A stretch of DNA of 64,000 nucleotides from Acidobacteriota bacterium (lineage in GTDB: Bacteria; Acidobacteriota; Terriglobia; Bryobacterales; Bryobacteraceae): the NCBI GenBank assembly GCA_025353165.1, contig JANXRE010000068.1:1-64000 (forward strand), in the 5' to 3' direction. The notes beneath the pieces are model-generated. The model did no database searches and was not told the origin of the DNA. It was given only the letters and a program-made list of their open reading frames with translations. How positions within the stretch are numbered: position 1 is the stretch's first letter; each line of letters starts with the position of its first letter. Shown piece after piece: positions 1 to 64,000 of the stretch. Both the position numbers and the translations under genes were made by a program.

Positions 1-180
1 GCCGCAGGCGTTCGACGTGTGGGCGGTGCTGTTCGATACGCTGAGAATCTGATCGCGAACCTTCCGCGGATACGGCGTGGCGCAGTGCGCCACGACTTCA
101 AATTTGCGGCCGGTGATGTCTATCACCGCGACGTCGATCCCGTCCAGCGACGTCCCGCTCATGATGCCTGCCACTCTCAT
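1..180 (-). CDS. anmK: Anhydro-N-acetylmuramic acid kinase, N-terminal part (runs off window)
   Basis: Reading the minus strand from 180 gives a protein that begins [19 protein letters not shown], which carries the MSGTSLDG(I/V)D nucleotide-binding motif typical of the AnmK N-terminus. AnmK phosphorylates 1,6-anhydro-MurNAc during cell-wall recycling in the cytoplasm. Only the first 60 codons are present; the rest lies beyond base 1. The ATG (178-180) overlaps the TGA of mutS (180-182), so the two genes are probably translationally coupled. The motif is diagnostic and I am confident of the family. Confidence 0.9.
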   Translation of the reverse strand, partial: MRVAGIMSGTSLDGIDVAVIDITGRKFEVVAHCATPYPRKVRDQILSVSNSTAHTSNACG

Positions 181-2762
181 CAGTGCTTCAACTCCTTCTG
201 CAATTCGCTCAGCAATTGCAGCGCCTCGATGGGGCGCAACTCGTCGAGCTTCAGCCGCCGGATGCGGTCGGCGATCTGATAGTTTACCGGCTCGAAAAGT
301 TGAATCTGCATTGGGCCTGACCGGCGCGGCGTGAGTTCTTCAGTAACGGCATGTTCAGATTGCTCATGCAGTGTGAGCACCTGTCTGGCCCGCTCTATGA
401 CGCTGATGGGCAATGCGGCCAGGCGCGCTACCTCGATGCCGTAGCTTCTGTCGGCGCGGCCTGGTTCCACTTTGCGCAGGAAGATGATCTGATCGCCGGA
501 CTCCTTGACGGATACGTGCAGGTTTCGAACGCCCTCAAGTTGCTCGGCGAGTTCGGTGAGTTCATGGTAGTGCGTCGCAAACAGAGTCTTCGCCTGGATG
601 CGCTGGTGTATATGTTCGATCACCGCCCAGGCCAGCGCCAGCCCGTCATACGTGGCCGTGCCCCGCCCGATTTCGTCGAGCACGATCAGACTGCGCTTGG
701 TCGCCGTGTTCAGGATAACGGCGGTCTCTGTCATTTCCACCATGAACGTGGAGCGGCCGCGCGCCAGGTTGTCGGCGGCGCCGATGCGCGTGAACACGCG
801 GTCCACCACCGGCAGTAGTGCGGAGTCCGCCGGAACGAACGAACCCATCTGGGCGAGAAGAACGACCAGCGCCGCCTGCCGCAGATACGTCGACTTGCCT
901 CCCATGTTGGGGCCGGTGATCACCGCGATGGTGTCCTGCGGGCCGAAATACAGGTCGTTGGGGATGAACCGTCCCGCTTCGCGCTCGGTCAGCTTTTCGA
1001 TTACTGGATGCCTGCCGCCAGCGACGCGCATCTCGCCGCTTTCGGAGAAGCGCGGCCGGGTATACCGGTTCTCGGCGGCGACCTGCGCAAGAGCCGCGGT
1101 GACATCGAGTTCGGCGACGGCCGCCGCAGTTTCGCGAATGCGGGACCCATGCGCGGCGGCGAATGCGCGGATCTCGCTGAAGATCTCCCGCTCGATGGCG
1201 AGCATGCGCTCTTCGGCCGCGAGAATTTTGCGCTCCAGATCCTTCAGCTCAGGCGTGGTGAAACGCTCGGCGTTGACCAGCGTCTGCTTGCGCTCATAAT
1301 CGGAAGGCGCGTTGTGCATGTTCGCCTTCGAAATCTCGATGTAGTAGCCGAATACGTTGTTGAACCGGACCTTCAGAGAGCCGATGCCGGTGCGCTCGCG
1401 CTCACGCTGCTCGATCTGCGCGATGTACTGCTTGCTGTTCCGGCTGATATCGCGGAGTTCGTCCAACTCGGCATGGATGCCGTCGCGAATCGTGCCGCCG
1501 TCGGTAAGGTTCACCGGCGGCTCTTCCGCGAGCCCGTTCAGGATGCGATCGCGCGCTTCCGCGACCTCGTCCAGCGCGTTGTGGATCGCGCACAACCTCG
1601 CCGAAGAGAGCATCCCCGCGAGGCGCTTCAGCGCCGGTATCGCGGCCAGCGACCGCCCGAGCGTCAGCATCTCTCGCGGCGTCGCCGTGCCGAGCGTCGC
1701 CTTCGCCAGCAGACGTTCCAGGTCCAGCACCGAGCCGAGCGGCTTCCGGATTTCCGAGCGCGCGATGGTCGCCTGGTGCAACTCCGCGACGGCGTCCAGC
1801 CGCGCCTCGATCTCCGCAACATCGATGGACGGCCGGAGCAAGCGGCGGCGCAAGAGCCGTCCGCCCATTCCGGTGGTGGTCTGGTCAAGCACCCACAACA
1901 GCGTGGAATCCTTGCGTTCGCCCGCAAACAGCGGCTCGACGAGTTCCAGATTGCGGACCGTGACCGCATCCAGGACCAGAGCGTCGGTCCGGTCATAGTA
2001 AGCCGGCCGATCCAGATGATCGAGCGCCGAGCGCTGCGTGTCGCGGAGGTAATGCAGGATTGCGCCCGCCGCGCCGACGGCCAGCGGCTTGCCCTCCAGC
2101 CCGCAGCCATCCAGCGCGAGCAGCTTGAAATGGTCGAGCAAGGCGCGCTGCGCGTAATCGAAGCCGAACACCCAACCTTCGGTCTCGGTCTGAAGGCAGG
2201 GCGCATCGAAGCGCTTCTCCGCGGGCACCAGCACCTCGCGCGCGTTCAGGTTTTCCAGCGCCGCGCCAGCATCCGCGAGATCGATCTCGGTGGTTCGAAA
2301 TTCCCCCGTCGAGACATCGACGTGGGCCAGTCCCGCGCGCGCCCCGTTGGCGTACACCGCCGCCAGGTAGTTGTTCTCGTGCGAGCGCAGCAGGCTCGAT
2401 TCGGTGGCCGTGCCCGGCGTGACGATCCGCGTGATCTCGCGGCGGACCAGTTTCTTCGCAAGCCTCGGATCCTCCATCTGATCGCACAGCGCCACGCGAT
2501 GGCCTTTTTGGATGAGGCGCGAAAGGTAGTTCTCTAAAGCGTGATACGGGACGCCGCACATGGGGATCGGCTCGCCCTTTTCCTTGTTGCGGGACGTAAG
2601 CGTGATCTCCAGCTCGCGCGCGGCGATCACCGCGTCGTCGTAAAACAGCTCGTAGAAATCCCCCAGCCGGAACATCAGCAGCGCGTTGGGCGCCTGCTGC
2701 TTGATGGCGTGATATTGCCGCATCAGCGGCGTCGATGGCTCCTGCGTCATTGGAACTTTCAT
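180..2762 (-). CDS. mutS: DNA mismatch repair protein MutS
   Basis: Recognises base mismatches and small loops and recruits MutL. The N-terminal domain has the mismatch-reading Phe-X-Glu in the segment [10 protein letters not shown]. The C-terminal ATPase has Walker [10 protein letters not shown], a Walker B region ending LDEIGRG, and the composite-site region with ATHYHEL. Length is about 860 residues, normal for MutS1. The frame is open upstream to 2837, but family members begin a few residues before [10 protein letters not shown], so an ATG at 2762 or 2750 is more likely; neither has a strong ribosome-binding site. The gene is followed by anmK with a 4-base stop/start overlap and is divergent from the antitoxin at 2862. 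Confidence 0.97.
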
Positions 2763-2829
2763 TATCGACGGTACGGGGCAGGTTCGAGCCGGCCTTCGTG
2801 TCGACATTGGGCTTGCTGGTCTGTTAGGT

Positions 2830-2847
2830 TTAATCAACGTTAATCAA
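2830..2847 (+). promoter_or_regulatory. Tandem TTAATCAA boxes upstream of the antitoxin gene
   Basis: The octamer TTAATCAA occurs at 2830-2837 and again at 2840-2847, a 10-base phase (one helical turn), in the short gap between the divergent mutS and antitoxin starts. It is AT-rich in otherwise GC-rich DNA. Phd/YefM antitoxins normally repress their own promoter, so this is a plausible operator; that role is inferred. Confidence 0.45.
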
Positions 2848-2861
2848 TTAAGGAGTTCGCT

Positions 2862-3173
2862 TTGAGAAAGCCCACCGCCGCGACCGTCAGTCGTATCCCC
2901 ATTACCAAAGCCCGCATTAACCTCGGCCAACTGGCCAAGAGGGCCCACCTCAACAATGAGTATTTCATCCTGGAGAAGGACGGCATCCCGGTCATCGGCA
3001 TTATGGATGCCGATGAGATGGAAGACTACTTGGAACTCCGCGACCCGAAGCTCAAAGCCCAGATCCGCCAGAGCAACAAGGACGTGCTTGCCGGGCGAAC
3101 CCGGCCTGCCGAAGAGCTGGCCCGGAAACTGGCGGGCGTTTCCGTTAAACCTTCGCGCCACCGGCTCAAATGA
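2862..3173 (+). CDS. Phd/YefM-type antitoxin
   Basis: A 103-residue protein with the Phd/YefM pattern: an N-terminal stretch ITKARINLGQLAKRA (DNA-binding fold that usually reads as 'prefix-R-x-x-L-x-x-L'), a central ILEKDGIPVIGIMDADEMEDY (strand-turn-strand then helix), and a basic C-terminal tail expected to wrap the toxin. The start is TTG at 2862, chosen because AGGAG lies 6-7 bases upstream at 2851. Its last codons overlap the ATG of the following toxin-like frame by 4 bases, the usual antitoxin-first arrangement. Since the toxin appears truncated, this may be an orphan. Confidence 0.75.
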   Translation: MRKPTAATVSRIPITKARINLGQLAKRAHLNNEYFILEKDGIPVIGIMDADEMEDYLELRDPKLKAQIRQSNKDVLAGRTRPAEELARKLAGVSVKPSRHRLK

Positions 3174-3439
3174 CCGAATTCCTGGTTCTGACGACAAGCC
3201 GGTTCGACCGCGAATTGAAGAAGCTTGTCGCTCTGCATCCAGGGCTGCCGGAGCAATTTAGCCGCCGACGGCGACGGGCGGTCCAGACTACTCCATTACA
3301 GCAACGAAGGCGTCAAGATCCGCTTCAGCCGGCCCTTTTGGAAGCGGGAAATTTGCTGCCGCCTCGAAGACCTTATCCTGCAAGCTGCTCCCATCCCGCC
3401 ATGGGTCCAATCGACCTCGCTGCAGTAAAGCCTGGATAA
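3170..3439 (+). pseudogene. Truncated RelE/ParE-like toxin
   Basis: The first 30 or so residues (MTEFLVLTTSRFDRELKKL then HPGLPEQF) resemble the beginning of a RelE/ParE-superfamily toxin: a short strand followed by an amphipathic helix. After about base 3262 the frame becomes Arg/Pro-rich and loses any resemblance, while the opposite strand (3288-3635) has a convincing coding frame. I read this as a toxin whose 3' part has been lost or frameshifted. Start ATG at 3170 overlaps the antitoxin stop. Another possibility is a simple frameshift, because a neighbouring plus frame around 3270-3400 also lacks stops. Confidence 0.5.
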
Positions 3440-3635
3440 GGGTGATACGAAACCACACGGCTAGCGCGTCCGCTTTCGGCGCGCAAAAACCGGCCACGAT
3501 ATTCAAGCTGACTGATCGCTGGGCTTGGGCTTCGCTTTGCTCGGACGCCAAAAACATCCATACACGCCTCAGGTCCTCCGCGCGGACCGTCGGCACCGGC
3601 CTACCAACGAATGCATTCAACGCAGATTCCGACAC
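3288..3635 (-). CDS. Hypothetical protein, 115 residues
   Basis: Not recognised. The frame starts with GTG at 3635 preceded by AGGA, and encodes a soluble, mostly helical protein with ordinary amino-acid composition (no Arg/Pro excess), ending DLDAFVAVME. It lies 7 bases downstream of the alpha/beta hydrolase on the same strand, so it could be the last gene of that run. Its 3' end meets the broken toxin frame, which suggests that an insertion or deletion at this junction removed the toxin C-terminus. The assignment as a real gene rests on composition and fit with the neighbours only. Confidence 0.5.
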   Translation of the reverse strand: MSESALNAFVGRPVPTVRAEDLRRVWMFLASEQSEAQAQRSVSLNIVAGFCAPKADALAVWFRITLIQALLQRGRLDPWRDGSSLQDKVFEAAANFPLPKGPAEADLDAFVAVME

Positions 3636-3642
3636 AGGTTCA

Positions 3643-4299
3643 TTATCCTACGCGGGTGCGCTCTGAATTGCCTGGCGCGGTCAGGGAAACCACCGCGTCT
3701 TCCAATTCCTGTAGCCCCCCGGCAAAGAAGTGATCCTGCGCTGGAATGACAATCAACTGCTTCGGCTCGGGTAAGGTCGCAATGAGCCGCGTCAATTCGG
3801 GCACCGGCCCGTACCGGTCGTGGGCGCTCTGGATGAAGACTCGCGGGACATTGCACCCGTTCAGGTAACTGACATCCTTGAAGACGGTCGGAAAACCGGC
3901 CGCGATTACCCTCCGCGCCCCAATTCGCTCGCAGCCGAGCCGCAGGACGATGCGGGAGCCGAAGGAGAATCCGGCCAGCGTGAACGGAAGGTGCGGGTAG
4001 CGGTTCCGGAGGTAACTGAGCGCCGCGCGCGCATCCTCGACCTCGCCCTCTCCATCCGCGTATTTGCCTTCGCTGAGGTTCACGCCGCGGTAATTAAACC
4101 GCAACGCTACACAACCCGCCTTGCGGAGCCCTCGCGCTAACCGGTGCGTCACCTTGTTGTGCATGGTGCCGCCATGCAGCGGGTGGGGATGGCAGACCAG
4201 CGCGGCCTCCACCGGCTCCCGGTCCTCCGGTTCTTCCAGAAGCGCCTCGAGCCGTCCGGCCGGACCGTTCAGCGTCAGCCTCTCGATCCGGTGCGGCAT
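3643..4299 (-). CDS. Alpha/beta hydrolase, COG2945 type
   Basis: A 218-residue cytosolic serine hydrolase. Motifs in order: CHPHPLHGGTMHNKV (the oxyanion region characteristic of COG2945), FNYRGVNLS, the nucleophile elbow GFSFGS, the acid in SAHDRYGPV and the catalytic His in DHFF. Substrate unknown; the family is loosely related to dienelactone hydrolases. The ATG overlaps the stop of yajQ (TAATG), so it belongs to the rsmB-rpe-bamD-yajQ run read on the minus strand. Confidence 0.88.
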   Translation of the reverse strand: MPHRIERLTLNGPAGRLEALLEEPEDREPVEAALVCHPHPLHGGTMHNKVTHRLARGLRKAGCVALRFNYRGVNLSEGKYADGEGEVEDARAALSYLRNRYPHLPFTLAGFSFGSRIVLRLGCERIGARRVIAAGFPTVFKDVSYLNGCNVPRVFIQSAHDRYGPVPELTRLIATLPEPKQLIVIPAQDHFFAGGLQELEDAVVSLTAPGNSERTRVG

Positions 4300-4799
4300 T
4301 AGTTCGACCGGTAATTTGTGAACTGCATATCGATGCCGAAATCCTGGGAGCGCAGGTGCTGCATGACGTCCTGCAGCGTGTCCCGGTCCTTGCCGCTGAC
4401 GCGCACGAGGTCGCCCTGGATCGCCGCCTGCACCTTCTTCTTGATCTCCTTGATGGACTTCACGATCTCGCGGGCCTTCTCGATCGGAATACCCTGTTGC
4501 AGCGTGACTTCCTGCCGCACCGTGGATCCGGCGGCCTGCTCTATCGCTCCGAAGGTGAGCGCCTTCAGCGGCACTTTGCGCTTTGCCAGCTTCCCTTCCA
4601 GCACCTCGGTGACGGCCTTGAGCTTGAACTCGTCCTTGCTCGCGAGGATGATCTTGTTGTCCTTTTCGATCAGCTCGATGGTGGATTTCGAGTCCTTGAG
4701 ATCGTAACGCTGGTGGATCTCTTTCAGCGCCTGCTGAATGGCGTTGATGACCTCGGGCATTTCTACTAGCGACACGATATCGAATGTGTTGTCTGGCAT
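4299..4799 (-). CDS. yajQ: YajQ-family nucleotide-binding protein
   Basis: A 166-residue protein with the family hallmark start (DNTFDIVSLVEMPEV), the YDLKDSKSTIEL segment of the first ferredoxin-like half, and the C-terminal IKEIKKKVQAAIQGD...VSGKDRDTLQ half. YajQ proteins bind nucleotides; a Xanthomonas homologue binds cyclic di-GMP and acts through a transcription factor. Length matches the family (about 160). Seven bases separate it from the response regulator upstream and it overlaps the hydrolase downstream by one base. Confidence 0.95.
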   Translation of the reverse strand: MPDNTFDIVSLVEMPEVINAIQQALKEIHQRYDLKDSKSTIELIEKDNKIILASKDEFKLKAVTEVLEGKLAKRKVPLKALTFGAIEQAAGSTVRQEVTLQQGIPIEKAREIVKSIKEIKKKVQAAIQGDLVRVSGKDRDTLQDVMQHLRSQDFGIDMQFTNYRSN

Positions 4800-4805
4800 T
4801 TTTCC

Positions 4806-5336
4806 TTAACGTCCTAGTGCGATTAGCACGCGTTTTGTAACTTCGTCGATGAGGGCCGGCATGGCGGCGTCCAGCGCGATGGTGACCGCGGCGCGGACGC
4901 GCTCGGGCTCGACCACCCCCTCACGGTCGTGGCTCGGAAGCGCTACGGGGAAAGCCTCCCGGTCCTTCCGCGCCTGCTCCATCAGCGGCCGGATGGTTTC
5001 CATCATCGCCGACGCTTCGAACGGCTTCTTGATGACCGCGTCGGCTCCGGCCAGCCGCGCCTCTTCTTCGTCGAACGGCTCCAGCACTCCGGCGATCATC
5101 ACCACGCGGACATGGCGATGACGCGCGTGCGCCTTGACGTAGCGGCAGATCTCGATGCCCGACGCCGACGGCAGAAACACGTCGGCCAGGATGACATCGG
5201 GATCGACATCCGCCAGCCGCACCAATACCGTATCGCCGTCGGTGATGCTGACCACTTCGTAACCCTCATCGCGCAGAATGCGCTCGCCCATGCGCTGGGC
5301 GTGCGGGCTATCGTCGGCCAGCAGGATTCGGCTCAT
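4806..5336 (-). CDS. Response regulator receiver protein with C-terminal extension
   Basis: Residues 1-120 form a CheY-like receiver: acidic pocket Asp8-Asp9 (LLADDS), phospho-acceptor Asp52 (LADVFLP) and Lys104 (KKPFEA). The position that is normally Thr/Ser at the end of strand 4 reads Ala (MIAGV), which may weaken phosphorylation-dependent switching. After the receiver there is an extension of about 55 residues without a recognisable DNA-binding fold, so it is not a classical transcription factor. No histidine kinase is nearby. It sits between bamD and yajQ in the minus-strand run. Confidence 0.85.
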   Translation of the reverse strand: MSRILLADDSPHAQRMGERILRDEGYEVVSITDGDTVLVRLADVDPDVILADVFLPSASGIEICRYVKAHARHRHVRVVMIAGVLEPFDEEEARLAGADAVIKKPFEASAMMETIRPLMEQARKDREAFPVALPSHDREGVVEPERVRAAVTIALDAAMPALIDEVTKRVLIALGR

Positions 5337-5360
5337 CCCTACTGTTGTAACAGGGACGCT

Positions 5361-6632
5361 CTACTTGCCGGGAGCCGGTGGCGCCGTGGCGGCCGGCTGC
5401 TCGGTTTGAACCGCCGGCGCAATCTTGGTCTTCTTCTGCTTCTTCTGCTTCTTCAGCTTAGTTCCCTGCTGGTTCGTCGGCAGCGGCTGCGGCGTCTGAG
5501 CCGGTTGGACCGGCGCCACGGCAGCCGGCGGCTGGCCGCCCTGGGCCGGAGGGTTCTGGCGTGCGTCCGGCTTCGTATCGAGAGCCGTCGAGTCCGTCAC
5601 CGTGGTCGCCGAAACCTCGCCCTGGAAACCGGGCGTTACACCCGGAATCGGAACACTCGCCGGAATCAGCGAGCGCGGCTGCGTCATCGCCGGGGTACCC
5701 GACTTGGCGGCCAAGTGCGTGTCGGGACTGTGGAGGAACGGATCGAAAGTGCGTTTCAGGAGACTCTGCCTGGTCTGATTCTCCTGCTCGTACTTCATTC
5801 GATTCAGGGCGACGGGATCGGCTTCGGGTATGGGCATTTCCATATCCTTCAGCTTATTTTTCGCGGCATCGGTATAGCCTGAGAGCGGGTAATCGCGCAC
5901 GATTCGCGCGTACGCCTCACCGGCCTTGCTCCGAAACTTCGGGCCCATCCGGGAATAAGAATCCGCTTCCAGCCACAAGGATTCATCGGCGCCGCTGTAT
6001 AGCGGATACTGGTCCACCAACCCGTTGAGGCGGTTCGCCGCTGCCGGGTGGCTTCCCTTGTTGTGGTAGAACTGGCCCACGCGCATCTCACTCTCGGCCA
6101 GCGCCTCCTGAATATTGCGAAGCGTCTGCTCGGCCCCCGGCGCGTACTTGCTATTGGGGAACTTCTCCAGAAGCAGCCGGCATTCGGTCTCAGCCCGCAG
6201 CGCCTGCGTGGCGTCCCGGTCCGCCTTCTCCATCTGCTTGTAGTGAATCTGGCAGATTTTGTACTGCGACTCCGAAGCCTCTTCCATCGTGGGGTAGAAA
6301 AGTTGAAAGTCCTTGTACTCGGCTTCCGCCTGCGCCAAACCGTGCGTGCCGGCTTCCCGGAACCAACTGTCGGCAATCGCCAGTTTAGCCTTGGCCAGGA
6401 ACTCGCTGGTGTCGTAAGTATTGATCAGCGTGTTCAGCGTGATACGCGCCACTTCGTAGCGGCCATGCTCAATATCGTTGACGGCCTTGTCGTACAAGAC
6501 CTTGTCGGGCTGCTGCGTATCCTTGGTAATCGGGTTCTCGTACTTCTTGCGCCGCAAGGTACAGGAGGTCAGGAGGCCCACCAGGGTCACCGCTACCACC
6601 AGCCGCGTCATCCAGAAATGTTTCCAGTTCAT
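5361..6632 (-). CDS. bamD: Outer membrane assembly lipoprotein BamD
   Basis: Lipoprotein component of the BAM complex that inserts beta-barrels into the outer membrane. A short basic N-terminus and hydrophobic stretch end in a lipobox LLTSC (Cys about residue 24). Residues 40-270 hold YfiO-type TPR repeats (YDKAVNDIEHGRYEVARITLN is the first). The last 130 residues are an unusual Pro/Gln/Ala-rich, Lys-cluster tail absent from the proteobacterial protein, so the total of 423 is long compared with about 250. An ATG at 6611 is an alternative start. It follows rpe by 3 bases. Confidence 0.88.
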   Translation of the reverse strand: MNWKHFWMTRLVVAVTLVGLLTSCTLRRKKYENPITKDTQQPDKVLYDKAVNDIEHGRYEVARITLNTLINTYDTSEFLAKAKLAIADSWFREAGTHGLAQAEAEYKDFQLFYPTMEEASESQYKICQIHYKQMEKADRDATQALRAETECRLLLEKFPNSKYAPGAEQTLRNIQEALAESEMRVGQFYHNKGSHPAAANRLNGLVDQYPLYSGADESLWLEADSYSRMGPKFRSKAGEAYARIVRDYPLSGYTDAAKNKLKDMEMPIPEADPVALNRMKYEQENQTRQSLLKRTFDPFLHSPDTHLAAKSGTPAMTQPRSLIPASVPIPGVTPGFQGEVSATTVTDSTALDTKPDARQNPPAQGGQPPAAVAPVQPAQTPQPLPTNQQGTKLKKQKKQKKTKIAPAVQTEQPAATAPPAPGK

Positions 6633-6635
6633 TAT

Positions 6636-7310
6636 TTATACCTGCACGGACGTGGCTTCGCGCGCCGCCTTCTGCATGGCGCGAACCGTTGCTTCCGGAT
6701 CACTACTGTGAAAAACCGAAGACCCGGTGACCACCCAATTCACGCCGGCTCGCACGACATCGGCGATATTCTCCAACGAAACGCCTCCGTCGATCTCGAT
6801 AGGCAAGGGCAATCCCAATTCCCTTCGCCTGGCGTCCAATTGCCGCACCTTATTCAGGGCGTTCGGGATGAAGCGCTGGCCGCCGAAACCCGGGTTCACG
6901 CTCATGATCAGAACGTAATCGGCAATGTGGAGTACATCTTCCAGCATGGACACCGGAGTCGCCGGATTCAAAACTACTCCCGCCTTCGCGCCTTCCGACT
7001 GTATCATCCGGATCGTCCGGTCCAGATGCGTTGCCGCTTCCTGGTGAACCAGCACCTGATCCGCGCCGGCTTCGATGAAGACCGGAGCATACTTGTCGGG
7101 ATCGGAAACCATCAGGTGGACATCCAAAATCAATTTCGTCGCCTTGCGGATGGACTTCACCACCGGGGGGCCGATAGTCAGGTTCGGAACAAAATGCCCA
7201 TCCATGATATCCAGGTGAAGCATGGAGACACCGGCCCGCTCTACCTGAGCAATCTGCTCTCCCAGGCGCGTAAAATCGGCGGACAGTATGGACGGGAGAA
7301 TCTCGATCAT
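6636..7310 (-). CDS. rpe: Ribulose-phosphate 3-epimerase
   Basis: Interconverts ribulose-5-P and xylulose-5-P in the pentose phosphate pathway. Shows the TIM-barrel signature residues in order: LPSILSADF, the metal-binding LDIMDGHFVPN, DVHLMV, MSVNPGFGGQ and EIDGGV. Full length (about 224). ATG at 7310 is preferred over an in-frame TTG at 7316; neither has a strong Shine-Dalgarno. Lies 23 bases after rsmB and 3 before bamD on the minus strand, consistent with one transcript. Confidence 0.97.
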   Translation of the reverse strand: MIEILPSILSADFTRLGEQIAQVERAGVSMLHLDIMDGHFVPNLTIGPPVVKSIRKATKLILDVHLMVSDPDKYAPVFIEAGADQVLVHQEAATHLDRTIRMIQSEGAKAGVVLNPATPVSMLEDVLHIADYVLIMSVNPGFGGQRFIPNALNKVRQLDARRRELGLPLPIEIDGGVSLENIADVVRAGVNWVVTGSSVFHSSDPEATVRAMQKAAREATSVQV

Positions 7311-7333
7311 CCTCAAGGGCTAAGCTAATGGTA

Positions 7334-8503
7334 TCACGGCAGAACGGCTGCGCCCGCGCGTTCGATGGCAACCGCGAAGAAGCCGTCTCCGGGTTCGCGC
7401 CCGGGGATCCGTTCGCGCGTCTCCACGACCCTGAATCCCCCCTGGTCGCGCAGAATCGCATCCACAACCTCCGCATTTTCTTCGCGTTCCAGAGAACAGG
7501 TGGAGTAGACCAGGCGCCCGGATGCCGACAGCCAGCCCAGCGCATTGCGCAGAATGGGGATCTGGAGAGCCTGTAATCGTCCCATATCCGAGGGCCGGAT
7601 GCGCCACTTGATTTCCGGGTTCCGGGACAGCGTTCCGGTGCCGGTGCACGGCGCATCGACGAGAATCCGGTCGAAGGGGTCGCGGAAGGGCAAGGGCGCG
7701 GAGGCATCCAAAACCACGCGGTGAGCGTCGATTCCTGGAAGCATGCGAAGGCGGTTCCAGGAGAGGTCGCACGCGATAGCGCTCACTCCCGCTTCCAGGG
7801 CCTGGGCCGTCTTGTTTCCCGGGGCGGCGCAAAGATCCAGGAACCGCTCACCCGGCCGGAGATCCAGCAGCGGCACAATCGACTGCGACCCGATATCCTG
7901 AATCCGCGCTCCGGGCGGAGGTTCGCCTGAACGCAGGCGGTAACATCCCGGCAGATCCGTAGGTTCTAGATTCGGGGCCGGTTGCGGCCAGCGGACCCAT
8001 GTCTCGGGTGCGTTCAGGGCCGCCCGGCCGATCCTTTCGGCCGTATTGAGGTCGAACCGGGCCGACCACCGATCCAGCAGCCATCCGGGACAGGACAGCG
8101 CAGTGGCTCGATCCGGCCATGGGACCGGCTCCCGGCCGACCTTCCGCAGCACGGCGTTCGCGAGTCCCACGGCGGACCGCTTATGGGTACGCTTCACGAG
8201 TTCCACGCTCTCCCCCACGGCCGCATACTTCGGGACGCGGTCCAGGTGCCGCACCTGGTAAACGGCCATGCGCAGCGCGATCCGGATGTCCGGCTCCAGT
8301 TTCAGCGGACGCCCGGCAAAATGGTCGATGAGAAAATCGAGTTGGGCCTGGCGCCGGAGGCACCCGAAGACGATTTCCGATGCCAGGCCCGCGTCTCGCG
8401 AATCGAGCCGCGCGGATTTCACGAGTAGAAGATCCGAGGCGTATCCTCCTGTGTGCACGTTCCGGAGAACGTCGAACGCGATTAACCTGGCCGGTGAAAC
8501 CAC
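7334..8503 (-). CDS. rsmB: 16S rRNA m5C methyltransferase RsmB (NusB domain fused)
   Basis: N-terminal 130 residues are a NusB-like RNA-binding domain (SPARLIAFDVL ... SEIVFGCLR ... AVGESVELVKR ... NAVLRKV). The C-terminal half is a RsmB/RsmF SAM methyltransferase: motif I FLDLCAAPGNK, motif IV with the releasing Cys in DAPCTGTGTLSRNPE, and the catalytic Cys in YSTCSLEREEN. Expected substrate is C967 of 16S rRNA. The open frame continues to 8569, but that would overlap the divergent sigma gene; GTG at 8503 directly before SPARLIAFDVL fits family starts. First gene of the minus-strand housekeeping run. Confidence 0.93.
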   Translation of the reverse strand: MVSPARLIAFDVLRNVHTGGYASDLLLVKSARLDSRDAGLASEIVFGCLRRQAQLDFLIDHFAGRPLKLEPDIRIALRMAVYQVRHLDRVPKYAAVGESVELVKRTHKRSAVGLANAVLRKVGREPVPWPDRATALSCPGWLLDRWSARFDLNTAERIGRAALNAPETWVRWPQPAPNLEPTDLPGCYRLRSGEPPPGARIQDIGSQSIVPLLDLRPGERFLDLCAAPGNKTAQALEAGVSAIACDLSWNRLRMLPGIDAHRVVLDASAPLPFRDPFDRILVDAPCTGTGTLSRNPEIKWRIRPSDMGRLQALQIPILRNALGWLSASGRLVYSTCSLEREENAEVVDAILRDQGGFRVVETRERIPGREPGDGFFAVAIERAGAAVLP

Positions 8504-8547
8504 GTTCCCATGATAAGGGCCGCGCGCATGTATCATAGAGTTTCCGA

Positions 8548-9126
8548 ATGACTTATGGATCCGGGGCAAGCGCTATTGGCGTAGATCGAACCGAGGTACG
8601 TGCATCTCTCGGCTTGCTGGTGGCCCGGATCGCGAAGGGCGATCAGGAGGCGGTGGAGATTCTTTTTGATTTGACCAGTTCGACGGTGAACGCCCTGGCG
8701 ATAACAATGCTGAGGAACCGGGAAGATGCCGAGGAAGTTGCCCTCGAAGTCTACACCAAAGCCTGGCGCACCGCCGACCGGTTCGACCCGTCGCGGGGAT
8801 CGCCGATGGCATGGCTGATCATGATGGTGCGTTCCGCGGCAGTCGACCGCCTGCGGATTCGGACGAGGGTCGCGGCGGACAGGCTGGACGAACGTCGTGA
8901 TGTGGCCGCGCCGGCTCAGGATCCCTGGCCGCACGAGCGTATTGCGGTAAAGCGAGCGATGGCCGACATCCCGCTTGAGCAGCGGACCGCGCTGGAGTTG
9001 GCGTTTTTCGAAGGCTTGACGCATATGGAGGTCGCTGAACAACTCGGCGTCCCTCTGGGCACGGTAAAGACGAGAATTCGGCTGGGCTTGGCCAGAGTCC
9101 GAAAATCGATCGAAGGAGGAGTATGA
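8548..9126 (+). CDS. ECF-type RNA polymerase sigma factor
   Basis: 192 residues with region 2 (DAEEVALEVYTKAWRTADRFD, SPMAWLIMMVRSAAVDRLR) and region 4 (PLEQRTALELAFFEGLTHMEVA, GVPLGTVKTRIRLGLARVRK helix-turn-helix). This arrangement, with a cupin protein encoded immediately downstream, resembles RpoE/ChrR (ECF11-like) pairs that respond to singlet oxygen or oxidative stress. Strong translational coupling: GGAGGA precedes the overlapping ATG of the partner at 9123. Divergent from rsmB with a 45-base gap. Confidence 0.93.
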   Translation: MTYGSGASAIGVDRTEVRASLGLLVARIAKGDQEAVEILFDLTSSTVNALAITMLRNREDAEEVALEVYTKAWRTADRFDPSRGSPMAWLIMMVRSAAVDRLRIRTRVAADRLDERRDVAAPAQDPWPHERIAVKRAMADIPLEQRTALELAFFEGLTHMEVAEQLGVPLGTVKTRIRLGLARVRKSIEGGV

Positions 9127-9581
9127 TGATGTCCGAGGGCCTTCAGACCTGGAGCGATCAGGCCTTACTGGCGCTCTGTCTGGATCCGGAGCCGTTCCGT
9201 ACCGGGGTGAAGGGCAAGTTGATGGCGCGCATCGCGGCGGAGGCGGAACACCGGCCCGCGGTTTGCATCCGCGCCGCGCAGGGCGACTGGGTTGCCTCCG
9301 AAGTTCCCGGAGTTGCGATCAAGCCGCTGTACCACGACCCCGCCCACGGGCTGAGTACCGTCCTGGTTCGCATGGACCCCGGGATAATCTACCCGGCACA
9401 CAAGCACCACGATGCGGAGCAGTGCCTGGTGCTGGAGGGAGATCTCCGCTGGGAGGGTTTGGAATACCGGGCCGGCGATTTCGTGGTGGCGCGAGCCGGT
9501 TCCATCCACCCCCGGCTTACCACCGAACATGGCGCTCTGCTGCTGATTGTTGCCGGGCAAAACGAATTCCTGCCGGCGTGA
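9123..9581 (+). CDS. ChrR-like cupin protein, probable anti-sigma partner
   Basis: Residues 70-152 are a cupin with likely metal ligands His93, His95, Glu99 (HKHHDAE) and His129 (IHP). The N-terminal 60 residues (LQTWSDQALLALCL then KGKLMARIAAEA) are helical but lack the HxxxCxxC zinc motif that defines the ChrR anti-sigma domain. Thus it may hold the sigma factor without zinc or act as a cupin sensor that is not itself the inhibitor. Overlaps the sigma stop (ATGATGATG) behind a perfect GGAGG, so the two products are made together. Pairing is visible; the regulatory role is inferred from the family. Confidence 0.8.
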   Translation: MMMSEGLQTWSDQALLALCLDPEPFRTGVKGKLMARIAAEAEHRPAVCIRAAQGDWVASEVPGVAIKPLYHDPAHGLSTVLVRMDPGIIYPAHKHHDAEQCLVLEGDLRWEGLEYRAGDFVVARAGSIHPRLTTEHGALLLIVAGQNEFLPA

Positions 9582-9769
9582 ACCGGACAGACCGGCGAGA
9601 AGGGCCGCAAGAATCTGGGGCGCGTTCGCGTCAATAACGGGCGGGTGGTGTACATCATCGACGACGCGGCCAGGATCGTCAGTGCGACTCAGGCCACACA
9701 TCGCCGCGAGGTTTACGAATAAAAAGGCTGGACCCAGTGTGCCAAAATGGTATCTAGACCGATCCCCCC
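9582..9769 (+). other. Intergenic stretch with a short coding-like tail
   Basis: Between the cupin gene and the M16 peptidase gene. A plus-strand frame ending with TAA at about 9721 reads RVNNGRVVYIIDDAARIVS before the stop; it has no good start and could be the tail of a lost gene or chance. No terminator hairpin was identified. Confidence 0.25.
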
Positions 9770-11068
9770 ATGCCTGTCGTATCCCCAAAAGCGCCACCGA
9801 AGACTCGAGACATTCAGGAAGCGACCCTTCCGAACGGCATCCGCATCATCACGGAACTCATGCCGCACGTCCGCTCCGTTTCCGTGGGCATCTGGATCGG
9901 CACGGGATCCCGGCGCGAAACCCCAGAGGAGAATGGGATCTCGCACTTTATCGAACACATGGTGTTCAAGGGCACCACCCACCGGTCCGCCGAGGACATC
10001 GCGCGGTCGGTGGATTCGATCGGCGGGGGACTGGACGCGTTTACGTCGAAAGAACTCGTCAGTTACAACACCAAGGTTCTCGATGAGCACGTCCCGATCG
10101 CTTTCGACGTACTCTCGGACCTGGTCCTGAATCCTCTTTTTCGCGACGACGACATTCAGAAGGAAAAGGGCGTCATCCTCGAGGAACTGAAGATGGAGGT
10201 GGACAATCCGGAATACCTGATCCACGAGATTTTCTCGAGCAATTTCTGGAAGGACCACCCGCTCGGCAAGCCCATCCTCGGCAGCAAGGAAAACATCAAG
10301 CATTTCAACGGCGACCAGATTCGCGATTATTTCGGCCGCGTCTATGCGCCCGGAAACATCGTCATCACCGCGGCGGGAAACCTTAACCACGACCAACTGG
10401 TCCGTCTGGCCGGCGAACAGTTCTCTACGCTTTCCGGAAACGGCGTCCCGCCGACTCCGGCGCCGCCGGTTCCGCACGCCCGCATGGTCTTCCGCAACAA
10501 GGCCTCGCTGGAACAGGTTCACGTCTACATGGGCATGCCGGCGTATGCGCTTTCGCACGAGTCCCGGTTCGTCTGTTACGTTCTGAACACGATTCTCGGC
10601 GGCGGCATGAGTTCGCGGCTGTTCCAGAACATTCGCGAGAAGCAGGGCCTCGTGTATTCGGTGTACTCCGACTTGAGCATGTACCACGACGCCGGCTGCC
10701 TGGCGATCTGCGCGGCCACTTCCGTCGAGTCCGCGCGCAAAGTGGTTACCACCGTCATGGACGAGCTGCGCCAGATCCGCGACGAGCCGGTGACCGCCGA
10801 GGAACTCAGGCGGGCCAAGGACCACCTCAAGGGGTCTTTTGTGCTGGGCCTGGAATCCACCTCCAGCCGCATGGGCAATCTCGCCCGGCAGGAATTGTAC
10901 TTCGGGCGGTTCTTCACCCTCGACGAGATGCTCGCCAGCATTGAAGCGGTGACGGCCGGGCAGGTGCAAACCGTCGCGCGCGACCTGCTGCAACCGGAGG
11001 ATGTCGCGCTCACGATGTTGGGCCGTCTCGACGGGTTTAAGATGACGAGAGAGGATCTCGTCCACTGA
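9770..11068 (+). CDS. M16 family zinc peptidase
   Basis: Processing-peptidase-like member of the pitrilysin family, 432 residues. The inverted zinc motif HFIEH gives His59, Glu62 and His63; the distal ligand 76 residues on is Glu139 (EELKMEVDNPE). A second M16 domain follows with the usual NTILGGGMSSRLFQNIREKQGLVY segment. No signal peptide is evident, so it may be cytoplasmic or exported by another route. Homologues degrade peptides or process precursors. The stop at 11068 overlaps a possible CTG start of the TPM gene. Confidence 0.92.
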   Translation: MPVVSPKAPPKTRDIQEATLPNGIRIITELMPHVRSVSVGIWIGTGSRRETPEENGISHFIEHMVFKGTTHRSAEDIARSVDSIGGGLDAFTSKELVSYNTKVLDEHVPIAFDVLSDLVLNPLFRDDDIQKEKGVILEELKMEVDNPEYLIHEIFSSNFWKDHPLGKPILGSKENIKHFNGDQIRDYFGRVYAPGNIVITAAGNLNHDQLVRLAGEQFSTLSGNGVPPTPAPPVPHARMVFRNKASLEQVHVYMGMPAYALSHESRFVCYVLNTILGGGMSSRLFQNIREKQGLVYSVYSDLSMYHDAGCLAICAATSVESARKVVTTVMDELRQIRDEPVTAEELRRAKDHLKGSFVLGLESTSSRMGNLARQELYFGRFFTLDEMLASIEAVTAGQVQTVARDLLQPEDVALTMLGRLDGFKMTREDLVH

Positions 11069-11826
11069 GGATCCGCGCCACATCGGCCTTTCTCCTGTGC
11101 TGCTGTTGGATGCTGGCAGCCGATCTCTCCTCGCTCAAACCCCAGGGTTATGTAAACGATTTCGCGGGCGTGCTGGACGAGGGTTCGCGCACCGCCATCG
11201 AACGCTATTGCGGGGGTGTGGAACGCGCCACCGGGGCGCAAATGTCGGTGGTGACGATCCAGACGCTGGACGGCCAACCCATCGAGGAAGCCGCCAACAC
11301 GCTGTACCGTCAATGGGGCATCGGCAAGAAGGGCAAGGACGAAGGCGTCCTGCTCCTGCTCGCGACGGCGGATCATAAGAGCCGCGTCGAAGTCGGATAT
11401 GGCCTCGAACCGGTGCTGACGGACGGCTTCGTCGGCAGCGTGCTCCGGGAGATGCGCCCGGCGTTGCAGCAGGGGAATTTCGAGGCGGCGATTGGGTCGG
11501 GAGTGTCGGAGATCGGCCAGAAAATCGCGGACGCGAAAGGCGTGGCCATCCAGCGGAGCTTGCCGCGTAGCGCCGCGCCGGAGCACCGCGGCGGCGGTAT
11601 CCCCTGGCCCCTGTTGCTTTTGGGGATCTTCCTCCTGTTTTTGCTGATCAGCCGCGGCGGTGGCGGAGGAGGTGGGTTGCTCGCCGGCTTATTGCTGGGA
11701 AACCTCCTCGGCGGCGGCCGCGGCGGATGGGGCGGAGGCGGGTTTGGCGGAGGAGACTCCGGCGGCGGGTTTGGCGGATTCGGCGGGGGAGACTCCGGCG
11801 GGGGCGGCGCGTCCGGCGGTTGGTAG
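11065..11826 (+). CDS. TPM-domain (YgcG-like) membrane protein with Gly-rich tail
   Basis: Residues after the signal peptide form a TPM/repair-type domain (YVNDFAGVLD, TGAQMSVVTIQTLDG, GKDEGVLLLLA, RVEVGYGLEPVLTDG), followed by one membrane helix (WPLLLLGIFLLFLLI) and a Gly/Ser-rich tail. The first ATG is 11110, but that would leave out a typical signal peptide encoded just before it (RIRATSAFLLCCCWM). A CTG at 11065, 8 bases after GAGAGGA and overlapping the M16 stop, would restore it; there is no ATG, GTG or TTG upstream before a stop. YgcG proteins commonly neighbour LemA, as here. Confidence 0.85.
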   Translation: MRIRATSAFLLCCCWMLAADLSSLKPQGYVNDFAGVLDEGSRTAIERYCGGVERATGAQMSVVTIQTLDGQPIEEAANTLYRQWGIGKKGKDEGVLLLLATADHKSRVEVGYGLEPVLTDGFVGSVLREMRPALQQGNFEAAIGSGVSEIGQKIADAKGVAIQRSLPRSAAPEHRGGGIPWPLLLLGIFLLFLLISRGGGGGGGLLAGLLLGNLLGGGRGGWGGGGFGGGDSGGGFGGFGGGDSGGGGASGGW

Positions 11827-11847
11827 GCGCGACAATCGGAGGAGACG

Positions 11848-12567
11848 ATGCAGCGGGAACTTACAGCACTGGTGAACCGGTTGACGGGCGCGTTTGGCGG
11901 CCGGCTGGTCAGCGTGGTCCTTTACGGCTCCGCGGCGGACGGCGACCACCACGGCCATTTCTCCGACATCAACGTGTTCTGCGTGCTCCAGCAGTTGACG
12001 CCGAAGGAACTGGCCGACTCCGAGCCGGTCTTCCGTTGGTGGCGGGAACTCGGCCATCCCGCGCCGCTGTTGATGACCGAGGAGGAGACCCGAAGCTCCA
12101 CCGACTGTTTCCCCATCGAGTTCCAGGACATGAAGGAGCGCCGCAAGGTGCTCTTCGGCCGCGACGTCATCGCGGAAATTGAAATCGACTGCACGTTTTG
12201 GCGCGCTCAACTCGAACACGATTTGCGCGTGAAACTTCTGCGCTTGCGGCAGCAGGCGGCGGGGATCCTCTCCGATCGCGACCGTCTGCTGAGGCTGTGC
12301 CTCGACTCCGTCTCCACGTTTGTAGTGTTGGGCCGGCACGCTCTCCTGTACTCGGGAAAGCAAGTGCCGGTGACAAAGCGGGAGATCCTGCGCGAGATGG
12401 AAACTGCGCTGGGCATTCCCATGACCGCGTTTGGAGACCTGCTCTCAATTCGCGAGCGGACGACCGCGCCGCAGGACACCGACGCGGCGGCATTGTTCGA
12501 CAAGTACCTGAAACAGATCGCGGCCCTCGTCGCATTCGTGGACCGCATGGAGGAAAGGCAATCATGA
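11848..12567 (+). CDS. Nucleotidyltransferase-fold protein
   Basis: 239 residues. The N-terminal domain has a Pol-beta-type nucleotidyltransferase motif LYGSAADGDHHGHFSDINV, then a helical C-terminal region. The canonical second metal-binding Asp (SDID) is Asn here (SDIN), so catalysis may be altered or lost. Position between the TPM gene (21 bases upstream) and lemA (ATGA overlap downstream) puts it in a membrane-associated three-gene unit. Substrate unknown. Not a clear MNT antitoxin because no HEPN partner gene is present. Confidence 0.7.
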   Translation: MQRELTALVNRLTGAFGGRLVSVVLYGSAADGDHHGHFSDINVFCVLQQLTPKELADSEPVFRWWRELGHPAPLLMTEEETRSSTDCFPIEFQDMKERRKVLFGRDVIAEIEIDCTFWRAQLEHDLRVKLLRLRQQAAGILSDRDRLLRLCLDSVSTFVVLGRHALLYSGKQVPVTKREILREMETALGIPMTAFGDLLSIRERTTAPQDTDAAALFDKYLKQIAALVAFVDRMEERQS

Positions 12568-13130
12568 AAGTAGCTCTCATCGTTACCGCTGTTGTGGTTT
12601 TGGCTCTTCTCATCTTCGGCGGGTCGCTCGTCAGTACCCGGAACGAACTGGTGATGGAAAAAGAGTCCATCGCCAAGCAATGGGCGGACGTGGATACCGT
12701 CTTGCAGCGCCGCGCCGACCTCATTCCGAATCTGGTGAATACCGTGAAGGGGTACGCCAAACATGAAGAGGGCGTGTTCACCGCTATCGCCAACGCGCGC
12801 GCTCAAATGGCCGGCGCTCGAACGCCGCAGGACAAGATTCAGGCGAACTCGCAATTGGAAGGAGCGCTGGGCCGGCTCCTGGTCGTCGTCGAAAATTACC
12901 CGCTGTTGCGGGCGAACGAACAGTTCAACCGGCTGATGGATGAATTGGCGGGCACGGAGAATCGCATCAACGTCGAGCGGCGAAAGTACAATGACGTAGT
13001 CATGCGGTACAACGCCGACCTCCAGTTGTTCCCGAAGAACATCGCGGCGGGCATGTTCGGATTCCAGCGCGAGGACGCCTATTTCAAAGCGGACGCCGGA
13101 GCGCGGACCGTGCCGCCGGTGCAATTCTAG
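12564..13130 (+). CDS. lemA: LemA family protein
   Basis: 188 residues: an N-terminal membrane anchor (VALIVTAVVVLALLIFGG) followed by the long-helix LemA domain with the diagnostic QWADVDTVLQRRADLIPNLV, ENYPLLRANEQF and GTENRINVERRKYND blocks. LemA proteins are membrane-anchored helical bundles often encoded beside TPM/YgcG proteins; function is not firmly known. The ATG at 12564 overlaps the previous stop by ATGA, which fixes the start. The aldehyde dehydrogenase ATG follows its TAG directly. Confidence 0.95.
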   Translation: MKVALIVTAVVVLALLIFGGSLVSTRNELVMEKESIAKQWADVDTVLQRRADLIPNLVNTVKGYAKHEEGVFTAIANARAQMAGARTPQDKIQANSQLEGALGRLLVVVENYPLLRANEQFNRLMDELAGTENRINVERRKYNDVVMRYNADLQLFPKNIAAGMFGFQREDAYFKADAGARTVPPVQF

Positions 13131-14570
13131 ATGATCTTTGGAAACTACATCGACGGCCAGTGGCTGACGGGCGGAGCCACGTTTGAGAATCGAAACCCCG
13201 CCAATACCGACGAAGTAGTCGGCCTGTTCGGAAAAGGATTGCCCGCCGACATCGAACACGCGGCGGATGCGGCCGAACGTGCCTTCCCGTCCTGGTCGGG
13301 GATGCCCGCACCCGCGCGCGGGAATTTGCTGTACAAGGTCGCCGAGATCCTGGAGAGCAAGCTCGACCACATCGCGGCCGACATGACGCGCGAGGAAGGC
13401 AAGACGCTGCCCGAAGCGAAAGGCGAGGTGCGGCGAAGCATCAACATCTTCCGCTACTTCGGCGGCGAGGGATCGCGCATGTTCGGCCTTCAGGTCCCCA
13501 GCGAGCGCGACCGCGTCCACATGTTCGCCATCCGCAAAGCGCTGGGCGTCGTCGGATTGGTGACGCCCTGGAATTTTCCCAGCGCGATCCCCGCATGGAA
13601 ACTTGCGCCGGCATTGATCGCCGGAAACACCGTCATCCTGAAGCCCGCATCGGTCGCGCCGCTCAGCGCGTGGCGGATTGTCGAGGCTTGCCACCAGGCC
13701 GGCATTCCGAAGGGCGTCGTGAATTTCGTCGCCGGGCCAGGCGGAGCGCTGGGCGAAGCTCTCGTAAACGCGCGCCCGCTGAAGGCGCTGTCATTCACCG
13801 GCTCCTGCGGTGTCGGACACTGGCTGCACGAGCGCGCATCGGCGCGACGGCTCAGAATTCAGCTCGAGATGGGCGGCAAGAACCCGACCATCGTGCTCGC
13901 CGACTGCGACTTCAATGCCTCGGTCGAGAACGTGGTGAACGCCGCGTTCTTCTCCACCGGCCAGAAGTGCACGTCCACCAGCCGCGTCATCATTGAGGAT
14001 GCCATTCACGACCGCTTCCTGGAAGCGCTGGTGGAAAGGACCAAACGGCTGAAGATCGGGAACGGAATGGAGCCGGGCATCGAGATCGGTCCCGCGGTCG
14101 ATCAGGCGCAGCTCGACACGAACCTCGAGTACGTCGAAATCGCGCGGCAGGAGTGCGGCGAACCGCTGGTGGGCGGGAAGCGGCTCACGGGCGGAGCTTA
14201 CGACAAGGGCTATTTCATGGAGCCGGCTATCTTCGCGAACGTGACACCGGAGATGCGGATCGCGCAGGAAGAGGTCTTCGGCCCGGTGCTGGCCGTTCTG
14301 CGCGCGAAGGATTTCAGCGACGCGATGCGGCTGGCCAACGGCATCCCGTTCGGGCTCTCGGCGTCCGTGCAGACGACGAATGTCTCCCGCGTTTTCGATT
14401 TCGTCTACGGCATGGAGGCGGGCCTGCTGACCGTGAACCTGCCGAGCGCGGGCGTCGAGTACCAGTTGCCGTTTGGCGGCACCAAGGATTCGAGCTTCGG
14501 GCCGAAGGAGCAGGGCCCGGCGGCGCTCGATTTTTATACCGACTACAAAACCGTTTATCTGAAATATTGA
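13131..14570 (+). CDS. Aldehyde dehydrogenase, probable 2-oxoglutarate semialdehyde dehydrogenase
   Basis: 479-residue NAD(P)-dependent ALDH: Asn148 (TPWNFP), Glu246 (LEMGGKN), catalytic Cys280 (TGQKCTSTSR) and the C-terminal EEVFGPVLAV motif. The neighbouring gene encodes an AraD1-like FAH-fold enzyme. In non-phosphorylative (Weimberg-type) pentose oxidation a 2-keto-3-deoxy-pentonate dehydratase yields 2-oxoglutarate semialdehyde, which such an ALDH oxidises to 2-oxoglutarate; the pair makes this the best reading, though substrate is inferred. Starts right at the lemA stop; 7 bases to the next gene. Confidence 0.85.
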   Translation: MIFGNYIDGQWLTGGATFENRNPANTDEVVGLFGKGLPADIEHAADAAERAFPSWSGMPAPARGNLLYKVAEILESKLDHIAADMTREEGKTLPEAKGEVRRSINIFRYFGGEGSRMFGLQVPSERDRVHMFAIRKALGVVGLVTPWNFPSAIPAWKLAPALIAGNTVILKPASVAPLSAWRIVEACHQAGIPKGVVNFVAGPGGALGEALVNARPLKALSFTGSCGVGHWLHERASARRLRIQLEMGGKNPTIVLADCDFNASVENVVNAAFFSTGQKCTSTSRVIIEDAIHDRFLEALVERTKRLKIGNGMEPGIEIGPAVDQAQLDTNLEYVEIARQECGEPLVGGKRLTGGAYDKGYFMEPAIFANVTPEMRIAQEEVFGPVLAVLRAKDFSDAMRLANGIPFGLSASVQTTNVSRVFDFVYGMEAGLLTVNLPSAGVEYQLPFGGTKDSSFGPKEQGPAALDFYTDYKTVYLKY

Positions 14571-14577
14571 GGGATGG

Positions 14578-15420
14578 ATGCAACTTGGGCAGATCCGTTG
14601 GAATAGCCAGATAAGGGCTGCAATTTTCGAAGGCGGGAACGCCAGGCCGATACCGGAGTACACCATGGCCGACCTCATCGCCCGGTCTGAAAAGGAGGGC
14701 GACCCACTTCCCGAGGTCGCAAAGCGGCTGGCGTCGGCGCACTGCGAGAACATCCCGCCGATCATCCCGCTGGCGCCGAAAGAAGTATGGGCGTGTGGCT
14801 GCACATACGAAACCAGCGCTTCGTTTCGCGACGGCGAGCACGGAACCCGCGAAGGTTTCTACTCGCACGTGCACCACGCCGAGCGGCCTGAGATCTTCTT
14901 CAAGGGAACCGGCCGCGTTTGCGTCGGGACCGGGAAAAACATCGGCATACGGGCGGACTCCAAATTCACCGCGCCCGAGCCGGAACTGGCGGTGGTGCTG
15001 GGGCAAAAAGGCCACATCATCGGCTACACGCTGGCGAACGACGTCTCGGCGTGGGACATCGAACGCGAGAACCCGCTGTATTTGCCGCAATCGAAGCTGT
15101 ATCAGGCCTGCTGCGCGCTGGGGCCCGTAATCGTTACGGCGGACCAGCTTTTGTCGCCGGCCAACCTGACCATCACCTGCACCATTCAACGCGGACTGGA
15201 AACGATTTTTTCGGGCGAGACCTCTACCTCCCGTCTCAACCGCACCATCGAAAAGCTGATCGAATTCCTGCTCCGTTCGAATCCCGTCCCCGCCGGATCC
15301 GTGCTGTTGACAGGAACCGGCATCATTGTTCCGGAGACCGCGGCGCTCGCGCCCGGCGATGTTGTCCGCATCCACGTTCCCGAAATCGGGGAGCTGGTGA
15401 ACACCGCGGCGATCGTCTAA
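14578..15420 (+). CDS. FAH-fold protein, AraD1-like 2-keto-3-deoxy sugar-acid dehydratase
   Basis: 280 residues of the fumarylacetoacetate hydrolase superfamily. The metal-binding acid residues lie in APEPELAVVL and the NDVSAWDIERENPLYLPQSK segment, followed by GSVLLTGTGIIVPE. The sequence style (WACGCTYETSASFRDGE, PEIFFKGTGR) fits the AraD1 subgroup found with 2-oxoglutarate semialdehyde dehydrogenases rather than FAH itself. Probable role: dehydration of 2-keto-3-deoxy-pentonate. Same operon as the ALDH; its stop overlaps the convergent permease stop. Confidence 0.8.
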   Translation: MQLGQIRWNSQIRAAIFEGGNARPIPEYTMADLIARSEKEGDPLPEVAKRLASAHCENIPPIIPLAPKEVWACGCTYETSASFRDGEHGTREGFYSHVHHAERPEIFFKGTGRVCVGTGKNIGIRADSKFTAPEPELAVVLGQKGHIIGYTLANDVSAWDIERENPLYLPQSKLYQACCALGPVIVTADQLLSPANLTITCTIQRGLETIFSGETSTSRLNRTIEKLIEFLLRSNPVPAGSVLLTGTGIIVPETAALAPGDVVRIHVPEIGELVNTAAIV

Positions 15421-16793
15421 GCCGCGGCCTTTTTTTTCCAATAAAAATAAAACGGTACGCCGGCCGCCATCAGCCCCAGTCCGAGCAGCGATTCCCTCGG
15501 GCTGTGGACCAGCGTGGAACCGAGCAGCGCGATCGCGGCAAGAACGAAAAACACCGGCACGACCGGATAGCCCAGCACGCGGTACGGGCGAGGAAGTTCG
15601 GGTCGCTTGTGGCGAAGCACGATGACGGACGCCGCCGTCATGGCGTACAGGATCCAGCTTCCGAAGATCACCAGCGTGAACAACTGCTCGTAGCGGCCGG
15701 TGAGAACGAGCACCGCGGACCACACGCTGAGCAGCGCGATGGAAGCTCCCGGCGTGCGACGTTTCGCGTTCACCTCCGCGCACCGGCGAAAGAAGAGCCC
15801 GTCCTGCGCCATCGCATACGGAACCCGCGAGCCGGAAAGAATGGTGCCGTTCAGAGCCGCGAAAATAGAAATCATAGCCGCCACGCCGACCGCGTTCGCG
15901 CCCGCCCCGCCCAGGATGCGCCGCATCATCTCCCCGGCGACGCGCGTGGTGACCAGGCCGCCCTCGACCATTTGAGGTTGCACCTCAGCGGGGGTCAGCA
16001 CCGCGAAGTACGCCGCGGTCGCCAGCAGATACACGGCGATGATGATCGCCATGCCCGCGATCAGCGAGAACGGGAGGTTTTTCGCGGGACGCCGGATCTC
16101 GCTCGCGACCATCGTGACGGCGTTCCAGCCATCGTAGGCCCACAACGCCGCCACCAGCGCCGCGAAAAAACCGGCCACGCCCCCGGGGGCCGGAATCGAC
16201 TTCAAGTAGTTCGCGGTGGACGCCTGCCCGGATCCCAACCCGATCACGATGATGCCCGCGATGAGCGCGACTTTCACGATCGTCGTCACCACTTGTACAT
16301 CGCCGCCAACGCGGACACCCTGGTAATTGAGGGCGCCCAGTACGAGGATCAACGCCATCCCGAAGACCTGCCCGTAGCGGATCGGAAAGGGCCAGGACAG
16401 CATCGCAGCATTCAGTTGCGGCCAGAAATTCGCGAGATAGTAGAAGAATCCCGTCGCCAGCGTTGCGGTGGCCGCGGTTCTTCCGACCCACATCTGAGTC
16501 CACCCATAGAGGAACCCCCAGAAGGGCCCGTAGGCTTCGCGGAGGTACACGTATTCGCCGCCGGCCTCGGGCATTGCCGCGCCCAACTCCGAATACGTGA
16601 GCGCGCCGAACAGCGACAGCAGCCCGCCGAAAACGAAAACCGCGAACAAAGTGAGAGGTGACCCGACCTCGCGGATCATCGAAGACGGAACAAGAAAAAT
16701 GCCGCTCCCGATCGTCGTTCCAACGACGATGGCAATCGCGGCCCACGACCCGAGTTCACGGCGCAGTCCAGGAGTCTGAACGGAGGGATGCAA
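15417..16793 (-). CDS. APC-superfamily amino acid permease
   Basis: 458 residues, about 12 membrane helices. Start of helix 1 reads IAIVVGTTIGSGIFLVPS, the APC substrate-binding GSGIF motif; PEAGGEYVYLREAYGP follows helix 2 as in the LAT/CAT-like group. Likely proton- or exchange-driven amino acid uptake at the inner membrane; substrate cannot be read. Convergent with and overlapping the FAH gene by 4 bases, so it is a separate transcription unit. Confidence 0.9.
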   Translation of the reverse strand: MHPSVQTPGLRRELGSWAAIAIVVGTTIGSGIFLVPSSMIREVGSPLTLFAVFVFGGLLSLFGALTYSELGAAMPEAGGEYVYLREAYGPFWGFLYGWTQMWVGRTAATATLATGFFYYLANFWPQLNAAMLSWPFPIRYGQVFGMALILVLGALNYQGVRVGGDVQVVTTIVKVALIAGIIVIGLGSGQASTANYLKSIPAPGGVAGFFAALVAALWAYDGWNAVTMVASEIRRPAKNLPFSLIAGMAIIIAVYLLATAAYFAVLTPAEVQPQMVEGGLVTTRVAGEMMRRILGGAGANAVGVAAMISIFAALNGTILSGSRVPYAMAQDGLFFRRCAEVNAKRRTPGASIALLSVWSAVLVLTGRYEQLFTLVIFGSWILYAMTAASVIVLRHKRPELPRPYRVLGYPVVPVFFVLAAIALLGSTLVHSPRESLLGLGLMAAGVPFYFYWKKKAAA

Positions 16794-16814
16794 GCCCCTA
16801 GGTGTATCGAAGAA

Positions 16815-16839
16815 CCGCCGGCATAGTCAAGTCCGGCGG
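16815..16839 (-). terminator. Hairpin between brnA and the permease gene
   Basis: Perfect 7-bp inverted repeat CCGCCGG (16815-16821) / CCGGCGG (16833-16839) with an 11-base loop, located downstream of the brnTA stop in the minus direction and followed on that strand by TTCTTC. It could be an intrinsic terminator for brnTA, though the T tract is weak. Confidence 0.45.
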
Positions 16840-16862
16840 ACGCCCTTCACCCGCGGATCATT

Positions 16863-17189
16863 CTATTTCCCGGAAGGGTGTGCAGCCCTGTTCTCCTCGG
16901 AATCCAACGCCTGATGAAGCAGCATCTTTAGGTACGTCTGGTACCGCAGTCCCTTCTCGGCGGCCAAAGTTCTGGCTCGCGCAAGGTCCTCTTCGGCTAA
17001 CCGGATCGTAATGGTTGGTGACGGGCCCGCTTGGCTGGCTCGTTCGCCGGCGATTCGCGCCACGGTGCCCTTGCCGAGTTTGCCGGCGGCCTTGGCTTGC
17101 TCAAATCGATTCGCGATGCGGTTCTGATTCTTTGCCCACCACTCGGCTTCTTTTTTTTCAGTTTCGAAGCGTGGTTGTTTCTTAGCCAT
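16863..17189 (-). CDS. brnA: BrnA-type antitoxin
   Basis: 108 residues. N-terminal half is charged (EKKEAEWWAKNQNRIANRFEQA, a segment expected to contact the toxin) and the C-terminal half is a ribbon-helix-helix like DNA-binding region (TITIRLAEEDLARARTLAAEKGLRYQTYLKMLLHQAL). Encoded 4 bases after the toxin gene, the reversed toxin-first order typical of BrnTA. Expected to neutralise BrnT and repress the operon through the palindrome at 17495-17515. Confidence 0.85.
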   Translation of the reverse strand: MAKKQPRFETEKKEAEWWAKNQNRIANRFEQAKAAGKLGKGTVARIAGERASQAGPSPTITIRLAEEDLARARTLAAEKGLRYQTYLKMLLHQALDSEENRAAHPSGK

Positions 17190-17193
17190 TGGA

Positions 17194-17481
17194 TCACTTG
17201 TCTCGTTCTTGCAAGTAAAACTGAATGAGTCGTTTGATTGGTTCGAACGCCGTTACGGCGCGTATACGATCTTCACGCCATGTAGTCACCACGAGAAGAA
17301 CGCGGCCTCGCACCGTCGCTCCAAGGTTGAGGTAGCGATCCTCCCCTTCGACGATCTCCATGCCGAGGTCCAGCGGGTCGTTGATGATGACTGGCTCCGC
17401 CTCGTCAGGCAGGACATGCTGGCGAGCCACGTGGCCAACATTCGCCTCGTCCCAGTCAAATTCAAAATCGGGCCCTTTCAT
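17194..17481 (-). CDS. brnT: BrnT-type RNase toxin
   Basis: 95 residues with the BrnT framework: FEFDWDEANVGHVARQHVL near the start (strand-helix with Trp-Asp), DPLDLGMEIVEGEDRYLNLGAT in the middle, and GRVLLVVTTWREDRIRAVTA in the sheet. BrnT is a RelE-fold mRNA-cleaving toxin. The C-terminal region is slightly divergent (FEPIKRLIQFY rather than the usual ARRATRRE), so activity is uncertain. First gene of the pair; a strong palindrome lies just upstream. Confidence 0.85.
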   Translation of the reverse strand: MKGPDFEFDWDEANVGHVARQHVLPDEAEPVIINDPLDLGMEIVEGEDRYLNLGATVRGRVLLVVTTWREDRIRAVTAFEPIKRLIQFYLQERDK

Positions 17482-17494
17482 CGCCCTATCTGAG

Positions 17495-17515
17495 TGTACC
17501 TCTTTTGTAGGTACA
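17495..17515 (-). promoter_or_regulatory. Palindromic operator candidate of brnTA
   Basis: TGTACCT (17495-17501) and AGGTACA (17509-17515) form a perfect 7-bp dyad with a 7-base AT-rich spacer, 14 bases upstream of the brnT ATG. Size and position suit binding of the dimeric BrnA antitoxin for autorepression. Binding is inferred. Confidence 0.6.
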
Positions 17516-17542
17516 TCACGAGGCCCTCATCCGCCGCATTTC

Positions 17543-17791
17543 TCAACTCACGAACGAGAATCGAGGCGCCAGCTTCATCAGCTTCAGAACCCTGTACACA
17601 CCCACATTGACGCCGCGCAGCACCACCTTCACCGACTGATCGTCCGCCGCGCCGGCTAGCTGTTCCAAGGCGAGGAGCGCACTCGGATCAATCCGTTGCA
17701 CGGACGAGCAATCCAAAACCACTTCGCCCCCGTCGCCGTTCAGCGTCTCGAGCGCCTCTCGCATCTCAGGCCAATTGGTATTCGTTGCCAT
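17543..17791 (-). CDS. STAS-domain (anti-anti-sigma-like) protein
   Basis: 82 residues resembling a STAS domain: VVLDCSSVQRIDPSALLALEQLAGAA carries the strand-loop-helix with the position (Ser after Asp-Pro) that is phosphorylated in SpoIIAA-like proteins; VKVVLRGVNVGVYRVLKLMKL is the following strand and helix. The usual first strand is short or missing. The start at 17791 overlaps the end of adhE by 26 bases; an ATG at 17764 just after the adhE stop is an alternative. No partner kinase is adjacent. Confidence 0.65.
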   Translation of the reverse strand: MATNTNWPEMREALETLNGDGGEVVLDCSSVQRIDPSALLALEQLAGAADDQSVKVVLRGVNVGVYRVLKLMKLAPRFSFVS

Positions 17792-20408
17792 ACTTGTGGC
17801 TCTCCTCGGAGTCCTCCGTCCCCCGTCCGCGATAAGCCGCCCAGAACAGCTCAACCAGTTCGCTCACCAGCGGCATGCGCGGGTTCGACCGCCAGGAAGG
17901 ATCATCAAAAGCAATCTTGGCTAAATCCGGCACAGCCGCCGCGAATTCTTCCTTGGAAATTCCCAACTCGGCGATCGAACGCGGAATCTTCAATTGATCA
18001 AGCAACTGTTCGGTAGCGGCCACCAGCCTCCGCACCTTCTCCGCGCAAGTATCGCCGCCGAGCCCGAGCAAGTCCGCCACCACGGCGTATTTCCTGTTCG
18101 CGACATACCCACGCTGATTCGGCGACGGCATGAACTTAGTCGGCACCGACGCGTTGAACGCAATGACGTGCGGCAACATGAGTGCGTTGGCCCGGCCGTG
18201 CGACACGCCGAACCGCGCCCCGAACGCATGCGCCAGCGCGTGATTCACCCCGACGGACGCATTCGAAAACGCCAGCGCCGCGATGCACGCCGCATTGTGC
18301 ATCATGCTGCGCGCCTCTTCATCGTCAGGGTGTTCGTATGCAATAGGGAGGTATTGGAACACCAGCCGGATCGCCTGCATCGCGTTGGAATCGGTATAGG
18401 GCGAAGCGAAAATCGAAACCCCGGCTTCCAGAGCATGGGTCAGGCAGTCGATTCCGGTATCGGCGGTCAGGCCTTTGGGCATCGACATGACGAACTGCGG
18501 ATCGACGATCGCCACATCCGGACTCAGCGAGTAATCGACCAGCGTCACCTTGCGCCCCCGCTCCTTGTCCAACAGTACGGCGAACGGAGTGACTTCGCTC
18601 CCCGTTCCGCTGGTCGTAGAGATCGCAATCAGCCGGGACCGCTTCGTCTTTTCGGCCGGGTACTGAACGACGCGTTTGCGGATATCGAGAAACGGCGCGG
18701 CCAGTTCCCCCAAGTCGGCTTCCGGCGATTCGTACTTCAGCTTCATGATCTTCGCCGCGTCGATCACCGACCCGCCCCCGAGCGCGATAATCTGATCCGC
18801 GCCGAAGGCGTTCAGCGACTCCACTCCCTGCAGGACGACCTTGATTTCGGGCTCGGCGTCGGGAATTGTCAGGACCCGAACCACGGTCTGCGCCGGGATG
18901 GAACGCCGGACAATGTCCACGAACCCGAGCTGTTCCAAGGCCGGATTGGTGACGATGACAGTCGACCGCGAAGTGAACTGGCGCAGGTTCTCCACCGCGT
19001 TCATATTGAAGTAAATCTGATTCGGTACGCGGAACCACATATGCGCTTGTGCCCTCCGAGCCACTCGTTTGATGTTCAGGTAGTGATACACATTGACGTT
19101 ATCGGTGGTGCTGTTGCCGCCGCCGGTCCCACATCCGAACGAGAACGTGGGCACCATATCGTTGTAAACCCCGCCCAACGCGCCGATGGATCCGGGCGAA
19201 TTCACAATAATCCGTCCGGCGTTAATCACCTCGCTGAACTTCCGGATGACCTCGTCATTGCGCGAGAAAACGACCGCGGTGTGTCCCAGCCCCCCGGCAT
19301 GATTCACGTCCATGCAAACCCGGAGCGCCTCATCGACGGACTTCGCGCGGTACACCGCGAGCACCGGGAACAGCTTCTCGACCGAAAGCGGATAATCGCG
19401 GCCCACGCCTTGAATCGGAGCGATCAGCAGCTTGGTGTTCGGCTTCACCCGCAATCCGATCGCGCCGGCGATATCGATGGCTCGCTGGCCGACCGCCATG
19501 GGCTGCATGGCGCCCGTTTCCGGGTTAATCACCGTGCGCCCGAGTAACTCCGTCTCTTTTTCGTTACAGACGTGCGCGCCCAAATCCGCGAATTTTCTCA
19601 GCACCAGATCGTAGATCTCATCGTCGATCACCACCGTCTGCTCCGAGGCGCAAATCGTCCCGTTGTCGAAAGTCTTGGACGTGATGATGTCCACCACCGC
19701 CATGTTCAGATCCGCCGTCTTCTCCAGATAGACCGGCGTATTCCCCGCCCCGACGCCCATCGCCGGTTTGCCGGAGCTATAGGCGGCCTTCACCGCGCCC
19801 GGTCCGCCGGTGGCATCGATCAGTGCGACATCCTGGTGGTGCATCAGGTAGACGTTGTCCGGGATCGTAGGCGATTCCAGGCACGTAAAAACGCCTTCGG
19901 GAGCGCCGTGCTTCACCGCCGCCTCGTACATGATCCGCACGGCCTCCTGGCAACAGCGCCAGGCCTTGGGATGCGGGCCGAAGATGACCGCGTTGCGCGT
20001 CTTGATCGCCATGATGCATTTGAAGAGCACCGTGGAGGTGGGGTTCGTAATGGGGGTGACCGAAAAGATGACTCCGATCGGTTCCGCCACCTCCACCAAG
20101 CCACGGTCCGGATACTCGCGAATCACGCCGACGGTGCGCTTGTCCCGGACGTAGTTGTATACGAATTCCGTAGCCACCATGTTCTTGATGGCCTTGTCCT
20201 CCAGAACGCCGAGCTTGGTCTCCTCGACCGCCAGCCGGGCCAGGTATTGAGCTTGTCCCAGCCCGGCCAGGACCATCGCTGTGACAATGCGATCGACGTC
20301 TTCCTGGGAATATTGCGTGAAGATGGCGGCGGCGGTTCTCGCTTGGCCGACTAAGTTATCGAGGTACGCAATGCGGTCGCCGCCGAGGCTGGAAGCGTTT
20401 TCTAGCAT
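17766..20408 (-). CDS. adhE: Bifunctional acetaldehyde-CoA/alcohol dehydrogenase AdhE
   Basis: 880 residues. Residues 1-450 are a CoA-acylating aldehyde dehydrogenase with catalytic Cys253 (DNGTICASEQ) and CoA/NAD loop GVGAGNTPVY. From about 460 an Fe-type alcohol dehydrogenase follows, with ALGGGSVIDAAK (NAD site), TTSGTGSE, and metal ligands in DTGIDCLTHALEA and HALAHAFGARFGVSHG. Converts acetyl-CoA to ethanol during fermentation and forms spirosomes in other bacteria, implying an anaerobic growth mode. Full length with both halves intact. Confidence 0.97.
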   Translation of the reverse strand: MLENASSLGGDRIAYLDNLVGQARTAAAIFTQYSQEDVDRIVTAMVLAGLGQAQYLARLAVEETKLGVLEDKAIKNMVATEFVYNYVRDKRTVGVIREYPDRGLVEVAEPIGVIFSVTPITNPTSTVLFKCIMAIKTRNAVIFGPHPKAWRCCQEAVRIMYEAAVKHGAPEGVFTCLESPTIPDNVYLMHHQDVALIDATGGPGAVKAAYSSGKPAMGVGAGNTPVYLEKTADLNMAVVDIITSKTFDNGTICASEQTVVIDDEIYDLVLRKFADLGAHVCNEKETELLGRTVINPETGAMQPMAVGQRAIDIAGAIGLRVKPNTKLLIAPIQGVGRDYPLSVEKLFPVLAVYRAKSVDEALRVCMDVNHAGGLGHTAVVFSRNDEVIRKFSEVINAGRIIVNSPGSIGALGGVYNDMVPTFSFGCGTGGGNSTTDNVNVYHYLNIKRVARRAQAHMWFRVPNQIYFNMNAVENLRQFTSRSTVIVTNPALEQLGFVDIVRRSIPAQTVVRVLTIPDAEPEIKVVLQGVESLNAFGADQIIALGGGSVIDAAKIMKLKYESPEADLGELAAPFLDIRKRVVQYPAEKTKRSRLIAISTTSGTGSEVTPFAVLLDKERGRKVTLVDYSLSPDVAIVDPQFVMSMPKGLTADTGIDCLTHALEAGVSIFASPYTDSNAMQAIRLVFQYLPIAYEHPDDEEARSMMHNAACIAALAFSNASVGVNHALAHAFGARFGVSHGRANALMLPHVIAFNASVPTKFMPSPNQRGYVANRKYAVVADLLGLGGDTCAEKVRRLVAATEQLLDQLKIPRSIAELGISKEEFAAAVPDLAKIAFDDPSWRSNPRMPLVSELVELFWAAYRGRGTEDSEESHKYGNEYQLA

Positions 20409-20464
20409 GGGGTATTAAGAGCCCTATTTCCGCAACCAGCATATCAATTAAGATCCGTGGCGGA

Positions 20465-21730
20465 TTAGACCTTCTCGGGCACCACATAGGGAGCGCGATA
20501 CTGCCGCGTCAGCATCGCGTTCGCCTGCTCGTCGCCGACGAACCTCTCCGCCTGCGAATCAAATTCCAGCACCCGCCCGAGCCGATACGAAATATTCCCC
20601 AAATGCGCCAGCGCCGAAGCCAGGTGGCCCGTCTCAACCGGCCCGTTCTGATCCGAAGTCTTGCGGCTGCGAATGGCCTTAATCCAGTTCGCAAAGTGAT
20701 CGCCGCCGGCCTTGCGGGACGGTCCCTTCTCTCGCTTCTGTCCCAGATAGATCTCGTACGTGTCGTAATTCTTGATGACCAGATACCCCTCGGACCCGTA
20801 GAAAATGTTTCCCACCGTCGCGCCGTCTTCGGCGTTCGTCGTCCACGGCCGTACCTCGAACTCGATCATCTTGCCTTCGTCCGGATACAGATAGCTCGAC
20901 GACAGGACCTCGGGAGTCTCCTTGTCGTCGTCGAACAAAAACTTGCCGCCCATCGCCGTAATCTTCTTCGGCAGGGTAGTGACGCCGAGCCCCCACATGC
21001 ACATATCCGTCTCATGAATCCCCTGGTTGCCGACATCGCCATTGCCGTAATCCCAGTGCCAATGCCAGTTGTAATGCACGTAGCGCCGGGAGAACTGGCG
21101 GGCCTGCACCGGCCCCTGCCAGAGATCCCAGTTCAGATACGGCGGCGCCTGCTCCGGCGTCTTCTTTCCGATGGAAGGACGCCAGCGGTACACCAGCCCG
21201 CGCGACATATACACCCTGCCGATGGTCCCCTTGCGCAGATGCTCGACGGCCTCCTGCAACGCCTCCGAGCTGCGCAGTTGAACGCCGTGCTGGACGATGC
21301 GGTTGTACTTATGCGCGGCCTCCACCAGCTTGCGCCCTTCCCACACGTTGTGCGACATCGGCTTCTCGACGTACACGTCCTTGCCCGCCTGCACCGCCCA
21401 GATCGCCGCCAGCGCGTGCCAGTGATTCGGCGTGGCGATCGTGACCGCGTCGATTTCCTTGTTATCGAAAACCCGGCGCAAATCCTGCTCAATCTTCGGC
21501 CGGCGCCCGTACTTCGCGGCAAAATCCGCCGCCGTTTTTTCCGCGACCTGCATGTCGGGATCGCAAAGCAGGACGACTTCGGCATCTTTCTGCGCTTGTA
21601 TGCCTTCGATATGATCCTTGCCCCGGCCATTCACGCCGAGCACGGCGATGCGAAGACGGTCGTTCGCGTTGGCCTGGACGCTGGTGATGGCCGCCGCGGT
21701 GGAAAGCACAAAAGTACGCCGGGAACTCAT
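20465..21730 (-). CDS. Gfo/Idh/MocA family oxidoreductase with export signal
   Basis: 421 residues. The N-terminus MSSRRTFVLSTAAAITS looks like a Tat signal (paired Arg followed by a hydrophobic stretch). Then comes a Rossmann fold (IAVLGVNGRGKDH), the conserved EKPMSHN segment, and a large C-terminal domain with the HWHWDYGNGDVGNQGIHETDM region characteristic of acidobacterial and planctomycetal secreted members. Probably a periplasmic NAD(P)-linked sugar dehydrogenase; substrate unknown. The ATG overlaps the stop of an ArsC-like remnant by ATGA. Confidence 0.92.
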   Translation of the reverse strand: MSSRRTFVLSTAAAITSVQANANDRLRIAVLGVNGRGKDHIEGIQAQKDAEVVLLCDPDMQVAEKTAADFAAKYGRRPKIEQDLRRVFDNKEIDAVTIATPNHWHALAAIWAVQAGKDVYVEKPMSHNVWEGRKLVEAAHKYNRIVQHGVQLRSSEALQEAVEHLRKGTIGRVYMSRGLVYRWRPSIGKKTPEQAPPYLNWDLWQGPVQARQFSRRYVHYNWHWHWDYGNGDVGNQGIHETDMCMWGLGVTTLPKKITAMGGKFLFDDDKETPEVLSSSYLYPDEGKMIEFEVRPWTTNAEDGATVGNIFYGSEGYLVIKNYDTYEIYLGQKREKGPSRKAGGDHFANWIKAIRSRKTSDQNGPVETGHLASALAHLGNISYRLGRVLEFDSQAERFVGDEQANAMLTRQYRAPYVVPEKV

Positions 21731-21822
21731 GTGGCTGATTTTACCGCTTGTTCGTACTCGGTTTCATCCAAGCCGAGCATCATGTGCTTGCCCTCCATCA
21801 GGATCGGACGGCGGCTGGTTCT
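21727..21822 (-). pseudogene. ArsC/Spx-family C-terminal remnant
   Basis: The minus frame reads RTSRRPILMEGKHMMLGLD and ends ETEYEQAVK...TGA, matching the C-terminus of ArsC/YffB-type reductases ('RRPIL...G...GF'). An in-frame TGA lies at 21823-21825 and the upstream sequence is unrelated, running into repeat copy 1. So only about 31 C-terminal codons survive. The stop overlaps the start of the Gfo/Idh gene, which suggests the two were once an operon. Confidence 0.55.
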
Positions 21823-21868
21823 TCATATCCAGCTCGGCGGGCGACAGCCCCAGTCCATCTTGTCCATT

Positions 21869-21914
21869 GTGGCGCACGCACTCGTGCGTGCCGCGTCGCC
21901 ACTCCTGGCGACAC
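21869..21914 (+). repeat. 46-bp double-hairpin repeat, copy 1
   Basis: Starts GTGGCGCACGCAC and contains arms GCACGCAC/GTGCGTGC and GCGTCGCC/GGCGAC. The last stem pair is lost (ACACC instead of ACGCC). Located between the rhodanese stop and the ArsC-like remnant. Confidence 0.9.
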
Positions 21915-21918
21915 CCGG

Positions 21919-22254
21919 CTAGTAACGAGGTACCCCGACATCGACATCGCAACTCCACGCGTCGATCCCGCCGGCCATGCTCTGGCACCCCTCCACGCCC
22001 TGCTCGCGCAGCCAGTTGGCCACTTGCAGCGACCGGATACCGTGGTGGCAGTACACCACCAGCAGTCCCTCGTCCGCCTGCGCTTCGAGCGCTTGCAGGC
22101 TCGCCGGAACCGAGCGCATCGGCACCAGCTCCGAGCCTTCGATCTTCGCCGTCGCGTATTCGTAAGGCTCTCGAACATCGATCAGGAACAACTTCTCGCC
22201 GGCGTCCAGCAGGCGCTTCACTTCTCGGGTGGCGATCTCCAGCGGCAAAGTCAT
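21919..22254 (-). CDS. Single-domain rhodanese-like sulfurtransferase
   Basis: 111 residues from ATG 22254: LFLIDVREPYEYATAKIEGSELVPM (CH2A motif) and catalytic Cys69 in VVYCHHGIRS, followed by a glycine-rich SMAGGIDAW end. Transfers sulfane sulfur or acts in redox/sulfur trafficking in the cytosol. The frame is open upstream but the extra residues are not rhodanese-like, hence the chosen start. Repeat copy 1 begins 5 bases after the stop on the minus strand. Confidence 0.9.
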   Translation of the reverse strand: MTLPLEIATREVKRLLDAGEKLFLIDVREPYEYATAKIEGSELVPMRSVPASLQALEAQADEGLLVVYCHHGIRSLQVANWLREQGVEGCQSMAGGIDAWSCDVDVGVPRY

Positions 22255-22280
22255 ATCTCGCGTCAGTATACGATGAGAAA

Positions 22281-23300
22281 GTGCGCCGCAGAGATCTATT
22301 CGGCCTGGTGGCCGCCGCGCCATTTGCGAAGCCCGCGTCCGCGCTGTTAAAACCTCGCGCCCTGAAGCCCGGCGATACCATCGGCCTGATCACCCCCGCC
22401 ACCTATGTCTCCGATCCCGACCGCCTGCAAATGGTGGAAGACACCGCGCGCTATTTCGGTCTCGCGCCCAAGTGGGGGCCGAACGTCCGCAAGCGCGCCG
22501 GCTACCTGGGCGGGACCATCCAGGAGCGCCTCGACGACCTGCACGCGCTGTGGGCCGACCCCGCGGTAAGCGGCATCTTCGCGATTCGCGGCGGATACGG
22601 TTCGGGCCAACTGCTCGACAAAATCGATTACGACTTGATCCGGCGCAACCCGAAAGTCTTCATCGGCTACAGCGACATCACCGCGATGCACCTGGCCATC
22701 CACCAGCGCACGGGGCTGGTCACGTTTCACGGCCCCGTCCTGACCTCCAGCTTCACGCCCTACACGCAGGAGTACTACCGCAAAGCGTTGTTCGAGCCCA
22801 AGCCCATCGGCGCGGTCGCGAATCCGCCGGAATCCAACGCGCTGCGTCCCCACCACCGCATGCGCACAATCCGGCCCGGCACCGCGCGCGGGCGCCTCGT
22901 TGGAGGCAACCTGTCGCTGATCGCCATGACGATGGGCACGCCCTTCGAGATCGACACGCGAGACGCCATTCTCTTCCTCGAGGACATCGGCGAGCAGCCC
23001 TACTCGCTCGACCGCATGTTGACTCAACTCCGCCTCGCCGGCAAACTCCAACAGGCTGCGGGCATTGTGTGGGGCGAGTGCTCGGAATGCGCGCCCTTCG
23101 ATTACAAGCCGGCCTTCGAATCCACATTCTCGACGGCCGAGGTCGCGGACCGGATCCTCGGCCAGCTGGAAATCCCGGTCCTCTCGGGCCTGGTGATCGG
23201 CCACACCGAGGACCAGGTCACGCTGCCGTACGGCGTCATGGCCAGCCTCGACGCGGACAAACGCACATTGACCATCGAAGAGGCTGCGACAATCGCGTGA
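22281..23300 (+). CDS. LD-carboxypeptidase (peptidase S66)
   Basis: 339 residues starting at GTG 22281 (MRRRDLFGLVAAAPFAKPAS, a Tat-like signal). S66 features: GDTIGLITPA start, nucleophile Ser108 in RGGYGSGQLLD, GYSDITAMH, a Glu in the LFLEDIGEQPY region and the His of IGHTEDQVTLPYG. Cleaves the L,D-bond in muropeptide tetrapeptides during murein recycling, which agrees with anmK in this genome. The stop overlaps the GTG of the aminotransferase (GTGA). Confidence 0.92.
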   Translation: MRRRDLFGLVAAAPFAKPASALLKPRALKPGDTIGLITPATYVSDPDRLQMVEDTARYFGLAPKWGPNVRKRAGYLGGTIQERLDDLHALWADPAVSGIFAIRGGYGSGQLLDKIDYDLIRRNPKVFIGYSDITAMHLAIHQRTGLVTFHGPVLTSSFTPYTQEYYRKALFEPKPIGAVANPPESNALRPHHRMRTIRPGTARGRLVGGNLSLIAMTMGTPFEIDTRDAILFLEDIGEQPYSLDRMLTQLRLAGKLQQAAGIVWGECSECAPFDYKPAFESTFSTAEVADRILGQLEIPVLSGLVIGHTEDQVTLPYGVMASLDADKRTLTIEEAATIA

Positions 23301-24430
23301 GATTTTCCTCGCGCCTGGATTGGGCTCTCCCGCGGAATCCGCTCACCCAGATGCTGGAGGCCAAGCGCGCGGCGGGCGAGCCCATCCTCGATTTGACCGA
23401 GTCCAACCCAACCCACGCGGGAATCGAGTATCCCGAGCGCGAAATCGCCGCCGCGTTCGACAACCCGCGAATCTTGCGCTACGAGCCCGACCCGGCTGGA
23501 TCGCTCGCCGTTCGCAAACTGATTTCCGATTACTACAACGGCGCCGCCGCGCCGCACCGGATTCTTCTGACCGCGAGCACCAGCGAAGCGTACAGCTACC
23601 TGTTCAAACTCCTCTGCGACCCCGGCGACGAGATCGTAGTCCCCCGCCCTTCCTACCCGCTCTTGGAATATCTTGCGCGCCTGGAGAGCATAAACGTGCG
23701 GCACTATCCTCTGTTCTACGATCACGGCTGGCACCTCGACCCGCACGCTTTGGAGACCGCCATCACCGATCGCACCCGCGCGTTGGTGCTCGTCAACCCC
23801 AACAACCCGACCGGCCACTTCCTCAAGCGCGCCGAATGGGAAAGCCTCGCCGCCATCTGCGAACGCCGCGGAATCGCGATCGTCTCCGATGAAGTATTCG
23901 CCGATTACGCCTTCGAGGACGACGCCGAACGGATCGGGTTCGTAGCCGGCGAATCGCCCGTGCCGGCATTCTCCCTAAGCGGGCTGTCGAAGATCGTCGG
24001 CCTCCCCCAAATGAAACTCGGATGGATCGTGCTCGGGGGACCGGAGCGCGATCAACGCGCCGCGTGGAACAAACTGGAGCTGATCGCGGACACCTACCTG
24101 TCGGTGGGAACGCCGGTGCAAGTGGCCGCCCAGCGCCTGCTGGCGCTGCGCCACGACATTCAGCGGCGGATCCGCGAAAGACTCCTCACCAACCTCCACC
24201 GCTTACGTTCCGCGCCCGACATCGAACTGCTCCGTTGCGAAGGAGGCTGGTACGCGACGCTGCGGGTTCCGCGCACCAAGGATTGGGCCGAGTCCCTCCT
24301 GCGGGAGCGCAACGTCCTCGTGCAGCCCGGATTCTTCTACGACTTCGAAAGCGACGCGTTCCTCATCCTAAGCCTTCTAACGGACCCCGCGACCTTTCGC
24401 GAAGGAGTATCCCGCCTACTCGACCTCTGA
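23297..24430 (+). CDS. PLP-dependent aminotransferase, class I/II
   Basis: 377 residues from GTG 23297, which overlaps the previous stop. Fold type I signatures: TASTSEAYSYLF (phosphate loop), NPNNPTG at 167-173, SDEVFADY, and PLP Lys232 in LSGLSKIVGLPQMK. Most like the aspartate/alanine-type subgroup; amino donor cannot be assigned. Coupling to an LD-carboxypeptidase is unusual and may reflect D/L-amino acid use after murein turnover, which is speculation. Its end overlaps the convergent SDR gene by 15 bases. Confidence 0.9.
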   Translation: MRFSSRLDWALPRNPLTQMLEAKRAAGEPILDLTESNPTHAGIEYPEREIAAAFDNPRILRYEPDPAGSLAVRKLISDYYNGAAAPHRILLTASTSEAYSYLFKLLCDPGDEIVVPRPSYPLLEYLARLESINVRHYPLFYDHGWHLDPHALETAITDRTRALVLVNPNNPTGHFLKRAEWESLAAICERRGIAIVSDEVFADYAFEDDAERIGFVAGESPVPAFSLSGLSKIVGLPQMKLGWIVLGGPERDQRAAWNKLELIADTYLSVGTPVQVAAQRLLALRHDIQRRIRERLLTNLHRLRSAPDIELLRCEGGWYATLRVPRTKDWAESLLRERNVLVQPGFFYDFESDAFLILSLLTDPATFREGVSRLLDL

Positions 24431-25342
24431 CGTGGCGCGCGCACTCGTGCGTGCCGCGTCGCCACTCCTGGCGACGCTCGGACTAAATCCACGCAGCGCG
24501 GTCGAAAGATCCGGATTCCGCTGCTCCACAATATTTTGCGTGCGCTCCAAAATCGCGGGAGCGAAATCGGAATGCGTGAAAATATAAAGCTGATCCTCGC
24601 GAACCGCCTCGAAAACCCGGTCCGCGATAACCGCCGCCTCCATCCCCTGATCGGCCAGAAGATTCAGCACCATCCCCTTATACTTCTCCGACAGCATCGC
24701 CGTAATTGGCCCCGATCCCACTTCAGCATCGGGCCGATTCCGAGCCGAATCGGCAATGCGGGTCTTCACCCAAGCCGGGCAAAGCACGGACGCGGAAACC
24801 TGCGCCTGAATCACCTTCAACTCGTAATACAAACTCTCCGTCAGCCCCACGACAGCAAACTTAGACGCGTTATAAGGCCCCATAAAAGGAGCAGCCGAGA
24901 GCCCCGCCACCGACGCAGTATTCACAATGTGCCCCTCATCCCCCTGCGCCAAAAGCATCGGAACAAACACGCGCACGCCATGAATCACGCCCCACAAATT
25001 CACATCCAGCACCCACTTCCAATCCGCCGCGCTCTGCTCCCAAGTCGGCCCGAACGACGACCCCACCCCGGCATTGTTGCAAACCAGATGAACCGCGCCG
25101 AACGCCTCCACCGCACGCGCCGCCAGCGCCTTCACCTGCGCCTCTTCCGTCACGTCGGTGCGGACGCCGATCACATCCGCTCCACCCGCGCGCATCTCGC
25201 CCTCCGCCCGGTCGAGCGCCGCCTGCTCAATATCGGCCAGGACGATCTTCATCCCTTCCCGCGCAAATCGTTCCGCCATCGCGCGGCCGATCCCGCTGGC
25301 GCCGCCCGTCACCACCGCCACTCTCTCCGCAAACTTCTTCAT
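24416..25342 (-). CDS. Short-chain dehydrogenase/reductase with repeat-encoded tail
   Basis: 308 residues. NAD(P)-binding VTGGASGIGR, NNAG (CNNAGVGSS), active-site Ser (NTASVAG) and the YxxxK pair in PYNASKFAV. The SDR domain finishes near residue 285; the last about 20 residues (PSVARSGDAARTSARATSE) are a direct translation of repeat copy 2 (24432-24477), so the element has been taken into the coding frame. Physiological substrate unknown. The upstream gap carries repeat copy 3. Confidence 0.92.
   Translation of the reverse strand: MKKFAERVAVVTGGASGIGRAMAERFAREGMKIVLADIEQAALDRAEGEMRAGGADVIGVRTDVTEEAQVKALAARAVEAFGAVHLVCNNAGVGSSFGPTWEQSAADWKWVLDVNLWGVIHGVRVFVPMLLAQGDEGHIVNTASVAGLSAAPFMGPYNASKFAVVGLTESLYYELKVIQAQVSASVLCPAWVKTRIADSARNRPDAEVGSGPITAMLSEKYKGMVLNLLADQGMEAAVIADRVFEAVREDQLYIFTHSDFAPAILERTQNIVEQRNPDLSTALRGFSPSVARSGDAARTSARATSEVE
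24432..24477 (+). repeat. 46-bp double-hairpin repeat, copy 2 (inside SDR coding frame)
   Basis: One A to G change makes GCGCGCAC face GTGCGTGC; the changed base still pairs as G-U. Lies within the 3' end of the SDR gene on the minus strand and just after the aminotransferase stop. Confidence 0.9.
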
Positions 25343-25444
25343 CGCGCTTCCCCTCCTGACATCCGGAACTTCGCCTGCTGTGCGATAGGCGCCGCAGGCA
25401 TAATTGCAACCAATCTATTTCGGAACATCCTCAAAATCTCCACC

Positions 25445-25490
25445 GTGGCGCACGCACTCGTGCGTGCCGCGTCGCCACTCCTGGCGACGC
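25445..25490 (+). repeat. 46-bp double-hairpin repeat, copy 3
   Basis: Consensus copy: arms GCACGCAC/GTGCGTGC and GCGTCGCC/GGCGACGC, both perfectly paired. Intergenic, between the stop of the membrane acyltransferase gene (25498) and the start of the SDR gene (25342). Confidence 0.92.
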
Positions 25491-25497
25491 CCGGGTC

Positions 25498-26583
25498 TCA
25501 GAACCTCAGAAACCAACCGCGCCGGTACATCAACCACGCAATCAGATAAAAGAACACAACATTCGCGACGGCATAGAGCAGCGATGCGTTGACCGGCGAC
25601 GCCAGCGGAGCAAACGCGCTTCGAAACATCGCCTGTTGAAAGGATGGATCGCCCAGCCCCAGCAACCGTCCAACCACGCCCGCGGCGATAAACATCGCGA
25701 TCGCGTTCATGCCGTAAATGGCGAACGGGCGCGACCACCAGCCTTTCCATCCCCGGCCATCCAGCAGCCAGAAAATCACGCCGAACTCGACGTTGGCCAG
25801 CCCCGCCATAAACACCGAGTACGAACTCGTCCAGATCGATTTGTTGATCGGCAGCCACGCGCTCATCGCGAGGCCAACGAACATCAGCGCCGCACCGGTC
25901 GAAAAGATCCACGCGGCCCGTTCCGCAATGTCGCGGCGAAGGCGGACCAGGTGCCCCGCGAGAATGCCGAACAATGTCGTGGCGATAGCGGGCAGCGTAC
26001 TGACGGTCCCTTCCGGATCCCACGTCTTCGTATGCCACCACATGTGGCCGCTCAGCGCCAGCGAGTCCACATACGCCGAGAAGTTCTGACCCTTCTCCAG
26101 ATGCCCCGGACCGAGCCCCGGCACGGGCGCCAGCGTCATGAGCATCCAATACGCGATCAGCAGAAAGACAGTCGCCACAACCTGCCCGCGCACGCGCGTA
26201 AACAGAAAGATCGTGGCCGCCACGAAGTAGCAGATCGCGATGCGCGGCAACACGCCCACCAGCCGAATCCGGTCCAGATGAAAATACGGAAAGCCCGCCA
26301 GGAACAACCCGATCGCGTACAGAATCGCCGCGCGGCGCAGCGTGTGCAGCCACAGCCGTCCCCGGTCTTCGCCGCGCTCGCGCCGTTTCGCGAAAGACAG
26401 CGTCATAGCGACCCCGACAATCCACAGGAAAAACGGAAACACCGTGTCGGTGAAAGTCCACCCGTTCCACTCGGCGTGATCCAACTGCGGATACACCGCG
26501 GCGCCTCCGGGATTGTTCACCAGCATCATCGAAGCGATGGTGATGCCGCGGAACACATCCAGCGATTCCAGGCGTTCCCTCAT
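25498..26583 (-). CDS. Heparan-alpha-glucosaminide N-acetyltransferase-like membrane protein (DUF5009)
   Basis: 361 residues with about 10 membrane helices. The opening RLESLDVFRGITIASMMLVNNPG, then WNGWTFTDTVFPFFLWIVGVAM, is the YeiB/HGSNAT-like signature with the His/Asp region used for transmembrane acetyl transfer. These proteins move acetyl groups across the membrane to sugars; in bacteria the acceptor is unknown. The ATG overlaps the M20 peptidase stop by ATGA, so they share a transcript read from 27974. Confidence 0.88.
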   Translation of the reverse strand: MRERLESLDVFRGITIASMMLVNNPGGAAVYPQLDHAEWNGWTFTDTVFPFFLWIVGVAMTLSFAKRRERGEDRGRLWLHTLRRAAILYAIGLFLAGFPYFHLDRIRLVGVLPRIAICYFVAATIFLFTRVRGQVVATVFLLIAYWMLMTLAPVPGLGPGHLEKGQNFSAYVDSLALSGHMWWHTKTWDPEGTVSTLPAIATTLFGILAGHLVRLRRDIAERAAWIFSTGAALMFVGLAMSAWLPINKSIWTSSYSVFMAGLANVEFGVIFWLLDGRGWKGWWSRPFAIYGMNAIAMFIAAGVVGRLLGLGDPSFQQAMFRSAFAPLASPVNASLLYAVANVVFFYLIAWLMYRRGWFLRF

Positions 26584-27974
26584 CGATGCGCCGCCACCGC
26601 CAGCACCGCCCGCAATTGAAACTCGACGAACTGATACAGCGATGCTTCCGCCAGCTTTTCATCGTCGGAGTGCGCCGCGCCCAGCGCGCCTTCCTTTTCG
26701 TCCACCACCGGCCCGATGCCGTACGCCTGCACTCCCTTCCCGCGAAGCTGCGCCATATCCGTCGCGCCGGTCAGCATCGAGGGAAGCACAATCGCCCCGG
26801 GATACATTGCGCTCGTAGCGCTCTCGAGGGCGCGGAACATTTCCGTATCGAGCCGGGAAGGAGGGCTGGCCGGCCGATGGCTGCCGACGTTCGGTACGAC
26901 CTCGACGCGCGGGTCGCCGATGACACGCCGGAGTTGCTCGTAGAACTTACCCATGTCCTCGTCCGGAAGAGCCCGCACGTCCAGCGTCGCCTCGCCCTGC
27001 GATGGAATCACGTTGCTCCGGAACCCGATGTTGACCACCGTCGGCACGATCGAGGTCCTGAGGATCGAGTAGCTGTTCTCGTCGTGCTCCGCCAAATATC
27101 GCTGAATCCCGGCGGAACGCGCCGGATCCGCGATGTGGTTGTACCGGTCGGCGTCCGCGGGCGGGCTGATGGTGGCCAGCCGCTCAAAGTACACGCGCGT
27201 CGTGTCGTTGAGCCGCATCGGCGTCTCCCACCGCCCCGCTTTCGCCACGGCGTCGGCCAGGTGAATCACCGCGTTATCCAGAATAGGTCTTGATCCATGC
27301 CCCGCGGTGCCGTGCGCCACCAGCTTGCCGCCGCGCGGAACTTTTTCCGTCGTCGTCACGGACATGTACCGAACCTTGCCGTCGCGCTCGGCGCCGGCGC
27401 CGCCTTCGGCCAGCGCATACTCCGCGTCGATCGCGTCCCAGTGCTGCCCCACAAGAAAGTCGATCCCTACCTGCGTCGTGCCTTCCTCCCCGGCCTCCGC
27501 CACAAAAATCACATCGCGGTCCAGCGCCACTCCCGCGCGCTTCAGCACGATCACAGCCATCAGGCTCGCCGTCAAATTGTCCCGATCGTCGGTCGCGCCC
27601 CGGCCGTAGATGAAGCCGTTCTTCCGGATCGCGCCAAACGGGTCCACGCTCCACTTATCGCGTTGAACGCCCACCACGTCGGTGTGGCCCATCACGATGA
27701 CGGGACGTTTCGATCCATTGCCTTGGATGCGCGCCACCAGGTTCGCCCGCGCCGGATCGAGCGCGAATACCTGATACGGTATGCCCTCCCGGTCCAGCAC
27801 GGATCGCAAATAATCGACGGCCTTCGTCTCGCCGCCGGGAGGATTGCTCGTATCGATCCGCAGCAGGTGCGTGTAGTGTTCAAGAGTCTCGCTGCGAATC
27901 TTCGCCCAGTCGAGATCGGGCAGATCCGCGCCGAACGCGCCCATCGCGCACAGCAGAAATCCGAACATTCGCAT
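26580..27974 (-). CDS. Secreted M20 family metallopeptidase
   Basis: 464 residues from ATG 27974. Signal peptide MRMFGFLLCAMGAFGA. Zn ligands and catalytic residues: His in VMGHTDVV, bridging Asp in RGATDDRDN, the catalytic/ligand Glu pair in VAEAGEEG, and the C-terminal His in GAAHSDDE. A dimerisation (lid) domain lies between. Such M20 proteins hydrolyse dipeptides or acylated amino acids in the periplasm. A longer open frame reaching 28643 exists but is antisense to the neighbouring gene. Confidence 0.92.
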   Translation of the reverse strand: MRMFGFLLCAMGAFGADLPDLDWAKIRSETLEHYTHLLRIDTSNPPGGETKAVDYLRSVLDREGIPYQVFALDPARANLVARIQGNGSKRPVIVMGHTDVVGVQRDKWSVDPFGAIRKNGFIYGRGATDDRDNLTASLMAVIVLKRAGVALDRDVIFVAEAGEEGTTQVGIDFLVGQHWDAIDAEYALAEGGAGAERDGKVRYMSVTTTEKVPRGGKLVAHGTAGHGSRPILDNAVIHLADAVAKAGRWETPMRLNDTTRVYFERLATISPPADADRYNHIADPARSAGIQRYLAEHDENSYSILRTSIVPTVVNIGFRSNVIPSQGEATLDVRALPDEDMGKFYEQLRRVIGDPRVEVVPNVGSHRPASPPSRLDTEMFRALESATSAMYPGAIVLPSMLTGATDMAQLRGKGVQAYGIGPVVDEKEGALGAAHSDDEKLAEASLYQFVEFQLRAVLAVAAHR

Positions 27975-28019
27975 TACGCACAGGATAGCGTCTTCCTGTA
28001 TGATTTCGACATCGGCCCA

Positions 28020-28625
28020 ATGTTCGAACTCACGCCGGGCGAGCGCGCCCTCTACCGCCGCCTGAACACACCCGAAAAGATCCAGCGATTCCTGGACGAG
28101 AAGATCGCCTATAACAAGGAGCCCGAAGCCCCCACCTGCTACGGCCCGCGCCTCGTCCTGCGTCATCGTCTCGCGCACTGTATGGAGGGCGCGATGTTCG
28201 CCGCCGCCGCGCTGCGCGTCAACGGCTTCGAACCACTCTTGCTGGACCTCGAGGCCGTCCGCGACGACGATCACGTGCTCGCGATTTACCGGACGCAAGG
28301 CGCATGGGGAGCCATCGCGAAATCCAACTACACCGGCCTTCGCTCTCGCGAGCCCGTATACCGCACGCTGCGCGAACTCGCCATGTCCTACTTCGAGCAC
28401 TACTTCAACCTGCGGCGGGAGAAAACTATGCGCCGCTATTCCCGCCCCGTCAACCTCGCGCGATTCGACCGCATCCACTGGATGACTTCCGAAGAGCCTC
28501 TGTGGCCGATTCCGGATTACCTGTTTGTCCTCCCGCACCGGCCGGTGCTGACGCGGGCCATGGAACGCAACCTGTGCAAGATGGATAAGCGGACTTTCGG
28601 CGCGGGCCGGTTCGGCGCGTGGTGA
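28020..28625 (+). CDS. Transglutaminase-like fold protein of unknown function
   Basis: 201 residues. A Cys-His arrangement recalls papain/transglutaminase folds: Cys54 in RLAHCMEGA at the start of a helix and His85 in RDDDHVLAIY, then WGAIAKSNYTGL with a possible third residue. No signal peptide. Gap of 45 bases to the divergent M20 gene and 16 bases to ruvB downstream. I know of similar uncharacterised proteins in Acidobacteria but no function; the fold assignment rests on spacing of Cys and His only. Confidence 0.7.
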   Translation: MFELTPGERALYRRLNTPEKIQRFLDEKIAYNKEPEAPTCYGPRLVLRHRLAHCMEGAMFAAAALRVNGFEPLLLDLEAVRDDDHVLAIYRTQGAWGAIAKSNYTGLRSREPVYRTLRELAMSYFEHYFNLRREKTMRRYSRPVNLARFDRIHWMTSEEPLWPIPDYLFVLPHRPVLTRAMERNLCKMDKRTFGAGRFGAW

Positions 28626-28641
28626 CCTAAACTGGAAGTTC

Positions 28642-29670
28642 ATGCCCGACCCGCGAATCGTCTCGTCCGCCCCTCAGGACGACGACCGCCAGTTTGAAGC
28701 CGCCCTCCGGCCCAGCCGCCTGGACGACTTCTCCGGTCAGACTCGCGTCAAGGAAGTGCTCAAAATTGCCATCGAAGCGGCCCGCAAACGCGGCGAGGCG
28801 ATGGATCACGTTCTGTTGTACGGACCCCCGGGACTCGGCAAGACCACGCTGGCCAACATCATCTCGCAGGAGCTCGGAGTCGGCTTCCAGCAGACGTCCG
28901 GCCCGGTGCTGCAGAAGAAGCTCGACCTGGTCGGCATCATCAGCAACGTACAGTTTCGCGAAGTCTTCTTCGTCGATGAGATTCACCGCCTGATGCCCGA
29001 CGTGGAGGAGATGATCTACTCGGCGCTCGAGGATTTCCGCATGGACATTCTCATCGGAACGGGCCCGGGCGCGCGCACCGTCGCGATGGAGATCAAGCGC
29101 TTTACCGCCATCGGCGCGACCACGCGTCTCGGACTAATCAGCGCCCCGCTGCGCGGCCGCTTCGGCCTGGTGCTGCGGCTCAATCCCTACGAGGTCTCGG
29201 AGTTGACTCGAATCGTGTTGCGCTCGGCCGGCCTTCTCTCGCTCACCATCGACCGGGCCGGCGCGGAAGAGATCGCAAGACGCAGCCGAGGAACGCCCCG
29301 CATCTCGAACCGCCTCCTCCGCCGCGTCCGCGACTATGCGCAGGTCCGAGCCTCGGGCGAAGTCGATCTGGATATCGCGCGCGCCGCGCTCGACATGCTG
29401 GAGGTCGATCGTTTCGGACTGGACGAAATCGACCAGAAAATCATGCTGACCCTGCTGGAGAAATACAGCGGAGGCCCGGTCGGCCTGAACACCATCGCGG
29501 CGTCCATCGATGAACAGCCGGACACCATCGAAGAAGTCTACGAACCGTATCTGATCCAGCTCGGTTTCATCGACCGAACGCCACGCGGCCGGCGAGCAAC
29601 AGATGCGGCGTTCGAGTATTTCAAAGTCGATCCCCGCCGCCGCGGCGGCCTGCAGAACGCCTTGTTCTAG
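28642..29670 (+). CDS. ruvB: Holliday junction branch migration helicase RuvB
   Basis: 342 residues. AAA+ motor of RuvABC: ALRPSRLDDFSGQ at the start, Walker A GPPGLGKT (61-68), FVDEIHRL Walker B, sensor I GATTR, arginine finger in APLRGRF, and a winged-helix C-terminus (IDRTPRGRRAT). Full length. ruvA and ruvC are not in the window. Repeat copy 4 lies 29 bases after the stop. Confidence 0.98.
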   Translation: MPDPRIVSSAPQDDDRQFEAALRPSRLDDFSGQTRVKEVLKIAIEAARKRGEAMDHVLLYGPPGLGKTTLANIISQELGVGFQQTSGPVLQKKLDLVGIISNVQFREVFFVDEIHRLMPDVEEMIYSALEDFRMDILIGTGPGARTVAMEIKRFTAIGATTRLGLISAPLRGRFGLVLRLNPYEVSELTRIVLRSAGLLSLTIDRAGAEEIARRSRGTPRISNRLLRRVRDYAQVRASGEVDLDIARAALDMLEVDRFGLDEIDQKIMLTLLEKYSGGPVGLNTIAASIDEQPDTIEEVYEPYLIQLGFIDRTPRGRRATDAAFEYFKVDPRRRGGLQNALF

Positions 29671-29699
29671 TGATGTCTTCCGATGTCTTCCAATCCGGC

Positions 29700-29745
29700 G
29701 TGGCGCACGCACTGATGCGTGCCGCGTCGCCACTCCTGGCGACGC
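29700..29745 (+). repeat. 46-bp double-hairpin repeat, copy 4
   Basis: First-hairpin loop differs (ACTGAT) leaving 7 paired bases; second hairpin is intact. It separates ruvB from folK and ends 10 bases before the folK ATG, so if transcribed it forms structure at the folK ribosome-binding region. Confidence 0.9.
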
Positions 29746-29755
29746 ATGGCGAACC

Positions 29756-30223
29756 ATGAAAACCGCCTACCTATCCCTCGGCTCCAACCTGGGCGACCGT
29801 GCGGCATCCATCGAACGCGCGCTGGAACTGTTGGGAGGCCTCGTCCGGCGGTCGGCCTTCTACGAAACCGAACCGCGCGACCTGAAAGCCCAACCCTGGT
29901 TCCTGAACATCGCCGCCGAAATCGAAACGGCGCTGTTCCCGCGCCAGTTACTGGCGCGCATCGCCAGAATCGAAAAAGACCTGGGCCGCCGCCGCGACCT
30001 GGACAAAGGTCCGCGCACCATCGACATCGACATCCTGCTATTCGGGCGCTTCGTCGTCGACACTCCGGATCTCGTCATCCCCCACCCGCGCATGCACGAG
30101 CGCCGTTTTGTCCTGGAGCCGTTAGCGGAACTCGCGCCCGACCTGCGGCACCCCGTCTTCAAGAAGACGGTGCGGGAGATGCTGGCGAAAGTGAAGGATC
30201 AGGTCGTCCGCCGCCAAGAATAA
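29756..30223 (+). CDS. folK: 2-amino-4-hydroxy-6-hydroxymethyldihydropteridine pyrophosphokinase
   Basis: 155 residues: YLSLGSNLGDR at the N-terminus, SAFYETEP, PWFLNIAAEIET, then the nucleotide/metal-binding RDLDKGPRTIDIDILLFG and IPHPRMHERRFVLEPL. Catalyses pyrophosphoryl transfer in folate synthesis. No recognisable Shine-Dalgarno between repeat copy 4 and the ATG. Its 3' end overlaps the convergent phosphatase gene by 65 bases. Confidence 0.95.
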   Translation: MKTAYLSLGSNLGDRAASIERALELLGGLVRRSAFYETEPRDLKAQPWFLNIAAEIETALFPRQLLARIARIEKDLGRRRDLDKGPRTIDIDILLFGRFVVDTPDLVIPHPRMHERRFVLEPLAELAPDLRHPVFKKTVREMLAKVKDQVVRRQE

Positions 30224-30761
30224 TCCGCGCGGCGTCGTTGATCTCGCGCGCCACGTAGTCCGCACCGCATCCCAGGTGTTTCAACCCGTACCCCGTTTCG
30301 ATCAGGATCGTGCGCATCCCGGCCCTGCGGCCGCATTCGATATCGCTACCGCGATCGCCGACAAAAAACGAGCGCGCCAAGTCGATTCCCAATTCATCCG
30401 CGGCCTCGAGAATCATACCGGTCCCCGGCTTGCGGCGCGCCGTCGGAGCCTCCGGCGTGTCGGCGGCGAAGTAGATCCCGTCGAGCTTCAGAATCTGTCG
30501 TTCGAGTTCCGCATTCACCGCCTGATAGTCGGCTTCCGTGAAGTAACCGAGACCAATCCCGCTCTGGTTCGTGACGACTACCAGCAGATACCCCGCATCG
30601 CGGAGAGCCTGCAGCGACTCCCGCGCTCCCACGTACGCCCGCACATCCTCCGGCCGCGAACAGTAACCGACCTCTTCGATGAGCGTCCCGTCGCGATCCA
30701 AAAACACCGCTGGCCTGAGTCCAGTGGCGCACGCACTCGTGCGTGCCGCGTCGCCACTCAT
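30159..30761 (-). CDS. gmhB: GmhB-like HAD phosphatase
   Basis: 200 residues. HAD motifs: FLDRDGTLI, TNQSGIGLGYFTEADYQ, the Lys in RRKPGTGM and VGDRGSDIECGR. This is the GmhB pattern (heptose-1,7-bisphosphate 7-phosphatase), and a heptose kinase is encoded directly upstream. Unlike E. coli GmhB the zinc-binding Cys/His loop before RRKPG is absent (AADTPEAPTA). The ATG at 30761 lies inside repeat copy 5 and overlaps the kinase TGA; the first dozen residues are repeat-encoded. A GTG a few codons later (before FLDRDG) is the alternative start. Confidence 0.85.
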   Translation of the reverse strand: MSGDAARTSACATGLRPAVFLDRDGTLIEEVGYCSRPEDVRAYVGARESLQALRDAGYLLVVVTNQSGIGLGYFTEADYQAVNAELERQILKLDGIYFAADTPEAPTARRKPGTGMILEAADELGIDLARSFFVGDRGSDIECGRRAGMRTILIETGYGLKHLGCGADYVAREINDAARIILGGGRPDPSLSPASPAPSS

Positions 30762-30769
30762 GGCGACGC
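30724..30769 (+). repeat. 46-bp double-hairpin repeat, copy 5 (forms a gene junction)
   Basis: A C to A change in the second loop (ACTCATGG instead of ACTCCTGG) creates an ATG on the minus strand at 30759-30761. The kinase stop codon TGA (30758-30760) is also inside the element. Confidence 0.9.
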
Positions 30770-31747
30770 CAAACTAGCGGCGAGCTCGACCGGACTAAGC
30801 GTAGCCGTCCCCAGCTTCCCCACAACAACGCCGCTGGCATAATTCGCAATCTCCGCCGCCTCCCGCGGTGACGCGCCCGCCGCCAGAGCAACCGTAAACA
30901 AAGCGACCGCGGTATCCCCCGCCCCGGAAACATCAAACACCTCCCGGGCCCGCGTAGGCGTGTGATACCGGTCGCCCTCGCGATCTGCCAGCAGCATCCC
31001 ATCCTCGCCGAGAGTAACCAGCAGCATCCGCGCCCCCCACCGCCGAAGAAGCGCCGTCGCAACCTCATCGAGCGCATCCGGCTCTGAGAGCCGGTGCTCC
31101 ATCCCGGCCGACCGAAACGCCTCGGCCCGGTTCGGTTTAACGGCCGTCACGTCCGCCCACTCGACAGGATTGCCGGGATTCGGATCGACGGTGACGATCT
31201 TGCCGGCAGTCGCAGCAAGCCGGCAAATCTCCAGCGCGAAGTCCGCCTGAAGAAAACCCTTGCCATAATCCGACAGGATCACCGCGTCCACGCCCTGCAG
31301 CATCGCCTTCACCTGCGCGATGCAAGCGGCTTGCGCCTCGGCGGACGGCGGCGAACGCCGCTCGCGGTCGACGCGAACCACCTGCTGGTGCCGCGCGATA
31401 ATCCGCGTCTTGATGGTGGTAGGCCGGTCCTCGCACATCCGCACCGCGGCGACATCGATCCGCTCCGCGCGCAGCAACGCAATGAGGCGCTCGGCCGCGG
31501 CATCCCGCCCCGTCAGTCCCATCACCGACACGCTCCCGGCAAACCCCGTGAGGTTCCGCGCCACGTTCGCCGCCCCGCCCGCGTACTCCGTCTCGCGCGT
31601 GACTTCGACTACCGGCACCGGCGCTTCAGGCGAAATGCGCGCGACGTTTCCCCACAGGAATTCGTCGAGCATGAGGTCGCCCGCGACCAGCACCCGCACC
31701 TCGCGCGCGCGCTTCAGGACCTCGTCCAGTCTCGATAAGGCGATCAT
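30758..31747 (-). CDS. PfkB-type heptose-7-phosphate kinase (HldE kinase domain/RfaE1)
   Basis: 329 residues, single-domain. RfaE signatures: VLVAGDLMLDEFLWGNVARISPEAPVPV, GGAANVARNL, SDYGKGFL, DPNP, and the catalytic-base loop VSGAGDTAVALFT. Phosphorylates D-glycero-D-manno-heptose-7-phosphate at C1 for ADP-heptose and LPS core. The nucleotidyltransferase half is not fused. Its final codons and stop fall in repeat copy 5. Start ATG 31747 overlaps the upstream gene's stop (ATGA). Confidence 0.92.
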   Translation of the reverse strand: MIALSRLDEVLKRAREVRVLVAGDLMLDEFLWGNVARISPEAPVPVVEVTRETEYAGGAANVARNLTGFAGSVSVMGLTGRDAAAERLIALLRAERIDVAAVRMCEDRPTTIKTRIIARHQQVVRVDRERRSPPSAEAQAACIAQVKAMLQGVDAVILSDYGKGFLQADFALEICRLAATAGKIVTVDPNPGNPVEWADVTAVKPNRAEAFRSAGMEHRLSEPDALDEVATALLRRWGARMLLVTLGEDGMLLADREGDRYHTPTRAREVFDVSGAGDTAVALFTVALAAGASPREAAEIANYASGVVVGKLGTATLSPVELAASLASP

Positions 31748-33807
31748 TGGAAAACCTGGAAGCTCTTCTCGCTCGGGCCGCGCAGGATCGCGAGCAGGTT
31801 CGAATAATCGTCGGTCCACAACCGGGTGCCATCGTTCGCGAGACCGGAACGGCCGGGAACCGACCACTTCGGATCGTCGAACTCTCCCGCCCGGTTCGCC
31901 AGCAAAATCCAATCCGACTTGTCGAGACCCGCGTCTGCCCCTGCGTCCGAGATTTCGATCGCCTGTTTCCCGAGCCGCCTCGCGGCCGCCCCCACGACGC
32001 GCCAAAGATCGAGGTATTTGTTTGAAACATGAACCGCGACAATTCCGTCCGCGCTCGCGTGCCGGAAGTACTCACGGAATGCTTCCACCGTCAGCAGATG
32101 CGCCGGAATCGAATCGCCCGAGAATGCGTCGACCGCCAGCACGCCGTAGTGTTGCGGCTGCTCGCGTTCCAGGGACAGCCGCGCGTCGCCTGTCACGATG
32201 TCGACCTTCGCCGAGCATCCGCTGAGGAAATGAAACTGCCCGCGCGCAATCCGAACCACCAGTGGATTGATTTCATAAAAGCGGATCGCGTCGCCGGAAT
32301 GACCGTAAGCGGCGAGGGTCCCCGCGCCCAGCCCGACCACTCCGAAGCGCCGCCCGGTTGCGCTGCGCGCATTCGAGATGGCGACGCCCACGCCGGACTT
32401 CGGTCCATAGTAGGTCGTCGGCGAGCGCTGTGACTCGAGTGCCAGAAACTCCGCTCCGTGGGTGATCGACCCATGGTACAACTCGCGCATGGAGTCCTGG
32501 TCCTCGGTCTCCACTGTATCGGCCACCCGCAGAACTCCGTAGAAATTCCGGTCGACGACGCGGTAGCCGGCCATCCAGCGCGGTATTTCGTAGCCGAGCA
32601 GGTACACGAAACCAACCGCCAGCGCCGCCAGCAGCCCCCATTCGACCATCCGCGCCGACGGGCCCGGCAGCGACGGCTTGCCTTCGCGGAGCACGAGCGC
32701 GACCAGAACAACGCAGCCGAGTAAAGCAATCGGCGCTTCCAGGTACGTGCGGAAAACCAGCGGCGCGATCACGCCGACGAAGATGCCTCCCAGCGCGCCG
32801 CCCAGCGAGATCATCAGATAGAAAGCAGTCAAATGCGCGGGAGCGGGCCGGATTCTGTACAGCTCGCCATGGCAGATCATGGCGCAAACAAAAAACCCGA
32901 TCACGAACACCGGCACGAGGATCAGCACGCTCGCGTTCCGGGCCGAGGGAAACAGAAACGCAAGCAGAATACCCTCCACCGCAATGAAGGCCGGAAACCA
33001 GAAGCGCCGGCCGTACCAGCGCCCGCTTTCGAACGTCAAGATGAAACTCAGCAAATAGGCGCTGAGCGGAACAACCCAAAGCAGAGGAATCGGCGCGATA
33101 TTCTGCGTGAGGTGGCTCGTGAACGCCAGCAATAAAGCGGAAGGGCAGAACGCGAGCGCCGCCCACAGAACGTACCGGCTCCAGGCCGGACGCGGTTGCG
33201 GGGTAACCTTCGCGGGGGGCGAAGCCGGTTGCCGCCCGACAACGACGGCCAGCGCGCAGCACACCATCGCGAACAGAACATAAGCCGCCGACCAGGCGTA
33301 TGCCTGAGCGCCCAACCGCAGCGCCGGCTCGATAACGGCCGGATACGCAATGAGCGCCAGCAAAGACCCCGCGTTGGACAGCGAATACAGCCGGTACGGC
33401 GATACGCCGGGATTCCGGCGCGCGAACCAGGCCTGCAGAATCGGCCCGGTCGTGGACAACAGAAGATAGGGAACCCCCACGCTGACGGCCAGGAGAATCA
33501 GAATGTGCAGCTCGGGCTGCTCGCCGCTGGCCGGCCTCCACCGCGCGCCCGGCAATATCGGCAACGCGAACAGGCTGAGCGCCAGCAGCGTCGCGTGCAC
33601 CGCCGCCTGCCTCTTCGCGGTCAGGAACCGCACCGAGGCATGCGCGTATAGGTACCCGGCCAGCAGCGTGGTCTGGAAAAACATCAGGCACGTTGTCCAG
33701 ACGGCCGCCGTACCGCCGAACCACGGCAGAATGATTCTCGCAATCAGCGGTTGAACCAGAAACAGAAGGAATGCGCTGGCGAAAATCGTGAACGAGAACA
33801 ATAGCAT
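31744..33807 (-). CDS. Membrane protein with C-terminal spermidine-synthase-like domain
   Basis: 687 residues from ATG 33807. The N-terminal 420 residues are hydrophobic with about 10-12 predicted helices (LLFSFTIFASAFLLFLVQPLIARIILP at the start). The C-terminal 250 residues resemble the polyamine synthase Rossmann fold (FGVVGLGAGTLAAYG for the dcSAM/SAM loop, ITGDAR-like VTGDARLSLE, LAVDAFSGDSIPAHL). Fused proteins of this kind are common in Acidobacteria; the product is unknown and may be an aminopropyl or methyl transferase. Heads the three-gene overlap with the heptose kinase and phosphatase; repeat copy 6 sits in its 5' leader. Confidence 0.85.
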   Translation of the reverse strand: MLLFSFTIFASAFLLFLVQPLIARIILPWFGGTAAVWTTCLMFFQTTLLAGYLYAHASVRFLTAKRQAAVHATLLALSLFALPILPGARWRPASGEQPELHILILLAVSVGVPYLLLSTTGPILQAWFARRNPGVSPYRLYSLSNAGSLLALIAYPAVIEPALRLGAQAYAWSAAYVLFAMVCCALAVVVGRQPASPPAKVTPQPRPAWSRYVLWAALAFCPSALLLAFTSHLTQNIAPIPLLWVVPLSAYLLSFILTFESGRWYGRRFWFPAFIAVEGILLAFLFPSARNASVLILVPVFVIGFFVCAMICHGELYRIRPAPAHLTAFYLMISLGGALGGIFVGVIAPLVFRTYLEAPIALLGCVVLVALVLREGKPSLPGPSARMVEWGLLAALAVGFVYLLGYEIPRWMAGYRVVDRNFYGVLRVADTVETEDQDSMRELYHGSITHGAEFLALESQRSPTTYYGPKSGVGVAISNARSATGRRFGVVGLGAGTLAAYGHSGDAIRFYEINPLVVRIARGQFHFLSGCSAKVDIVTGDARLSLEREQPQHYGVLAVDAFSGDSIPAHLLTVEAFREYFRHASADGIVAVHVSNKYLDLWRVVGAAARRLGKQAIEISDAGADAGLDKSDWILLANRAGEFDDPKWSVPGRSGLANDGTRLWTDDYSNLLAILRGPSEKSFQVFQ

Positions 33808-33851
33808 CCGGGAATTCCAGGCTAACACCCGCACCGGGGAACAGGATTTGC

Positions 33852-33897
33852 GTGGCGCATGCACTCGTGCGTGCCGCGTCGGCACTCCTGCCGACGC
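33852..33897 (+). repeat. 46-bp double-hairpin repeat, copy 6 (compensatory change)
   Basis: Second hairpin reads GCGTCGGC ... GCCGACGC: both sides of one pair are swapped relative to consensus GCGTCGCC ... GGCGACGC. First hairpin has a C to T giving a G-U pair. Lies 45 bases upstream of the membrane spermidine-synthase-like gene. Confidence 0.92.
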
Positions 33898-34212
33898 TCG
33901 GCGAGCCGCGCGGAAACTACTGCACTCTTCGGTGAGAAGCGGCGGACCACCTCCTGGCGGGACCAAAGTTCCGCCAATAGGCCGGACCCGTTCCTGCCGG
34001 CACCTACTTGCCCCGATTCTGTTTCCGCGCGGCAGCGGCGGCCGAGAACGTCCACTAGCGTCTGCATTTCAGCGTTGGTTGTCGGGGGGAATCTGCTAAA
34101 CACCTTGTCCACCACTCCATCCAAATCGCCGAGGAGTTCCAACTTACGGGGAGATGAAACAGAACAAGCCGCTGCGCTCGCCCGGCCAAGTGGAAATCTT
34201 CTTTAGCGCACT
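33898..34212. other. 315-bp gap without a convincing gene
   Basis: Between repeat copy 6 and the isomerase stop. It contains an inverted pair GGCGG/CCGCC around 33955-33975 and short frames on both strands, none with a recognisable domain or good start. It may be the scar of a lost gene. Confidence 0.4.
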
Positions 34213-35076
34213 TCAGGCGAGATATTTCAGGCTCTTTTGAATGAGCGCCGCCGTGCCCTGAAATGGGTCGCCTTCGCTGTCGAATTCCATCGAGCAGTAT
34301 CCCCGGAACTTCGATTCCCTCAAAATCCCGAAAACCCGCGCGACATCAACGCTTAGAACTGTGCCCTTCTCGCCGGATTCGAATTCCTTGACGTGGCAGA
34401 CATTCCACGCCAGCGGAAACAGCGCGCGCATCGCATCGTAGGCGAACTTCTCGTTGCCGGGCATCATCGAATTGCAGAAGTCCGGCAAGGCGCGGACATA
34501 GGGACTGTTTACCTGGCGAATCACCTTGGCTATGAAGAAGGCGTCCTCGCTGACCGGATTGTCGTTCTCGAGATTCACGACAATTCCGCGCTCGGCGCCG
34601 TAAGCGCCTAGTTTCTTACAACTGTCCCCCGCGCGCTCCGCGTCCGGCCCCGATTTTTTCGACGGAGGATCGTTCAGCCGGACGCTCGGCGAGCCGACCT
34701 TCGCCGCGACGTCGATCCACTTTTTTCGCACCTCGATCGCCTTGGCCCGCACCGCGTCGTCCGGATCGTAGAGCGACCCCGGCAGATCCGCCGCGATGTT
34801 CGCGATGCCGATGCCCGCGCTCTTCAGATCCTCCCTGAGTCCGGCCAGGTAATCCTGCTCCGTCGAGCGGAAATGGGTGTTCAACGGTTCGATGTTGTGA
34901 ATCCCCCATTCCTTCTTGACGCGCTTTCCAAATTCGACCAGGTTCATCCCGTGCTCGATGAACTCTCGAAACGGATAGGAAGCAACCGACAGACGGTCGA
35001 TCGGCTTCGTTGGAAACACGAATCGAGGAGCCAGGTAGGTCGAAGCGGCCAGAGACAAAAACTCGCGCCGCAGCAT
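34213..35076 (-). CDS. Sugar phosphate isomerase/epimerase (TIM barrel) with export signal
   Basis: 287 residues of the AP-endonuclease-2-like TIM barrel family. N-terminus MLRREFLSLAASTYLAP resembles a Tat signal. Likely metal ligands: Glu in VNLENDN, Asp in ALPDFCN, His in CHVKEF, Glu in MEFDSEGD. It starts 1 base after the Gfo/Idh gene stop, a common pairing for periplasmic inositol- or keto-sugar processing. Substrate cannot be read from sequence. Confidence 0.88.
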   Translation of the reverse strand: MLRREFLSLAASTYLAPRFVFPTKPIDRLSVASYPFREFIEHGMNLVEFGKRVKKEWGIHNIEPLNTHFRSTEQDYLAGLREDLKSAGIGIANIAADLPGSLYDPDDAVRAKAIEVRKKWIDVAAKVGSPSVRLNDPPSKKSGPDAERAGDSCKKLGAYGAERGIVVNLENDNPVSEDAFFIAKVIRQVNSPYVRALPDFCNSMMPGNEKFAYDAMRALFPLAWNVCHVKEFESGEKGTVLSVDVARVFGILRESKFRGYCSMEFDSEGDPFQGTAALIQKSLKYLA

Positions 35077-35077
35077 C

Positions 35078-36382
35078 TTACGTCTTGACCGAATACTTCA
35101 GCTTGTCCCGATCCCAGGCGAGGCGCTTGCCGCCCTGCCGGTAAGAGAGATTCGCCATGTGGCAGGCCACCGCGGTGCCGAGCCCGAACTCCACATGCTC
35201 CACCGGCTGCTTGCGCGTCCTCGTGCATTCGAAAAAGTTCTTGAAGTGATCTTCGGTCCCCTCGCGCTCCTGCTTGAATTCCACCGGCTTCCGTTGCGGC
35301 TGCGTCCGCGCGGTCCCGATATCCGCCAGAGGATCGTTCTTATGTTCCGCGGCGAAAACGTCCTTCGTATCCTTCGGCCAGCTCTCGAGCGGATAGTTAT
35401 AATCCTCGACGGGATTGTACGGCAGCAGCCTCGCTCCTTCTTCGGTCAGCTCGATGGTGCCCTTGTCGCCCATGAAACGCACAATCTCGCCGCCCTCGAA
35501 ATTGCTGATCAGGTTCGCGCTCACCTGCACCTGAAACTTGCCGTAGTCGTACAGCGTGTTGTGAATGTCCGGCACGTCGCGATCGCCAGTCCATTTATAG
35601 ATACCGCCGTTCGCCACCGCTGTAAGCGGAAACTGAACCCCCATCAGGTAGTGCACGCGCGACAGCAGGTGGACGTATTCATCGCCCGCGATGCCGGTGC
35701 CGTACTCCCACCAGTTCCGGAATTGGAAAAATCGTTGCGCGTTGAACGGCAGCTTGGCCACGTTGGCCTGAAAGCGATCCCAGTCGACGGTTTGCGGATT
35801 GGCGTCCGGCGGCACCGGGTAGCGCCATGCCCCGACCGCGCTCGACCGGTAGATCTCGCACTGCACCATGAACACGGCTCCGATCTCGCCCGCGTCCAGC
35901 CACTGTTTGCCCTTCTGCGTGCCCCCCATGCTGAGGCTCTGGCTGCCGACCTGCACCAGCCGCCCGGTCTCCTTGGAAACCCGCGCCATCTCCAGCGCCT
36001 CCGGGATAGTGTGGGCCATCGGCTTCTCGCAATAGACGTCCTTGCCGGCCCTCATCGCGGCGATCGCCACCGGCGCGTGCCAGTGATCGGAGGTCGCGAC
36101 GATGACCGCGTCGATATCCTTGCGGTTGACGATCTCGCGATAATCGCGCGTCGTCGGCGTGTTGGCCTGAATCTCCTGCGCGCGGCGGAAGTGGCCGTCG
36201 TACAAATCGCACACCGCCACGATCTTTCCGCCGGCGTTCAGTGCGGCCTGCATCAGCTCGAGCCCGCGTATCCCCGCGCCCACAATTCCGAGCCGCACCG
36301 GCCCGTCGGCAGGTTGGGCCGAAAGGGCCGCCGCGCCGGCGAGCGTTGTCATAATGAAATCCCTACGGCTTGCGTGTTCCAT
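35078..36382 (-). CDS. Gfo/Idh/MocA family oxidoreductase, Tat-exported
   Basis: 434 residues. N-terminus EHASRRDFIMTTLAGAAAL has a clear twin-arginine motif (SRRDFIM). Rossmann GIVGAGIRGLEL, DHWHAPV, EKPMAHT, then a C-terminal domain with NWWEYGTGIAGDEYVHLLSRVHY. Differs clearly from the member at 20465-21730, so these are not recent duplicates. First gene of a two-gene unit with the isomerase; divergent from the M28 peptidase by 49 bases. Confidence 0.92.
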   Translation of the reverse strand: MEHASRRDFIMTTLAGAAALSAQPADGPVRLGIVGAGIRGLELMQAALNAGGKIVAVCDLYDGHFRRAQEIQANTPTTRDYREIVNRKDIDAVIVATSDHWHAPVAIAAMRAGKDVYCEKPMAHTIPEALEMARVSKETGRLVQVGSQSLSMGGTQKGKQWLDAGEIGAVFMVQCEIYRSSAVGAWRYPVPPDANPQTVDWDRFQANVAKLPFNAQRFFQFRNWWEYGTGIAGDEYVHLLSRVHYLMGVQFPLTAVANGGIYKWTGDRDVPDIHNTLYDYGKFQVQVSANLISNFEGGEIVRFMGDKGTIELTEEGARLLPYNPVEDYNYPLESWPKDTKDVFAAEHKNDPLADIGTARTQPQRKPVEFKQEREGTEDHFKNFFECTRTRKQPVEHVEFGLGTAVACHMANLSYRQGGKRLAWDRDKLKYSVKT

Positions 36383-36431
36383 GCGTTGTCATCGTATCAA
36401 GACCGGAGCCGCGCGCGGTATACTTCTCCCC

Positions 36432-38063
36432 ATGAGGAAGCTGGGAGTTCTCGCCATAATCGCGCTGCCCCTGGCTGCGCAGCAGTCCACGGATCTCGGA
36501 GTTGTCGATCGCATCAAGACGGAAGCTTTCGATCATTCGAAAGTCATGGACCATCTGTATTACCTCACCGACATCCACGGACCGAGGCTCACCGCCTCGC
36601 CCGAGTTTGACGACGCCGCCAAGTGGGCGATGGAGAGATTGAAGGAGTATGGCCTCGCAAACGTGCACCTGGAGCGTTGGGGTCCGTTCGGGCGTAGCTG
36701 GTCCGCTCAGCAGTGGTCGGTCGAAATGACCGAGCCGCGGTATTCGCAACTGACGGTCGCGCCGCTAGCGTGGAGCGCGCCGTCTCCCGGTCCCGTCTCC
36801 GGCGAATTGATCATCGCGCCGTTGCGCGCGGGTTTCATGGATGGACCGAAAAAGTTCGACGAGAAATTCGAGGCGTACAAGAAACAGTGGACCGGCAAAC
36901 TTCGCGGAAAGATCGTTCTGTTAAACGATCCCAAGCAGCCGCGCGAGCAGTCCAATCCGCAATTCAAGCGTCTGACAGACGCCGAACTAGGCGACATGTC
37001 GAAAGCGCCCGAGCCTTCGGCTAAGCTGACAGTCAAGTCGCTCGACGATGTGGAGTGGCCCGAGAATTCCGAGGATGTGGACAAATTCTTCAGCAGCCTT
37101 CCCAACTCGCTAATGGAAAAGCTGTTCGACAAGTACGACGCGGTTGCGTCGGATCGCGGCTCCTTCTTTGCCAAGGAGGGCGCCGTGGCGATTCTAACCG
37201 AAGATCAGCGCGCCCATGAAGGCATGGTCTTCGCCGAAGCGGCCGGTTCCTTCAAAAGCAAGGACCCGCTCGCGCCGCCGACATTCGTTCTCACCGCGGA
37301 GCAGTACGACCGCATCGCCCGCGCTGTGCAGAAGAAGATCCCGGTGCAGGTCCGCGTGAGTTTGAAAGCTTTTGTGTCCGATCAGGATGTGGACGGCCAC
37401 AACATCATCGGCGAGATTCCGGGCGGCGCCAAGAAGGACGAGATCGTCATGATCGGCGCGCACTTCGACTCCTGGCACAGCGGCACGGGTGCCACCGACA
37501 ACGGCGCCGGCAGCGCCGTCATGATCGAGGTGATGCGAATCCTGAAGTCGATGAACCTCAAGCTGGACCGCACCGTACGCATCGGCTTGTGGAGCGGAGA
37601 AGAGCAGGGGCTGTTTGGTTCCCGCGCATATGTGAAGGAACACTTCGCCGATCCGGCCACGATGCAAGTGAAACCCGAGCACGCAAAGCTATCCGGCTAT
37701 TTCAACCTCGACAACGGCAGCGGCAAGATTCGCGGCGTGTATCTGCAGGGTAACGATGCGATGCGCCCGCTGTTCCAGCAGTGGCTTGCTCCCTTCCACG
37801 ATCTGGGCGCGACCACCGTCAGCATCGGCAACACGGGCGGAACCGATCACCTGTCGTTCGCCGCCGTTGGACTTCCCGGATTCCAGTTCATTCAAGACCC
37901 GCTGGACTACGGCACCATCACGCACCACTCCGACATGGATACGTACGATCACGCGATTCCAGCGGACCTGATGCAGGCCGCGGCAGTAATTGCGAGTTGC
38001 GTTTATGAAGCGGCGAACGCCCCGGATAAGTTACCGCGGCGCGAGCTACCGCACGCTGAATAG
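36432..38063 (+). CDS. Secreted M28 family aminopeptidase
   Basis: 543 residues from ATG 36432 with signal peptide MRKLGVLAIIALPLAAQ. A PA-type insert lies in the middle; the catalytic domain has the five zinc-site residues in order: His in IGAHFDSWH, Asp in GATDNGAG, Glu pair in SGEEQG, Asp in YFNLDNGSG and His in THHSDMDTYD. Probably a periplasmic or outer-membrane aminopeptidase for protein scavenging. Convergent with the phosphoesterase gene, overlapping by 18 bases. Confidence 0.93.
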   Translation: MRKLGVLAIIALPLAAQQSTDLGVVDRIKTEAFDHSKVMDHLYYLTDIHGPRLTASPEFDDAAKWAMERLKEYGLANVHLERWGPFGRSWSAQQWSVEMTEPRYSQLTVAPLAWSAPSPGPVSGELIIAPLRAGFMDGPKKFDEKFEAYKKQWTGKLRGKIVLLNDPKQPREQSNPQFKRLTDAELGDMSKAPEPSAKLTVKSLDDVEWPENSEDVDKFFSSLPNSLMEKLFDKYDAVASDRGSFFAKEGAVAILTEDQRAHEGMVFAEAAGSFKSKDPLAPPTFVLTAEQYDRIARAVQKKIPVQVRVSLKAFVSDQDVDGHNIIGEIPGGAKKDEIVMIGAHFDSWHSGTGATDNGAGSAVMIEVMRILKSMNLKLDRTVRIGLWSGEEQGLFGSRAYVKEHFADPATMQVKPEHAKLSGYFNLDNGSGKIRGVYLQGNDAMRPLFQQWLAPFHDLGATTVSIGNTGGTDHLSFAAVGLPGFQFIQDPLDYGTITHHSDMDTYDHAIPADLMQAAAVIASCVYEAANAPDKLPRRELPHAE

Positions 38064-38642
38064 GAACCCCCGCTTTCCCACGTTGGTGGCGCGGGTTCGC
38101 CCCATCTGTATGGTCACGCCCTCCGCCTCGTGGATGTGCCCGCAGAAGAAGTGCTCGGGCTGCTCGCGCTCGATGAATTCGCGAACTGCGCGGGAGCCGC
38201 CGTGCAATCCGTTGCGGATTTTATCGAGATCCGTGTCGAGTGGTGGGCAGTGACAGATGAGAATGAGCGGCTTCAATCCCGCAAAGGGTTCCAGCCGCCG
38301 CGCCATCTCCTCTTCGCTGTATTCTCCAGGCGTGTGGAACGGAGTAGGCGTCGAATAGCCGAGGCCAGCGATGTGCCAGCCGTTCAGTTGCAGCGTGCGT
38401 CCGTGGAACTCCTGGAATCCGTGCTGCGAACAGAACTGTGCGATGTCGCGCTCCGATTCATGGTTGCCGGGCATGACGTAAACGCGCTCGGCCTTGGGCG
38501 CAAGCAGCGGCGCGGCTTTCTCCAACCCGCGCGACCACGTCGCGAGGTCGCCCGCGGCGAAGTAATAATCGGCCTCTATGGCCATCAATTTTTCAAGCGC
38601 GCGCAGATCGCCGTGAATGTCGGAAAAAATGAGCAGCCTCAC
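38046..38642 (-). CDS. Calcineurin-like metallophosphoesterase
   Basis: 198 residues from GTG 38642. Metal-site motifs: FSDIHGD (D-x-H), AAGDLA (GD), MPGNHES (GNHE), ICHCPP and FFCGHIHEAEG (GHxH). The GTG overlaps the cytochrome stop (GTGA), so it is the last gene of the gluconate-dehydrogenase-like operon, though its link to respiration is not obvious. Substrate unknown. Confidence 0.9.
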   Translation of the reverse strand: MRLLIFSDIHGDLRALEKLMAIEADYYFAAGDLATWSRGLEKAAPLLAPKAERVYVMPGNHESERDIAQFCSQHGFQEFHGRTLQLNGWHIAGLGYSTPTPFHTPGEYSEEEMARRLEPFAGLKPLILICHCPPLDTDLDKIRNGLHGGSRAVREFIEREQPEHFFCGHIHEAEGVTIQMGRTRATNVGKRGFLFSVR

Positions 38643-39661
38643 ACAGGGATTTTACGCTTTGGGACGCCCTTCGCGTGGCAGTCCAGGCATTTCATGAAGT
38701 GAATATTGTGAGTGCTGGCCCGCGCTCTGAAGGTGGTGTCCATCTTCTCGACATCCAGGCCGCAGTTGGACATCTTCGGATGACAGGTGGCGCAGGAGGC
38801 CCTGGTCTGCTGGCCATGAGTTTGATGACAGCCCAGGCAACTGATTCCTTCGTGCACTCCTACCGGCGTGCGGTCGTCTCCGCTTCCGACTTGCGCGCCT
38901 TGTATCGACGCGTGGCATTGATAGCAGAGCGCCTGGCGCTGGTCGGGGCTCATCTTGACGGTTCGCTCCCCTTCCCGAATTTGCGGCAACGGAAGCAGCG
39001 CGAGCGCGATGTGGTCCTGGGCACGGCGATCGAAGAACGCCAGCGAGGATCTTGCTACCTGTTGGTTGCTGCCGGCGGACGCGGGGCGACGCTCGCGCGG
39101 TCCCGCGGGCTGGCCCGGCTGGTGAATATGATGGCAAGCCACGCACGGGATGGCCGTGCGGCCGGCCCATTTCGGATTCACCAACTGCCCGGCCGGCGTC
39201 ACCATATCGCCGATGGAGCCCTGGAAGTGCATGCCGTGACACCGGAAGCAGTCGTCCATCAGCGCGCGTTTGCGGTTGTGATCCTGGTCGGTGAAAATCT
39301 GCGCGTAGGTCACCGCGTGCGGGCCGGAGCGCCACGCCGCCGATTCCTCCCGGTGGCACTGGGCGCAGCGCTGCACTACCGCGTCGAGGTCGGACCATTG
39401 CCGCAAGCGGATCTGCTCGCCGGTATTGTCCCGCATGCTTTCGACGAAGCGCCGCACGTTACCCGGCTGCATCGCGCCGCCATGGCAATCCGAGCAGGCC
39501 ACGTCGCGATGCGCCGAGCCGAGCCACATGTCGGCGGTGCCGCGCATTTCATGACAACTGGCGCAGTAGCCGGCCTCGCGCGGCTTTGGTTTTGCGGCTC
39601 CGTAAAACAGCGATCCTGCTACGGCGCAAATCAGAACGAGACCCGCGATCGTGAGTTTCAT
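38639..39661 (-). CDS. Nine-heme c-type cytochrome, NapC/NrfH-like N-terminus
   Basis: 340 residues with nine CxxCH heme motifs: residues 33, 56, 99, 138, 173, 246, 275, 290 and 325. One N-terminal hydrophobic helix (LTIAGLVLICAVAGSLFYG) probably anchors it in the inner membrane facing the periplasm, as NapC/NrfH do. It is overlapped by ATGA with the GMC flavoprotein gene, so it is the likely electron acceptor of that enzyme; known gluconate dehydrogenases use a triheme cytochrome instead. The last CxxCH lies close to the C-terminus. Confidence 0.92.
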   Translation of the reverse strand: MKLTIAGLVLICAVAGSLFYGAAKPKPREAGYCASCHEMRGTADMWLGSAHRDVACSDCHGGAMQPGNVRRFVESMRDNTGEQIRLRQWSDLDAVVQRCAQCHREESAAWRSGPHAVTYAQIFTDQDHNRKRALMDDCFRCHGMHFQGSIGDMVTPAGQLVNPKWAGRTAIPCVACHHIHQPGQPAGPRERRPASAGSNQQVARSSLAFFDRRAQDHIALALLPLPQIREGERTVKMSPDQRQALCYQCHASIQGAQVGSGDDRTPVGVHEGISCLGCHQTHGQQTRASCATCHPKMSNCGLDVEKMDTTFRARASTHNIHFMKCLDCHAKGVPKRKIPV

Positions 39662-41301
39662 GCGCGGCGACGCTCCTTCACGATCTGCTCGGAAACGCGA
39701 TAGGCATTCGCAAGGATCGTCAGCGCGGGGTTGAAGCCGCCGTTGGTGACATGCACGCTCGCATCGGCCAGGTAAACGTTATCGACGTCGTGCACGCGGC
39801 AGTTGCGGTCCACCACGCTGGTCTTCGGATCGTTGCCCATGCGGCAGGTGCCCGCCTGGTGCTGGCCGCCGCTGAGATCGAGGCCCGGCACTTGGGTCCA
39901 CGTTTGGATCGCGCCCGCTTCCTTCAACCACAACTCCGCCTTGGTTACAACGTAGCGGGCGATTTCGACGGAGTGCGGGTGCCGCGCGCCCGAAAGCCGC
40001 GCCACCGGAATGTCCCATGCGTCGCGAACTCGCGGATCGAGTTGAACACGCGCGTCGAAGAGCGGCATTTCCTGAACGGGTCCCATCACCGCGATCGACC
40101 GCCTGTAAAAGCGGCGCATGTAATCCTTGTGCGCCTGGCCCCAGCGCGGCATCCCTGGAGGGAGTGTTCCGACATAATGAATCGGCAGGCGGATGAATTC
40201 GTTCGCCAGCATCGCGCCGCCGCGCAGGCCGGGATTTCCGTGATTGAAATCGCAGATGGCGATGCCCGCACCGGGGCCCACGTCATCGTACGTGTCGAAA
40301 TCGAAGAGACCGACGGCCTTGGGATACGCGTGGCCTTGCAGATTGCGGCCGACCCAGTCGTAGCGGTTGCCCATGCCGTTCGGGTACAGGCGGTGTTTCG
40401 TATTCAACAGGAGGCGGGCAGTTTCGATGGCGCCTCCGCACACCACAACCATGCGCGCAGGCTGCGTTTGCACACGGCCGCGCGCGTCGAAGTAAGTGAC
40501 TCCCGTGGCGCGTCCGTTGTCGCCGGTGGCGATTTCCTTCACCATGCAATCGGTGCGCAGCTCGCACGACCTGGTAGCAAGCGCAGTTGGAATGACCGTG
40601 TTCTGCGTGCCGTTTTTCGCGTTCACTTCACACGCGAATCCTACGCACCAGCGGCAGCGCATGCAGGGTCCGCGATGGTTGTAGGGCACGCTGTTGCGCA
40701 GCATCGGAATGTCGAACGGGTGCCAGCCGAGGCGCTTGGCGACGGGCTTCAGGATTTCGTGTTCGCGGGTGGGCGCGAGCGGCGGCATCGGGAGTTTTTT
40801 CCGGCGCGGGGCTTTGAACGGATCGGGCTCCACGTTGCCGGACACGCCGATTTCGTACTCGGCCTTTTCGTAGAACGGCTCGAGGTCATCGTACGCGATG
40901 GGCCAGTCGTCGAGCGTGCTCCCTTCCAGCGCGCCGTACTTGGACTTCATGCGGAAGTCTTCGGCCATGTAGCGCCAGGCCATCGCGCCGTAGCTCGCCG
41001 TGCCGCCACCGACGCAGGCGGCGTTGTTGGAGTAAGGCGAGTCGCTGGGACGGACCACTCGCTCGCGGCCTTGGCGATCCACGAAGACGCGAGGATGGCG
41101 ATCGTCGTCCGGGCCGAAGCTGGCGCCGAGAAAACTGGTGCGCTGATTTCGAAGGTCGTCCTTGCGGCAGTCGAAGGGGGTCACCCAACGGCCGCGCTCC
41201 AACAGGACGACGGTCATTCCCGCGATCGCGAGTTCCTTGGCGACGACGCCGCCGCCCGCTCCCGCGCCGATGACGACGGCATCCACCTGCCGGTACGCCA
41301 T
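39658..41301 (-). CDS. GMC oxidoreductase, gluconate/fructose dehydrogenase large-subunit type
   Basis: 547 residues. FAD-binding VVIGAGAGGGVVAKELA, the GMC segment GGTASYGAMAW, a C-terminal active-site region DLSGGQHQAGTCRMG and FNPALTILANAYR. A Cys cluster Cys213-x2-Cys216-x2-Cys219-x4-Cys224 corresponds to the Fe-S site recently described in membrane FAD sugar dehydrogenases. Flanked by subunit 3 (ATGA overlap) and the nine-heme cytochrome. Probably exported together with the Tat-signal small subunit and oxidises a sugar or sugar acid. Confidence 0.92.
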   Translation of the reverse strand: MAYRQVDAVVIGAGAGGGVVAKELAIAGMTVVLLERGRWVTPFDCRKDDLRNQRTSFLGASFGPDDDRHPRVFVDRQGRERVVRPSDSPYSNNAACVGGGTASYGAMAWRYMAEDFRMKSKYGALEGSTLDDWPIAYDDLEPFYEKAEYEIGVSGNVEPDPFKAPRRKKLPMPPLAPTREHEILKPVAKRLGWHPFDIPMLRNSVPYNHRGPCMRCRWCVGFACEVNAKNGTQNTVIPTALATRSCELRTDCMVKEIATGDNGRATGVTYFDARGRVQTQPARMVVVCGGAIETARLLLNTKHRLYPNGMGNRYDWVGRNLQGHAYPKAVGLFDFDTYDDVGPGAGIAICDFNHGNPGLRGGAMLANEFIRLPIHYVGTLPPGMPRWGQAHKDYMRRFYRRSIAVMGPVQEMPLFDARVQLDPRVRDAWDIPVARLSGARHPHSVEIARYVVTKAELWLKEAGAIQTWTQVPGLDLSGGQHQAGTCRMGNDPKTSVVDRNCRVHDVDNVYLADASVHVTNGGFNPALTILANAYRVSEQIVKERRRA

Positions 41302-41783
41302 CAGGCGCCATCCTTGCGGAGGTCGTACAGGTTTCGGCCACGGACTTGCGTTACCGGCACTCCCAGCATGCGCCAACTGGCGTATTCGCGATTGCCGCCG
41401 TGGCGCGGATTGCCGTAGTAGCCTTGCATCGCGTGGGCCAGGACCAGGTCGAAGAACGGCCGCTCTTCTTCTTCCAGGCGCCGGCAAACGGCGAGCCGGT
41501 CCGGCGTTTGTTCGAACAGGCGCTTGGTCTTTGCGAGTCCCGCGCGGTACGTTTCCAGATGACGGCGGTACGGGCCGGCGAGCTGCCGGTCGATGTATAC
41601 GATGACGCCGGTGGCGTGCGCGCCGGGATCTTGATCCGCGGGGATGAGTTGATCGCAGAGGGCGTCAAGGGTGCGGACTTCGTCCTGGGCGAGGGCTCGC
41701 CATGGACCTTTGCGCTCACCGCAGCCGGCGGCTGCCAGTGCGGTCCCGGTCAGGAGAAAGCAGCGGCGGGACGAGTTTTTCAC
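41301..41783 (-). CDS. Gluconate 2-dehydrogenase subunit 3 family protein
   Basis: 160 residues. N-terminus KNSSRRCFLLTGTALAAAGC combines a twin-arginine motif with a lipobox-like AAAGC. The mature part (DEVRTLDALCDQLIPADQDPGAHATGV) is the hallmark of subunit 3, which in known enzymes carries the Tat signal for the complex. First gene of the four-gene operon 41783 to 38046. Repeat copy 7 lies 64 bases upstream. Confidence 0.92.
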   Translation of the reverse strand: MKNSSRRCFLLTGTALAAAGCGERKGPWRALAQDEVRTLDALCDQLIPADQDPGAHATGVIVYIDRQLAGPYRRHLETYRAGLAKTKRLFEQTPDRLAVCRRLEEEERPFFDLVLAHAMQGYYGNPRHGGNREYASWRMLGVPVTQVRGRNLYDLRKDGA

Positions 41784-41847
41784 AAGAGATCTCCGGGCCT
41801 TTAAGTCTTATGTTTTCATGGCACCCTGGGGACTGTCAATTCAAGAA

Positions 41848-41893
41848 GCGTCGCCAGGAGTGGCGACGCGGCACGCACGAGTGCGTGCGCCAC
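41848..41893 (-). repeat. 46-bp double-hairpin repeat, copy 7
   Basis: Consensus copy in the opposite orientation to copies 1-6. Sits between the methyltransferase stop (41904) and the gluconate dehydrogenase subunit 3 start (41783). Confidence 0.92.
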
Positions 41894-41903
41894 GAGGGGG
41901 CCG

Positions 41904-43259
41904 CTACAGCTTTCGGGAGAAGAGGACGTAGTCGAGGCCGCCAAAGAAGCGGTCTCGGACGGCAGCGGGCAAGGATGCGAGCTCGGGCCAGGAGTCGACG
42001 GCGGGCTCGAGATGGCGCACTTCGATGTGACCGAAGCCGGCTTCTTCCAGATAGAACGCGAGCAGGCTCGACGGGACCGGGCGGGTGTGGGTGGGATCGA
42101 TGTAGAAGTGCGACGCGAAGATGGCCAGGCACTCGGGGTTTGGAGTTTCGAAGGCCGCGATGGCGCCTTGCGCCATCTTCGAGGAAATGAGGCGGATCAT
42201 TTCGGGGAGACGCTCGGGCGAAATGTGCTCGATCACCTGCGCGCAGTACAGGCCGCCGAGGGACTGGCTGGCGAGCGCCGGCAGATACGCGAACAGGTCG
42301 GCGACCTCGGCGTCGAGGCCCTTGCTCCGGCACAGCGCCACCGATTCTTCGTTGAGGTCGATGCCGCGCGCGCCGATGCCCGCTTCGCGCGCGGCTTCCA
42401 GAAACTCGCCGCGGCCGCAGCCGATGTCGAGAACGTCGCGCGCGCCGGCGAACGTCTCGACGTACTGGGCCTGCATGGCGCGGACGCGCTGCTCGGATCC
42501 GCGGAAACGTTCGGCGAAACGAAGCCAATCGATGGAAAGGGGCGATGGATGCGCGGCGGACTCCGGCGTTGCGGTCGCGCTCACCGCCATGAGCCGCTGC
42601 CGCACGGTTTTCAGTTCGTTGTAGATGAGCCGCTCGTATTCGATGCGAATGTAGTCGAGGTCTTTCCAAAGCCGCTGCTGGATATCCAAATTAGCCCGGT
42701 CCAGCGCGCCCAGGTAATCCTGGTGCTGCTGTTTGACGGCCTGCTCCATGAGGCCGGTATTCTGCGTGAGGCGATGCTGGAAAGACTGCTGGAGTTCCGA
42801 GATGGTCCGCAACATATGGATCTCGTTCCGGTTGGTCCGCTCTTCCAGTGCATCGCGCCAGGTGTACCAGTGCTCGCGAATATCCTTCAGCTGGTGCGCT
42901 TCTTCCACCACCGCCGCCATGGTTCGATTGTTCTCGGTGAGCGCATCGAGCGTTGCCTGGATGCACTGCATGACCCCGCGATTGAATTCGATCTGGTCGC
43001 GAACGTGCCAGTCGAGCGCACGAGCAATCGCCTTTTTTGCGAACTGCAGGATGCCGTTTACCAGTCCGCCGGGGCGCGGATTCACGCGGCCGATCGCCGC
43101 GACTTTCCCTTCGGTGGCGTCGCGCGCGTGCAGCAGCGGAACAAGGTCCACGAGCGGAGTGGGGGGATGGCCCGAGGTCTGGGGAAAACGCGTGCGCACC
43201 CGCTGCTGGATCTCGCGGATCACCTCCGCGAGATCATCGGCCTTGGACGGATCAGCCAC
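41904..43259 (-). CDS. SAM-dependent methyltransferase with coiled-coil N-terminus
   Basis: 451 residues. The first 230 are predominantly helical and charged (DALTENNRTMAAVVEEAHQLKDIREHW, then QHRLTQNTGLMEQAVKQQHQ), as in methyltransferases associated with polysaccharide chain-length control. The class I domain carries VLDIGCGRGEFLEAA (SAM site), GIDLNEESV and the IEHISPERL motif. It overlaps queF by 8 bases. The link to surface polysaccharide is by analogy; no glycosyltransferase is in the window. Confidence 0.85.
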   Translation of the reverse strand: MADPSKADDLAEVIREIQQRVRTRFPQTSGHPPTPLVDLVPLLHARDATEGKVAAIGRVNPRPGGLVNGILQFAKKAIARALDWHVRDQIEFNRGVMQCIQATLDALTENNRTMAAVVEEAHQLKDIREHWYTWRDALEERTNRNEIHMLRTISELQQSFQHRLTQNTGLMEQAVKQQHQDYLGALDRANLDIQQRLWKDLDYIRIEYERLIYNELKTVRQRLMAVSATATPESAAHPSPLSIDWLRFAERFRGSEQRVRAMQAQYVETFAGARDVLDIGCGRGEFLEAAREAGIGARGIDLNEESVALCRSKGLDAEVADLFAYLPALASQSLGGLYCAQVIEHISPERLPEMIRLISSKMAQGAIAAFETPNPECLAIFASHFYIDPTHTRPVPSSLLAFYLEEAGFGHIEVRHLEPAVDSWPELASLPAAVRDRFFGGLDYVLFSRKL

Positions 43260-43665
43260 GCTTCTTCCTTTTCTTATCGCGCTGGTAGGCGGCGGTGATC
43301 TTGGTGAAGACGCCGCCGCGCGGCGTGAACTCGCCGATCACGGTGGCTTCCACGGGATCGCAGGCGGCGACCACGTCGCGGAGAATCCGGTTCACCGCGT
43401 TTTCCTGAAAGATGCCCAGGTTGCGGTAGGCGATCAGGTACATCTTCAGCGACTTAAGTTCCAGACAAAGCTTGCCGGGCACGTACTGGATGGTGATCTC
43501 GCCGTGGTCGGGGAGGCCGGTCTTGGGGCAGACGCTGGTGAATTCCGGCGTCTGAATCTCAATCACGTAGCCGGGGTACTGGTTCTCCCAGGTTTCGATG
43601 GCGGGCAACTTGGCGTCCGTTCCCGCGCGCGCGTGCTGGCCGGTGTATCGATTTTTATCCGCCAT
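43252..43665 (-). CDS. queF: NADPH-dependent preQ0 reductase QueF
   Basis: 137 residues, unimodular type. Cys46 in TSVCPKTGLPD forms the thioimide with preQ0 and Asp53 follows in LPDHG; ESxxxSLK-type ELKSLKMYLIAYRN and FTPRGG are present. Last dedicated step to preQ1 for queuosine tRNA modification. It overlaps the upstream TIGR00300 gene by 11 bases and the downstream methyltransferase by 8. No other queuosine genes are in the window. Confidence 0.96.
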   Translation of the reverse strand: MADKNRYTGQHARAGTDAKLPAIETWENQYPGYVIEIQTPEFTSVCPKTGLPDHGEITIQYVPGKLCLELKSLKMYLIAYRNLGIFQENAVNRILRDVVAACDPVEATVIGEFTPRGGVFTKITAAYQRDKKRKKRG

Positions 43666-44899
43666 GTTGCGCCTCGACTTTCGTCCCGATGGTGCGCGAG
43701 AGCAGATCGAGAAACAGGCCGACGTCGGTGACCACGCCGACCGCCTGGCCGGTGCCGCGGTCGCTGACTTTGGTGGCCACGGCGGGATTGATATCAACGC
43801 AGACCAGCTTCACCCAACTGGGGCACATGTTTCCAACCGCGATGGAGTGCAGCATGGAGCCGAGACAGAGAACCAGGCCCGCGCCCTTCAGGTGGTGAGC
43901 GTAGGCATCCTGCGCGAGGCTCATGTCGGTGATGGTGTCCGGCAGCGGCCCGTCGTCGCGCAGGCTTCCGGCCAGCACCACCGGCACTTTGGCTTTCACG
44001 CATTCGTACATGATGCCGCTGTTGAGGCGGCCGGCCTCGACGGCGCGCGCGATGCCGCCGGCGTGATAGATGGCGTTGATGGCGCGCATGTGGTTGCGGT
44101 GGCCGTGCTCTTCCTGGCGTCCGTCCACTTGCCGGATGCCGAGGGAAGTGCCGAACAGAGCCGCCTCGATATCGTGGACGCCGAGGGCATTGCCGCTGAG
44201 CACCGCGTCCACCCAGCCGGCGCGGATGAGCGCCGAGAGCGGGCCCGCGCCGCCGGTGTGAACGACCACGGGGCCGGCCACGGCGATGATCTTCTGGCCC
44301 GCGTCGCGCGCGTGCCGCATCAGGGCTATGGTCTGGCGCACCGAGGTCTCGACCTGGCGCTCCGACGAGATGCCGTTGGACATGAAGGCGAAGGCCAGGC
44401 GGTCGCGCTCCTTGGACTCCGGGATCACCCGGATCCCGCGCATCCCGACGACGACTTCGTCACCGGCGCGCAGGTCGCGCAGCTTGCGGCAGGAGGGCTT
44501 GCCGCCACGGATGACGACCAGGGCGTCCATGCGCTGGTTCTGCACCTCATGCCAGTCGCCGCCGCACCTTACCAGCGTGCGGTGATTGGTGGTGGAGTAG
44601 AAATCCTCCGGGGCGCAACAATCGCGGTCGACGGTACGCAGGTGGGCGTCGCTGGTGTCCACGGGGGTGCAGCCCAGGCCCAGCAACTGGACCAGCAACT
44701 GGTCCATGTCTGCCTGCGTGGGGGTCTCGATTTTCAATCGCAGGCGCGAGGGCTCCGAGTTGGTTTTGCCGATGTAGAATTTTTCAACTTCGAAGCGGCC
44801 GTCGTGCTCGACTACGCTGTCGAAGATCTGCTCCATGATGTGGGAGTCGATCAGGTGGCCTTCGGCCTCGACTACATCGTGACACTTATAGCTTTCCAT
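43655..44899 (-). CDS. TIGR00300/LOR-SDH family protein, probable ornithine cyclodeaminase
   Basis: 414 residues. N-terminal domain matches the LOR/SDH bifunctional type conserved region (EAEGHLIDSHIMEQI, EKFYIGKTNSEPSRLRLKIE), followed by a Rossmann-like domain (VVVHTGGAGPLSALIRAGWVDAVLSGNAL, VLCLGSMLHSIAVGNMCP). Related proteins in archaea, and the C-terminal domain of cyanobacterial AgrE, convert ornithine to proline with NAD. That would supply proline here, but activity is inferred. Start ATG 44899 preceded by AAAGG; overlaps queF. Confidence 0.85.
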   Translation of the reverse strand: MESYKCHDVVEAEGHLIDSHIMEQIFDSVVEHDGRFEVEKFYIGKTNSEPSRLRLKIETPTQADMDQLLVQLLGLGCTPVDTSDAHLRTVDRDCCAPEDFYSTTNHRTLVRCGGDWHEVQNQRMDALVVIRGGKPSCRKLRDLRAGDEVVVGMRGIRVIPESKERDRLAFAFMSNGISSERQVETSVRQTIALMRHARDAGQKIIAVAGPVVVHTGGAGPLSALIRAGWVDAVLSGNALGVHDIEAALFGTSLGIRQVDGRQEEHGHRNHMRAINAIYHAGGIARAVEAGRLNSGIMYECVKAKVPVVLAGSLRDDGPLPDTITDMSLAQDAYAHHLKGAGLVLCLGSMLHSIAVGNMCPSWVKLVCVDINPAVATKVSDRGTGQAVGVVTDVGLFLDLLSRTIGTKVEAQHGG

Positions 44900-44925
44900 A
44901 CCTACCTTTCAGGATAGACGAGCAG

Positions 44926-45549
44926 TCAGCTCGGCCGGTCACCGTTCAGCCGGATGCGGATGGGGTCGAAGGGCGGGTCCGGGAGGACAAGCGCGGGCCC
45001 GGGGGCCCGCCCCACGGGGGGTTGAGGGGGATTTGCGGGGGGCTCGGCGGAATTTTGCGAAACGAAGCCATTTGCTTGGAAGGCCTTTGGTTTCTGCGCC
45101 TGGTCGCGCTGGATCTGGTTTACCGCGGCCAGAGCCCGGTAGTACGACTTCTCGATCTGGCCGTAATAGCGGAAGAAATTGCGCATTTGCCGGTCGGGGG
45201 TTTGGATGAGCGCTTCGGCGACGCCTTCATCGCCCCGGCTGTAGCTGCCGCCGAGGTGCTCCCAGTACTGGGTTTCGACGCGGTGGAGGCGCATCAGACG
45301 CCAGTAGGCGTTGGCTAGCTCTTCGACCAGGGTTTGCTCGGCGGCGTTCTGGGGGGCGTGGGCCTGGATCAGGCCGGCACGGAGGTGGTCGTAGTTTTTG
45401 GGATCTTCGTGGGGGAGGACGGTTTGTTCGGCGGTCAGGCCGTGGCGGAGGGCGTTCCTGCCGGCGCGCGCTTTTCCTTCCTCGGACTTGGGACCCGTGG
45501 ACTTCTTTGCGTTGCGGCGGTTGGCCTCGATTTGGTTTTCGGTTGACAT
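44926..45549 (-). CDS. Hypothetical protein of the 'NALRHGLTA' type
   Basis: 207 residues from ATG 45549. The N-terminal NRRNAKKSTGPKSEEGKAR, followed by NALRHGLTA, marks a family seen in many copies in Acidobacteria and Planctomycetes; function unknown. The middle is helical (EQTLVEELANAYWRLMRLHRVE), and the tail is Pro-rich. No strong ribosome-binding site; an ATG at 45582 is also in frame. Lies 26 bases before the TIGR00300 gene on the same strand. Confidence 0.75.
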   Translation of the reverse strand: MSTENQIEANRRNAKKSTGPKSEEGKARAGRNALRHGLTAEQTVLPHEDPKNYDHLRAGLIQAHAPQNAAEQTLVEELANAYWRLMRLHRVETQYWEHLGGSYSRGDEGVAEALIQTPDRQMRNFFRYYGQIEKSYYRALAAVNQIQRDQAQKPKAFQANGFVSQNSAEPPANPPQPPVGRAPGPALVLPDPPFDPIRIRLNGDRPS

Positions 45550-45716
45550 GAATAGCTCGCTAGTACTTCCTACCCCACTCATATCACACGCGCCGAAAAT
45601 TTCAGGGGGTCGATTTTTGGAAGTTGTTGATTTTAAGGGTAGATGTTTGGAAAACGAGGTATGTCACCGGCCAATGGCCGAAGGCCACAACTGGGGATGA
45701 AAACGCGGCTCGCCAT
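45550..45716. other. Short divergent gap
   Basis: AT-richer sequence between the NALRHGLTA gene and repeat copy 8. No coding frame, operator or terminator that I can support. Confidence 0.3.
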
Positions 45717-45762
45717 GCGTCGCCAGGAGTGGCGACGCGGCACGCAGGAGTGCGTGCGCCAA
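45717..45762 (-). repeat. 46-bp double-hairpin repeat, copy 8
   Basis: Loop change (GCAGGAGT) shortens the first stem to 7 pairs; second hairpin intact; the outermost GCCAC reads GCCAA. Lies between the NALRHGLTA gene and the truncated sigma gene. Confidence 0.88.
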
Positions 45763-45906
45763 GTGGGCCCGGGATGTATCTAACTCAGAATATTCGGGTG
45801 GACCTCAGCATGTTGGTTTTGCTGGCACCTGGGATCGAGGCGACGAGAATGGCGAAGGCGGCGCTCCTGGGACGAGCGAGACCTCGCCGAAACCTTCTCC
45901 CGGCTG

Positions 45907-46827
45907 GTGATGCAGGCGTTGGGCCAGCTCCAACGCATCGCGCTTACGCTGCGTCTAATCTGTGGCCTGACCACGGCGGAGATCGCCCGCGCCTTTCTGG
46001 TGCCTGAGAAGACACTGGGACAGCGGATCTTTCGCGCCAAGAGGACTCTCTCGGAAGCTCGTGTTCCCTTTGAGACGCCGCGCGGGGACGAGTTGCGCCG
46101 CCGGGTGGAGTCCGTGCTTTCGGTGGTCTACCTGATCTTCAATGAGGGATATGAGGGATATACCGCGACATCGGGAGAGGAATGGATGCGGGCTGCACTC
46201 TGCGACGATGCCCTGCGACTCGGACGCATGCTGGTGCAACTTCTTCCCGGCGAATCTGAAGTCTATGGTCTTCTGGCGCTGATGGAGTTGCAGGCTTCGC
46301 GCACTGCGGCACGCCGGGGGCGAAAGGGCGAAGCAGTTTTATTGCTGCACCAGAACCGCTCTGTGTGGGACTACGCGCAGATTCAGCGAGGAATGGCCGC
46401 GCTCGAACACGCGCAAAAGATGGGTGGGGGCGCGGGTAACTATGCCTTGCCGGCAGCCATTGCTGCCTGTCACACACGAGCCCGCACGATCGAAGAAACT
46501 GACTGGGAGCGGATCGTCCTTCTCTACGACGCACTGCTGCAGATCAGCCCGTCTCCCATCGTGGCATTGAATCGGGCGGTTGCTGTTGGCATGGCGCGAG
46601 GCCCGGTAGCTGGACTCGATGCCGTAGATAGGTTGGCCGCCGACCCCGCCTTGGCTGGCTACCATCTGCTTCCCAGTGTTCGCGGAGACCTGCTTATGAA
46701 GATGGGGAGGTTCGCTGAGGCGCGTGAGGAAATCCAACGCGCAATCACAATGACTCAAAACCTGCGGGAGCAGGAATTGCTGACGGAAAGGCTGCAGCAG
46801 ATTGAGAAGGCGGCCTTGTCAGCATAG
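45907..46827 (+). pseudogene. 5'-truncated ECF sigma factor (COG4941, with C-terminal helical extension)
   Basis: 306 residues from GTG 45907. Contains region 4 (ALTLRLICGLTTAEIARAFLV, VPEKTLGQRIFRAKRTL) and the complete 220-residue C-terminal DUF6596/TPR-like part (VVYLIFNEGYEGYTAT, SPIVALNRAVAVG). Region 2, which binds the -10 element and core polymerase, is absent: upstream of about 45880 the frame is Arg-rich and unrelated. So it can hardly work as a sigma factor. The missing part has no counterpart in the upstream 150 bases, and repeat copy 8 is close to the break. Confidence 0.75.
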
Positions 46828-46935
46828 GTGCGGTTCAGTCCTGGGAAACGCGCTTACGACCGCTGAACGTCTGCCAGATGGACGTAACATCGGCATACCG
46901 CTGAACTGGCGCCGCCGGTAGACCGCACGAAAAGG

Positions 46936-47018
46936 GCTTTCTGTAGAGTCGGCAGCCACTTCATCCCCAAGAAGCTCAAGTTAGCGGTCATGGGGTTCCC
47001 CATAAGCGCTAACTTGAG
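46936..47018 (+). repeat. Palindromic repeat, family 2, copy A
   Basis: 46936-47000 matches 61344-61412 at roughly 70 percent or more (shared blocks: CGGCAG, CCCAAGAA, TTATGGG/TCATGGG). In this copy CTCAAGTTAGCG (46975-46986) and CGCTAACTTGAG (47007-47018) are a perfect 12-bp inverted repeat, with inner ATGGGG/CCCCAT extending the hairpin. Lies in the 368-bp gap between the broken sigma gene and the MFS gene; nothing else was recognised there. Confidence 0.7.
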
Positions 47019-47195
47019 GCAGAGTTCCCTTCCCAGACCGCCCATAGCACCGCACCCGAAAATCGCACAGTTCAGGCTGACCGGTTTTTCGATAGTTTTT
47101 TCGTTGGTTTTCGTTCCGAGACGAATTCGTCGAGGCTCAACAAGAATTGCACAGCTTGTGACACACCGGAGAGCGTGTAACATAATGGGGATCCT

Positions 47196-48431
47196 GTGAA
47201 GCCCAATCAACGCGTCCCACCCGTCTGGCTGATGGGTCTCTCCAACTCTTCGGTGGGTCTCAATAGCGGTATCGCCTTTTTCGCGGTGCCCCAGTTGCTG
47301 GCGGCGCAGCACGTCTCCGAAGCGAGAATCGCCGTCATCACGGCGGCGGCGATGTCTTCCAATTTCTGGCCGTTCGTGTTCGGTCCGGTGCTCGATGTGT
47401 GGTTCAGCCGGCGGCGGTATGCGACCCTGTTTGCCGCGCTGGCGGGTATTCTGGCCGCAATCGCGGTCCTGAACCTGGGGCACCCGGCGGTGCTGGAAGC
47501 GGCGCTGGTGGCGGGCGCGGCGGCGGCTATGCTCTGCACCACGGCGCTGTGCGGATGGCTCTCCACGGTTTGCCGCGAGGAAGACAAGAACAAGCTCAGC
47601 GCGTGGGTCAATATCGCGGTAATCTCCGGCACCGGGGTCACATCCGTGCTGGGAGGCGAGATGGTCCGTTATTTGCCTGTCGGGCTGGCGGCGTGCCTTC
47701 TGGGCGGCATCGTTTTTCTGCCGGCCGCCATTTTCCTCTTCATTCCTTGCGCGCGGCCCGACGAGCGGCTGGCCGGCGAAAGCTTCCGCGAGTTTGGCCG
47801 CGAAGTGCTCGCGCTGCTGCGCCGGCGCGACGTGTCGATGGCCCTGCTGCTGCTGATTTCCCCTTGCAGTTCTTTCGCGCTGACCAACCTGCTGGGGGGC
47901 CTGGGCGCCGACTTCCACGCCTCGGCGCGGGTGGTGAGCCTGGCCGGGGGCGCGGGCGCGTTCTTCCCGGGGATCCTGGGATGCCTGCTGTTTCCGATCC
48001 TGGCGAGGCGGCGGCCGCTGCTGTTGCTCTATCTCGCCGTCGGCGTTCTAGGCAGCCTGTTTACTCTGAGCGCGATATTTTTGCCCCACACTCCCGGAAC
48101 CTTTGCGCTGGTGCTGGCAGGCGAGTATCTGTTCCAGGCGATCGCGTTTTCCATTCAAGTCGGAATTATGTTCGAGGCCATCGGGCAAAACAATCCGCTC
48201 GCCGCGACTGCTTTCACGCTTCTGTCGGCGGCTACGTATGTGCCGATCACTTACATGATGGTCTTCGACGGCGGCGGTTACTCGTTGGGCGGAATCGCGG
48301 GCAGTTTCGGGATGGACGCCGCCATCAGCATCGCCTCGTGCGTGGCGACCGGTTTTCTGCTGTACCGGCTTAGCGGGAAGTCATTCCGTTTGCGCGCTCC
48401 GGAAGTTTCAGTGACTCACACTCCCTTGTAG
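47196..48431 (+). CDS. MFS transporter, AmpG/PAT-like
   Basis: 411 residues, about 12 membrane helices. Resembles the PAT (AmpG-type) subgroup: NSGIAFFAVPQLLAAQHVSE, then PFVFGPVLDVWFSRRRYAT between helices 2 and 3 (the MFS motif A position). AmpG moves anhydro-muropeptides into the cytosol, which would suit AnmK and LD-carboxypeptidase in this genome, but the subgroup is broad and the substrate is not certain. Convergent with the rtcB remnant, overlapping by 16 bases. Confidence 0.8.
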   Translation: MKPNQRVPPVWLMGLSNSSVGLNSGIAFFAVPQLLAAQHVSEARIAVITAAAMSSNFWPFVFGPVLDVWFSRRRYATLFAALAGILAAIAVLNLGHPAVLEAALVAGAAAAMLCTTALCGWLSTVCREEDKNKLSAWVNIAVISGTGVTSVLGGEMVRYLPVGLAACLLGGIVFLPAAIFLFIPCARPDERLAGESFREFGREVLALLRRRDVSMALLLLISPCSSFALTNLLGGLGADFHASARVVSLAGGAGAFFPGILGCLLFPILARRRPLLLLYLAVGVLGSLFTLSAIFLPHTPGTFALVLAGEYLFQAIAFSIQVGIMFEAIGQNNPLAATAFTLLSAATYVPITYMMVFDGGGYSLGGIAGSFGMDAAISIASCVATGFLLYRLSGKSFRLRAPEVSVTHTPL

Positions 48432-48635
48432 TTGAGAATTGGACAGAGGGTACGGGTCACTTTCACCAGCTCCTTCTGCGCTCTGAGCACGGCGCGGATG
48501 TCTTTGTAAGCGGAGGGCGCTTCGTCGCGGAGTTTCGCGGCGAGGCGGGAGCCGTACCAGATTCCCTCCATCTGGCGGCGAAGATTCCGTTCCGTGACTT
48601 TGCCGCGGGCCGCCGTCCGGCTTGCTCCGGCGCAC
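48416..48635 (-). pseudogene. C-terminal remnant of RNA ligase RtcB
   Basis: About 70 codons on the minus strand read SRTAARGKVTERNLRRQMEG, then LAAKLRDEAPSAYKDIRAVL and end in CPILNYKGV-TGA. This matches the RtcB C-terminus (GAGR..SR, EAPxAYKD, VKG end). Nothing of the catalytic core remains; the 5' side abuts an rbfA-like frame in a different reading frame. It must be nonfunctional as a ligase. Confidence 0.7.
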
Positions 48636-48855
48636 GCTTGCGGGTGATCGCCATGGCAACCTCCGAGCGCAGACGCGGCGCATCGAGGCGGAGCGCGCCG
48701 ATGGCGTCCTCAACGGAGTGGCCGGCCGGGATGAACACGTGCACTAGAAGGCGCCCGCAATCCGGCGCCGGAGAAACGCCGTTGACGAACAGGCCGCTAT
48801 CGACGAGGGCGAGGTTTAAGGCCCGCTGCACTTGCCGACAGAGCTGCAGCGCCTT
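48636..48855 (-). pseudogene. RbfA-like fragment fused to the rtcB remnant
   Basis: Minus frame: QRKALQLCRQVQRALNLAL, then VSPAPDCGRLLVHVFIPAG and RLRSEVAMAITRKRAPE. This is the KH-like fold order of ribosome-binding factor A (N-terminal helix, strands, and the 'R..LA..L..K..P.L' end). There is no usual start before an upstream stop, and the C-terminus stops resembling RbfA exactly where the RtcB-like frame begins. A GTG at 48831 is available but would drop the first helix. It looks like one side of a deletion junction. Confidence 0.6.
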
Positions 48856-48871
48856 TCGTTGTGACTGCCGG

Positions 48872-49371
48872 CCGGAATATGGGCCGGCGGATTCGTTTGC
48901 TTACAAAGCTTCTTCGAACTGCGATTCTTCGCAGCGACGACTATGGTGTTTCAAAACAACGCTTCCCTGTTTGCGCCGAGGCGCACCTCAACTGGTTGGT
49001 TGACAAGAGACGGGAGCCGGTCCGGCCGGGTTTAAGCGGCGGCGGGCAGGCTCGACGGGATCGGGCGGGTGGCAATAGGGGACATGGTGTTCTCCGCTGT
49101 TACGTCGAGTGACGGAACGCTTTGCGGGTGCAAAGTGTCCCGACCGTGCATTATCGCCGGATTTCGGCTGTGGTGCAAAGTCTGGTGGTTCGCATATGCA
49201 CGGCATCGTCAGCCCGGCGGCACCTTGCCCGGATGCCTGGTCCGCATGTCATTGGCTGCCCTCCGACACGAACAGGTTTGACACCTGGTAATAGGCTGTG
49301 TAGGTCGTCAGTGACGAAGATTCCTCTCAGGGACAATAATCCCGTGCGGTCGGCCGGCGCGAGCTCCCACT
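48872..49371. other. 500-bp region without a gene
   Basis: No frame with a recognisable domain on either strand. It contains a nine-base direct repeat GTGCAAAGT at 49128-49136 and 49173-49181 (45 bases apart). This may be decayed coding DNA from the adjacent rbfA/rtcB remnant. Confidence 0.4.
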
Positions 49372-51180
49372 CTATTTGATGGGGGCGGAGTACATGTCGT
49401 CCACGCGGTAGCTGCGGTAAACGATCGCGCCCTCGAGGTCGATCGCGAAAACAACCTTGCCGTCCTGGTTGGTTTCCACCGTCCTACCGTGCAACGGAAG
49501 GACCCAGCCCGCTACCGCACTGTATCCGCCTTCCTTTAGGGTCTGCATCGACCCGCAACACCTGGTGTGAACTCCCAGTGCGGCGTTGTAGACTGGCGAC
49601 GCGATAAGCTTCTCTTCGTCGAGTTTCCATGCCTGGGCGTGGACGCCCATCTCCTTGTCTCCGTCGCTCAAGACGGTCAAGATGTTCGAACCAGCGGGTT
49701 CATAACCCACGTCGTGCGCGCCGGTGAACCACGGGTTCTTGTCGCTGGACTCCGCCTTGAAATCGCCGTCCTTGCCGAACCGCCACAACACCTTGCCGCT
49801 GCCCTTTCCGTCTTGCCAGTCCACTTTCACGACCCAGTTCTGCTCCGGCACGGAGATAAGCAGATTGCCGCTGGACGGGATGTAGTTCAGCGAATTGCTA
49901 TGCAGCCATCCATTTGCTTCGGGAGCGAGCAGGACCGCGGGACAGCCGCCTCCGCCCGTCTGGCACTTTCCATCCTGAAGAGACTTGCGCTTGATATCCA
50001 GATGATCGAAAGCGTTCCAGACGCCCGCGACCTGAAAGTCTTCGTCAAGGTCGACGACCAAATCGCCCAGGACGTCCACGGGCTTCTTGGATCCCTGAGT
50101 TTTCTTCGGCAGCATCCGTTCCAGCCCGGCGATGGCGAGCGTGTGGCCGTTGGGCAGGCGGATAGCTTCGTGATGAAAGCCCGATACGCATTCCTTGCCG
50201 CCAATGCGGCAATCCGAGTGGATTCCGCGGGAGGCCAACTGTTCGGCCACGGCGCCGATGTTGGTCTCGCGGACGATGTTCCCGGCCAGATCCATCTCGC
50301 GCAACAGTTGGTGCGACGTCGTGGCGTTGACCGAATTCGATCCATCGACCAGGGCCAGGAACCGGCCGCCCGGGAGGACCCGGGTCATAAACGCCGGTGA
50401 GAGCAGATACCAGATCACCCGGCCTTCGAGGTCCGTGGCGATCGGCCGGACTTCGGCACCGAGAGAGGCGGCGGCGTAGATCAGCACGGGAGCGGAGGTG
50501 GGAGCGCTGTTGGCCCGGGGCACGGCGACCGATACGGGGCTGAAATTCCCGTCCAGCATGCCGGTGCGGAAGGGCAACCAGCCGCCGGTCTTCACGCGGC
50601 CGCCGGTGGTCCACTCGGCGCGCAGCCGGTACTCGGTTTCGGCGCGCATTCCCGCTACGTATTCGTTGCTGGTGACGGATGCGCGGCAAGCTTTGGCCGG
50701 TGTGCGGCTGGGCTCTTCGCCAACGGCCGAAAAGGCGACGCGGAACTGAGTTCCTTCCGGACAGGGCGGGGCGCTGAACAGGGCGACCAGCGGATGCGCC
50801 GTGGGCGTAACCACCGGCGCGCCTTTCGCCCGCGGCAGGATGCGGAAAGCCAATTCATCCTGCGCCGTCGCTTTCGTCTCGTTGTTGCGCACGTTCATTC
50901 GGATGATCGCGGACTGCTCGAACAGTTCGGGGGCCCAGGCGAAATGGAGCTGCTGGCTGTAGTCGCGTACCATCCGGAACGGCCCGCCGTTTACGCTGAC
51001 CGAGTAGCGGACGACGAGCATCCCCTTGCCTTCGTTCTCGACCCGCGGCATGAGGCCGACGGGTGTTCCCACCATCTGCGGCGAGGGCAGACTGGAATAG
51101 AGGTGAACGGCCAGCGGCTTTTCGTCCGCGCCCGAGCACAGTGCGGCGGACATAATCAGGACACTCAGGAAACTCCGCAT
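49372..51180 (-). CDS. Arylsulfotransferase (ASST) family protein, secreted
   Basis: 602 residues with signal peptide MRSFLSVLIMSAALCSGA. An N-terminal Ig-like region is followed by a beta-propeller domain typical of ASST (PAPS-independent aryl-sulfate sulfotransferase): HHEAIRLPNGHTLAIAG, DVLGDLVVDLDEDF, NPWFTGAHDVGY, GVHTRCCGSMQTLKEGGYS. The family moves sulfate between phenols via a His intermediate in the periplasm; the reactive His is probably one of those in HHEAIR or AHDVG. Many such proteins are sequence relatives of unproven activity. Confidence 0.8.
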   Translation of the reverse strand: MRSFLSVLIMSAALCSGADEKPLAVHLYSSLPSPQMVGTPVGLMPRVENEGKGMLVVRYSVSVNGGPFRMVRDYSQQLHFAWAPELFEQSAIIRMNVRNNETKATAQDELAFRILPRAKGAPVVTPTAHPLVALFSAPPCPEGTQFRVAFSAVGEEPSRTPAKACRASVTSNEYVAGMRAETEYRLRAEWTTGGRVKTGGWLPFRTGMLDGNFSPVSVAVPRANSAPTSAPVLIYAAASLGAEVRPIATDLEGRVIWYLLSPAFMTRVLPGGRFLALVDGSNSVNATTSHQLLREMDLAGNIVRETNIGAVAEQLASRGIHSDCRIGGKECVSGFHHEAIRLPNGHTLAIAGLERMLPKKTQGSKKPVDVLGDLVVDLDEDFQVAGVWNAFDHLDIKRKSLQDGKCQTGGGGCPAVLLAPEANGWLHSNSLNYIPSSGNLLISVPEQNWVVKVDWQDGKGSGKVLWRFGKDGDFKAESSDKNPWFTGAHDVGYEPAGSNILTVLSDGDKEMGVHAQAWKLDEEKLIASPVYNAALGVHTRCCGSMQTLKEGGYSAVAGWVLPLHGRTVETNQDGKVVFAIDLEGAIVYRSYRVDDMYSAPIK

Positions 51181-51230
51181 GGAGTATCAGTATGGCACCA
51201 TGGGCGACAAGGCGGTGGACGAGATCCACA

Positions 51231-52139
51231 TCAATACTCGGTGAGATCGCGGCCGTCCTCGACGTTGCCCTTGTAAGTCCGCCGGATTTCTTTCTTGAGA
51301 TCCACCCGCCCTGGAAGTCCGAGGCGGAGCTGATGGTACAGGACCAGCAGCTTGGGGTTGGCCTTGGCGGCGAGCTCGGCGAGTTCGGTGGTGGAGGTGT
51401 GGGCGCTGGGATGATATTGGGAGCCGCGTGGTCCGAACATAACCTTGTACCATTCCGCCGAATACACCTCGTGAAGGAGAAGATCGCACCCGCCGCAGGC
51501 CTCCGCAATGGCGGCTGAGGGTGTGGTGTCGCCCGATATAACGATGGTGCGCGCGGCGGCCTCGATCCGATAAGCGAAGGCCAGGGGCCAGGATCCGTGC
51601 CGCACCGCGATGGCGCGCACCGTGACGTTGGCATCCCGATAGACCTGCCCCTCGGCCGGGATTTCGTGCACGTTTACACGAAGGCCTCGGCCGTCCAGCC
51701 CTTCCAAGCCTTCCGTCCGGATCTTGATATCGGCTGCATAGGCCTGTTTCAGGTGTTCGGTCATGGCGGCCGTGCCGGGGGGGCCGTAGACCTCCAATGG
51801 CTCCGTGCGCCCGATCACCCAGGGCGTGAAGATCAGGTCCGGGTAGCCCAGCGTGTGGTCGGAATGCAGGTGGGTGAGGAAGAGCCTGGTGAGATTGGTG
51901 GATTGCAGCCCGGCGAGCCGGAATTTTTCGGCCGCGGCCTCCGCGCGCCGTACGACGCCCGGGCCGGCGTCAAAGAGGTACGCCTGCCGGCCCACGACCA
52001 CCGCCACGGCGGGACCGGAGGCGGACGGATCCGGTACCGGGGTGCCGGATCCCAGCAGAATCACTCGCGCGCGGTCGGCGGAAGCGCCAGCGGTTGACAT
52101 GGCCAGGATGACCCACAGAAATCTGCGCACGTGCGGCAT
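51231..52139 (-). CDS. Metallo-beta-lactamase-fold hydrolase, RNase Z-like, secreted
   Basis: 302 residues from ATG 52139 with signal peptide RRFLWVILAMSTAGASA. The HxHxDH motif is in THLHSDHTLGYPDL; ISGDT supplies Asp, and ADI..IRTEG and HEVYSAEW follow. Tandem features recall RNase Z/arylsulfatase-type MBL proteins (AtsA-like), which fits the adjacent sulfotransferase genes, but the substrate is inferred. A longer upstream frame exists but lacks the signal peptide. Confidence 0.85.
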   Translation of the reverse strand: MPHVRRFLWVILAMSTAGASADRARVILLGSGTPVPDPSASGPAVAVVVGRQAYLFDAGPGVVRRAEAAAEKFRLAGLQSTNLTRLFLTHLHSDHTLGYPDLIFTPWVIGRTEPLEVYGPPGTAAMTEHLKQAYAADIKIRTEGLEGLDGRGLRVNVHEIPAEGQVYRDANVTVRAIAVRHGSWPLAFAYRIEAAARTIVISGDTTPSAAIAEACGGCDLLLHEVYSAEWYKVMFGPRGSQYHPSAHTSTTELAELAAKANPKLLVLYHQLRLGLPGRVDLKKEIRRTYKGNVEDGRDLTEY

Positions 52140-52203
52140 GAGGACCCTTCGCGCCAGTGTACCAGCCCACGGAGCGGATCGGTGTTTCTTTGCGTCGGAG
52201 ATG

Positions 52204-52232
52204 TTGCGGACGGTGTGTAATCGTGTTCTAAT
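52204..52232 (+). promoter_or_regulatory. Sigma-70-like promoter candidate
   Basis: TTGCGG (52204-52209), 17-base spacer, TCTAAT (52227-52232, 5/6 match to TATAAT), upstream of the sulfotransferase gene. Transcription would begin near 52239, so the GTG at 52236 is excluded and the ATG at 52263 is favoured. Confidence 0.45.
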
Positions 52233-52262
52233 TACGTGAATCAACCTATGGAGACGACCACG

Positions 52263-53162
52263 ATGGACACAGCATGGCCCCAGAAGACCAGGGAGATGCA
52301 CAACCAGCACATCGATTCCACGTTCTGGAACGGCTTCAAGTTTCGGGATGACGACATTATCATCTCGACCTATGCAAAGTCCGGCACAACCTGGATGCAG
52401 CAGATTATCGCGCAGATGCTGTTCGCCGGCGACACCGAACAGGACATCCAGGCGATGTCCCCGTGGATCGACTTAAGGGTTCCGCCGAAGGAAGTGAAGC
52501 TGCCCGCCGTGGAGGCTCAGACTCACCGCCGCTTTGTGAAGACTCATCTTCCGGTGGATGCCCTGGTGTACTCTCCGAAGGCCAGGTACATCTACATCGG
52601 GCGCGATGGCCGCGACGTCTTATGGAGTCTCTACAACCACCACTTGATGGGTAGCGAGACCATGTACCACGCGCTGAACGACACTCCCGGCCGGGTGGGC
52701 CCGCCGCTGGAGCCTCCGACGGACGACATTCGCGAATATTGGCATAGCTGGCTGGATGGGGACGGGTTCCCGTACTGGTCGTTCTGGGAAAACGTTCGCA
52801 GCTGGTGGGCGATCCGCAATCTCCCGAACATTCTGATGGTTCACTTCGATGTCCTGAAGAAGCACATGCCCGAGGAGATGCGCCGGATCGCCGCGTTTCT
52901 GGACATCACGATTGACGAGAGCAAGTGGGATGTCATCGTCGAACACTGCACTTTCGACTGGATGCGGGAGCACGGCGAGAAGATCGTTCCCTTGGGCGGG
53001 GTCATGTGGAAAGGCGGCATCAAGACGTTCATCAACAAGGGCACCAACGGGCGGTGGCGTGAGACGCTGACGGAGGCGGAATCGGCGGAGTATGAGGCGA
53101 GGGCACTGGCCGAGGTAGGACCGGAATGCGCTCGCTGGCTTGCGACCGGCGAGGGGCTGTAG
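52263..53162 (+). CDS. PAPS-dependent sulfotransferase
   Basis: 299 residues. 5'-phosphosulfate loop TYAKSGTTWMQQI, 3'-phosphate site YIYIGRDGRDVLWSLY, and the C-terminal INKGTNGRWRETLT (the GxxGxW end), as in cytosolic eukaryotic-type sulfotransferases. His in KTHLPVDAL is the likely catalytic base. The acceptor is unknown, possibly a small alcohol or phenol. ATG 52263 is preceded by GGAG with 9-base spacing. Divergent from the MBL and ASST genes. Confidence 0.9.
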   Translation: MDTAWPQKTREMHNQHIDSTFWNGFKFRDDDIIISTYAKSGTTWMQQIIAQMLFAGDTEQDIQAMSPWIDLRVPPKEVKLPAVEAQTHRRFVKTHLPVDALVYSPKARYIYIGRDGRDVLWSLYNHHLMGSETMYHALNDTPGRVGPPLEPPTDDIREYWHSWLDGDGFPYWSFWENVRSWWAIRNLPNILMVHFDVLKKHMPEEMRRIAAFLDITIDESKWDVIVEHCTFDWMREHGEKIVPLGGVMWKGGIKTFINKGTNGRWRETLTEAESAEYEARALAEVGPECARWLATGEGL

Positions 53163-53205
53163 GGCGGGCGGTCCCGATCCCGATCGGAAGAATCCGCCGA
53201 ATCTG

Positions 53206-53353
53206 GTCCGGCCCAGTTCGTTTCTCGCTGGATCGGCTGGTGAGCCACGTCGACTTTGGAACGGCGGAGGAGGCCGAGGACTTCGTACGCCTCACCTATG
53301 AGCAGCTCCACATTGACCTCTGCTCCAATCGCAGCGGCAAGACTGGTTATTGA
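53206..53353 (+). other. Coding-like fragment, possible gene remnant
   Basis: A plus frame ending at a stop at 53353 reads RFSLDRLVSHVDFGTAEEAE, then DFVRLTYEQLHIDLCS. Composition is protein-like but there is no start and I cannot place it in a family. It sits between the sulfotransferase gene and repeat copy 9. Confidence 0.3.
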
Positions 53354-53431
53354 TACAGACGCCGCCAGCTTCCGCTTCACGTGCGCGCCGCGCCAGGTTG
53401 CTACGTGCCGCGTGGATTGCCACTGGGACAG

Positions 53432-53477
53432 GCGTCGCCAGGAGTGGCGACGCGGCACGCGTGGGCGCGTGCGCCAC
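53432..53477 (-). repeat. 46-bp double-hairpin repeat, copy 9 (compensatory change)
   Basis: First hairpin reads GCACGCGT-GG-GCGCGTGC: an A-T pair of the consensus has become G-C on both sides, and the innermost C-G is now a wobble pair. Second hairpin is intact. Between the convergent sulfotransferase and GH36 genes. Confidence 0.92.
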
Positions 53478-53483
53478 GGGGTT

Positions 53484-55649
53484 CTACTGGCGGTCGAGAA
53501 CCAGCAGCGTGCTGTCGTAGTCGCCGGTTAACTTGAACTGAATGCCGTGGTTCATCAGGTACGAGCCGCTTAGCGTGGTTTGTCCTGGGGTCAGCTTGTA
53601 GGTGGCGGAGGAATCCAGACCTCGCGGGTATACCACCGGCACTTCCTGGCCGTATTGCTGGTGGTCGTAGAACGCGAAGATCGCGGCCTGCTTCCCGTCC
53701 GTCGAAACGTACTCGTTGGACGTCAGGCCCGATGGATCGCGCGGCGAATTGAGGCGATATAAGTCGCCCTGCTGGACCGTGTCGCGGATGCCTTTGTACT
53801 GCGCCACCATGTCCGAGGCAAGTTTCATGTCGGCGGCCGACCACTTATTCAGGTTGCCGCCGATGCCAACCGAGCCTTGCATCGCCACCAGGAACCTGTA
53901 TTTCAGCGGGGTCGAGCGCCCGTTCATGTTGGGAACATCGGTGACCCAGGCCATCATCACCTTGGCCGGATAGACCTGGCTGAAGCCTTCCTGGATCTTG
54001 AGACGATCGAAGGCTTCGGTGTTGTCCGAAGTCCAGACTTGATCGACGCGCTCCATGATGCCGAGCTCCACGCGGCCGCCGCCGCCCGAGCAGCTTTCGA
54101 TCTCGACGCCCGGGTGGTTGGCGCGCAGGCGGTCGATGATCTCATACAAGTTGCGCACGTACTGGACCCAGAGTTTTTTCTGCTCGTCCGGCGCGACGGC
54201 GGGCCAGCCCGGTTCGCCGAAATTGCGGTTCATGTCCCACTTGAGGAACGCGATTCTGTTTTCCGTCAGGAGCTTGTCCAGCACGCCGAAGATGTGCTCC
54301 TTGACGTCCTGGCGGGCCATGTTCAGAATGAGCTGATTCCGCGCTTCGCTGCGCGGGCGGCCGGGGAAATGCATGGCCCAATCCGGATGCGCGCGGTAGA
54401 GGCCGCTGTCGGGGTTGACCATCTCCGGCTCAACCCACAGGCCGAACTTCATGCCGAGCGAGTTCACATGGTCGATGAGGGATTTCAGTCCGTTGGGAAA
54501 TTTCTGCTGGTTGACGTACCAGTCGCCGAGACCGCGGTGGTCGTCGTTGCGCTGGCCGAACCAGCCGTCGTCCATGACGAACATCTCGACGCCGAGCTTG
54601 GCCGCCTTGTCCGCGAGGATGCTCTGGCCCGGCTCGTCGACGGCGAATTCGGTGGCCTCCCAGGAGTTGTAGAGCAGAGGCCGGACGTGCGGATGGGCGC
54701 GGTCGGGAGCGATTTCGGTGCGCTCGAAACGGTGGAGGATGCGCGAAGCTTCGCCGAAACCGCGGTCGGTGTAGCCGCCGTAAAACTGCGGCGTCTTGAG
54801 CTTTTCGCCGGGGCTCAGCTTGTAGCCGAAATCGAAGTCGTTGAAGCCGCCGACGACCCGCGTGGTTTGAAACGACGTCGTTTCCGCCGTGATTTTCCAG
54901 TTTCCGCTCCAGCCGAGCGCGCCGAACCAGACGCGGCCGTGATTCTCGTCCGCGTCGCCGGCGTCGATGGCGAACCACGGGTTGAATTGGGCGCCGGTGT
55001 TTCCGCGGCGGCTTTCGATCACCTTCTTGCCGGGCTTCAGAATTTCGCGCACGAGTTGCGTTTCGCCCGCCCAGCGGCCGTAGAGGTGGGTCATGCGGTA
55101 GTCGGTCCCGCGCGGCATGTACCAGACGCCGGATTGCGCGCTCTCCACCAGGATGGGCTGCTGCGTCTTGTTCTCGATCACGGAGGATTTCGCGAGCACT
55201 CCCGTGCCCGGATACACCTTATAGCTGACGTCGACAAACACGTCGCGCTCGATGTCCTTCAAGCGGACGGTGAGAGTGTTTTGGCCGATGCCGGCGGAAT
55301 CGTATTTCAACACGAGGTCGCGTACGCCGTCGGGGAACGTGATCTTGACCGCGGGTTCGATGTAACGGATGCCGCCCCAACCCGGGTACTCCTCGGCGGT
55401 GCGGCTCTGGCTGGAATCGAACGAAGCCCACTCGGCGCTGGAGCGGGCGGGGGGCAAGTCCTCGTCGCGGAGAATCCGGCCTCCCCAGTGCTGGAACTGC
55501 AGCTCGTTTCGATCGTTGACTCCGAGCACGTAGGTGCTGAGCCCGGTATCGATGACCCAAAGTTTGCGGTCCGGAAGCTGGCGGATTCCGCCCTGGCCTT
55601 GAGCGAACAGGCCGGCCGACAGGGTAAGGGCAAGAAGAATGTTGCGCAT
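53484..55649 (-). CDS. Alpha-galactosidase, GH36
   Basis: 721 residues from ATG 55649 with signal peptide MRNILLALTLSAGLFAQ (an ATG at 55664 is also in frame). Domain order: beta-supersandwich N-terminus, then the TIM barrel with the nucleophile Asp in FLKWDMNRNF and acid/base Asp in WTSDNTEAFDRL; CSGGGGR is the hallmark of GH36/Clan GH-D. Releases terminal alpha-galactose from plant oligosaccharides, likely in the periplasm. The repeat-free 3' end stops 7 bases from repeat copy 9. Confidence 0.93.
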   Translation of the reverse strand: MRNILLALTLSAGLFAQGQGGIRQLPDRKLWVIDTGLSTYVLGVNDRNELQFQHWGGRILRDEDLPPARSSAEWASFDSSQSRTAEEYPGWGGIRYIEPAVKITFPDGVRDLVLKYDSAGIGQNTLTVRLKDIERDVFVDVSYKVYPGTGVLAKSSVIENKTQQPILVESAQSGVWYMPRGTDYRMTHLYGRWAGETQLVREILKPGKKVIESRRGNTGAQFNPWFAIDAGDADENHGRVWFGALGWSGNWKITAETTSFQTTRVVGGFNDFDFGYKLSPGEKLKTPQFYGGYTDRGFGEASRILHRFERTEIAPDRAHPHVRPLLYNSWEATEFAVDEPGQSILADKAAKLGVEMFVMDDGWFGQRNDDHRGLGDWYVNQQKFPNGLKSLIDHVNSLGMKFGLWVEPEMVNPDSGLYRAHPDWAMHFPGRPRSEARNQLILNMARQDVKEHIFGVLDKLLTENRIAFLKWDMNRNFGEPGWPAVAPDEQKKLWVQYVRNLYEIIDRLRANHPGVEIESCSGGGGRVELGIMERVDQVWTSDNTEAFDRLKIQEGFSQVYPAKVMMAWVTDVPNMNGRSTPLKYRFLVAMQGSVGIGGNLNKWSAADMKLASDMVAQYKGIRDTVQQGDLYRLNSPRDPSGLTSNEYVSTDGKQAAIFAFYDHQQYGQEVPVVYPRGLDSSATYKLTPGQTTLSGSYLMNHGIQFKLTGDYDSTLLVLDRQ

Positions 55650-55705
55650 AGCAAAGACCATCATATGAGATATGCGGCCCGGATATACTCAATAAAGAGT
55701 TCACA

Positions 55706-56461
55706 ATGCGATTGACGATCGGTATGATAGGTGCCTTGTGCGCCGCATTTTCCCTGACGGCCCAGGCGCCGGACGCGAAGGGACTGCTCGGCGATTCCGG
55801 GAAAAGCCTGTTCGGGAGTGGCCCGGTTCGCATGGAGAGCCAGACCCTGATCGACATGCAGGGCGCAGGGGTGAGCAACAAAATAACCCTGACCATAAAG
55901 ATGGCGGCCACGACCGGAAAATTTCGGATGGACATGTCGCCCATGGGCGTGTCCGTGGTGTCGGACGGACAGTCCCTCTATTTCTGGCTGGCGCCGCTGA
56001 ACCAGTACATGAAGAAGCCCGCGCCGTCTTCGCCCGAGGGGCTCGCGGAGTCCATCATGCCGGGCTTGAGCGGACTCGGGGAGCAGATGAAGGACGCGAT
56101 GTCGGCAAACATCGTGCGCGAGGATGCCATCGATTTCGCTGGCAAGAAAACGGAATGCTACGTGGTGGAAACCAAGCTGGACAAAACGACGCTGGCCGGC
56201 ACAAGCGCGCCGACCATCAGCAACGCGCGGCAGACGTCGTGGATCTCCAAGGACCGGAAGTTCCTGCTGAAGCAGGTGGGAGACATGGAGATGCAGATGA
56301 GCGCCACCCCGGGGACGATGAAGGTGCATTCCGAAATGACGGTCTCGACGATCGATCTGTCGCCCATCTTCGGGCCGGACGAGTTTAAGTTCACTCCGCC
56401 GGAAGGCGCGAAGCTGGTGGAGTCGCTTCCCGGGATGGAGAACTTCAAGCTCGGGAAGTAG
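55706..56461 (+). CDS. LolA-fold secreted protein
   Basis: 251 residues with signal peptide MRLTIGMIGALCAAFSLTAQ. The mature protein has the LolA/LppX-like pattern of alternating strands (TIKMAATTGKFRMDMSPMGVS, SDGQSLYFWLAP, DKTTLAGTSAPTI) and ends KFTPPEGAKLVESLP, typical of DUF4412/outer-membrane lipoprotein-sorting-like proteins. True LolA activity is not implied. Divergent from the GH36 gene by 56 bases. Confidence 0.75.
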   Translation: MRLTIGMIGALCAAFSLTAQAPDAKGLLGDSGKSLFGSGPVRMESQTLIDMQGAGVSNKITLTIKMAATTGKFRMDMSPMGVSVVSDGQSLYFWLAPLNQYMKKPAPSSPEGLAESIMPGLSGLGEQMKDAMSANIVREDAIDFAGKKTECYVVETKLDKTTLAGTSAPTISNARQTSWISKDRKFLLKQVGDMEMQMSATPGTMKVHSEMTVSTIDLSPIFGPDEFKFTPPEGAKLVESLPGMENFKLGK

Positions 56462-56485
56462 TCCGCGATTTCGGGTATCGGCGTC

Positions 56486-56600
56486 TCACATACGAACATC
56501 GCCTTCCGGCCGCCTGTTTTGTTCTGAATACGTTACGAAGGCAGCCGGATTGCCGTTCACGTCGATCGCATGCATGGCGGGGAATTCTCCATTGTCGCTC
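56486..56600 (-). other. Coding-like minus-strand fragment beside repeat copy 10
   Basis: A minus frame ending at 56486 reads RASDNGEFPAMHAIDVNGNP, then AAFVTYSEQNRRPEGDVRM. It has protein-like composition but no start other than through the repeat. Probably a remnant; family not recognised. The rest of the 56462-56869 gap shows nothing beyond the repeat. Confidence 0.3.
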
Positions 56601-56640
56601 GCCCGGACGATTCGGCCGACAAGTCTTCGCACGCGAAGAG

Positions 56641-56686
56641 GCGTCGCCAGGAGTGGCGACGCGGCACGCAAGAGTGCGTGCGCCAC
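56641..56686 (-). repeat. 46-bp double-hairpin repeat, copy 10
   Basis: Loop variant GCACGCAAGAGTGCGTGC with 7 paired bases; second hairpin intact. Downstream of the LolA-fold gene, beside the coding-like fragment. Confidence 0.9.
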
Positions 56687-56869
56687 GCGAACAGGCTCTC
56701 GCTTCCGGCCCGAAATACTTGTCAACTATGTATTGCTCCGTTTCATTGGTGCTGGCCGAGTGCTTGGGACCCGAGAACTAGCCGTTCCGGATACACGTTA
56801 CCTCGTTCCCTACCGCGTTCGACCCGGGCGCATCGAATTGATGGCCGTGTTTCACGGCTGGCAGAAGGT

Positions 56870-56986
56870 TTAGCGTGGGCCTTTGGGCGAACCGGGTTCG
56901 GGATGCCGGTAGTGGTACGCCGCCCAGATCAAGCCGGCCAGCGTGAGAAGGCCGATGAGAATCTCGGGTATGTCGAGGCTATGCAT
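56870..56986 (-). CDS. Small single-helix membrane protein (38 residues)
   Basis: MHSLDIPEILIGLLTLAGLI begins one hydrophobic helix followed by a basic and Pro/Gly-rich tail (YHYRHPEPGSPKGPR). The ATG at 56986 is preceded by GGAGG at a 5-base spacing, the best ribosome-binding site nearby, which is why I call this small frame. Divergent from the DinB-like gene. Function unknown. Confidence 0.6.
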   Translation of the reverse strand: MHSLDIPEILIGLLTLAGLIWAAYHYRHPEPGSPKGPR

Positions 56987-57042
56987 ACGAACCTCCGGCT
57001 GTATTATAGCTCCCGGCGAAAAACGGCGTACCCTGGAGGTAA

Positions 57043-57501
57043 ATGAGGTCCCTGGGAAATGCAACCGACTGCCGCGCAGCGCTCGACCGCATCGCTCGGA
57101 TTCAACCCGGCGCTCGCGCGCGATGGGGACGCATGTCGGCGCACCAGATGCTCTGCCATCTCAGCGACTCTTTCCGGCTCGCGCTCGGCGAGCGGCCGGC
57201 CAGCTCTGCCACCAGCCCGCTACAACGGACCGTCGTGAAATGGTTCGCGCTGTACGTGCCCATGTACTGGCCTAAAGGCATTCCGACCCGGCCCGAGATG
57301 GAACAGGGGCGCGGAGGAACGCCGCCTTCCGATTTCGCCCGCGACCGAGCGGACCTGTCCGGCGTCGTCGAACGCTTCACCGCGCCGGACCGGCGTCTCG
57401 ACCAGTACCCGCATCCGATGTTCGGCCCTTTGACGGATGCCGAATGGCTCCGCTGGGGATACCTGCACGCCGATCATCATCTCCGCCAGTTCGGAACATG
57501 A
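57043..57501 (+). CDS. DinB-superfamily protein (DUF1569-like)
   Basis: 152 residues. Four-helix DinB fold with metal-type His residues in RMSAHQMLCHLSDSFRLALG and GYLHADHHLRQFG. These proteins are often thiol-transferase or metal-binding proteins linked to stress response; no specific substrate. The ATG of the next gene overlaps the TGA (ATGA). Confidence 0.8.
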   Translation: MRSLGNATDCRAALDRIARIQPGARARWGRMSAHQMLCHLSDSFRLALGERPASSATSPLQRTVVKWFALYVPMYWPKGIPTRPEMEQGRGGTPPSDFARDRADLSGVVERFTAPDRRLDQYPHPMFGPLTDAEWLRWGYLHADHHLRQFGT

Positions 57502-58424
57502 GCCCCTCGAGACGTAGCGCGCTTCTGACCATGGCGGCCGGTCTGGCGGGTGCCGGCACTTCGGAGATTCCGGTGCGCGGCGGAACTATTCAGGCGAGCT
57601 TCGAAGGGGGCAGTTTCGATCTCGGCCGGACCGCGCTCCTCGAATGGATCCGCCGCGCCGGGCAAGCCGTGGCCGCGTTCTATGGGGGGTTTCCCGTGCC
57701 GCGCGTGGATCTCCGCGTGCGGGCGGTGGAAGGCGAGCGGGGCGTGTTCGGCGGAACGACGTTCGGCGAACCCAGCCCGCGCGTCCGGATTTCGGTGGGC
57801 GGGCACACCGCGCAACAGCAACTCGCGAACGACTGGATGCTGACCCACGAGTTCGTTCACCTCGCCTTTCCCTCCCTGCCACGCGAGCACCACTGGATGG
57901 AAGAGGGGCTGTCTACTTACGTGGAGCCGCTGGCCCGCGCGCAGGCCGGGCAAATGACGCCCGAGCGCTACTGGTTCGAACTGGCGCGAGACGTTCGCCA
58001 GGGCCTTCCGCAAGCGGGCGATCTGGGCCTGGATCGCACTCACACCTGGGGCCGGACCTACTGGGGCGGCGCGCTGTTTTGTTTCGTGTGCGACGTACAC
58101 ATCCGCGAGCGAACGCGAAACCGGATGGGGCTGCGGGACGCGCTGCGGGGCATCGTGCGGGCGGGGGGCACGATCCAGCGGGACTGGCCGTTGCGGCGCG
58201 CCCTCGAAACCGGCGATGCCGCGGCCGGTGTTTCGGTGCTCGCTCCGCTGTACGACGAGTGGAAGGACAGGCCAGTGGACGTGGACCTCGCCGCCATGTG
58301 GAAGCGCCTCGGCGTCGTCTGGAAGGAAGATACCGTGGCGCTGGACGGCGCCGCTCCGGACGCCGCGCTGCGGCGCGCAATCCTGGCGTCTCAGAACAAC
58401 TTGAGTGGAGCGGTCCCGTCTTAG
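57498..58424 (+). CDS. Secreted gluzincin-type metallopeptidase-like protein
   Basis: 308 residues from ATG 57498. N-terminus MSPSRRSALLTMAAGLAGAG is Tat-like. HEFVH (117-121) followed by WMEEG with Glu136 matches the zinc-site layout of M1/M61-type gluzincins, with a somewhat short spacing. YWGGALFCFVCDVHIRE is helical and follows as in the family. Probably periplasmic. Coupled to the DinB-like gene. Confidence 0.8.
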   Translation: MSPSRRSALLTMAAGLAGAGTSEIPVRGGTIQASFEGGSFDLGRTALLEWIRRAGQAVAAFYGGFPVPRVDLRVRAVEGERGVFGGTTFGEPSPRVRISVGGHTAQQQLANDWMLTHEFVHLAFPSLPREHHWMEEGLSTYVEPLARAQAGQMTPERYWFELARDVRQGLPQAGDLGLDRTHTWGRTYWGGALFCFVCDVHIRERTRNRMGLRDALRGIVRAGGTIQRDWPLRRALETGDAAAGVSVLAPLYDEWKDRPVDVDLAAMWKRLGVVWKEDTVALDGAAPDAALRRAILASQNNLSGAVPS

Positions 58425-58476
58425 CTGAACCTTACGCAGAATTCCGAATACCTTAAAATAACCGCGGAGGACCGGA

Positions 58477-59265
58477 ATGAGAGTCGTGGGAAAGATCGAG
58501 AGTTTATGGCGCTACCCGGTCAAGAGTATGGGCGGTGAAGAGTTGCAAGAGGCTTTTGTCGGGTTTCCAGGCGTCTACGGTGACCGTCTTTACGCCTTTC
58601 GGAGTTCGGCGGCCCCGAAAGGATTCCCGTGGCTGACAGGGCGGGAGCAAGAAGCAATGCTGTTGTATCGCCCCAGATATCGGCATCTGGAGCGCACGAA
58701 GAAGCCGGGCAACCTCGCGGAGGCTGAAGCGATAGGGCCTGGTCTCACCCCGGTCTACGCGGACCTCTCCGATTTTGTGGTGGACGTCGAGACACCGGCA
58801 GGGGAGCGGCTCGCCATTGATGATCCCCGGCTGAGGAGCATGCTGCGCGAGGGCATTCGCGATAGGCATGAGCTGACTCTGCTTCGATCCCATCGGGCGA
58901 TGACGGATTGCCGTCCGGTCTCGATCTTTTCGATGCAAACCGTGCGCCAGCTGAGCAAAGAGTTTGGAATCGATTTGGACAAGCGGCGATTTCGCGCGAA
59001 CCTCTATGTTGAGCTCGAATCCGTAAATGCTTTCGGCGAAGACGAATTCGTGGGCCGGACTTTACGGATTGGCGCAAAAACGGCGATCGCAGTGGTTAAA
59101 CGCGACTCCCGTTGCAAGATGATCACGCTCGATCCCGACACTGCACAGCCGAACCCCGAGGTGATGAGGCGGTTGACTCGCGGCCATGAAGGCATGGCTG
59201 GGATCTACGGTGCCGTTCTGGCCGAGGGGACCATCCGGCCGGGCGACGAGATCGCTCTGGATTGA
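58477..59265 (+). CDS. MOSC domain-containing protein
   Basis: 262 residues: MOSC N-terminal beta-barrel (KIESLWRYPVKSMGGEEL) then the MOSC domain with Cys in KRDSRCKMITLDPDTAQPNP, in the position expected to bind molybdenum cofactor sulfur or Mo. Members act in N-hydroxylated compound reduction or cofactor sulfuration. Preceded by GGAGG at 58467, a good ribosome-binding site. Stand-alone, without a fused Fe-S or FAD domain. Confidence 0.9.
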   Translation: MRVVGKIESLWRYPVKSMGGEELQEAFVGFPGVYGDRLYAFRSSAAPKGFPWLTGREQEAMLLYRPRYRHLERTKKPGNLAEAEAIGPGLTPVYADLSDFVVDVETPAGERLAIDDPRLRSMLREGIRDRHELTLLRSHRAMTDCRPVSIFSMQTVRQLSKEFGIDLDKRRFRANLYVELESVNAFGEDEFVGRTLRIGAKTAIAVVKRDSRCKMITLDPDTAQPNPEVMRRLTRGHEGMAGIYGAVLAEGTIRPGDEIALD

Positions 59266-59455
59266 GGCAAGATCGCATCTGTACCAAGCGTCTCGCTTAA
59301 GAAAACGCCATCTTACGAATGTGTCTTGGTTGCGCGTGGACTGCATGCATCATCCACGTCGGAACCTCCAGGAATCCGCACCTCTTGAGGCCGGGTGCTG
59401 GACCTTCGATTCTCGGATGAACGTCGGCGCGGTTTAAGGGTATACCGTCAGCACG

Positions 59456-60166
59456 ATGGACCGGCGCCGCACACGATCGCGTAGAGCCGTTGCGCTGGTT
59501 ACGGGTGCGAGCTCGGGCATAGGACAGGCGTGCGCGGAGGAACTGGCGCGCGCGGGTCTTGTGGTGTTTGGCACTTCTCGCCGTCCACGGCGCATTGACG
59601 TGCTCGTGAATAACGCCGGCATTGCTTTGGAAGGCGCACTCGAGGAGACCGCGATTGGCGAATTCAAGGACGTGGTTGAGACGAACCTGTTTGGCACTGT
59701 GCGCATGATGCAGGCTGTTCTTCCGATCATGCGCAAGCAGCGCGGCGGCCGAATCGTGAATATGGATCGGTGATGGCATTTCTTCCCATGCCGTATTCAT
59801 CGGCCTATTGCGCCAGCAAGCACGCCCTACGCGGCCTGTCTGAATCAGTCGACCACGAAGTGCGCGGCTTCGGCATTCGGGTGATCGCGATCGAGCCGGG
59901 ATTCATCCGAACGGATATCGCCCAACACTCGCCCGTAGCCACTCCGATTCAGGCGTACGCGGCTGCCCGGGCGTTCCCGGTACGGCAATTCAGGAAGCAG
60001 CTCGAGCTTTGGGGCGGATCCGGCAGTGGTGGCGCGAGTGGTGGTCGAAGCCGCGACTGCGCTGCACCCCCAGTCGCGATATCTGCCTGACAGTTTTGCC
60101 CAAGTCATGCACGTGGTTCGGACGGTTCCGCCATCCGGTTGGTTCGATCTCGCATTTCCAACTTGA
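59456..60166 (+). pseudogene. SDR pseudogene with deletion and frameshifts
   Basis: Pieces of a short-chain dehydrogenase lie in successive frames: VALVTGASSGIGQACAEELA (cofactor motif), a missing segment after TSRRP, then VLVNNAGIALEGALEETAIG; near 59770 the frame shifts to PYSSAYCASKHALRGLSES (YxxxK site); near 60000 it shifts again to ADPAVVARVVVEAATALHPQ ending at the stop 60164-60166. At least two frameshifts and a loss of about 25-30 codons after the first block make it nonfunctional. Confidence 0.85.
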
Positions 60167-60179
60167 CTGACACCTCGCC

Positions 60180-60396
60180 GTGACCAGATCGCCAGGATTG
60201 GCTTCGGCGCGCCCCGGCTGACCATCCAGAGCGCGGCGTCGAAGGTGCCCTCGTGGGCCGGCAGGAACCATGTTGGCCGATTTCCTGGCGTGGGTTGCCG
60301 GGCGCAGTCGGCCCGGGTGACGGGAGGCCAGATTTCCCACATCCGGGCTTCCGGCCAGCGCGGGTTCACTTCAACGACTAGGGCGTTTCCCGTCAA
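60180..60396 (-). other. Orphan coding-like segment, minus strand
   Basis: A minus frame reads MTGNALVVEVNPRWPEARMW, then PTWFLPAHEGTFDAALWMVS and continues to about 60180, rich in Trp as in real secreted proteins. No family recognised. Downstream it runs into the SDR pseudogene on the other strand, so it may be a fragment of a decayed gene. Confidence 0.35.
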
Positions 60397-60446
60397 GTTG
60401 ACGCTCGCCCGTGATCGTCTAAGTGAGGGTCGGATTAGAATGGATC

Positions 60447-61289
60447 GTGTCCGTCTCGAGACAAACCGAGCCCAGCCGCGGCCGGCTTGATCATCTACTG
60501 CCGCAGGGCTACCTCAACGGGTTCACCGACCCATCAATCCCGGGCCAACTTTTCGTTTACGACATAAGAAAGCAACTATGGTTTGAGAGCGGCACTACCC
60601 GTGTGGCAGCGATCCGTGGTTTCTACGATTATTCACATGGCAGCGATCCGGATACGACTGCAGACGAAGCCTTCAGAGAATTCGAAGAGAAGTTTCCTAA
60701 TGTCGTGCGCGAGCTGGTCGGTAAAGGCTTTTCGAGCTGGCAAGAACATCTCGATTTTCTTCTCGGATACGCGCAGATGTTGCGCGCAAGAACCGAACTG
60801 TTCCGCGAACAGGACTTGGCTCAGGCGCGTCAGGCCACGATGGTTCGAGTAAAGGAAGTGTTTCAAGACCCCAAAACCGGACAGACGGCGATACGGTATG
60901 AACCTCTCACCGAAACGGGTGCGGAACTTGAAACGCTGCTACGCAACATGAGTATCACAAAAATGCGTGGCGAGATCGACAAAGGTGCGGCATTCTTCTC
61001 GAAGATGTACTGGTGTCTTCGGGTCACTGGGGATCGGTCCGATCCGGTCATTACCGGTGATAATCCCGTTATTGTCGAGGGTCAAGCGCCTACGCTCGGT
61101 GCGGCACTAGACGACCCGCGCACGCTCGTGTTCTTCCCAGTGTGCTGGCAAGCGTGCCTAGTCGGGAGTCCCGGGAGCTTCAAGGTTGATACCGATTCGT
61201 TCCATGCCTGCGATTTACGGCGGCTTCGGTCTCGTTATCTTCGGACCGACGGCCGTTTTGCGTATTCTCCCACTCGCGTCTCGGAATAA
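60447..61289 (+). CDS. DUF4238 protein
   Basis: 280 residues from GTG 60447 (GTG 60423 is also in frame). LDHLLPQGYLNGFTDPSIPG near the start is the DUF4238 signature ('H.lPq.yL..Ft'), with ITGDNPVIVEG later in the protein. Function unknown; DUF4238 proteins are often in accessory or defence-type regions. Codon use appears less GC-biased than neighbours, which hints at recent transfer. It lies next to the decayed SDR gene. Confidence 0.75.
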   Translation: MSVSRQTEPSRGRLDHLLPQGYLNGFTDPSIPGQLFVYDIRKQLWFESGTTRVAAIRGFYDYSHGSDPDTTADEAFREFEEKFPNVVRELVGKGFSSWQEHLDFLLGYAQMLRARTELFREQDLAQARQATMVRVKEVFQDPKTGQTAIRYEPLTETGAELETLLRNMSITKMRGEIDKGAAFFSKMYWCLRVTGDRSDPVITGDNPVIVEGQAPTLGAALDDPRTLVFFPVCWQACLVGSPGSFKVDTDSFHACDLRRLRSRYLRTDGRFAYSPTRVSE

Positions 61290-61343
61290 GTCCACAAGGT
61301 CGTGTAGTCCCCGGCACGGACATTTGGTGGTCGGTGCCCCAGA

Positions 61344-61412
61344 AGCGGCGTTCTCGGAAGCCGGCAGACATTTCTGCCCAAGAAACTTAGGTTGGCGCTT
61401 ATGGGCGGCCCC
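61344..61412 (+). repeat. Palindromic repeat, family 2, copy B
   Basis: Similar to 46936-47000, sharing CGGCAGACA/CGGCAGCCA, CCCAAGAA and GCGCTTATGGG (the last resembling the reverse complement of the right arm of copy A). The complementary arm is not present here, so this copy cannot fold into the long hairpin. In the 244-bp gap between the DUF4238 gene and the beta-helix lipoprotein gene. Confidence 0.55.
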
Positions 61413-61533
61413 CCTGAACCGCGGCCGACTCCCCCGTTCGGCCTCTCGCCGGGCTGAAAACAGCGGTTCCCGGGAAGACCCGCGCGGACGGGCGTACGCC
61501 CCACCACCCTCCGACTGAGCTATCCTTGAGCAC

Positions 61534-62751
61534 ATGTCCAGAGGGTGCGTTGTTCTTGTTCTTAGCGGTCTGCTGATTCTGGGGTCCTGCTCCAAACAAA
61601 CCGGCCTGACTCCCGGCCCCGGCTTCCGCAAAGCCTTGCAGGAAGCTCTCATTCAGGCCCAGCCCGGCGCGGTGATCGAGATCCCGGAAGGGAAACACGA
61701 CATCGACGGGCCGCTCACGCTCACCGTCGATAACGTCACGCTGCGCGGCAAGGGAATCGACAAAAGCGTCCTGTCGTTCCTGAACCAGACCTCCGGATCC
61801 GCCGGCCTCACGGTTACGGCGAACGGTTTCACCGTCGAGGATCTGGCCGTCGAGGACACCAAGGGCGACGGCATCAAGATCAAGGGCGGCACGGGCGTCA
61901 CCTTCCGCCGCTTCCGCGCCGAGTGGACCGGCGGCGCCAAAGAGACCAACGGCTCCTACGGAATCTATCCGGTGGAGTGCAAGGACGTCCTGATCGAGGA
62001 CTCGATCGTTAAGGGCGCTTCCGACGCGGGCTTCTATGTCGGCCAGTCGCGCAACATCGTCGTGCGGCGAAACCGCGCCGAGATGAACGTCGCGGGCATC
62101 GAGATCGAGAACTCGGTGAACGCCGACGTCTACGAGAACGTCGCCACCAACAACGCCGGCGGCATCCTGGTCTTCAATCTCCCCGACCTGCCGATGAAAG
62201 GCGGGAAGATCACGCGCGTGTACAAGAACCAGGTATTCGCGAACAATCATCCCAACTTCGCGCCCAAGGGGAACATGGTCGCGCAGGTGTCTTCCGGCAC
62301 GGGCGTGATCGTTCTTGCGACCAGCCAGATCGAGGTCTTCCAGAACACGTTCAAAGACAACAAATCCGTGAACGTGAACATACTCAGCTATCAGAGCACG
62401 GGGAATCCGATCAAGGACACGGCCTACGATCCGTACACCGAGGCCATCCACGTTCACGACAACACGTTCTCGGGCGGCGGCGACGCTCCCGACGGAAAGG
62501 TCGCGACGCTCGCGAAAGCGGTCGGCGCGCCGCTCGCAAGCATCCTGTATGATGGCGTCGTCAATCCGAAGCGCATGACCGCGAAAAAGCAGTTGCCGGA
62601 CGAAGCGCGCATTTGCATCGAGAACAACGGCGACGCGACCTTCCTGAACTACGACGCCGCCCACGAATTCAAGAAGCCGAGCCGCGATATCTCGCCGCAT
62701 AAGTGCAGCCTCCCTGCCCTGCCCGCGGTCACGCTGCCCTCCGGAGCGTGA
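61534..62751 (+). CDS. Parallel beta-helix lipoprotein (TIGR03805-like)
   Basis: 405 residues with a lipobox VLSGLLILGSC. The mature protein has right-handed beta-helix repeats (GVTFRRFRAEWTGGAKETNG, NIVVRRNRAEMNVAGIEIE, NADVYENVATNNAGGILVF), with two-base gap to the next gene, which encodes a c-type cytochrome. These two families occur side by side in many proteobacteria and acidobacteria (TIGR03805/TIGR03806), suggesting an outer-membrane or periplasmic redox pair of unknown substrate. Confidence 0.85.
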   Translation: MSRGCVVLVLSGLLILGSCSKQTGLTPGPGFRKALQEALIQAQPGAVIEIPEGKHDIDGPLTLTVDNVTLRGKGIDKSVLSFLNQTSGSAGLTVTANGFTVEDLAVEDTKGDGIKIKGGTGVTFRRFRAEWTGGAKETNGSYGIYPVECKDVLIEDSIVKGASDAGFYVGQSRNIVVRRNRAEMNVAGIEIENSVNADVYENVATNNAGGILVFNLPDLPMKGGKITRVYKNQVFANNHPNFAPKGNMVAQVSSGTGVIVLATSQIEVFQNTFKDNKSVNVNILSYQSTGNPIKDTAYDPYTEAIHVHDNTFSGGGDAPDGKVATLAKAVGAPLASILYDGVVNPKRMTAKKQLPDEARICIENNGDATFLNYDAAHEFKKPSRDISPHKCSLPALPAVTLPSGA

Positions 62752-62753
62752 GA

Positions 62754-63791
62754 ATGAAGCGCGCGGTACCGGCGCTGGCGGCGTGTCTGCTATCGTCGTG
62801 CGGCTATTTCAGCAAGGACGTCCGGCCGGTCCTGGACGAGCCGTTTCCGAAAAAGCTCTCCGAGTGGCGGCTGTTTGTGGGCGACCTGAAGCAACTGCGG
62901 CCCAACGCAGGCGTGGTCCCCTACGACCTGAACACGCCGCTGTTTTCCGACTACGCCGACAAGTCGCGCTACGTGTGGATGCCGAAGGGAGCCGCGGCCC
63001 GTTACCGCCCTACCGAAGCCTTCGAGTTTCCGCCGGGGGCGGTGCTCGCGAAAACGTTCTCCTATTCCGGCCGCATCGTCGAGACCCGCCTGCTGGTGAA
63101 CACCAGGAAAGGATGGGTCGGGGTTCCTTATGTGTGGAACGATCGGCAGACCGACGCGACGCTCGAGATCGCGCCCGATCCCGTCACGGTGCATTGGAAG
63201 AACCTCACGATTCAGTACATCATTCCGAACACCAACCAGTGCAAATCGTGTCACGACCGGTCCAAGACCGTGGTGCCCATCGGTCCCAAAGCGCGGCACC
63301 TGAACAAGACCTACGCGTACTCGACCGGACCCGAGAATCAACTCGAGCACTGGACGAAAATCGGCTACCTGACCGGCGCGCCGTACCCGGCGAGCGCTCC
63401 GCGAAACGCGGCTTGGGACAATCCGTCCTCCGGCACGCTCGAACAGCGCGCGCGAGCGTATCTGGATGCCAACTGCTCGCATTGCCACAACCCGCAAGGC
63501 CCCGCCGATAACACGGGATTGTACTTGACAGCCGACCAGCCGGATCCTCTGCGGATCGGCTTCTGCAAGGTGCCGGTAGCGGCGGGCCACGGCTCGGGCG
63601 ATTTGCGGTTCGACATGGTCCACGGAAAGCCGGACGAGTCGATCCTCATACACCGCATGGATTCGGTCGAGCCGAAGGTGATGATGCCCGAAATCGGCCG
63701 CTCGACCGTGCACCGCGAAGGCGTGGAACTGATCCGCGCCTGGGTGAAAGGCGTGCGGGGAGACTGCGTTAACCCGCGCGCGAACGATTAA
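62754..63791 (+). CDS. c-type cytochrome of the SO_2930/HNE_0200 (TIGR03806) type
   Basis: 345 residues from ATG 62754. N-terminus MKRAVPALAACLLSSCGYFS has a lipobox SSC. Two CxxCH heme motifs are visible: CKSCH and CSHCH; the last portion includes MVHGKPDESILIHRM with possible axial Met/His. VRPVLDEPFPKKLSEWRLF and NTPLFSDYADKSRYVWMPKG are family-type. Lies 2 bases after the beta-helix gene, so both are co-transcribed. Electron acceptor unknown. Confidence 0.88.
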   Translation: MKRAVPALAACLLSSCGYFSKDVRPVLDEPFPKKLSEWRLFVGDLKQLRPNAGVVPYDLNTPLFSDYADKSRYVWMPKGAAARYRPTEAFEFPPGAVLAKTFSYSGRIVETRLLVNTRKGWVGVPYVWNDRQTDATLEIAPDPVTVHWKNLTIQYIIPNTNQCKSCHDRSKTVVPIGPKARHLNKTYAYSTGPENQLEHWTKIGYLTGAPYPASAPRNAAWDNPSSGTLEQRARAYLDANCSHCHNPQGPADNTGLYLTADQPDPLRIGFCKVPVAAGHGSGDLRFDMVHGKPDESILIHRMDSVEPKVMMPEIGRSTVHREGVELIRAWVKGVRGDCVNPRAND

Positions 63792-63882
63792 CCAAATGGT
63801 TAGCAAAATCAAGTTTATCCAAACCTGTTTTCAACGGCTTAGCTTTCGGCAACGAGCGTGCATTGGAAAGGACATGCGAAAC

Positions 63883-64000
63883 ATGAACAACTTCGGCGCA
63901 GACGAAACCGGCGGTGAAGGGTTGGCGCGGCTGGTCCCCGCGCTGGTGATCGTCCTGATGACGGTTGCATCCTGGGTTGGAGTTTTCGTGGTCCTTCGCG
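63883..64000 (+). CDS. Membrane protein, N-terminal part (runs off window)
   Basis: From ATG 63883: MNNFGADETGGEGLARLVPA followed by a hydrophobic helix (LVIVLMTVASWVGVFVVLR) that continues past base 64000. GGAAAGG about 10 bases upstream supports this ATG; an ATG at 63874 is also in frame. Family not identifiable. The gap 63792-63882 shows no strong promoter or terminator. Confidence 0.55.
   Translation, partial: MNNFGADETGGEGLARLVPALVIVLMTVASWVGVFVVLR

Follow-up and report, generated by a model that had tools for sequence, protein, structure and literature searches.

Remains of an rbfA-like/rtcB operon in a Bryobacteraceae genome and a conserved RbfA paralogue-RtcB gene pair with a possible role in 16S rRNA repair

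The window analysed here, a stretch of 64,000 nucleotides from a Bryobacteraceae genome, carries on its reverse strand the remains of two adjacent genes, an rbfA-like gene and rtcB, together with a leader region and a convergent neighbouring gene (Table 1). Resemblance to RbfA in the frame at 48831-48463 (-) stops after the residues RKRAPE, and the end of RtcB is read in a different frame at 48571-48416 (-). The 51-aa ORF in the latter frame aligns with positions 381-426 of the 426-position Pfam RtcB profile (PF01139; E 2.4e-7), scoring 30.8 bits where the cut-off is 27, and the RtcB profile searched against the whole genome matches with its positions 355-426 at 48625-48422 (-) (E 5.7e-9, 37.4 bits). 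Frame translation places the beginning of the rtcB remnant just 3' of the codons for the HGAGRAL motif; all catalytic motifs lie in the deleted part, and what remains is a relic rather than an RtcB. The RbfA-like frame at 48831-48463 taken alone gives a marginal match to the NCBIfam RbfA model (E 0.042) and none in Pfam; its length does not allow a firm family assignment, and its identity therefore rests on its relatives.

Table 1 Positions of the features at the window locus and of the second relic
Feature	Position	Strand	Remarks
Transporter ORF, convergent	47196..48431	(+)	Stop lies inside the rtcB relic, 16-nt overlap; neighbour, outside the operon
rtcB relic	48416..48622	(-)	Final 68 codons with the stop codon; the full RtcB has ~376 codons
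Deletion junction	48623..48624	(-)	2 nt between the relic pieces; 970 bp at this place in L055 and L059
rbfA-like relic	48625..48954	(-)	From TTG at 48954 (probable start) to RKRAPE (48625)
In-frame TAA, 18th codon of the rbfA-like relic	48901..48903	(-)	Assumes the TTG start at 48954
Leader region of the lost operon	48955..49125	(-)	
Leader ORF MSPIATRPIPSSLPAAA, 17 codons	49032..49085	(-)	Pattern match with 3 mismatches
rtcB relic of genome G032	L042 2886-3014 (G032:C150)		42 codons of the RtcB C-terminus, 76% identical to the window's

Both genes are open and adjacent in G033, a genome of the same family. The RbfA-like piece of the window is 62% identical to the G033 protein across 81 aligned columns (E 3e-26, 11 loci searched), and the RtcB piece is 84% identical to the G033 RtcB over 68 aa. 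In the DNA alignment of the two loci, the RbfA-like match ends at 48626 and picks up again in rtcB at 48622. Comparison with the positions in L055 (JAHCHE010000008.1, a Bryobacteraceae MAG) and L059 puts the missing stretch at about 970 bp, a net loss of 968 that cost the rbfA-like gene roughly its 14 final codons and rtcB about 308 of its 376; as this net loss equals 2 modulo 3, the frame changes at the junction. A preliminary description of the locus had read it as an internal deletion scar, in which an RbfA-like frame ending at RKRAPE gives way to an RtcB C-terminus in another frame, and the profile match, the G033 alignment and the bases absent relative to intact relatives confirm this. 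The rtcB core that it reported as absent is indeed gone, although its size is about 308 codons instead of about 400, since this RtcB has about 376.

Additional lesions are present upstream of the junction. The in-frame TAA of the rbfA-like relic stands where G033 has a tyrosine codon (alignment and translation), and the relic has a 21-nt in-frame gap relative to G033. The distance from the start of the leader ORF to that of the rbfA-like gene is 131 nt in the window versus 161-175 nt in 12 intact leaders (L055-L060, L062, L063, L097, L146, L148 and L150), a shortening of 30-44 nt. Together, the stop at the 18th codon and the shortened leader look like a decayed locus rather than a single mis-join. 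The window thus holds an inactivated rbfA-like/rtcB operon whose gene ends are fused out of frame and whose first gene has an early stop.

The substitution pattern bears on the age of this event. Rough dN/dS values, for which synonymous sites are near saturation, were 0.05-0.14 in six of seven comparisons of the window rtcB piece with intact relatives (the seventh was undefined) and 0.05-0.21, where defined, between intact rtcB genes; the rbfA-like piece gave 0.12-0.33 versus 0.03-0.33 among intact rbfA-like genes. The resemblance of both relics to intact genes suggests that the loss is recent relative to the divergence of these relatives, and the window lineage probably lost the module recently. 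No Rfam family reaches its gathering score anywhere in the window. As for the surroundings, the convergent ORF, which by the look of its sequence we take to be an MFS-type transporter, matched nothing in the other 36 genomes of the search. The protein at 49372-51180 (-), presumably arylsulfotransferase-like, has eight matches in its own genome, fragments included; of 37 genomes searched, 15 contain a match, and the same-genus genome G001 contains none. G001 contained no match to either flanking gene of the locus or to RtcB.

A second rtcB relic was found in genome G032 of the same order (Table 1). It sits shortly after another frame, presumably histidine-kinase-like, with no rbfA-like match in the 6 kb of sequence examined there, and its breakpoints differ from those of the window, which indicates a second, separate loss. 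Relics are thus seen in at least two genomes of the order, and further ones may exist. The window scar and the G032 relic together mean that the module was lost at least twice in one order.

To characterize the intact arrangement, the G033 RtcB was used as a single query, as the window relic searched against genome contigs had returned no confirmed locus; the best 80 loci of a longer list, many of them from draft or metagenome assemblies, were scanned with an RbfA-like profile built from these same loci. Of the 48 closest (L055-L102), two were left out: L061, because its sequence begins close to a contig edge, and L078, because 100 N fill the upstream site. The informative loci all (46 of 46) carry, in the same orientation, an RbfA-like gene immediately 5' of rtcB. 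Relative to the first aligned RtcB codon, the spacing in 45 loci ranges from an 11-nt overlap of the RbfA-like frame to a gap of 116 nt; in L100, the RbfA-like domain occupies the same position and the open frame continues into rtcB. The loci come from Acidobacteriota, Planctomycetota, Myxococcota, Nitrospirota and Pseudomonadota, and they include named strains of Sorangium, Polyangium and Nannocystis as well as Parabeggiatoa, a giant sulfur bacterium. The intact unit is therefore a conserved pair, an RbfA paralogue followed directly by RtcB, with loci from five phyla. This distribution and the G033 locus bear out the ancestral order, rbfA-like then rtcB, that had been read from the scar; the preliminary description had allowed that no genome might place the two genes side by side.

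Beyond these loci the association is rare. Among the more distant loci L103-L134 (n=32, of which L117 and L122 start at a contig edge and were excluded), an RbfA-like gene was found in 2 of 30, namely L112 and L130, and the G033 RtcB is 35-40% identical to the RtcBs of this group except L122. In a quick tree of 68 RtcBs, 44 rows with a linked RbfA-like gene and L078 form one clade of 45 rows (SH-aLRT 100). The RtcBs of L112 and L130 place outside it, a position made less sure by the odd composition that the tree program flags in ten rows, these two included. In both loci (L112 1736-3354 and L130 2485-4225, one gammaproteobacterial bin) the RbfA-like gene stands beside an outside-clade RtcB, for which either a change of ligase by the partner or recombination of the operon may account.

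At finer taxonomic scale the pair is sparse. When 396 genomes sampled from the phylum were searched with the RbfA-like protein of G033, 11 matches were obtained. One is that of the window, two are clear and are followed closely by RtcB motifs (G427 and G444), and eight are weak, with no RtcB motifs within the flanks examined. Within the 257 genomes of the window's order, an RtcB of the clade (at least 62% identity) occurs in nine, one of them cut by a contig edge, and all nine have the RbfA-like gene upstream; six coincide with loci named above, and three (G558, G659 and G666) are new. The claim that RNA repair was lost in the window lineage is accordingly only partly borne out. The RtcB profile found no other match in this draft assembly of 98.4% completeness. 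However, the pair is present in few members of the order, some RtcB match of any class, relics and partial genes counted, was found in 38 of 61 genomes of the relatives set, and the check for other RNA ligases covered PF09414, which gave one match below its cut-off. Two loci of the window's own family, L029 and L030, carry an RtcB of another clade with one frame before it and one after it, which we take to be TROVE/Ro60-like and RtcA-like, respectively.

No further gene accompanies the pair consistently: among 255 additional non-overlapping ORFs of at least 100 codons around the 48 loci, no family occurred in more than three loci. Searches with the Polyangium RtcB matched two viral contigs, at 35% identity, and 99 plasmid records, all below 60% and the best 15 of the 99 at no more than 43.1%. 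Among 566 phage records, 32 fell at 60-80% identity; these must be partial, because the ranking multiplies coverage by identity and the best 15 reach no more than 38.4% over 93% of the query. PADLOC contained no model matching the pair. tRNA-like elements before the operon were considered and rejected: ARAGORN called four tRNAs on 47 loci, in L069 (inside rtcB), L090, L102 (downstream) and L030, none of them in a leader.

The upstream protein is related to the ribosome assembly factor RbfA. Pfam RBFA (PF02033) matches 38 of 40 RbfA-like members at E <=0.01, although many of the pair's copies (18 rows) stay under the Pfam cut-off; for the L059 protein the score is 33.9 and the cut-off 34.7. The predicted structure of the L059 protein (mean pLDDT 79.7) has the RbfA fold. 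The first 24 PDB rows returned by Foldseek for this model are RbfA or small-subunit assembly entries, with a TM of 0.84 by target length to 2dyj_A, and VIA-align superposes the model on 2dyj_B, RbfA of T. thermophilus, with Z 13.1 and an rmsd of 2.0 over 90 residues. Identity to known RbfA among the fold matches is low, at 12-31%. A separate, stronger RBFA match, taken as the canonical rbfA, lies elsewhere in 30 of 31 pair-bearing genomes, and in G481 the search found the pair's copy only; the window genome likewise has a separate rbfA elsewhere. The RbfA-like protein is consequently an RbfA paralogue, not the one housekeeping copy of the genome. Its N-terminal extension is variable, and in many members a short motif resembling LCAE..PEDG.DPR precedes the RbfA domain (L065-L068, L072, L073, L087, L090, L094-L096, L098, L099 and L112); this motif is a candidate RtcB contact.

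The RtcB of the pair appears intact by motif content. The D and C of GD.GCG, the NH of GNHF, the H of H(S/T)GSR, HN and the H of HGAGR, which we take to be the catalytic residues, are invariant in 43 of 43 clade rows. With complete catalytic motifs, the RtcB of the intact relatives is a predicted RNA ligase.

In the acidobacterial loci, the pair is preceded by a conserved leader ORF that begins MSPI. It is 17 codons long in the window and in 11 of the 12 intact leaders; that of G558 has 20. A search of the 257 genomes for the leader-ORF pattern with up to three mismatches gave 11 sites in 10 genomes and none with the reversed control; eight sites precede eight full-length pairs, one is that of the window and two, with three mismatches, lie elsewhere. 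The ninth pair, in G661, was missed by the pattern, and its named copy, L097, has the leader. The start of the leader ORF, UCCCCUAUUGC, is complementary to the Shine-Dalgarno (SD) region of the rbfA-like gene in most leaders, and in 9 of 12 intact leaders this duplex is stronger than those formed with base-shuffled SD arms (p <0.05); values above 0.05 were obtained for L055 (0.068), L058 (0.154), L062 (0.330) and the window (0.745). In four of the 12 (L055, L058, L062 and G558), the leader start has an equal or better pairing partner somewhere within the gene body. Arms taken from different leaders pair almost as well (mean -19.6 kcal/mol) as those of the same leader (-21.8 kcal/mol), and there is thus little sign of covariation. 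When the alignment is folded, a hairpin that spans the end of the leader ORF is supported, with double changes at some pairs, and the long-range leader/SD pairing is supported weakly, with a small covariation term. A ribosome placed on the leader ORF clearly frees the SD in only 4 of 11 leaders (L055, L056, L057 and L060), so a leader switch stays hypothetical. The Vicinamibacteria locus L064 has a different leader ORF of 18 codons, without such SD pairing.

Several features of the pair recall known systems. In the 30S subunit, RbfA is reported to act at the decoding centre and at helices 28 and 44 (PMC8201178). Colicin E3 cuts 16S rRNA in this decoding centre, and the RtcB2-PrfH module is reported to protect an E. 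coli strain from colicin E3 and to religate the cut 16S rRNA in vitro (PMC9223846). Taken with the site at which RbfA acts, this precedent suggests that an RbfA paralogue fixed to RtcB forms a 30S repair unit. Like RtcB2-PrfH, the pair combines an RtcB-family ligase with one small, presumably ribosome-directed protein, spreads sporadically and is broken in some strains, E. coli BW25113 being reported to have a truncated RtcB2-PrfH operon (PMC9223846); unlike it, the partner is an RbfA paralogue rather than a release-factor homologue and lies upstream of rtcB. The RbfA-like protein shares the fold and the Pfam family of RbfA itself, yet it is an additional copy, stands beside rtcB and has a variable N-terminal extension. 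As in the rtcBA and Archease-rtcB operons, RtcB lies in a small operon with a helper, but the RbfA-like gene takes the helper's place and no third gene recurs. In erm- and cat-type translational attenuators, a short leader ORF precedes a gene whose Shine-Dalgarno site is blocked. The acidobacterial pair similarly has a short leader ORF and a possible SD block; here, in contrast, it is the leader's own start that would pair with the SD, with support in 9 of 12 leaders only.

On these grounds, we favor the reading that the window holds an inactivated operon, that the intact pair is a 30S-directed unit repairing 16S rRNA, and that the lineage lost it, probably recently; we assign this reading a probability of roughly three in four. 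By analogy with RtcB2-PrfH, we infer that the RbfA-like protein directs RtcB to damaged 30S subunits. It would bind the 30S subunit at the site of RbfA, around the neck and helix 44, when the 16S rRNA is cut, and would bring RtcB to the ends left by ribotoxin-type cleavage, which RtcB would then reseal. In Acidobacteriota, where the start of the leader ORF is complementary to the rbfA-like SD, this ORF could link expression to the state of the ribosome. A more specific and tentative proposal, which we hold somewhat less probable than its negation, is that of an undescribed repair system in which an RbfA paralogue recognizes 30S subunits whose 16S rRNA has been cleaved and brings its own RtcB to the break, and in which the acidobacterial leader peptide responds to faltering translation by turning the system on. 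Regarding novelty, open full texts searched for RtcB together with RbfA or ribosome-binding factor contained nothing relevant, the 2016 RNA repair review by Burroughs and Aravind lying outside the scope of that search, and wider literature searches gave no relevant paper among the matches listed. The suggestion that the arrangement is undescribed agrees with these results and is not proven by them.

Other explanations were weighed for both the pair and the scar. The RbfA-like protein might be a dedicated activator or chaperone of this RtcB, in an Archease-like role and with any RNA as substrate. One-to-one adjacency at every informative clade locus and the lack of a recurrent third gene would fit such a role, and Archease-rtcB operons are known (PMC3973293). 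The predicted model, however, has an RbfA fold, and the occurrence of the RbfA-like gene beside the outside-clade RtcBs of L112 and L130 fits a shared target at least as well, which leaves the activator role rather doubtful. Still on the ribosome, the pair could mature rather than repair rRNA, for example by joining 16S rRNA after removal of an intervening sequence. Such a step would suit a 30S assembly factor paired with a ligase, and the pair occurs in giant sulfur bacteria such as Parabeggiatoa, in which 16S introns have reportedly been found. Yet in G454, the genome that contains L055, 1500 bases of 16S rRNA cover model positions 1-1533 with no sizeable insert; this was the only full-length 16S read, as the other genomes tried gave missing or short matches. 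In G459, bases 1-1220 of the 16S align unbroken. A distribution as patchy as 9 of 257 genomes within one order would also be odd for an essential step, and we regard maturation as unlikely.

Still less can be said for two readings of the scar itself. An assembly or binning artefact, with an intact operon in the organism, might be suspected of a draft genome of 200 contigs in which the junction is known from the assembly alone, and the preliminary description had named an assembly frameshift as a possible source of its reading. The nonsense codon, the 21-nt gap and the shortened leader make this unlikely, the 98.4% complete assembly contains no other RtcB match, and G032 holds a second relic with other breakpoints; an artefact is consequently the least credible of the explanations. 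That the 68-codon RtcB piece has been retained for a function of its own seems barely more so. The piece is open and its substitutions look constrained, G032 likewise keeps only an RtcB C-terminus, and the end of the piece overlaps the stop of the convergent transporter ORF. Against this, the constraint equals that between intact genes, as expected if the loss is recent, the piece is without any catalytic motif, and the G032 piece differs in length and context.

The preferred reading, an inactivated operon that once encoded a 30S-directed repair unit, also has consequences for RtcB more generally. For many bacterial RtcB ligases, to our knowledge, the natural substrates are unknown. Those of the rtcBA operon are expressly stated to be so (PMC7790460). 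We class the RbfA-like/RtcB module as a variant form of RNA repair built on RtcB, and see in the window locus the broken remains of such a module. An RtcB clade that stands beside an RbfA-type gene at every informative locus points to 16S rRNA as a substrate and to a targeting route, and the presence of the pair in named strains of Sorangium, Polyangium and Nannocystis makes both experimentally testable.
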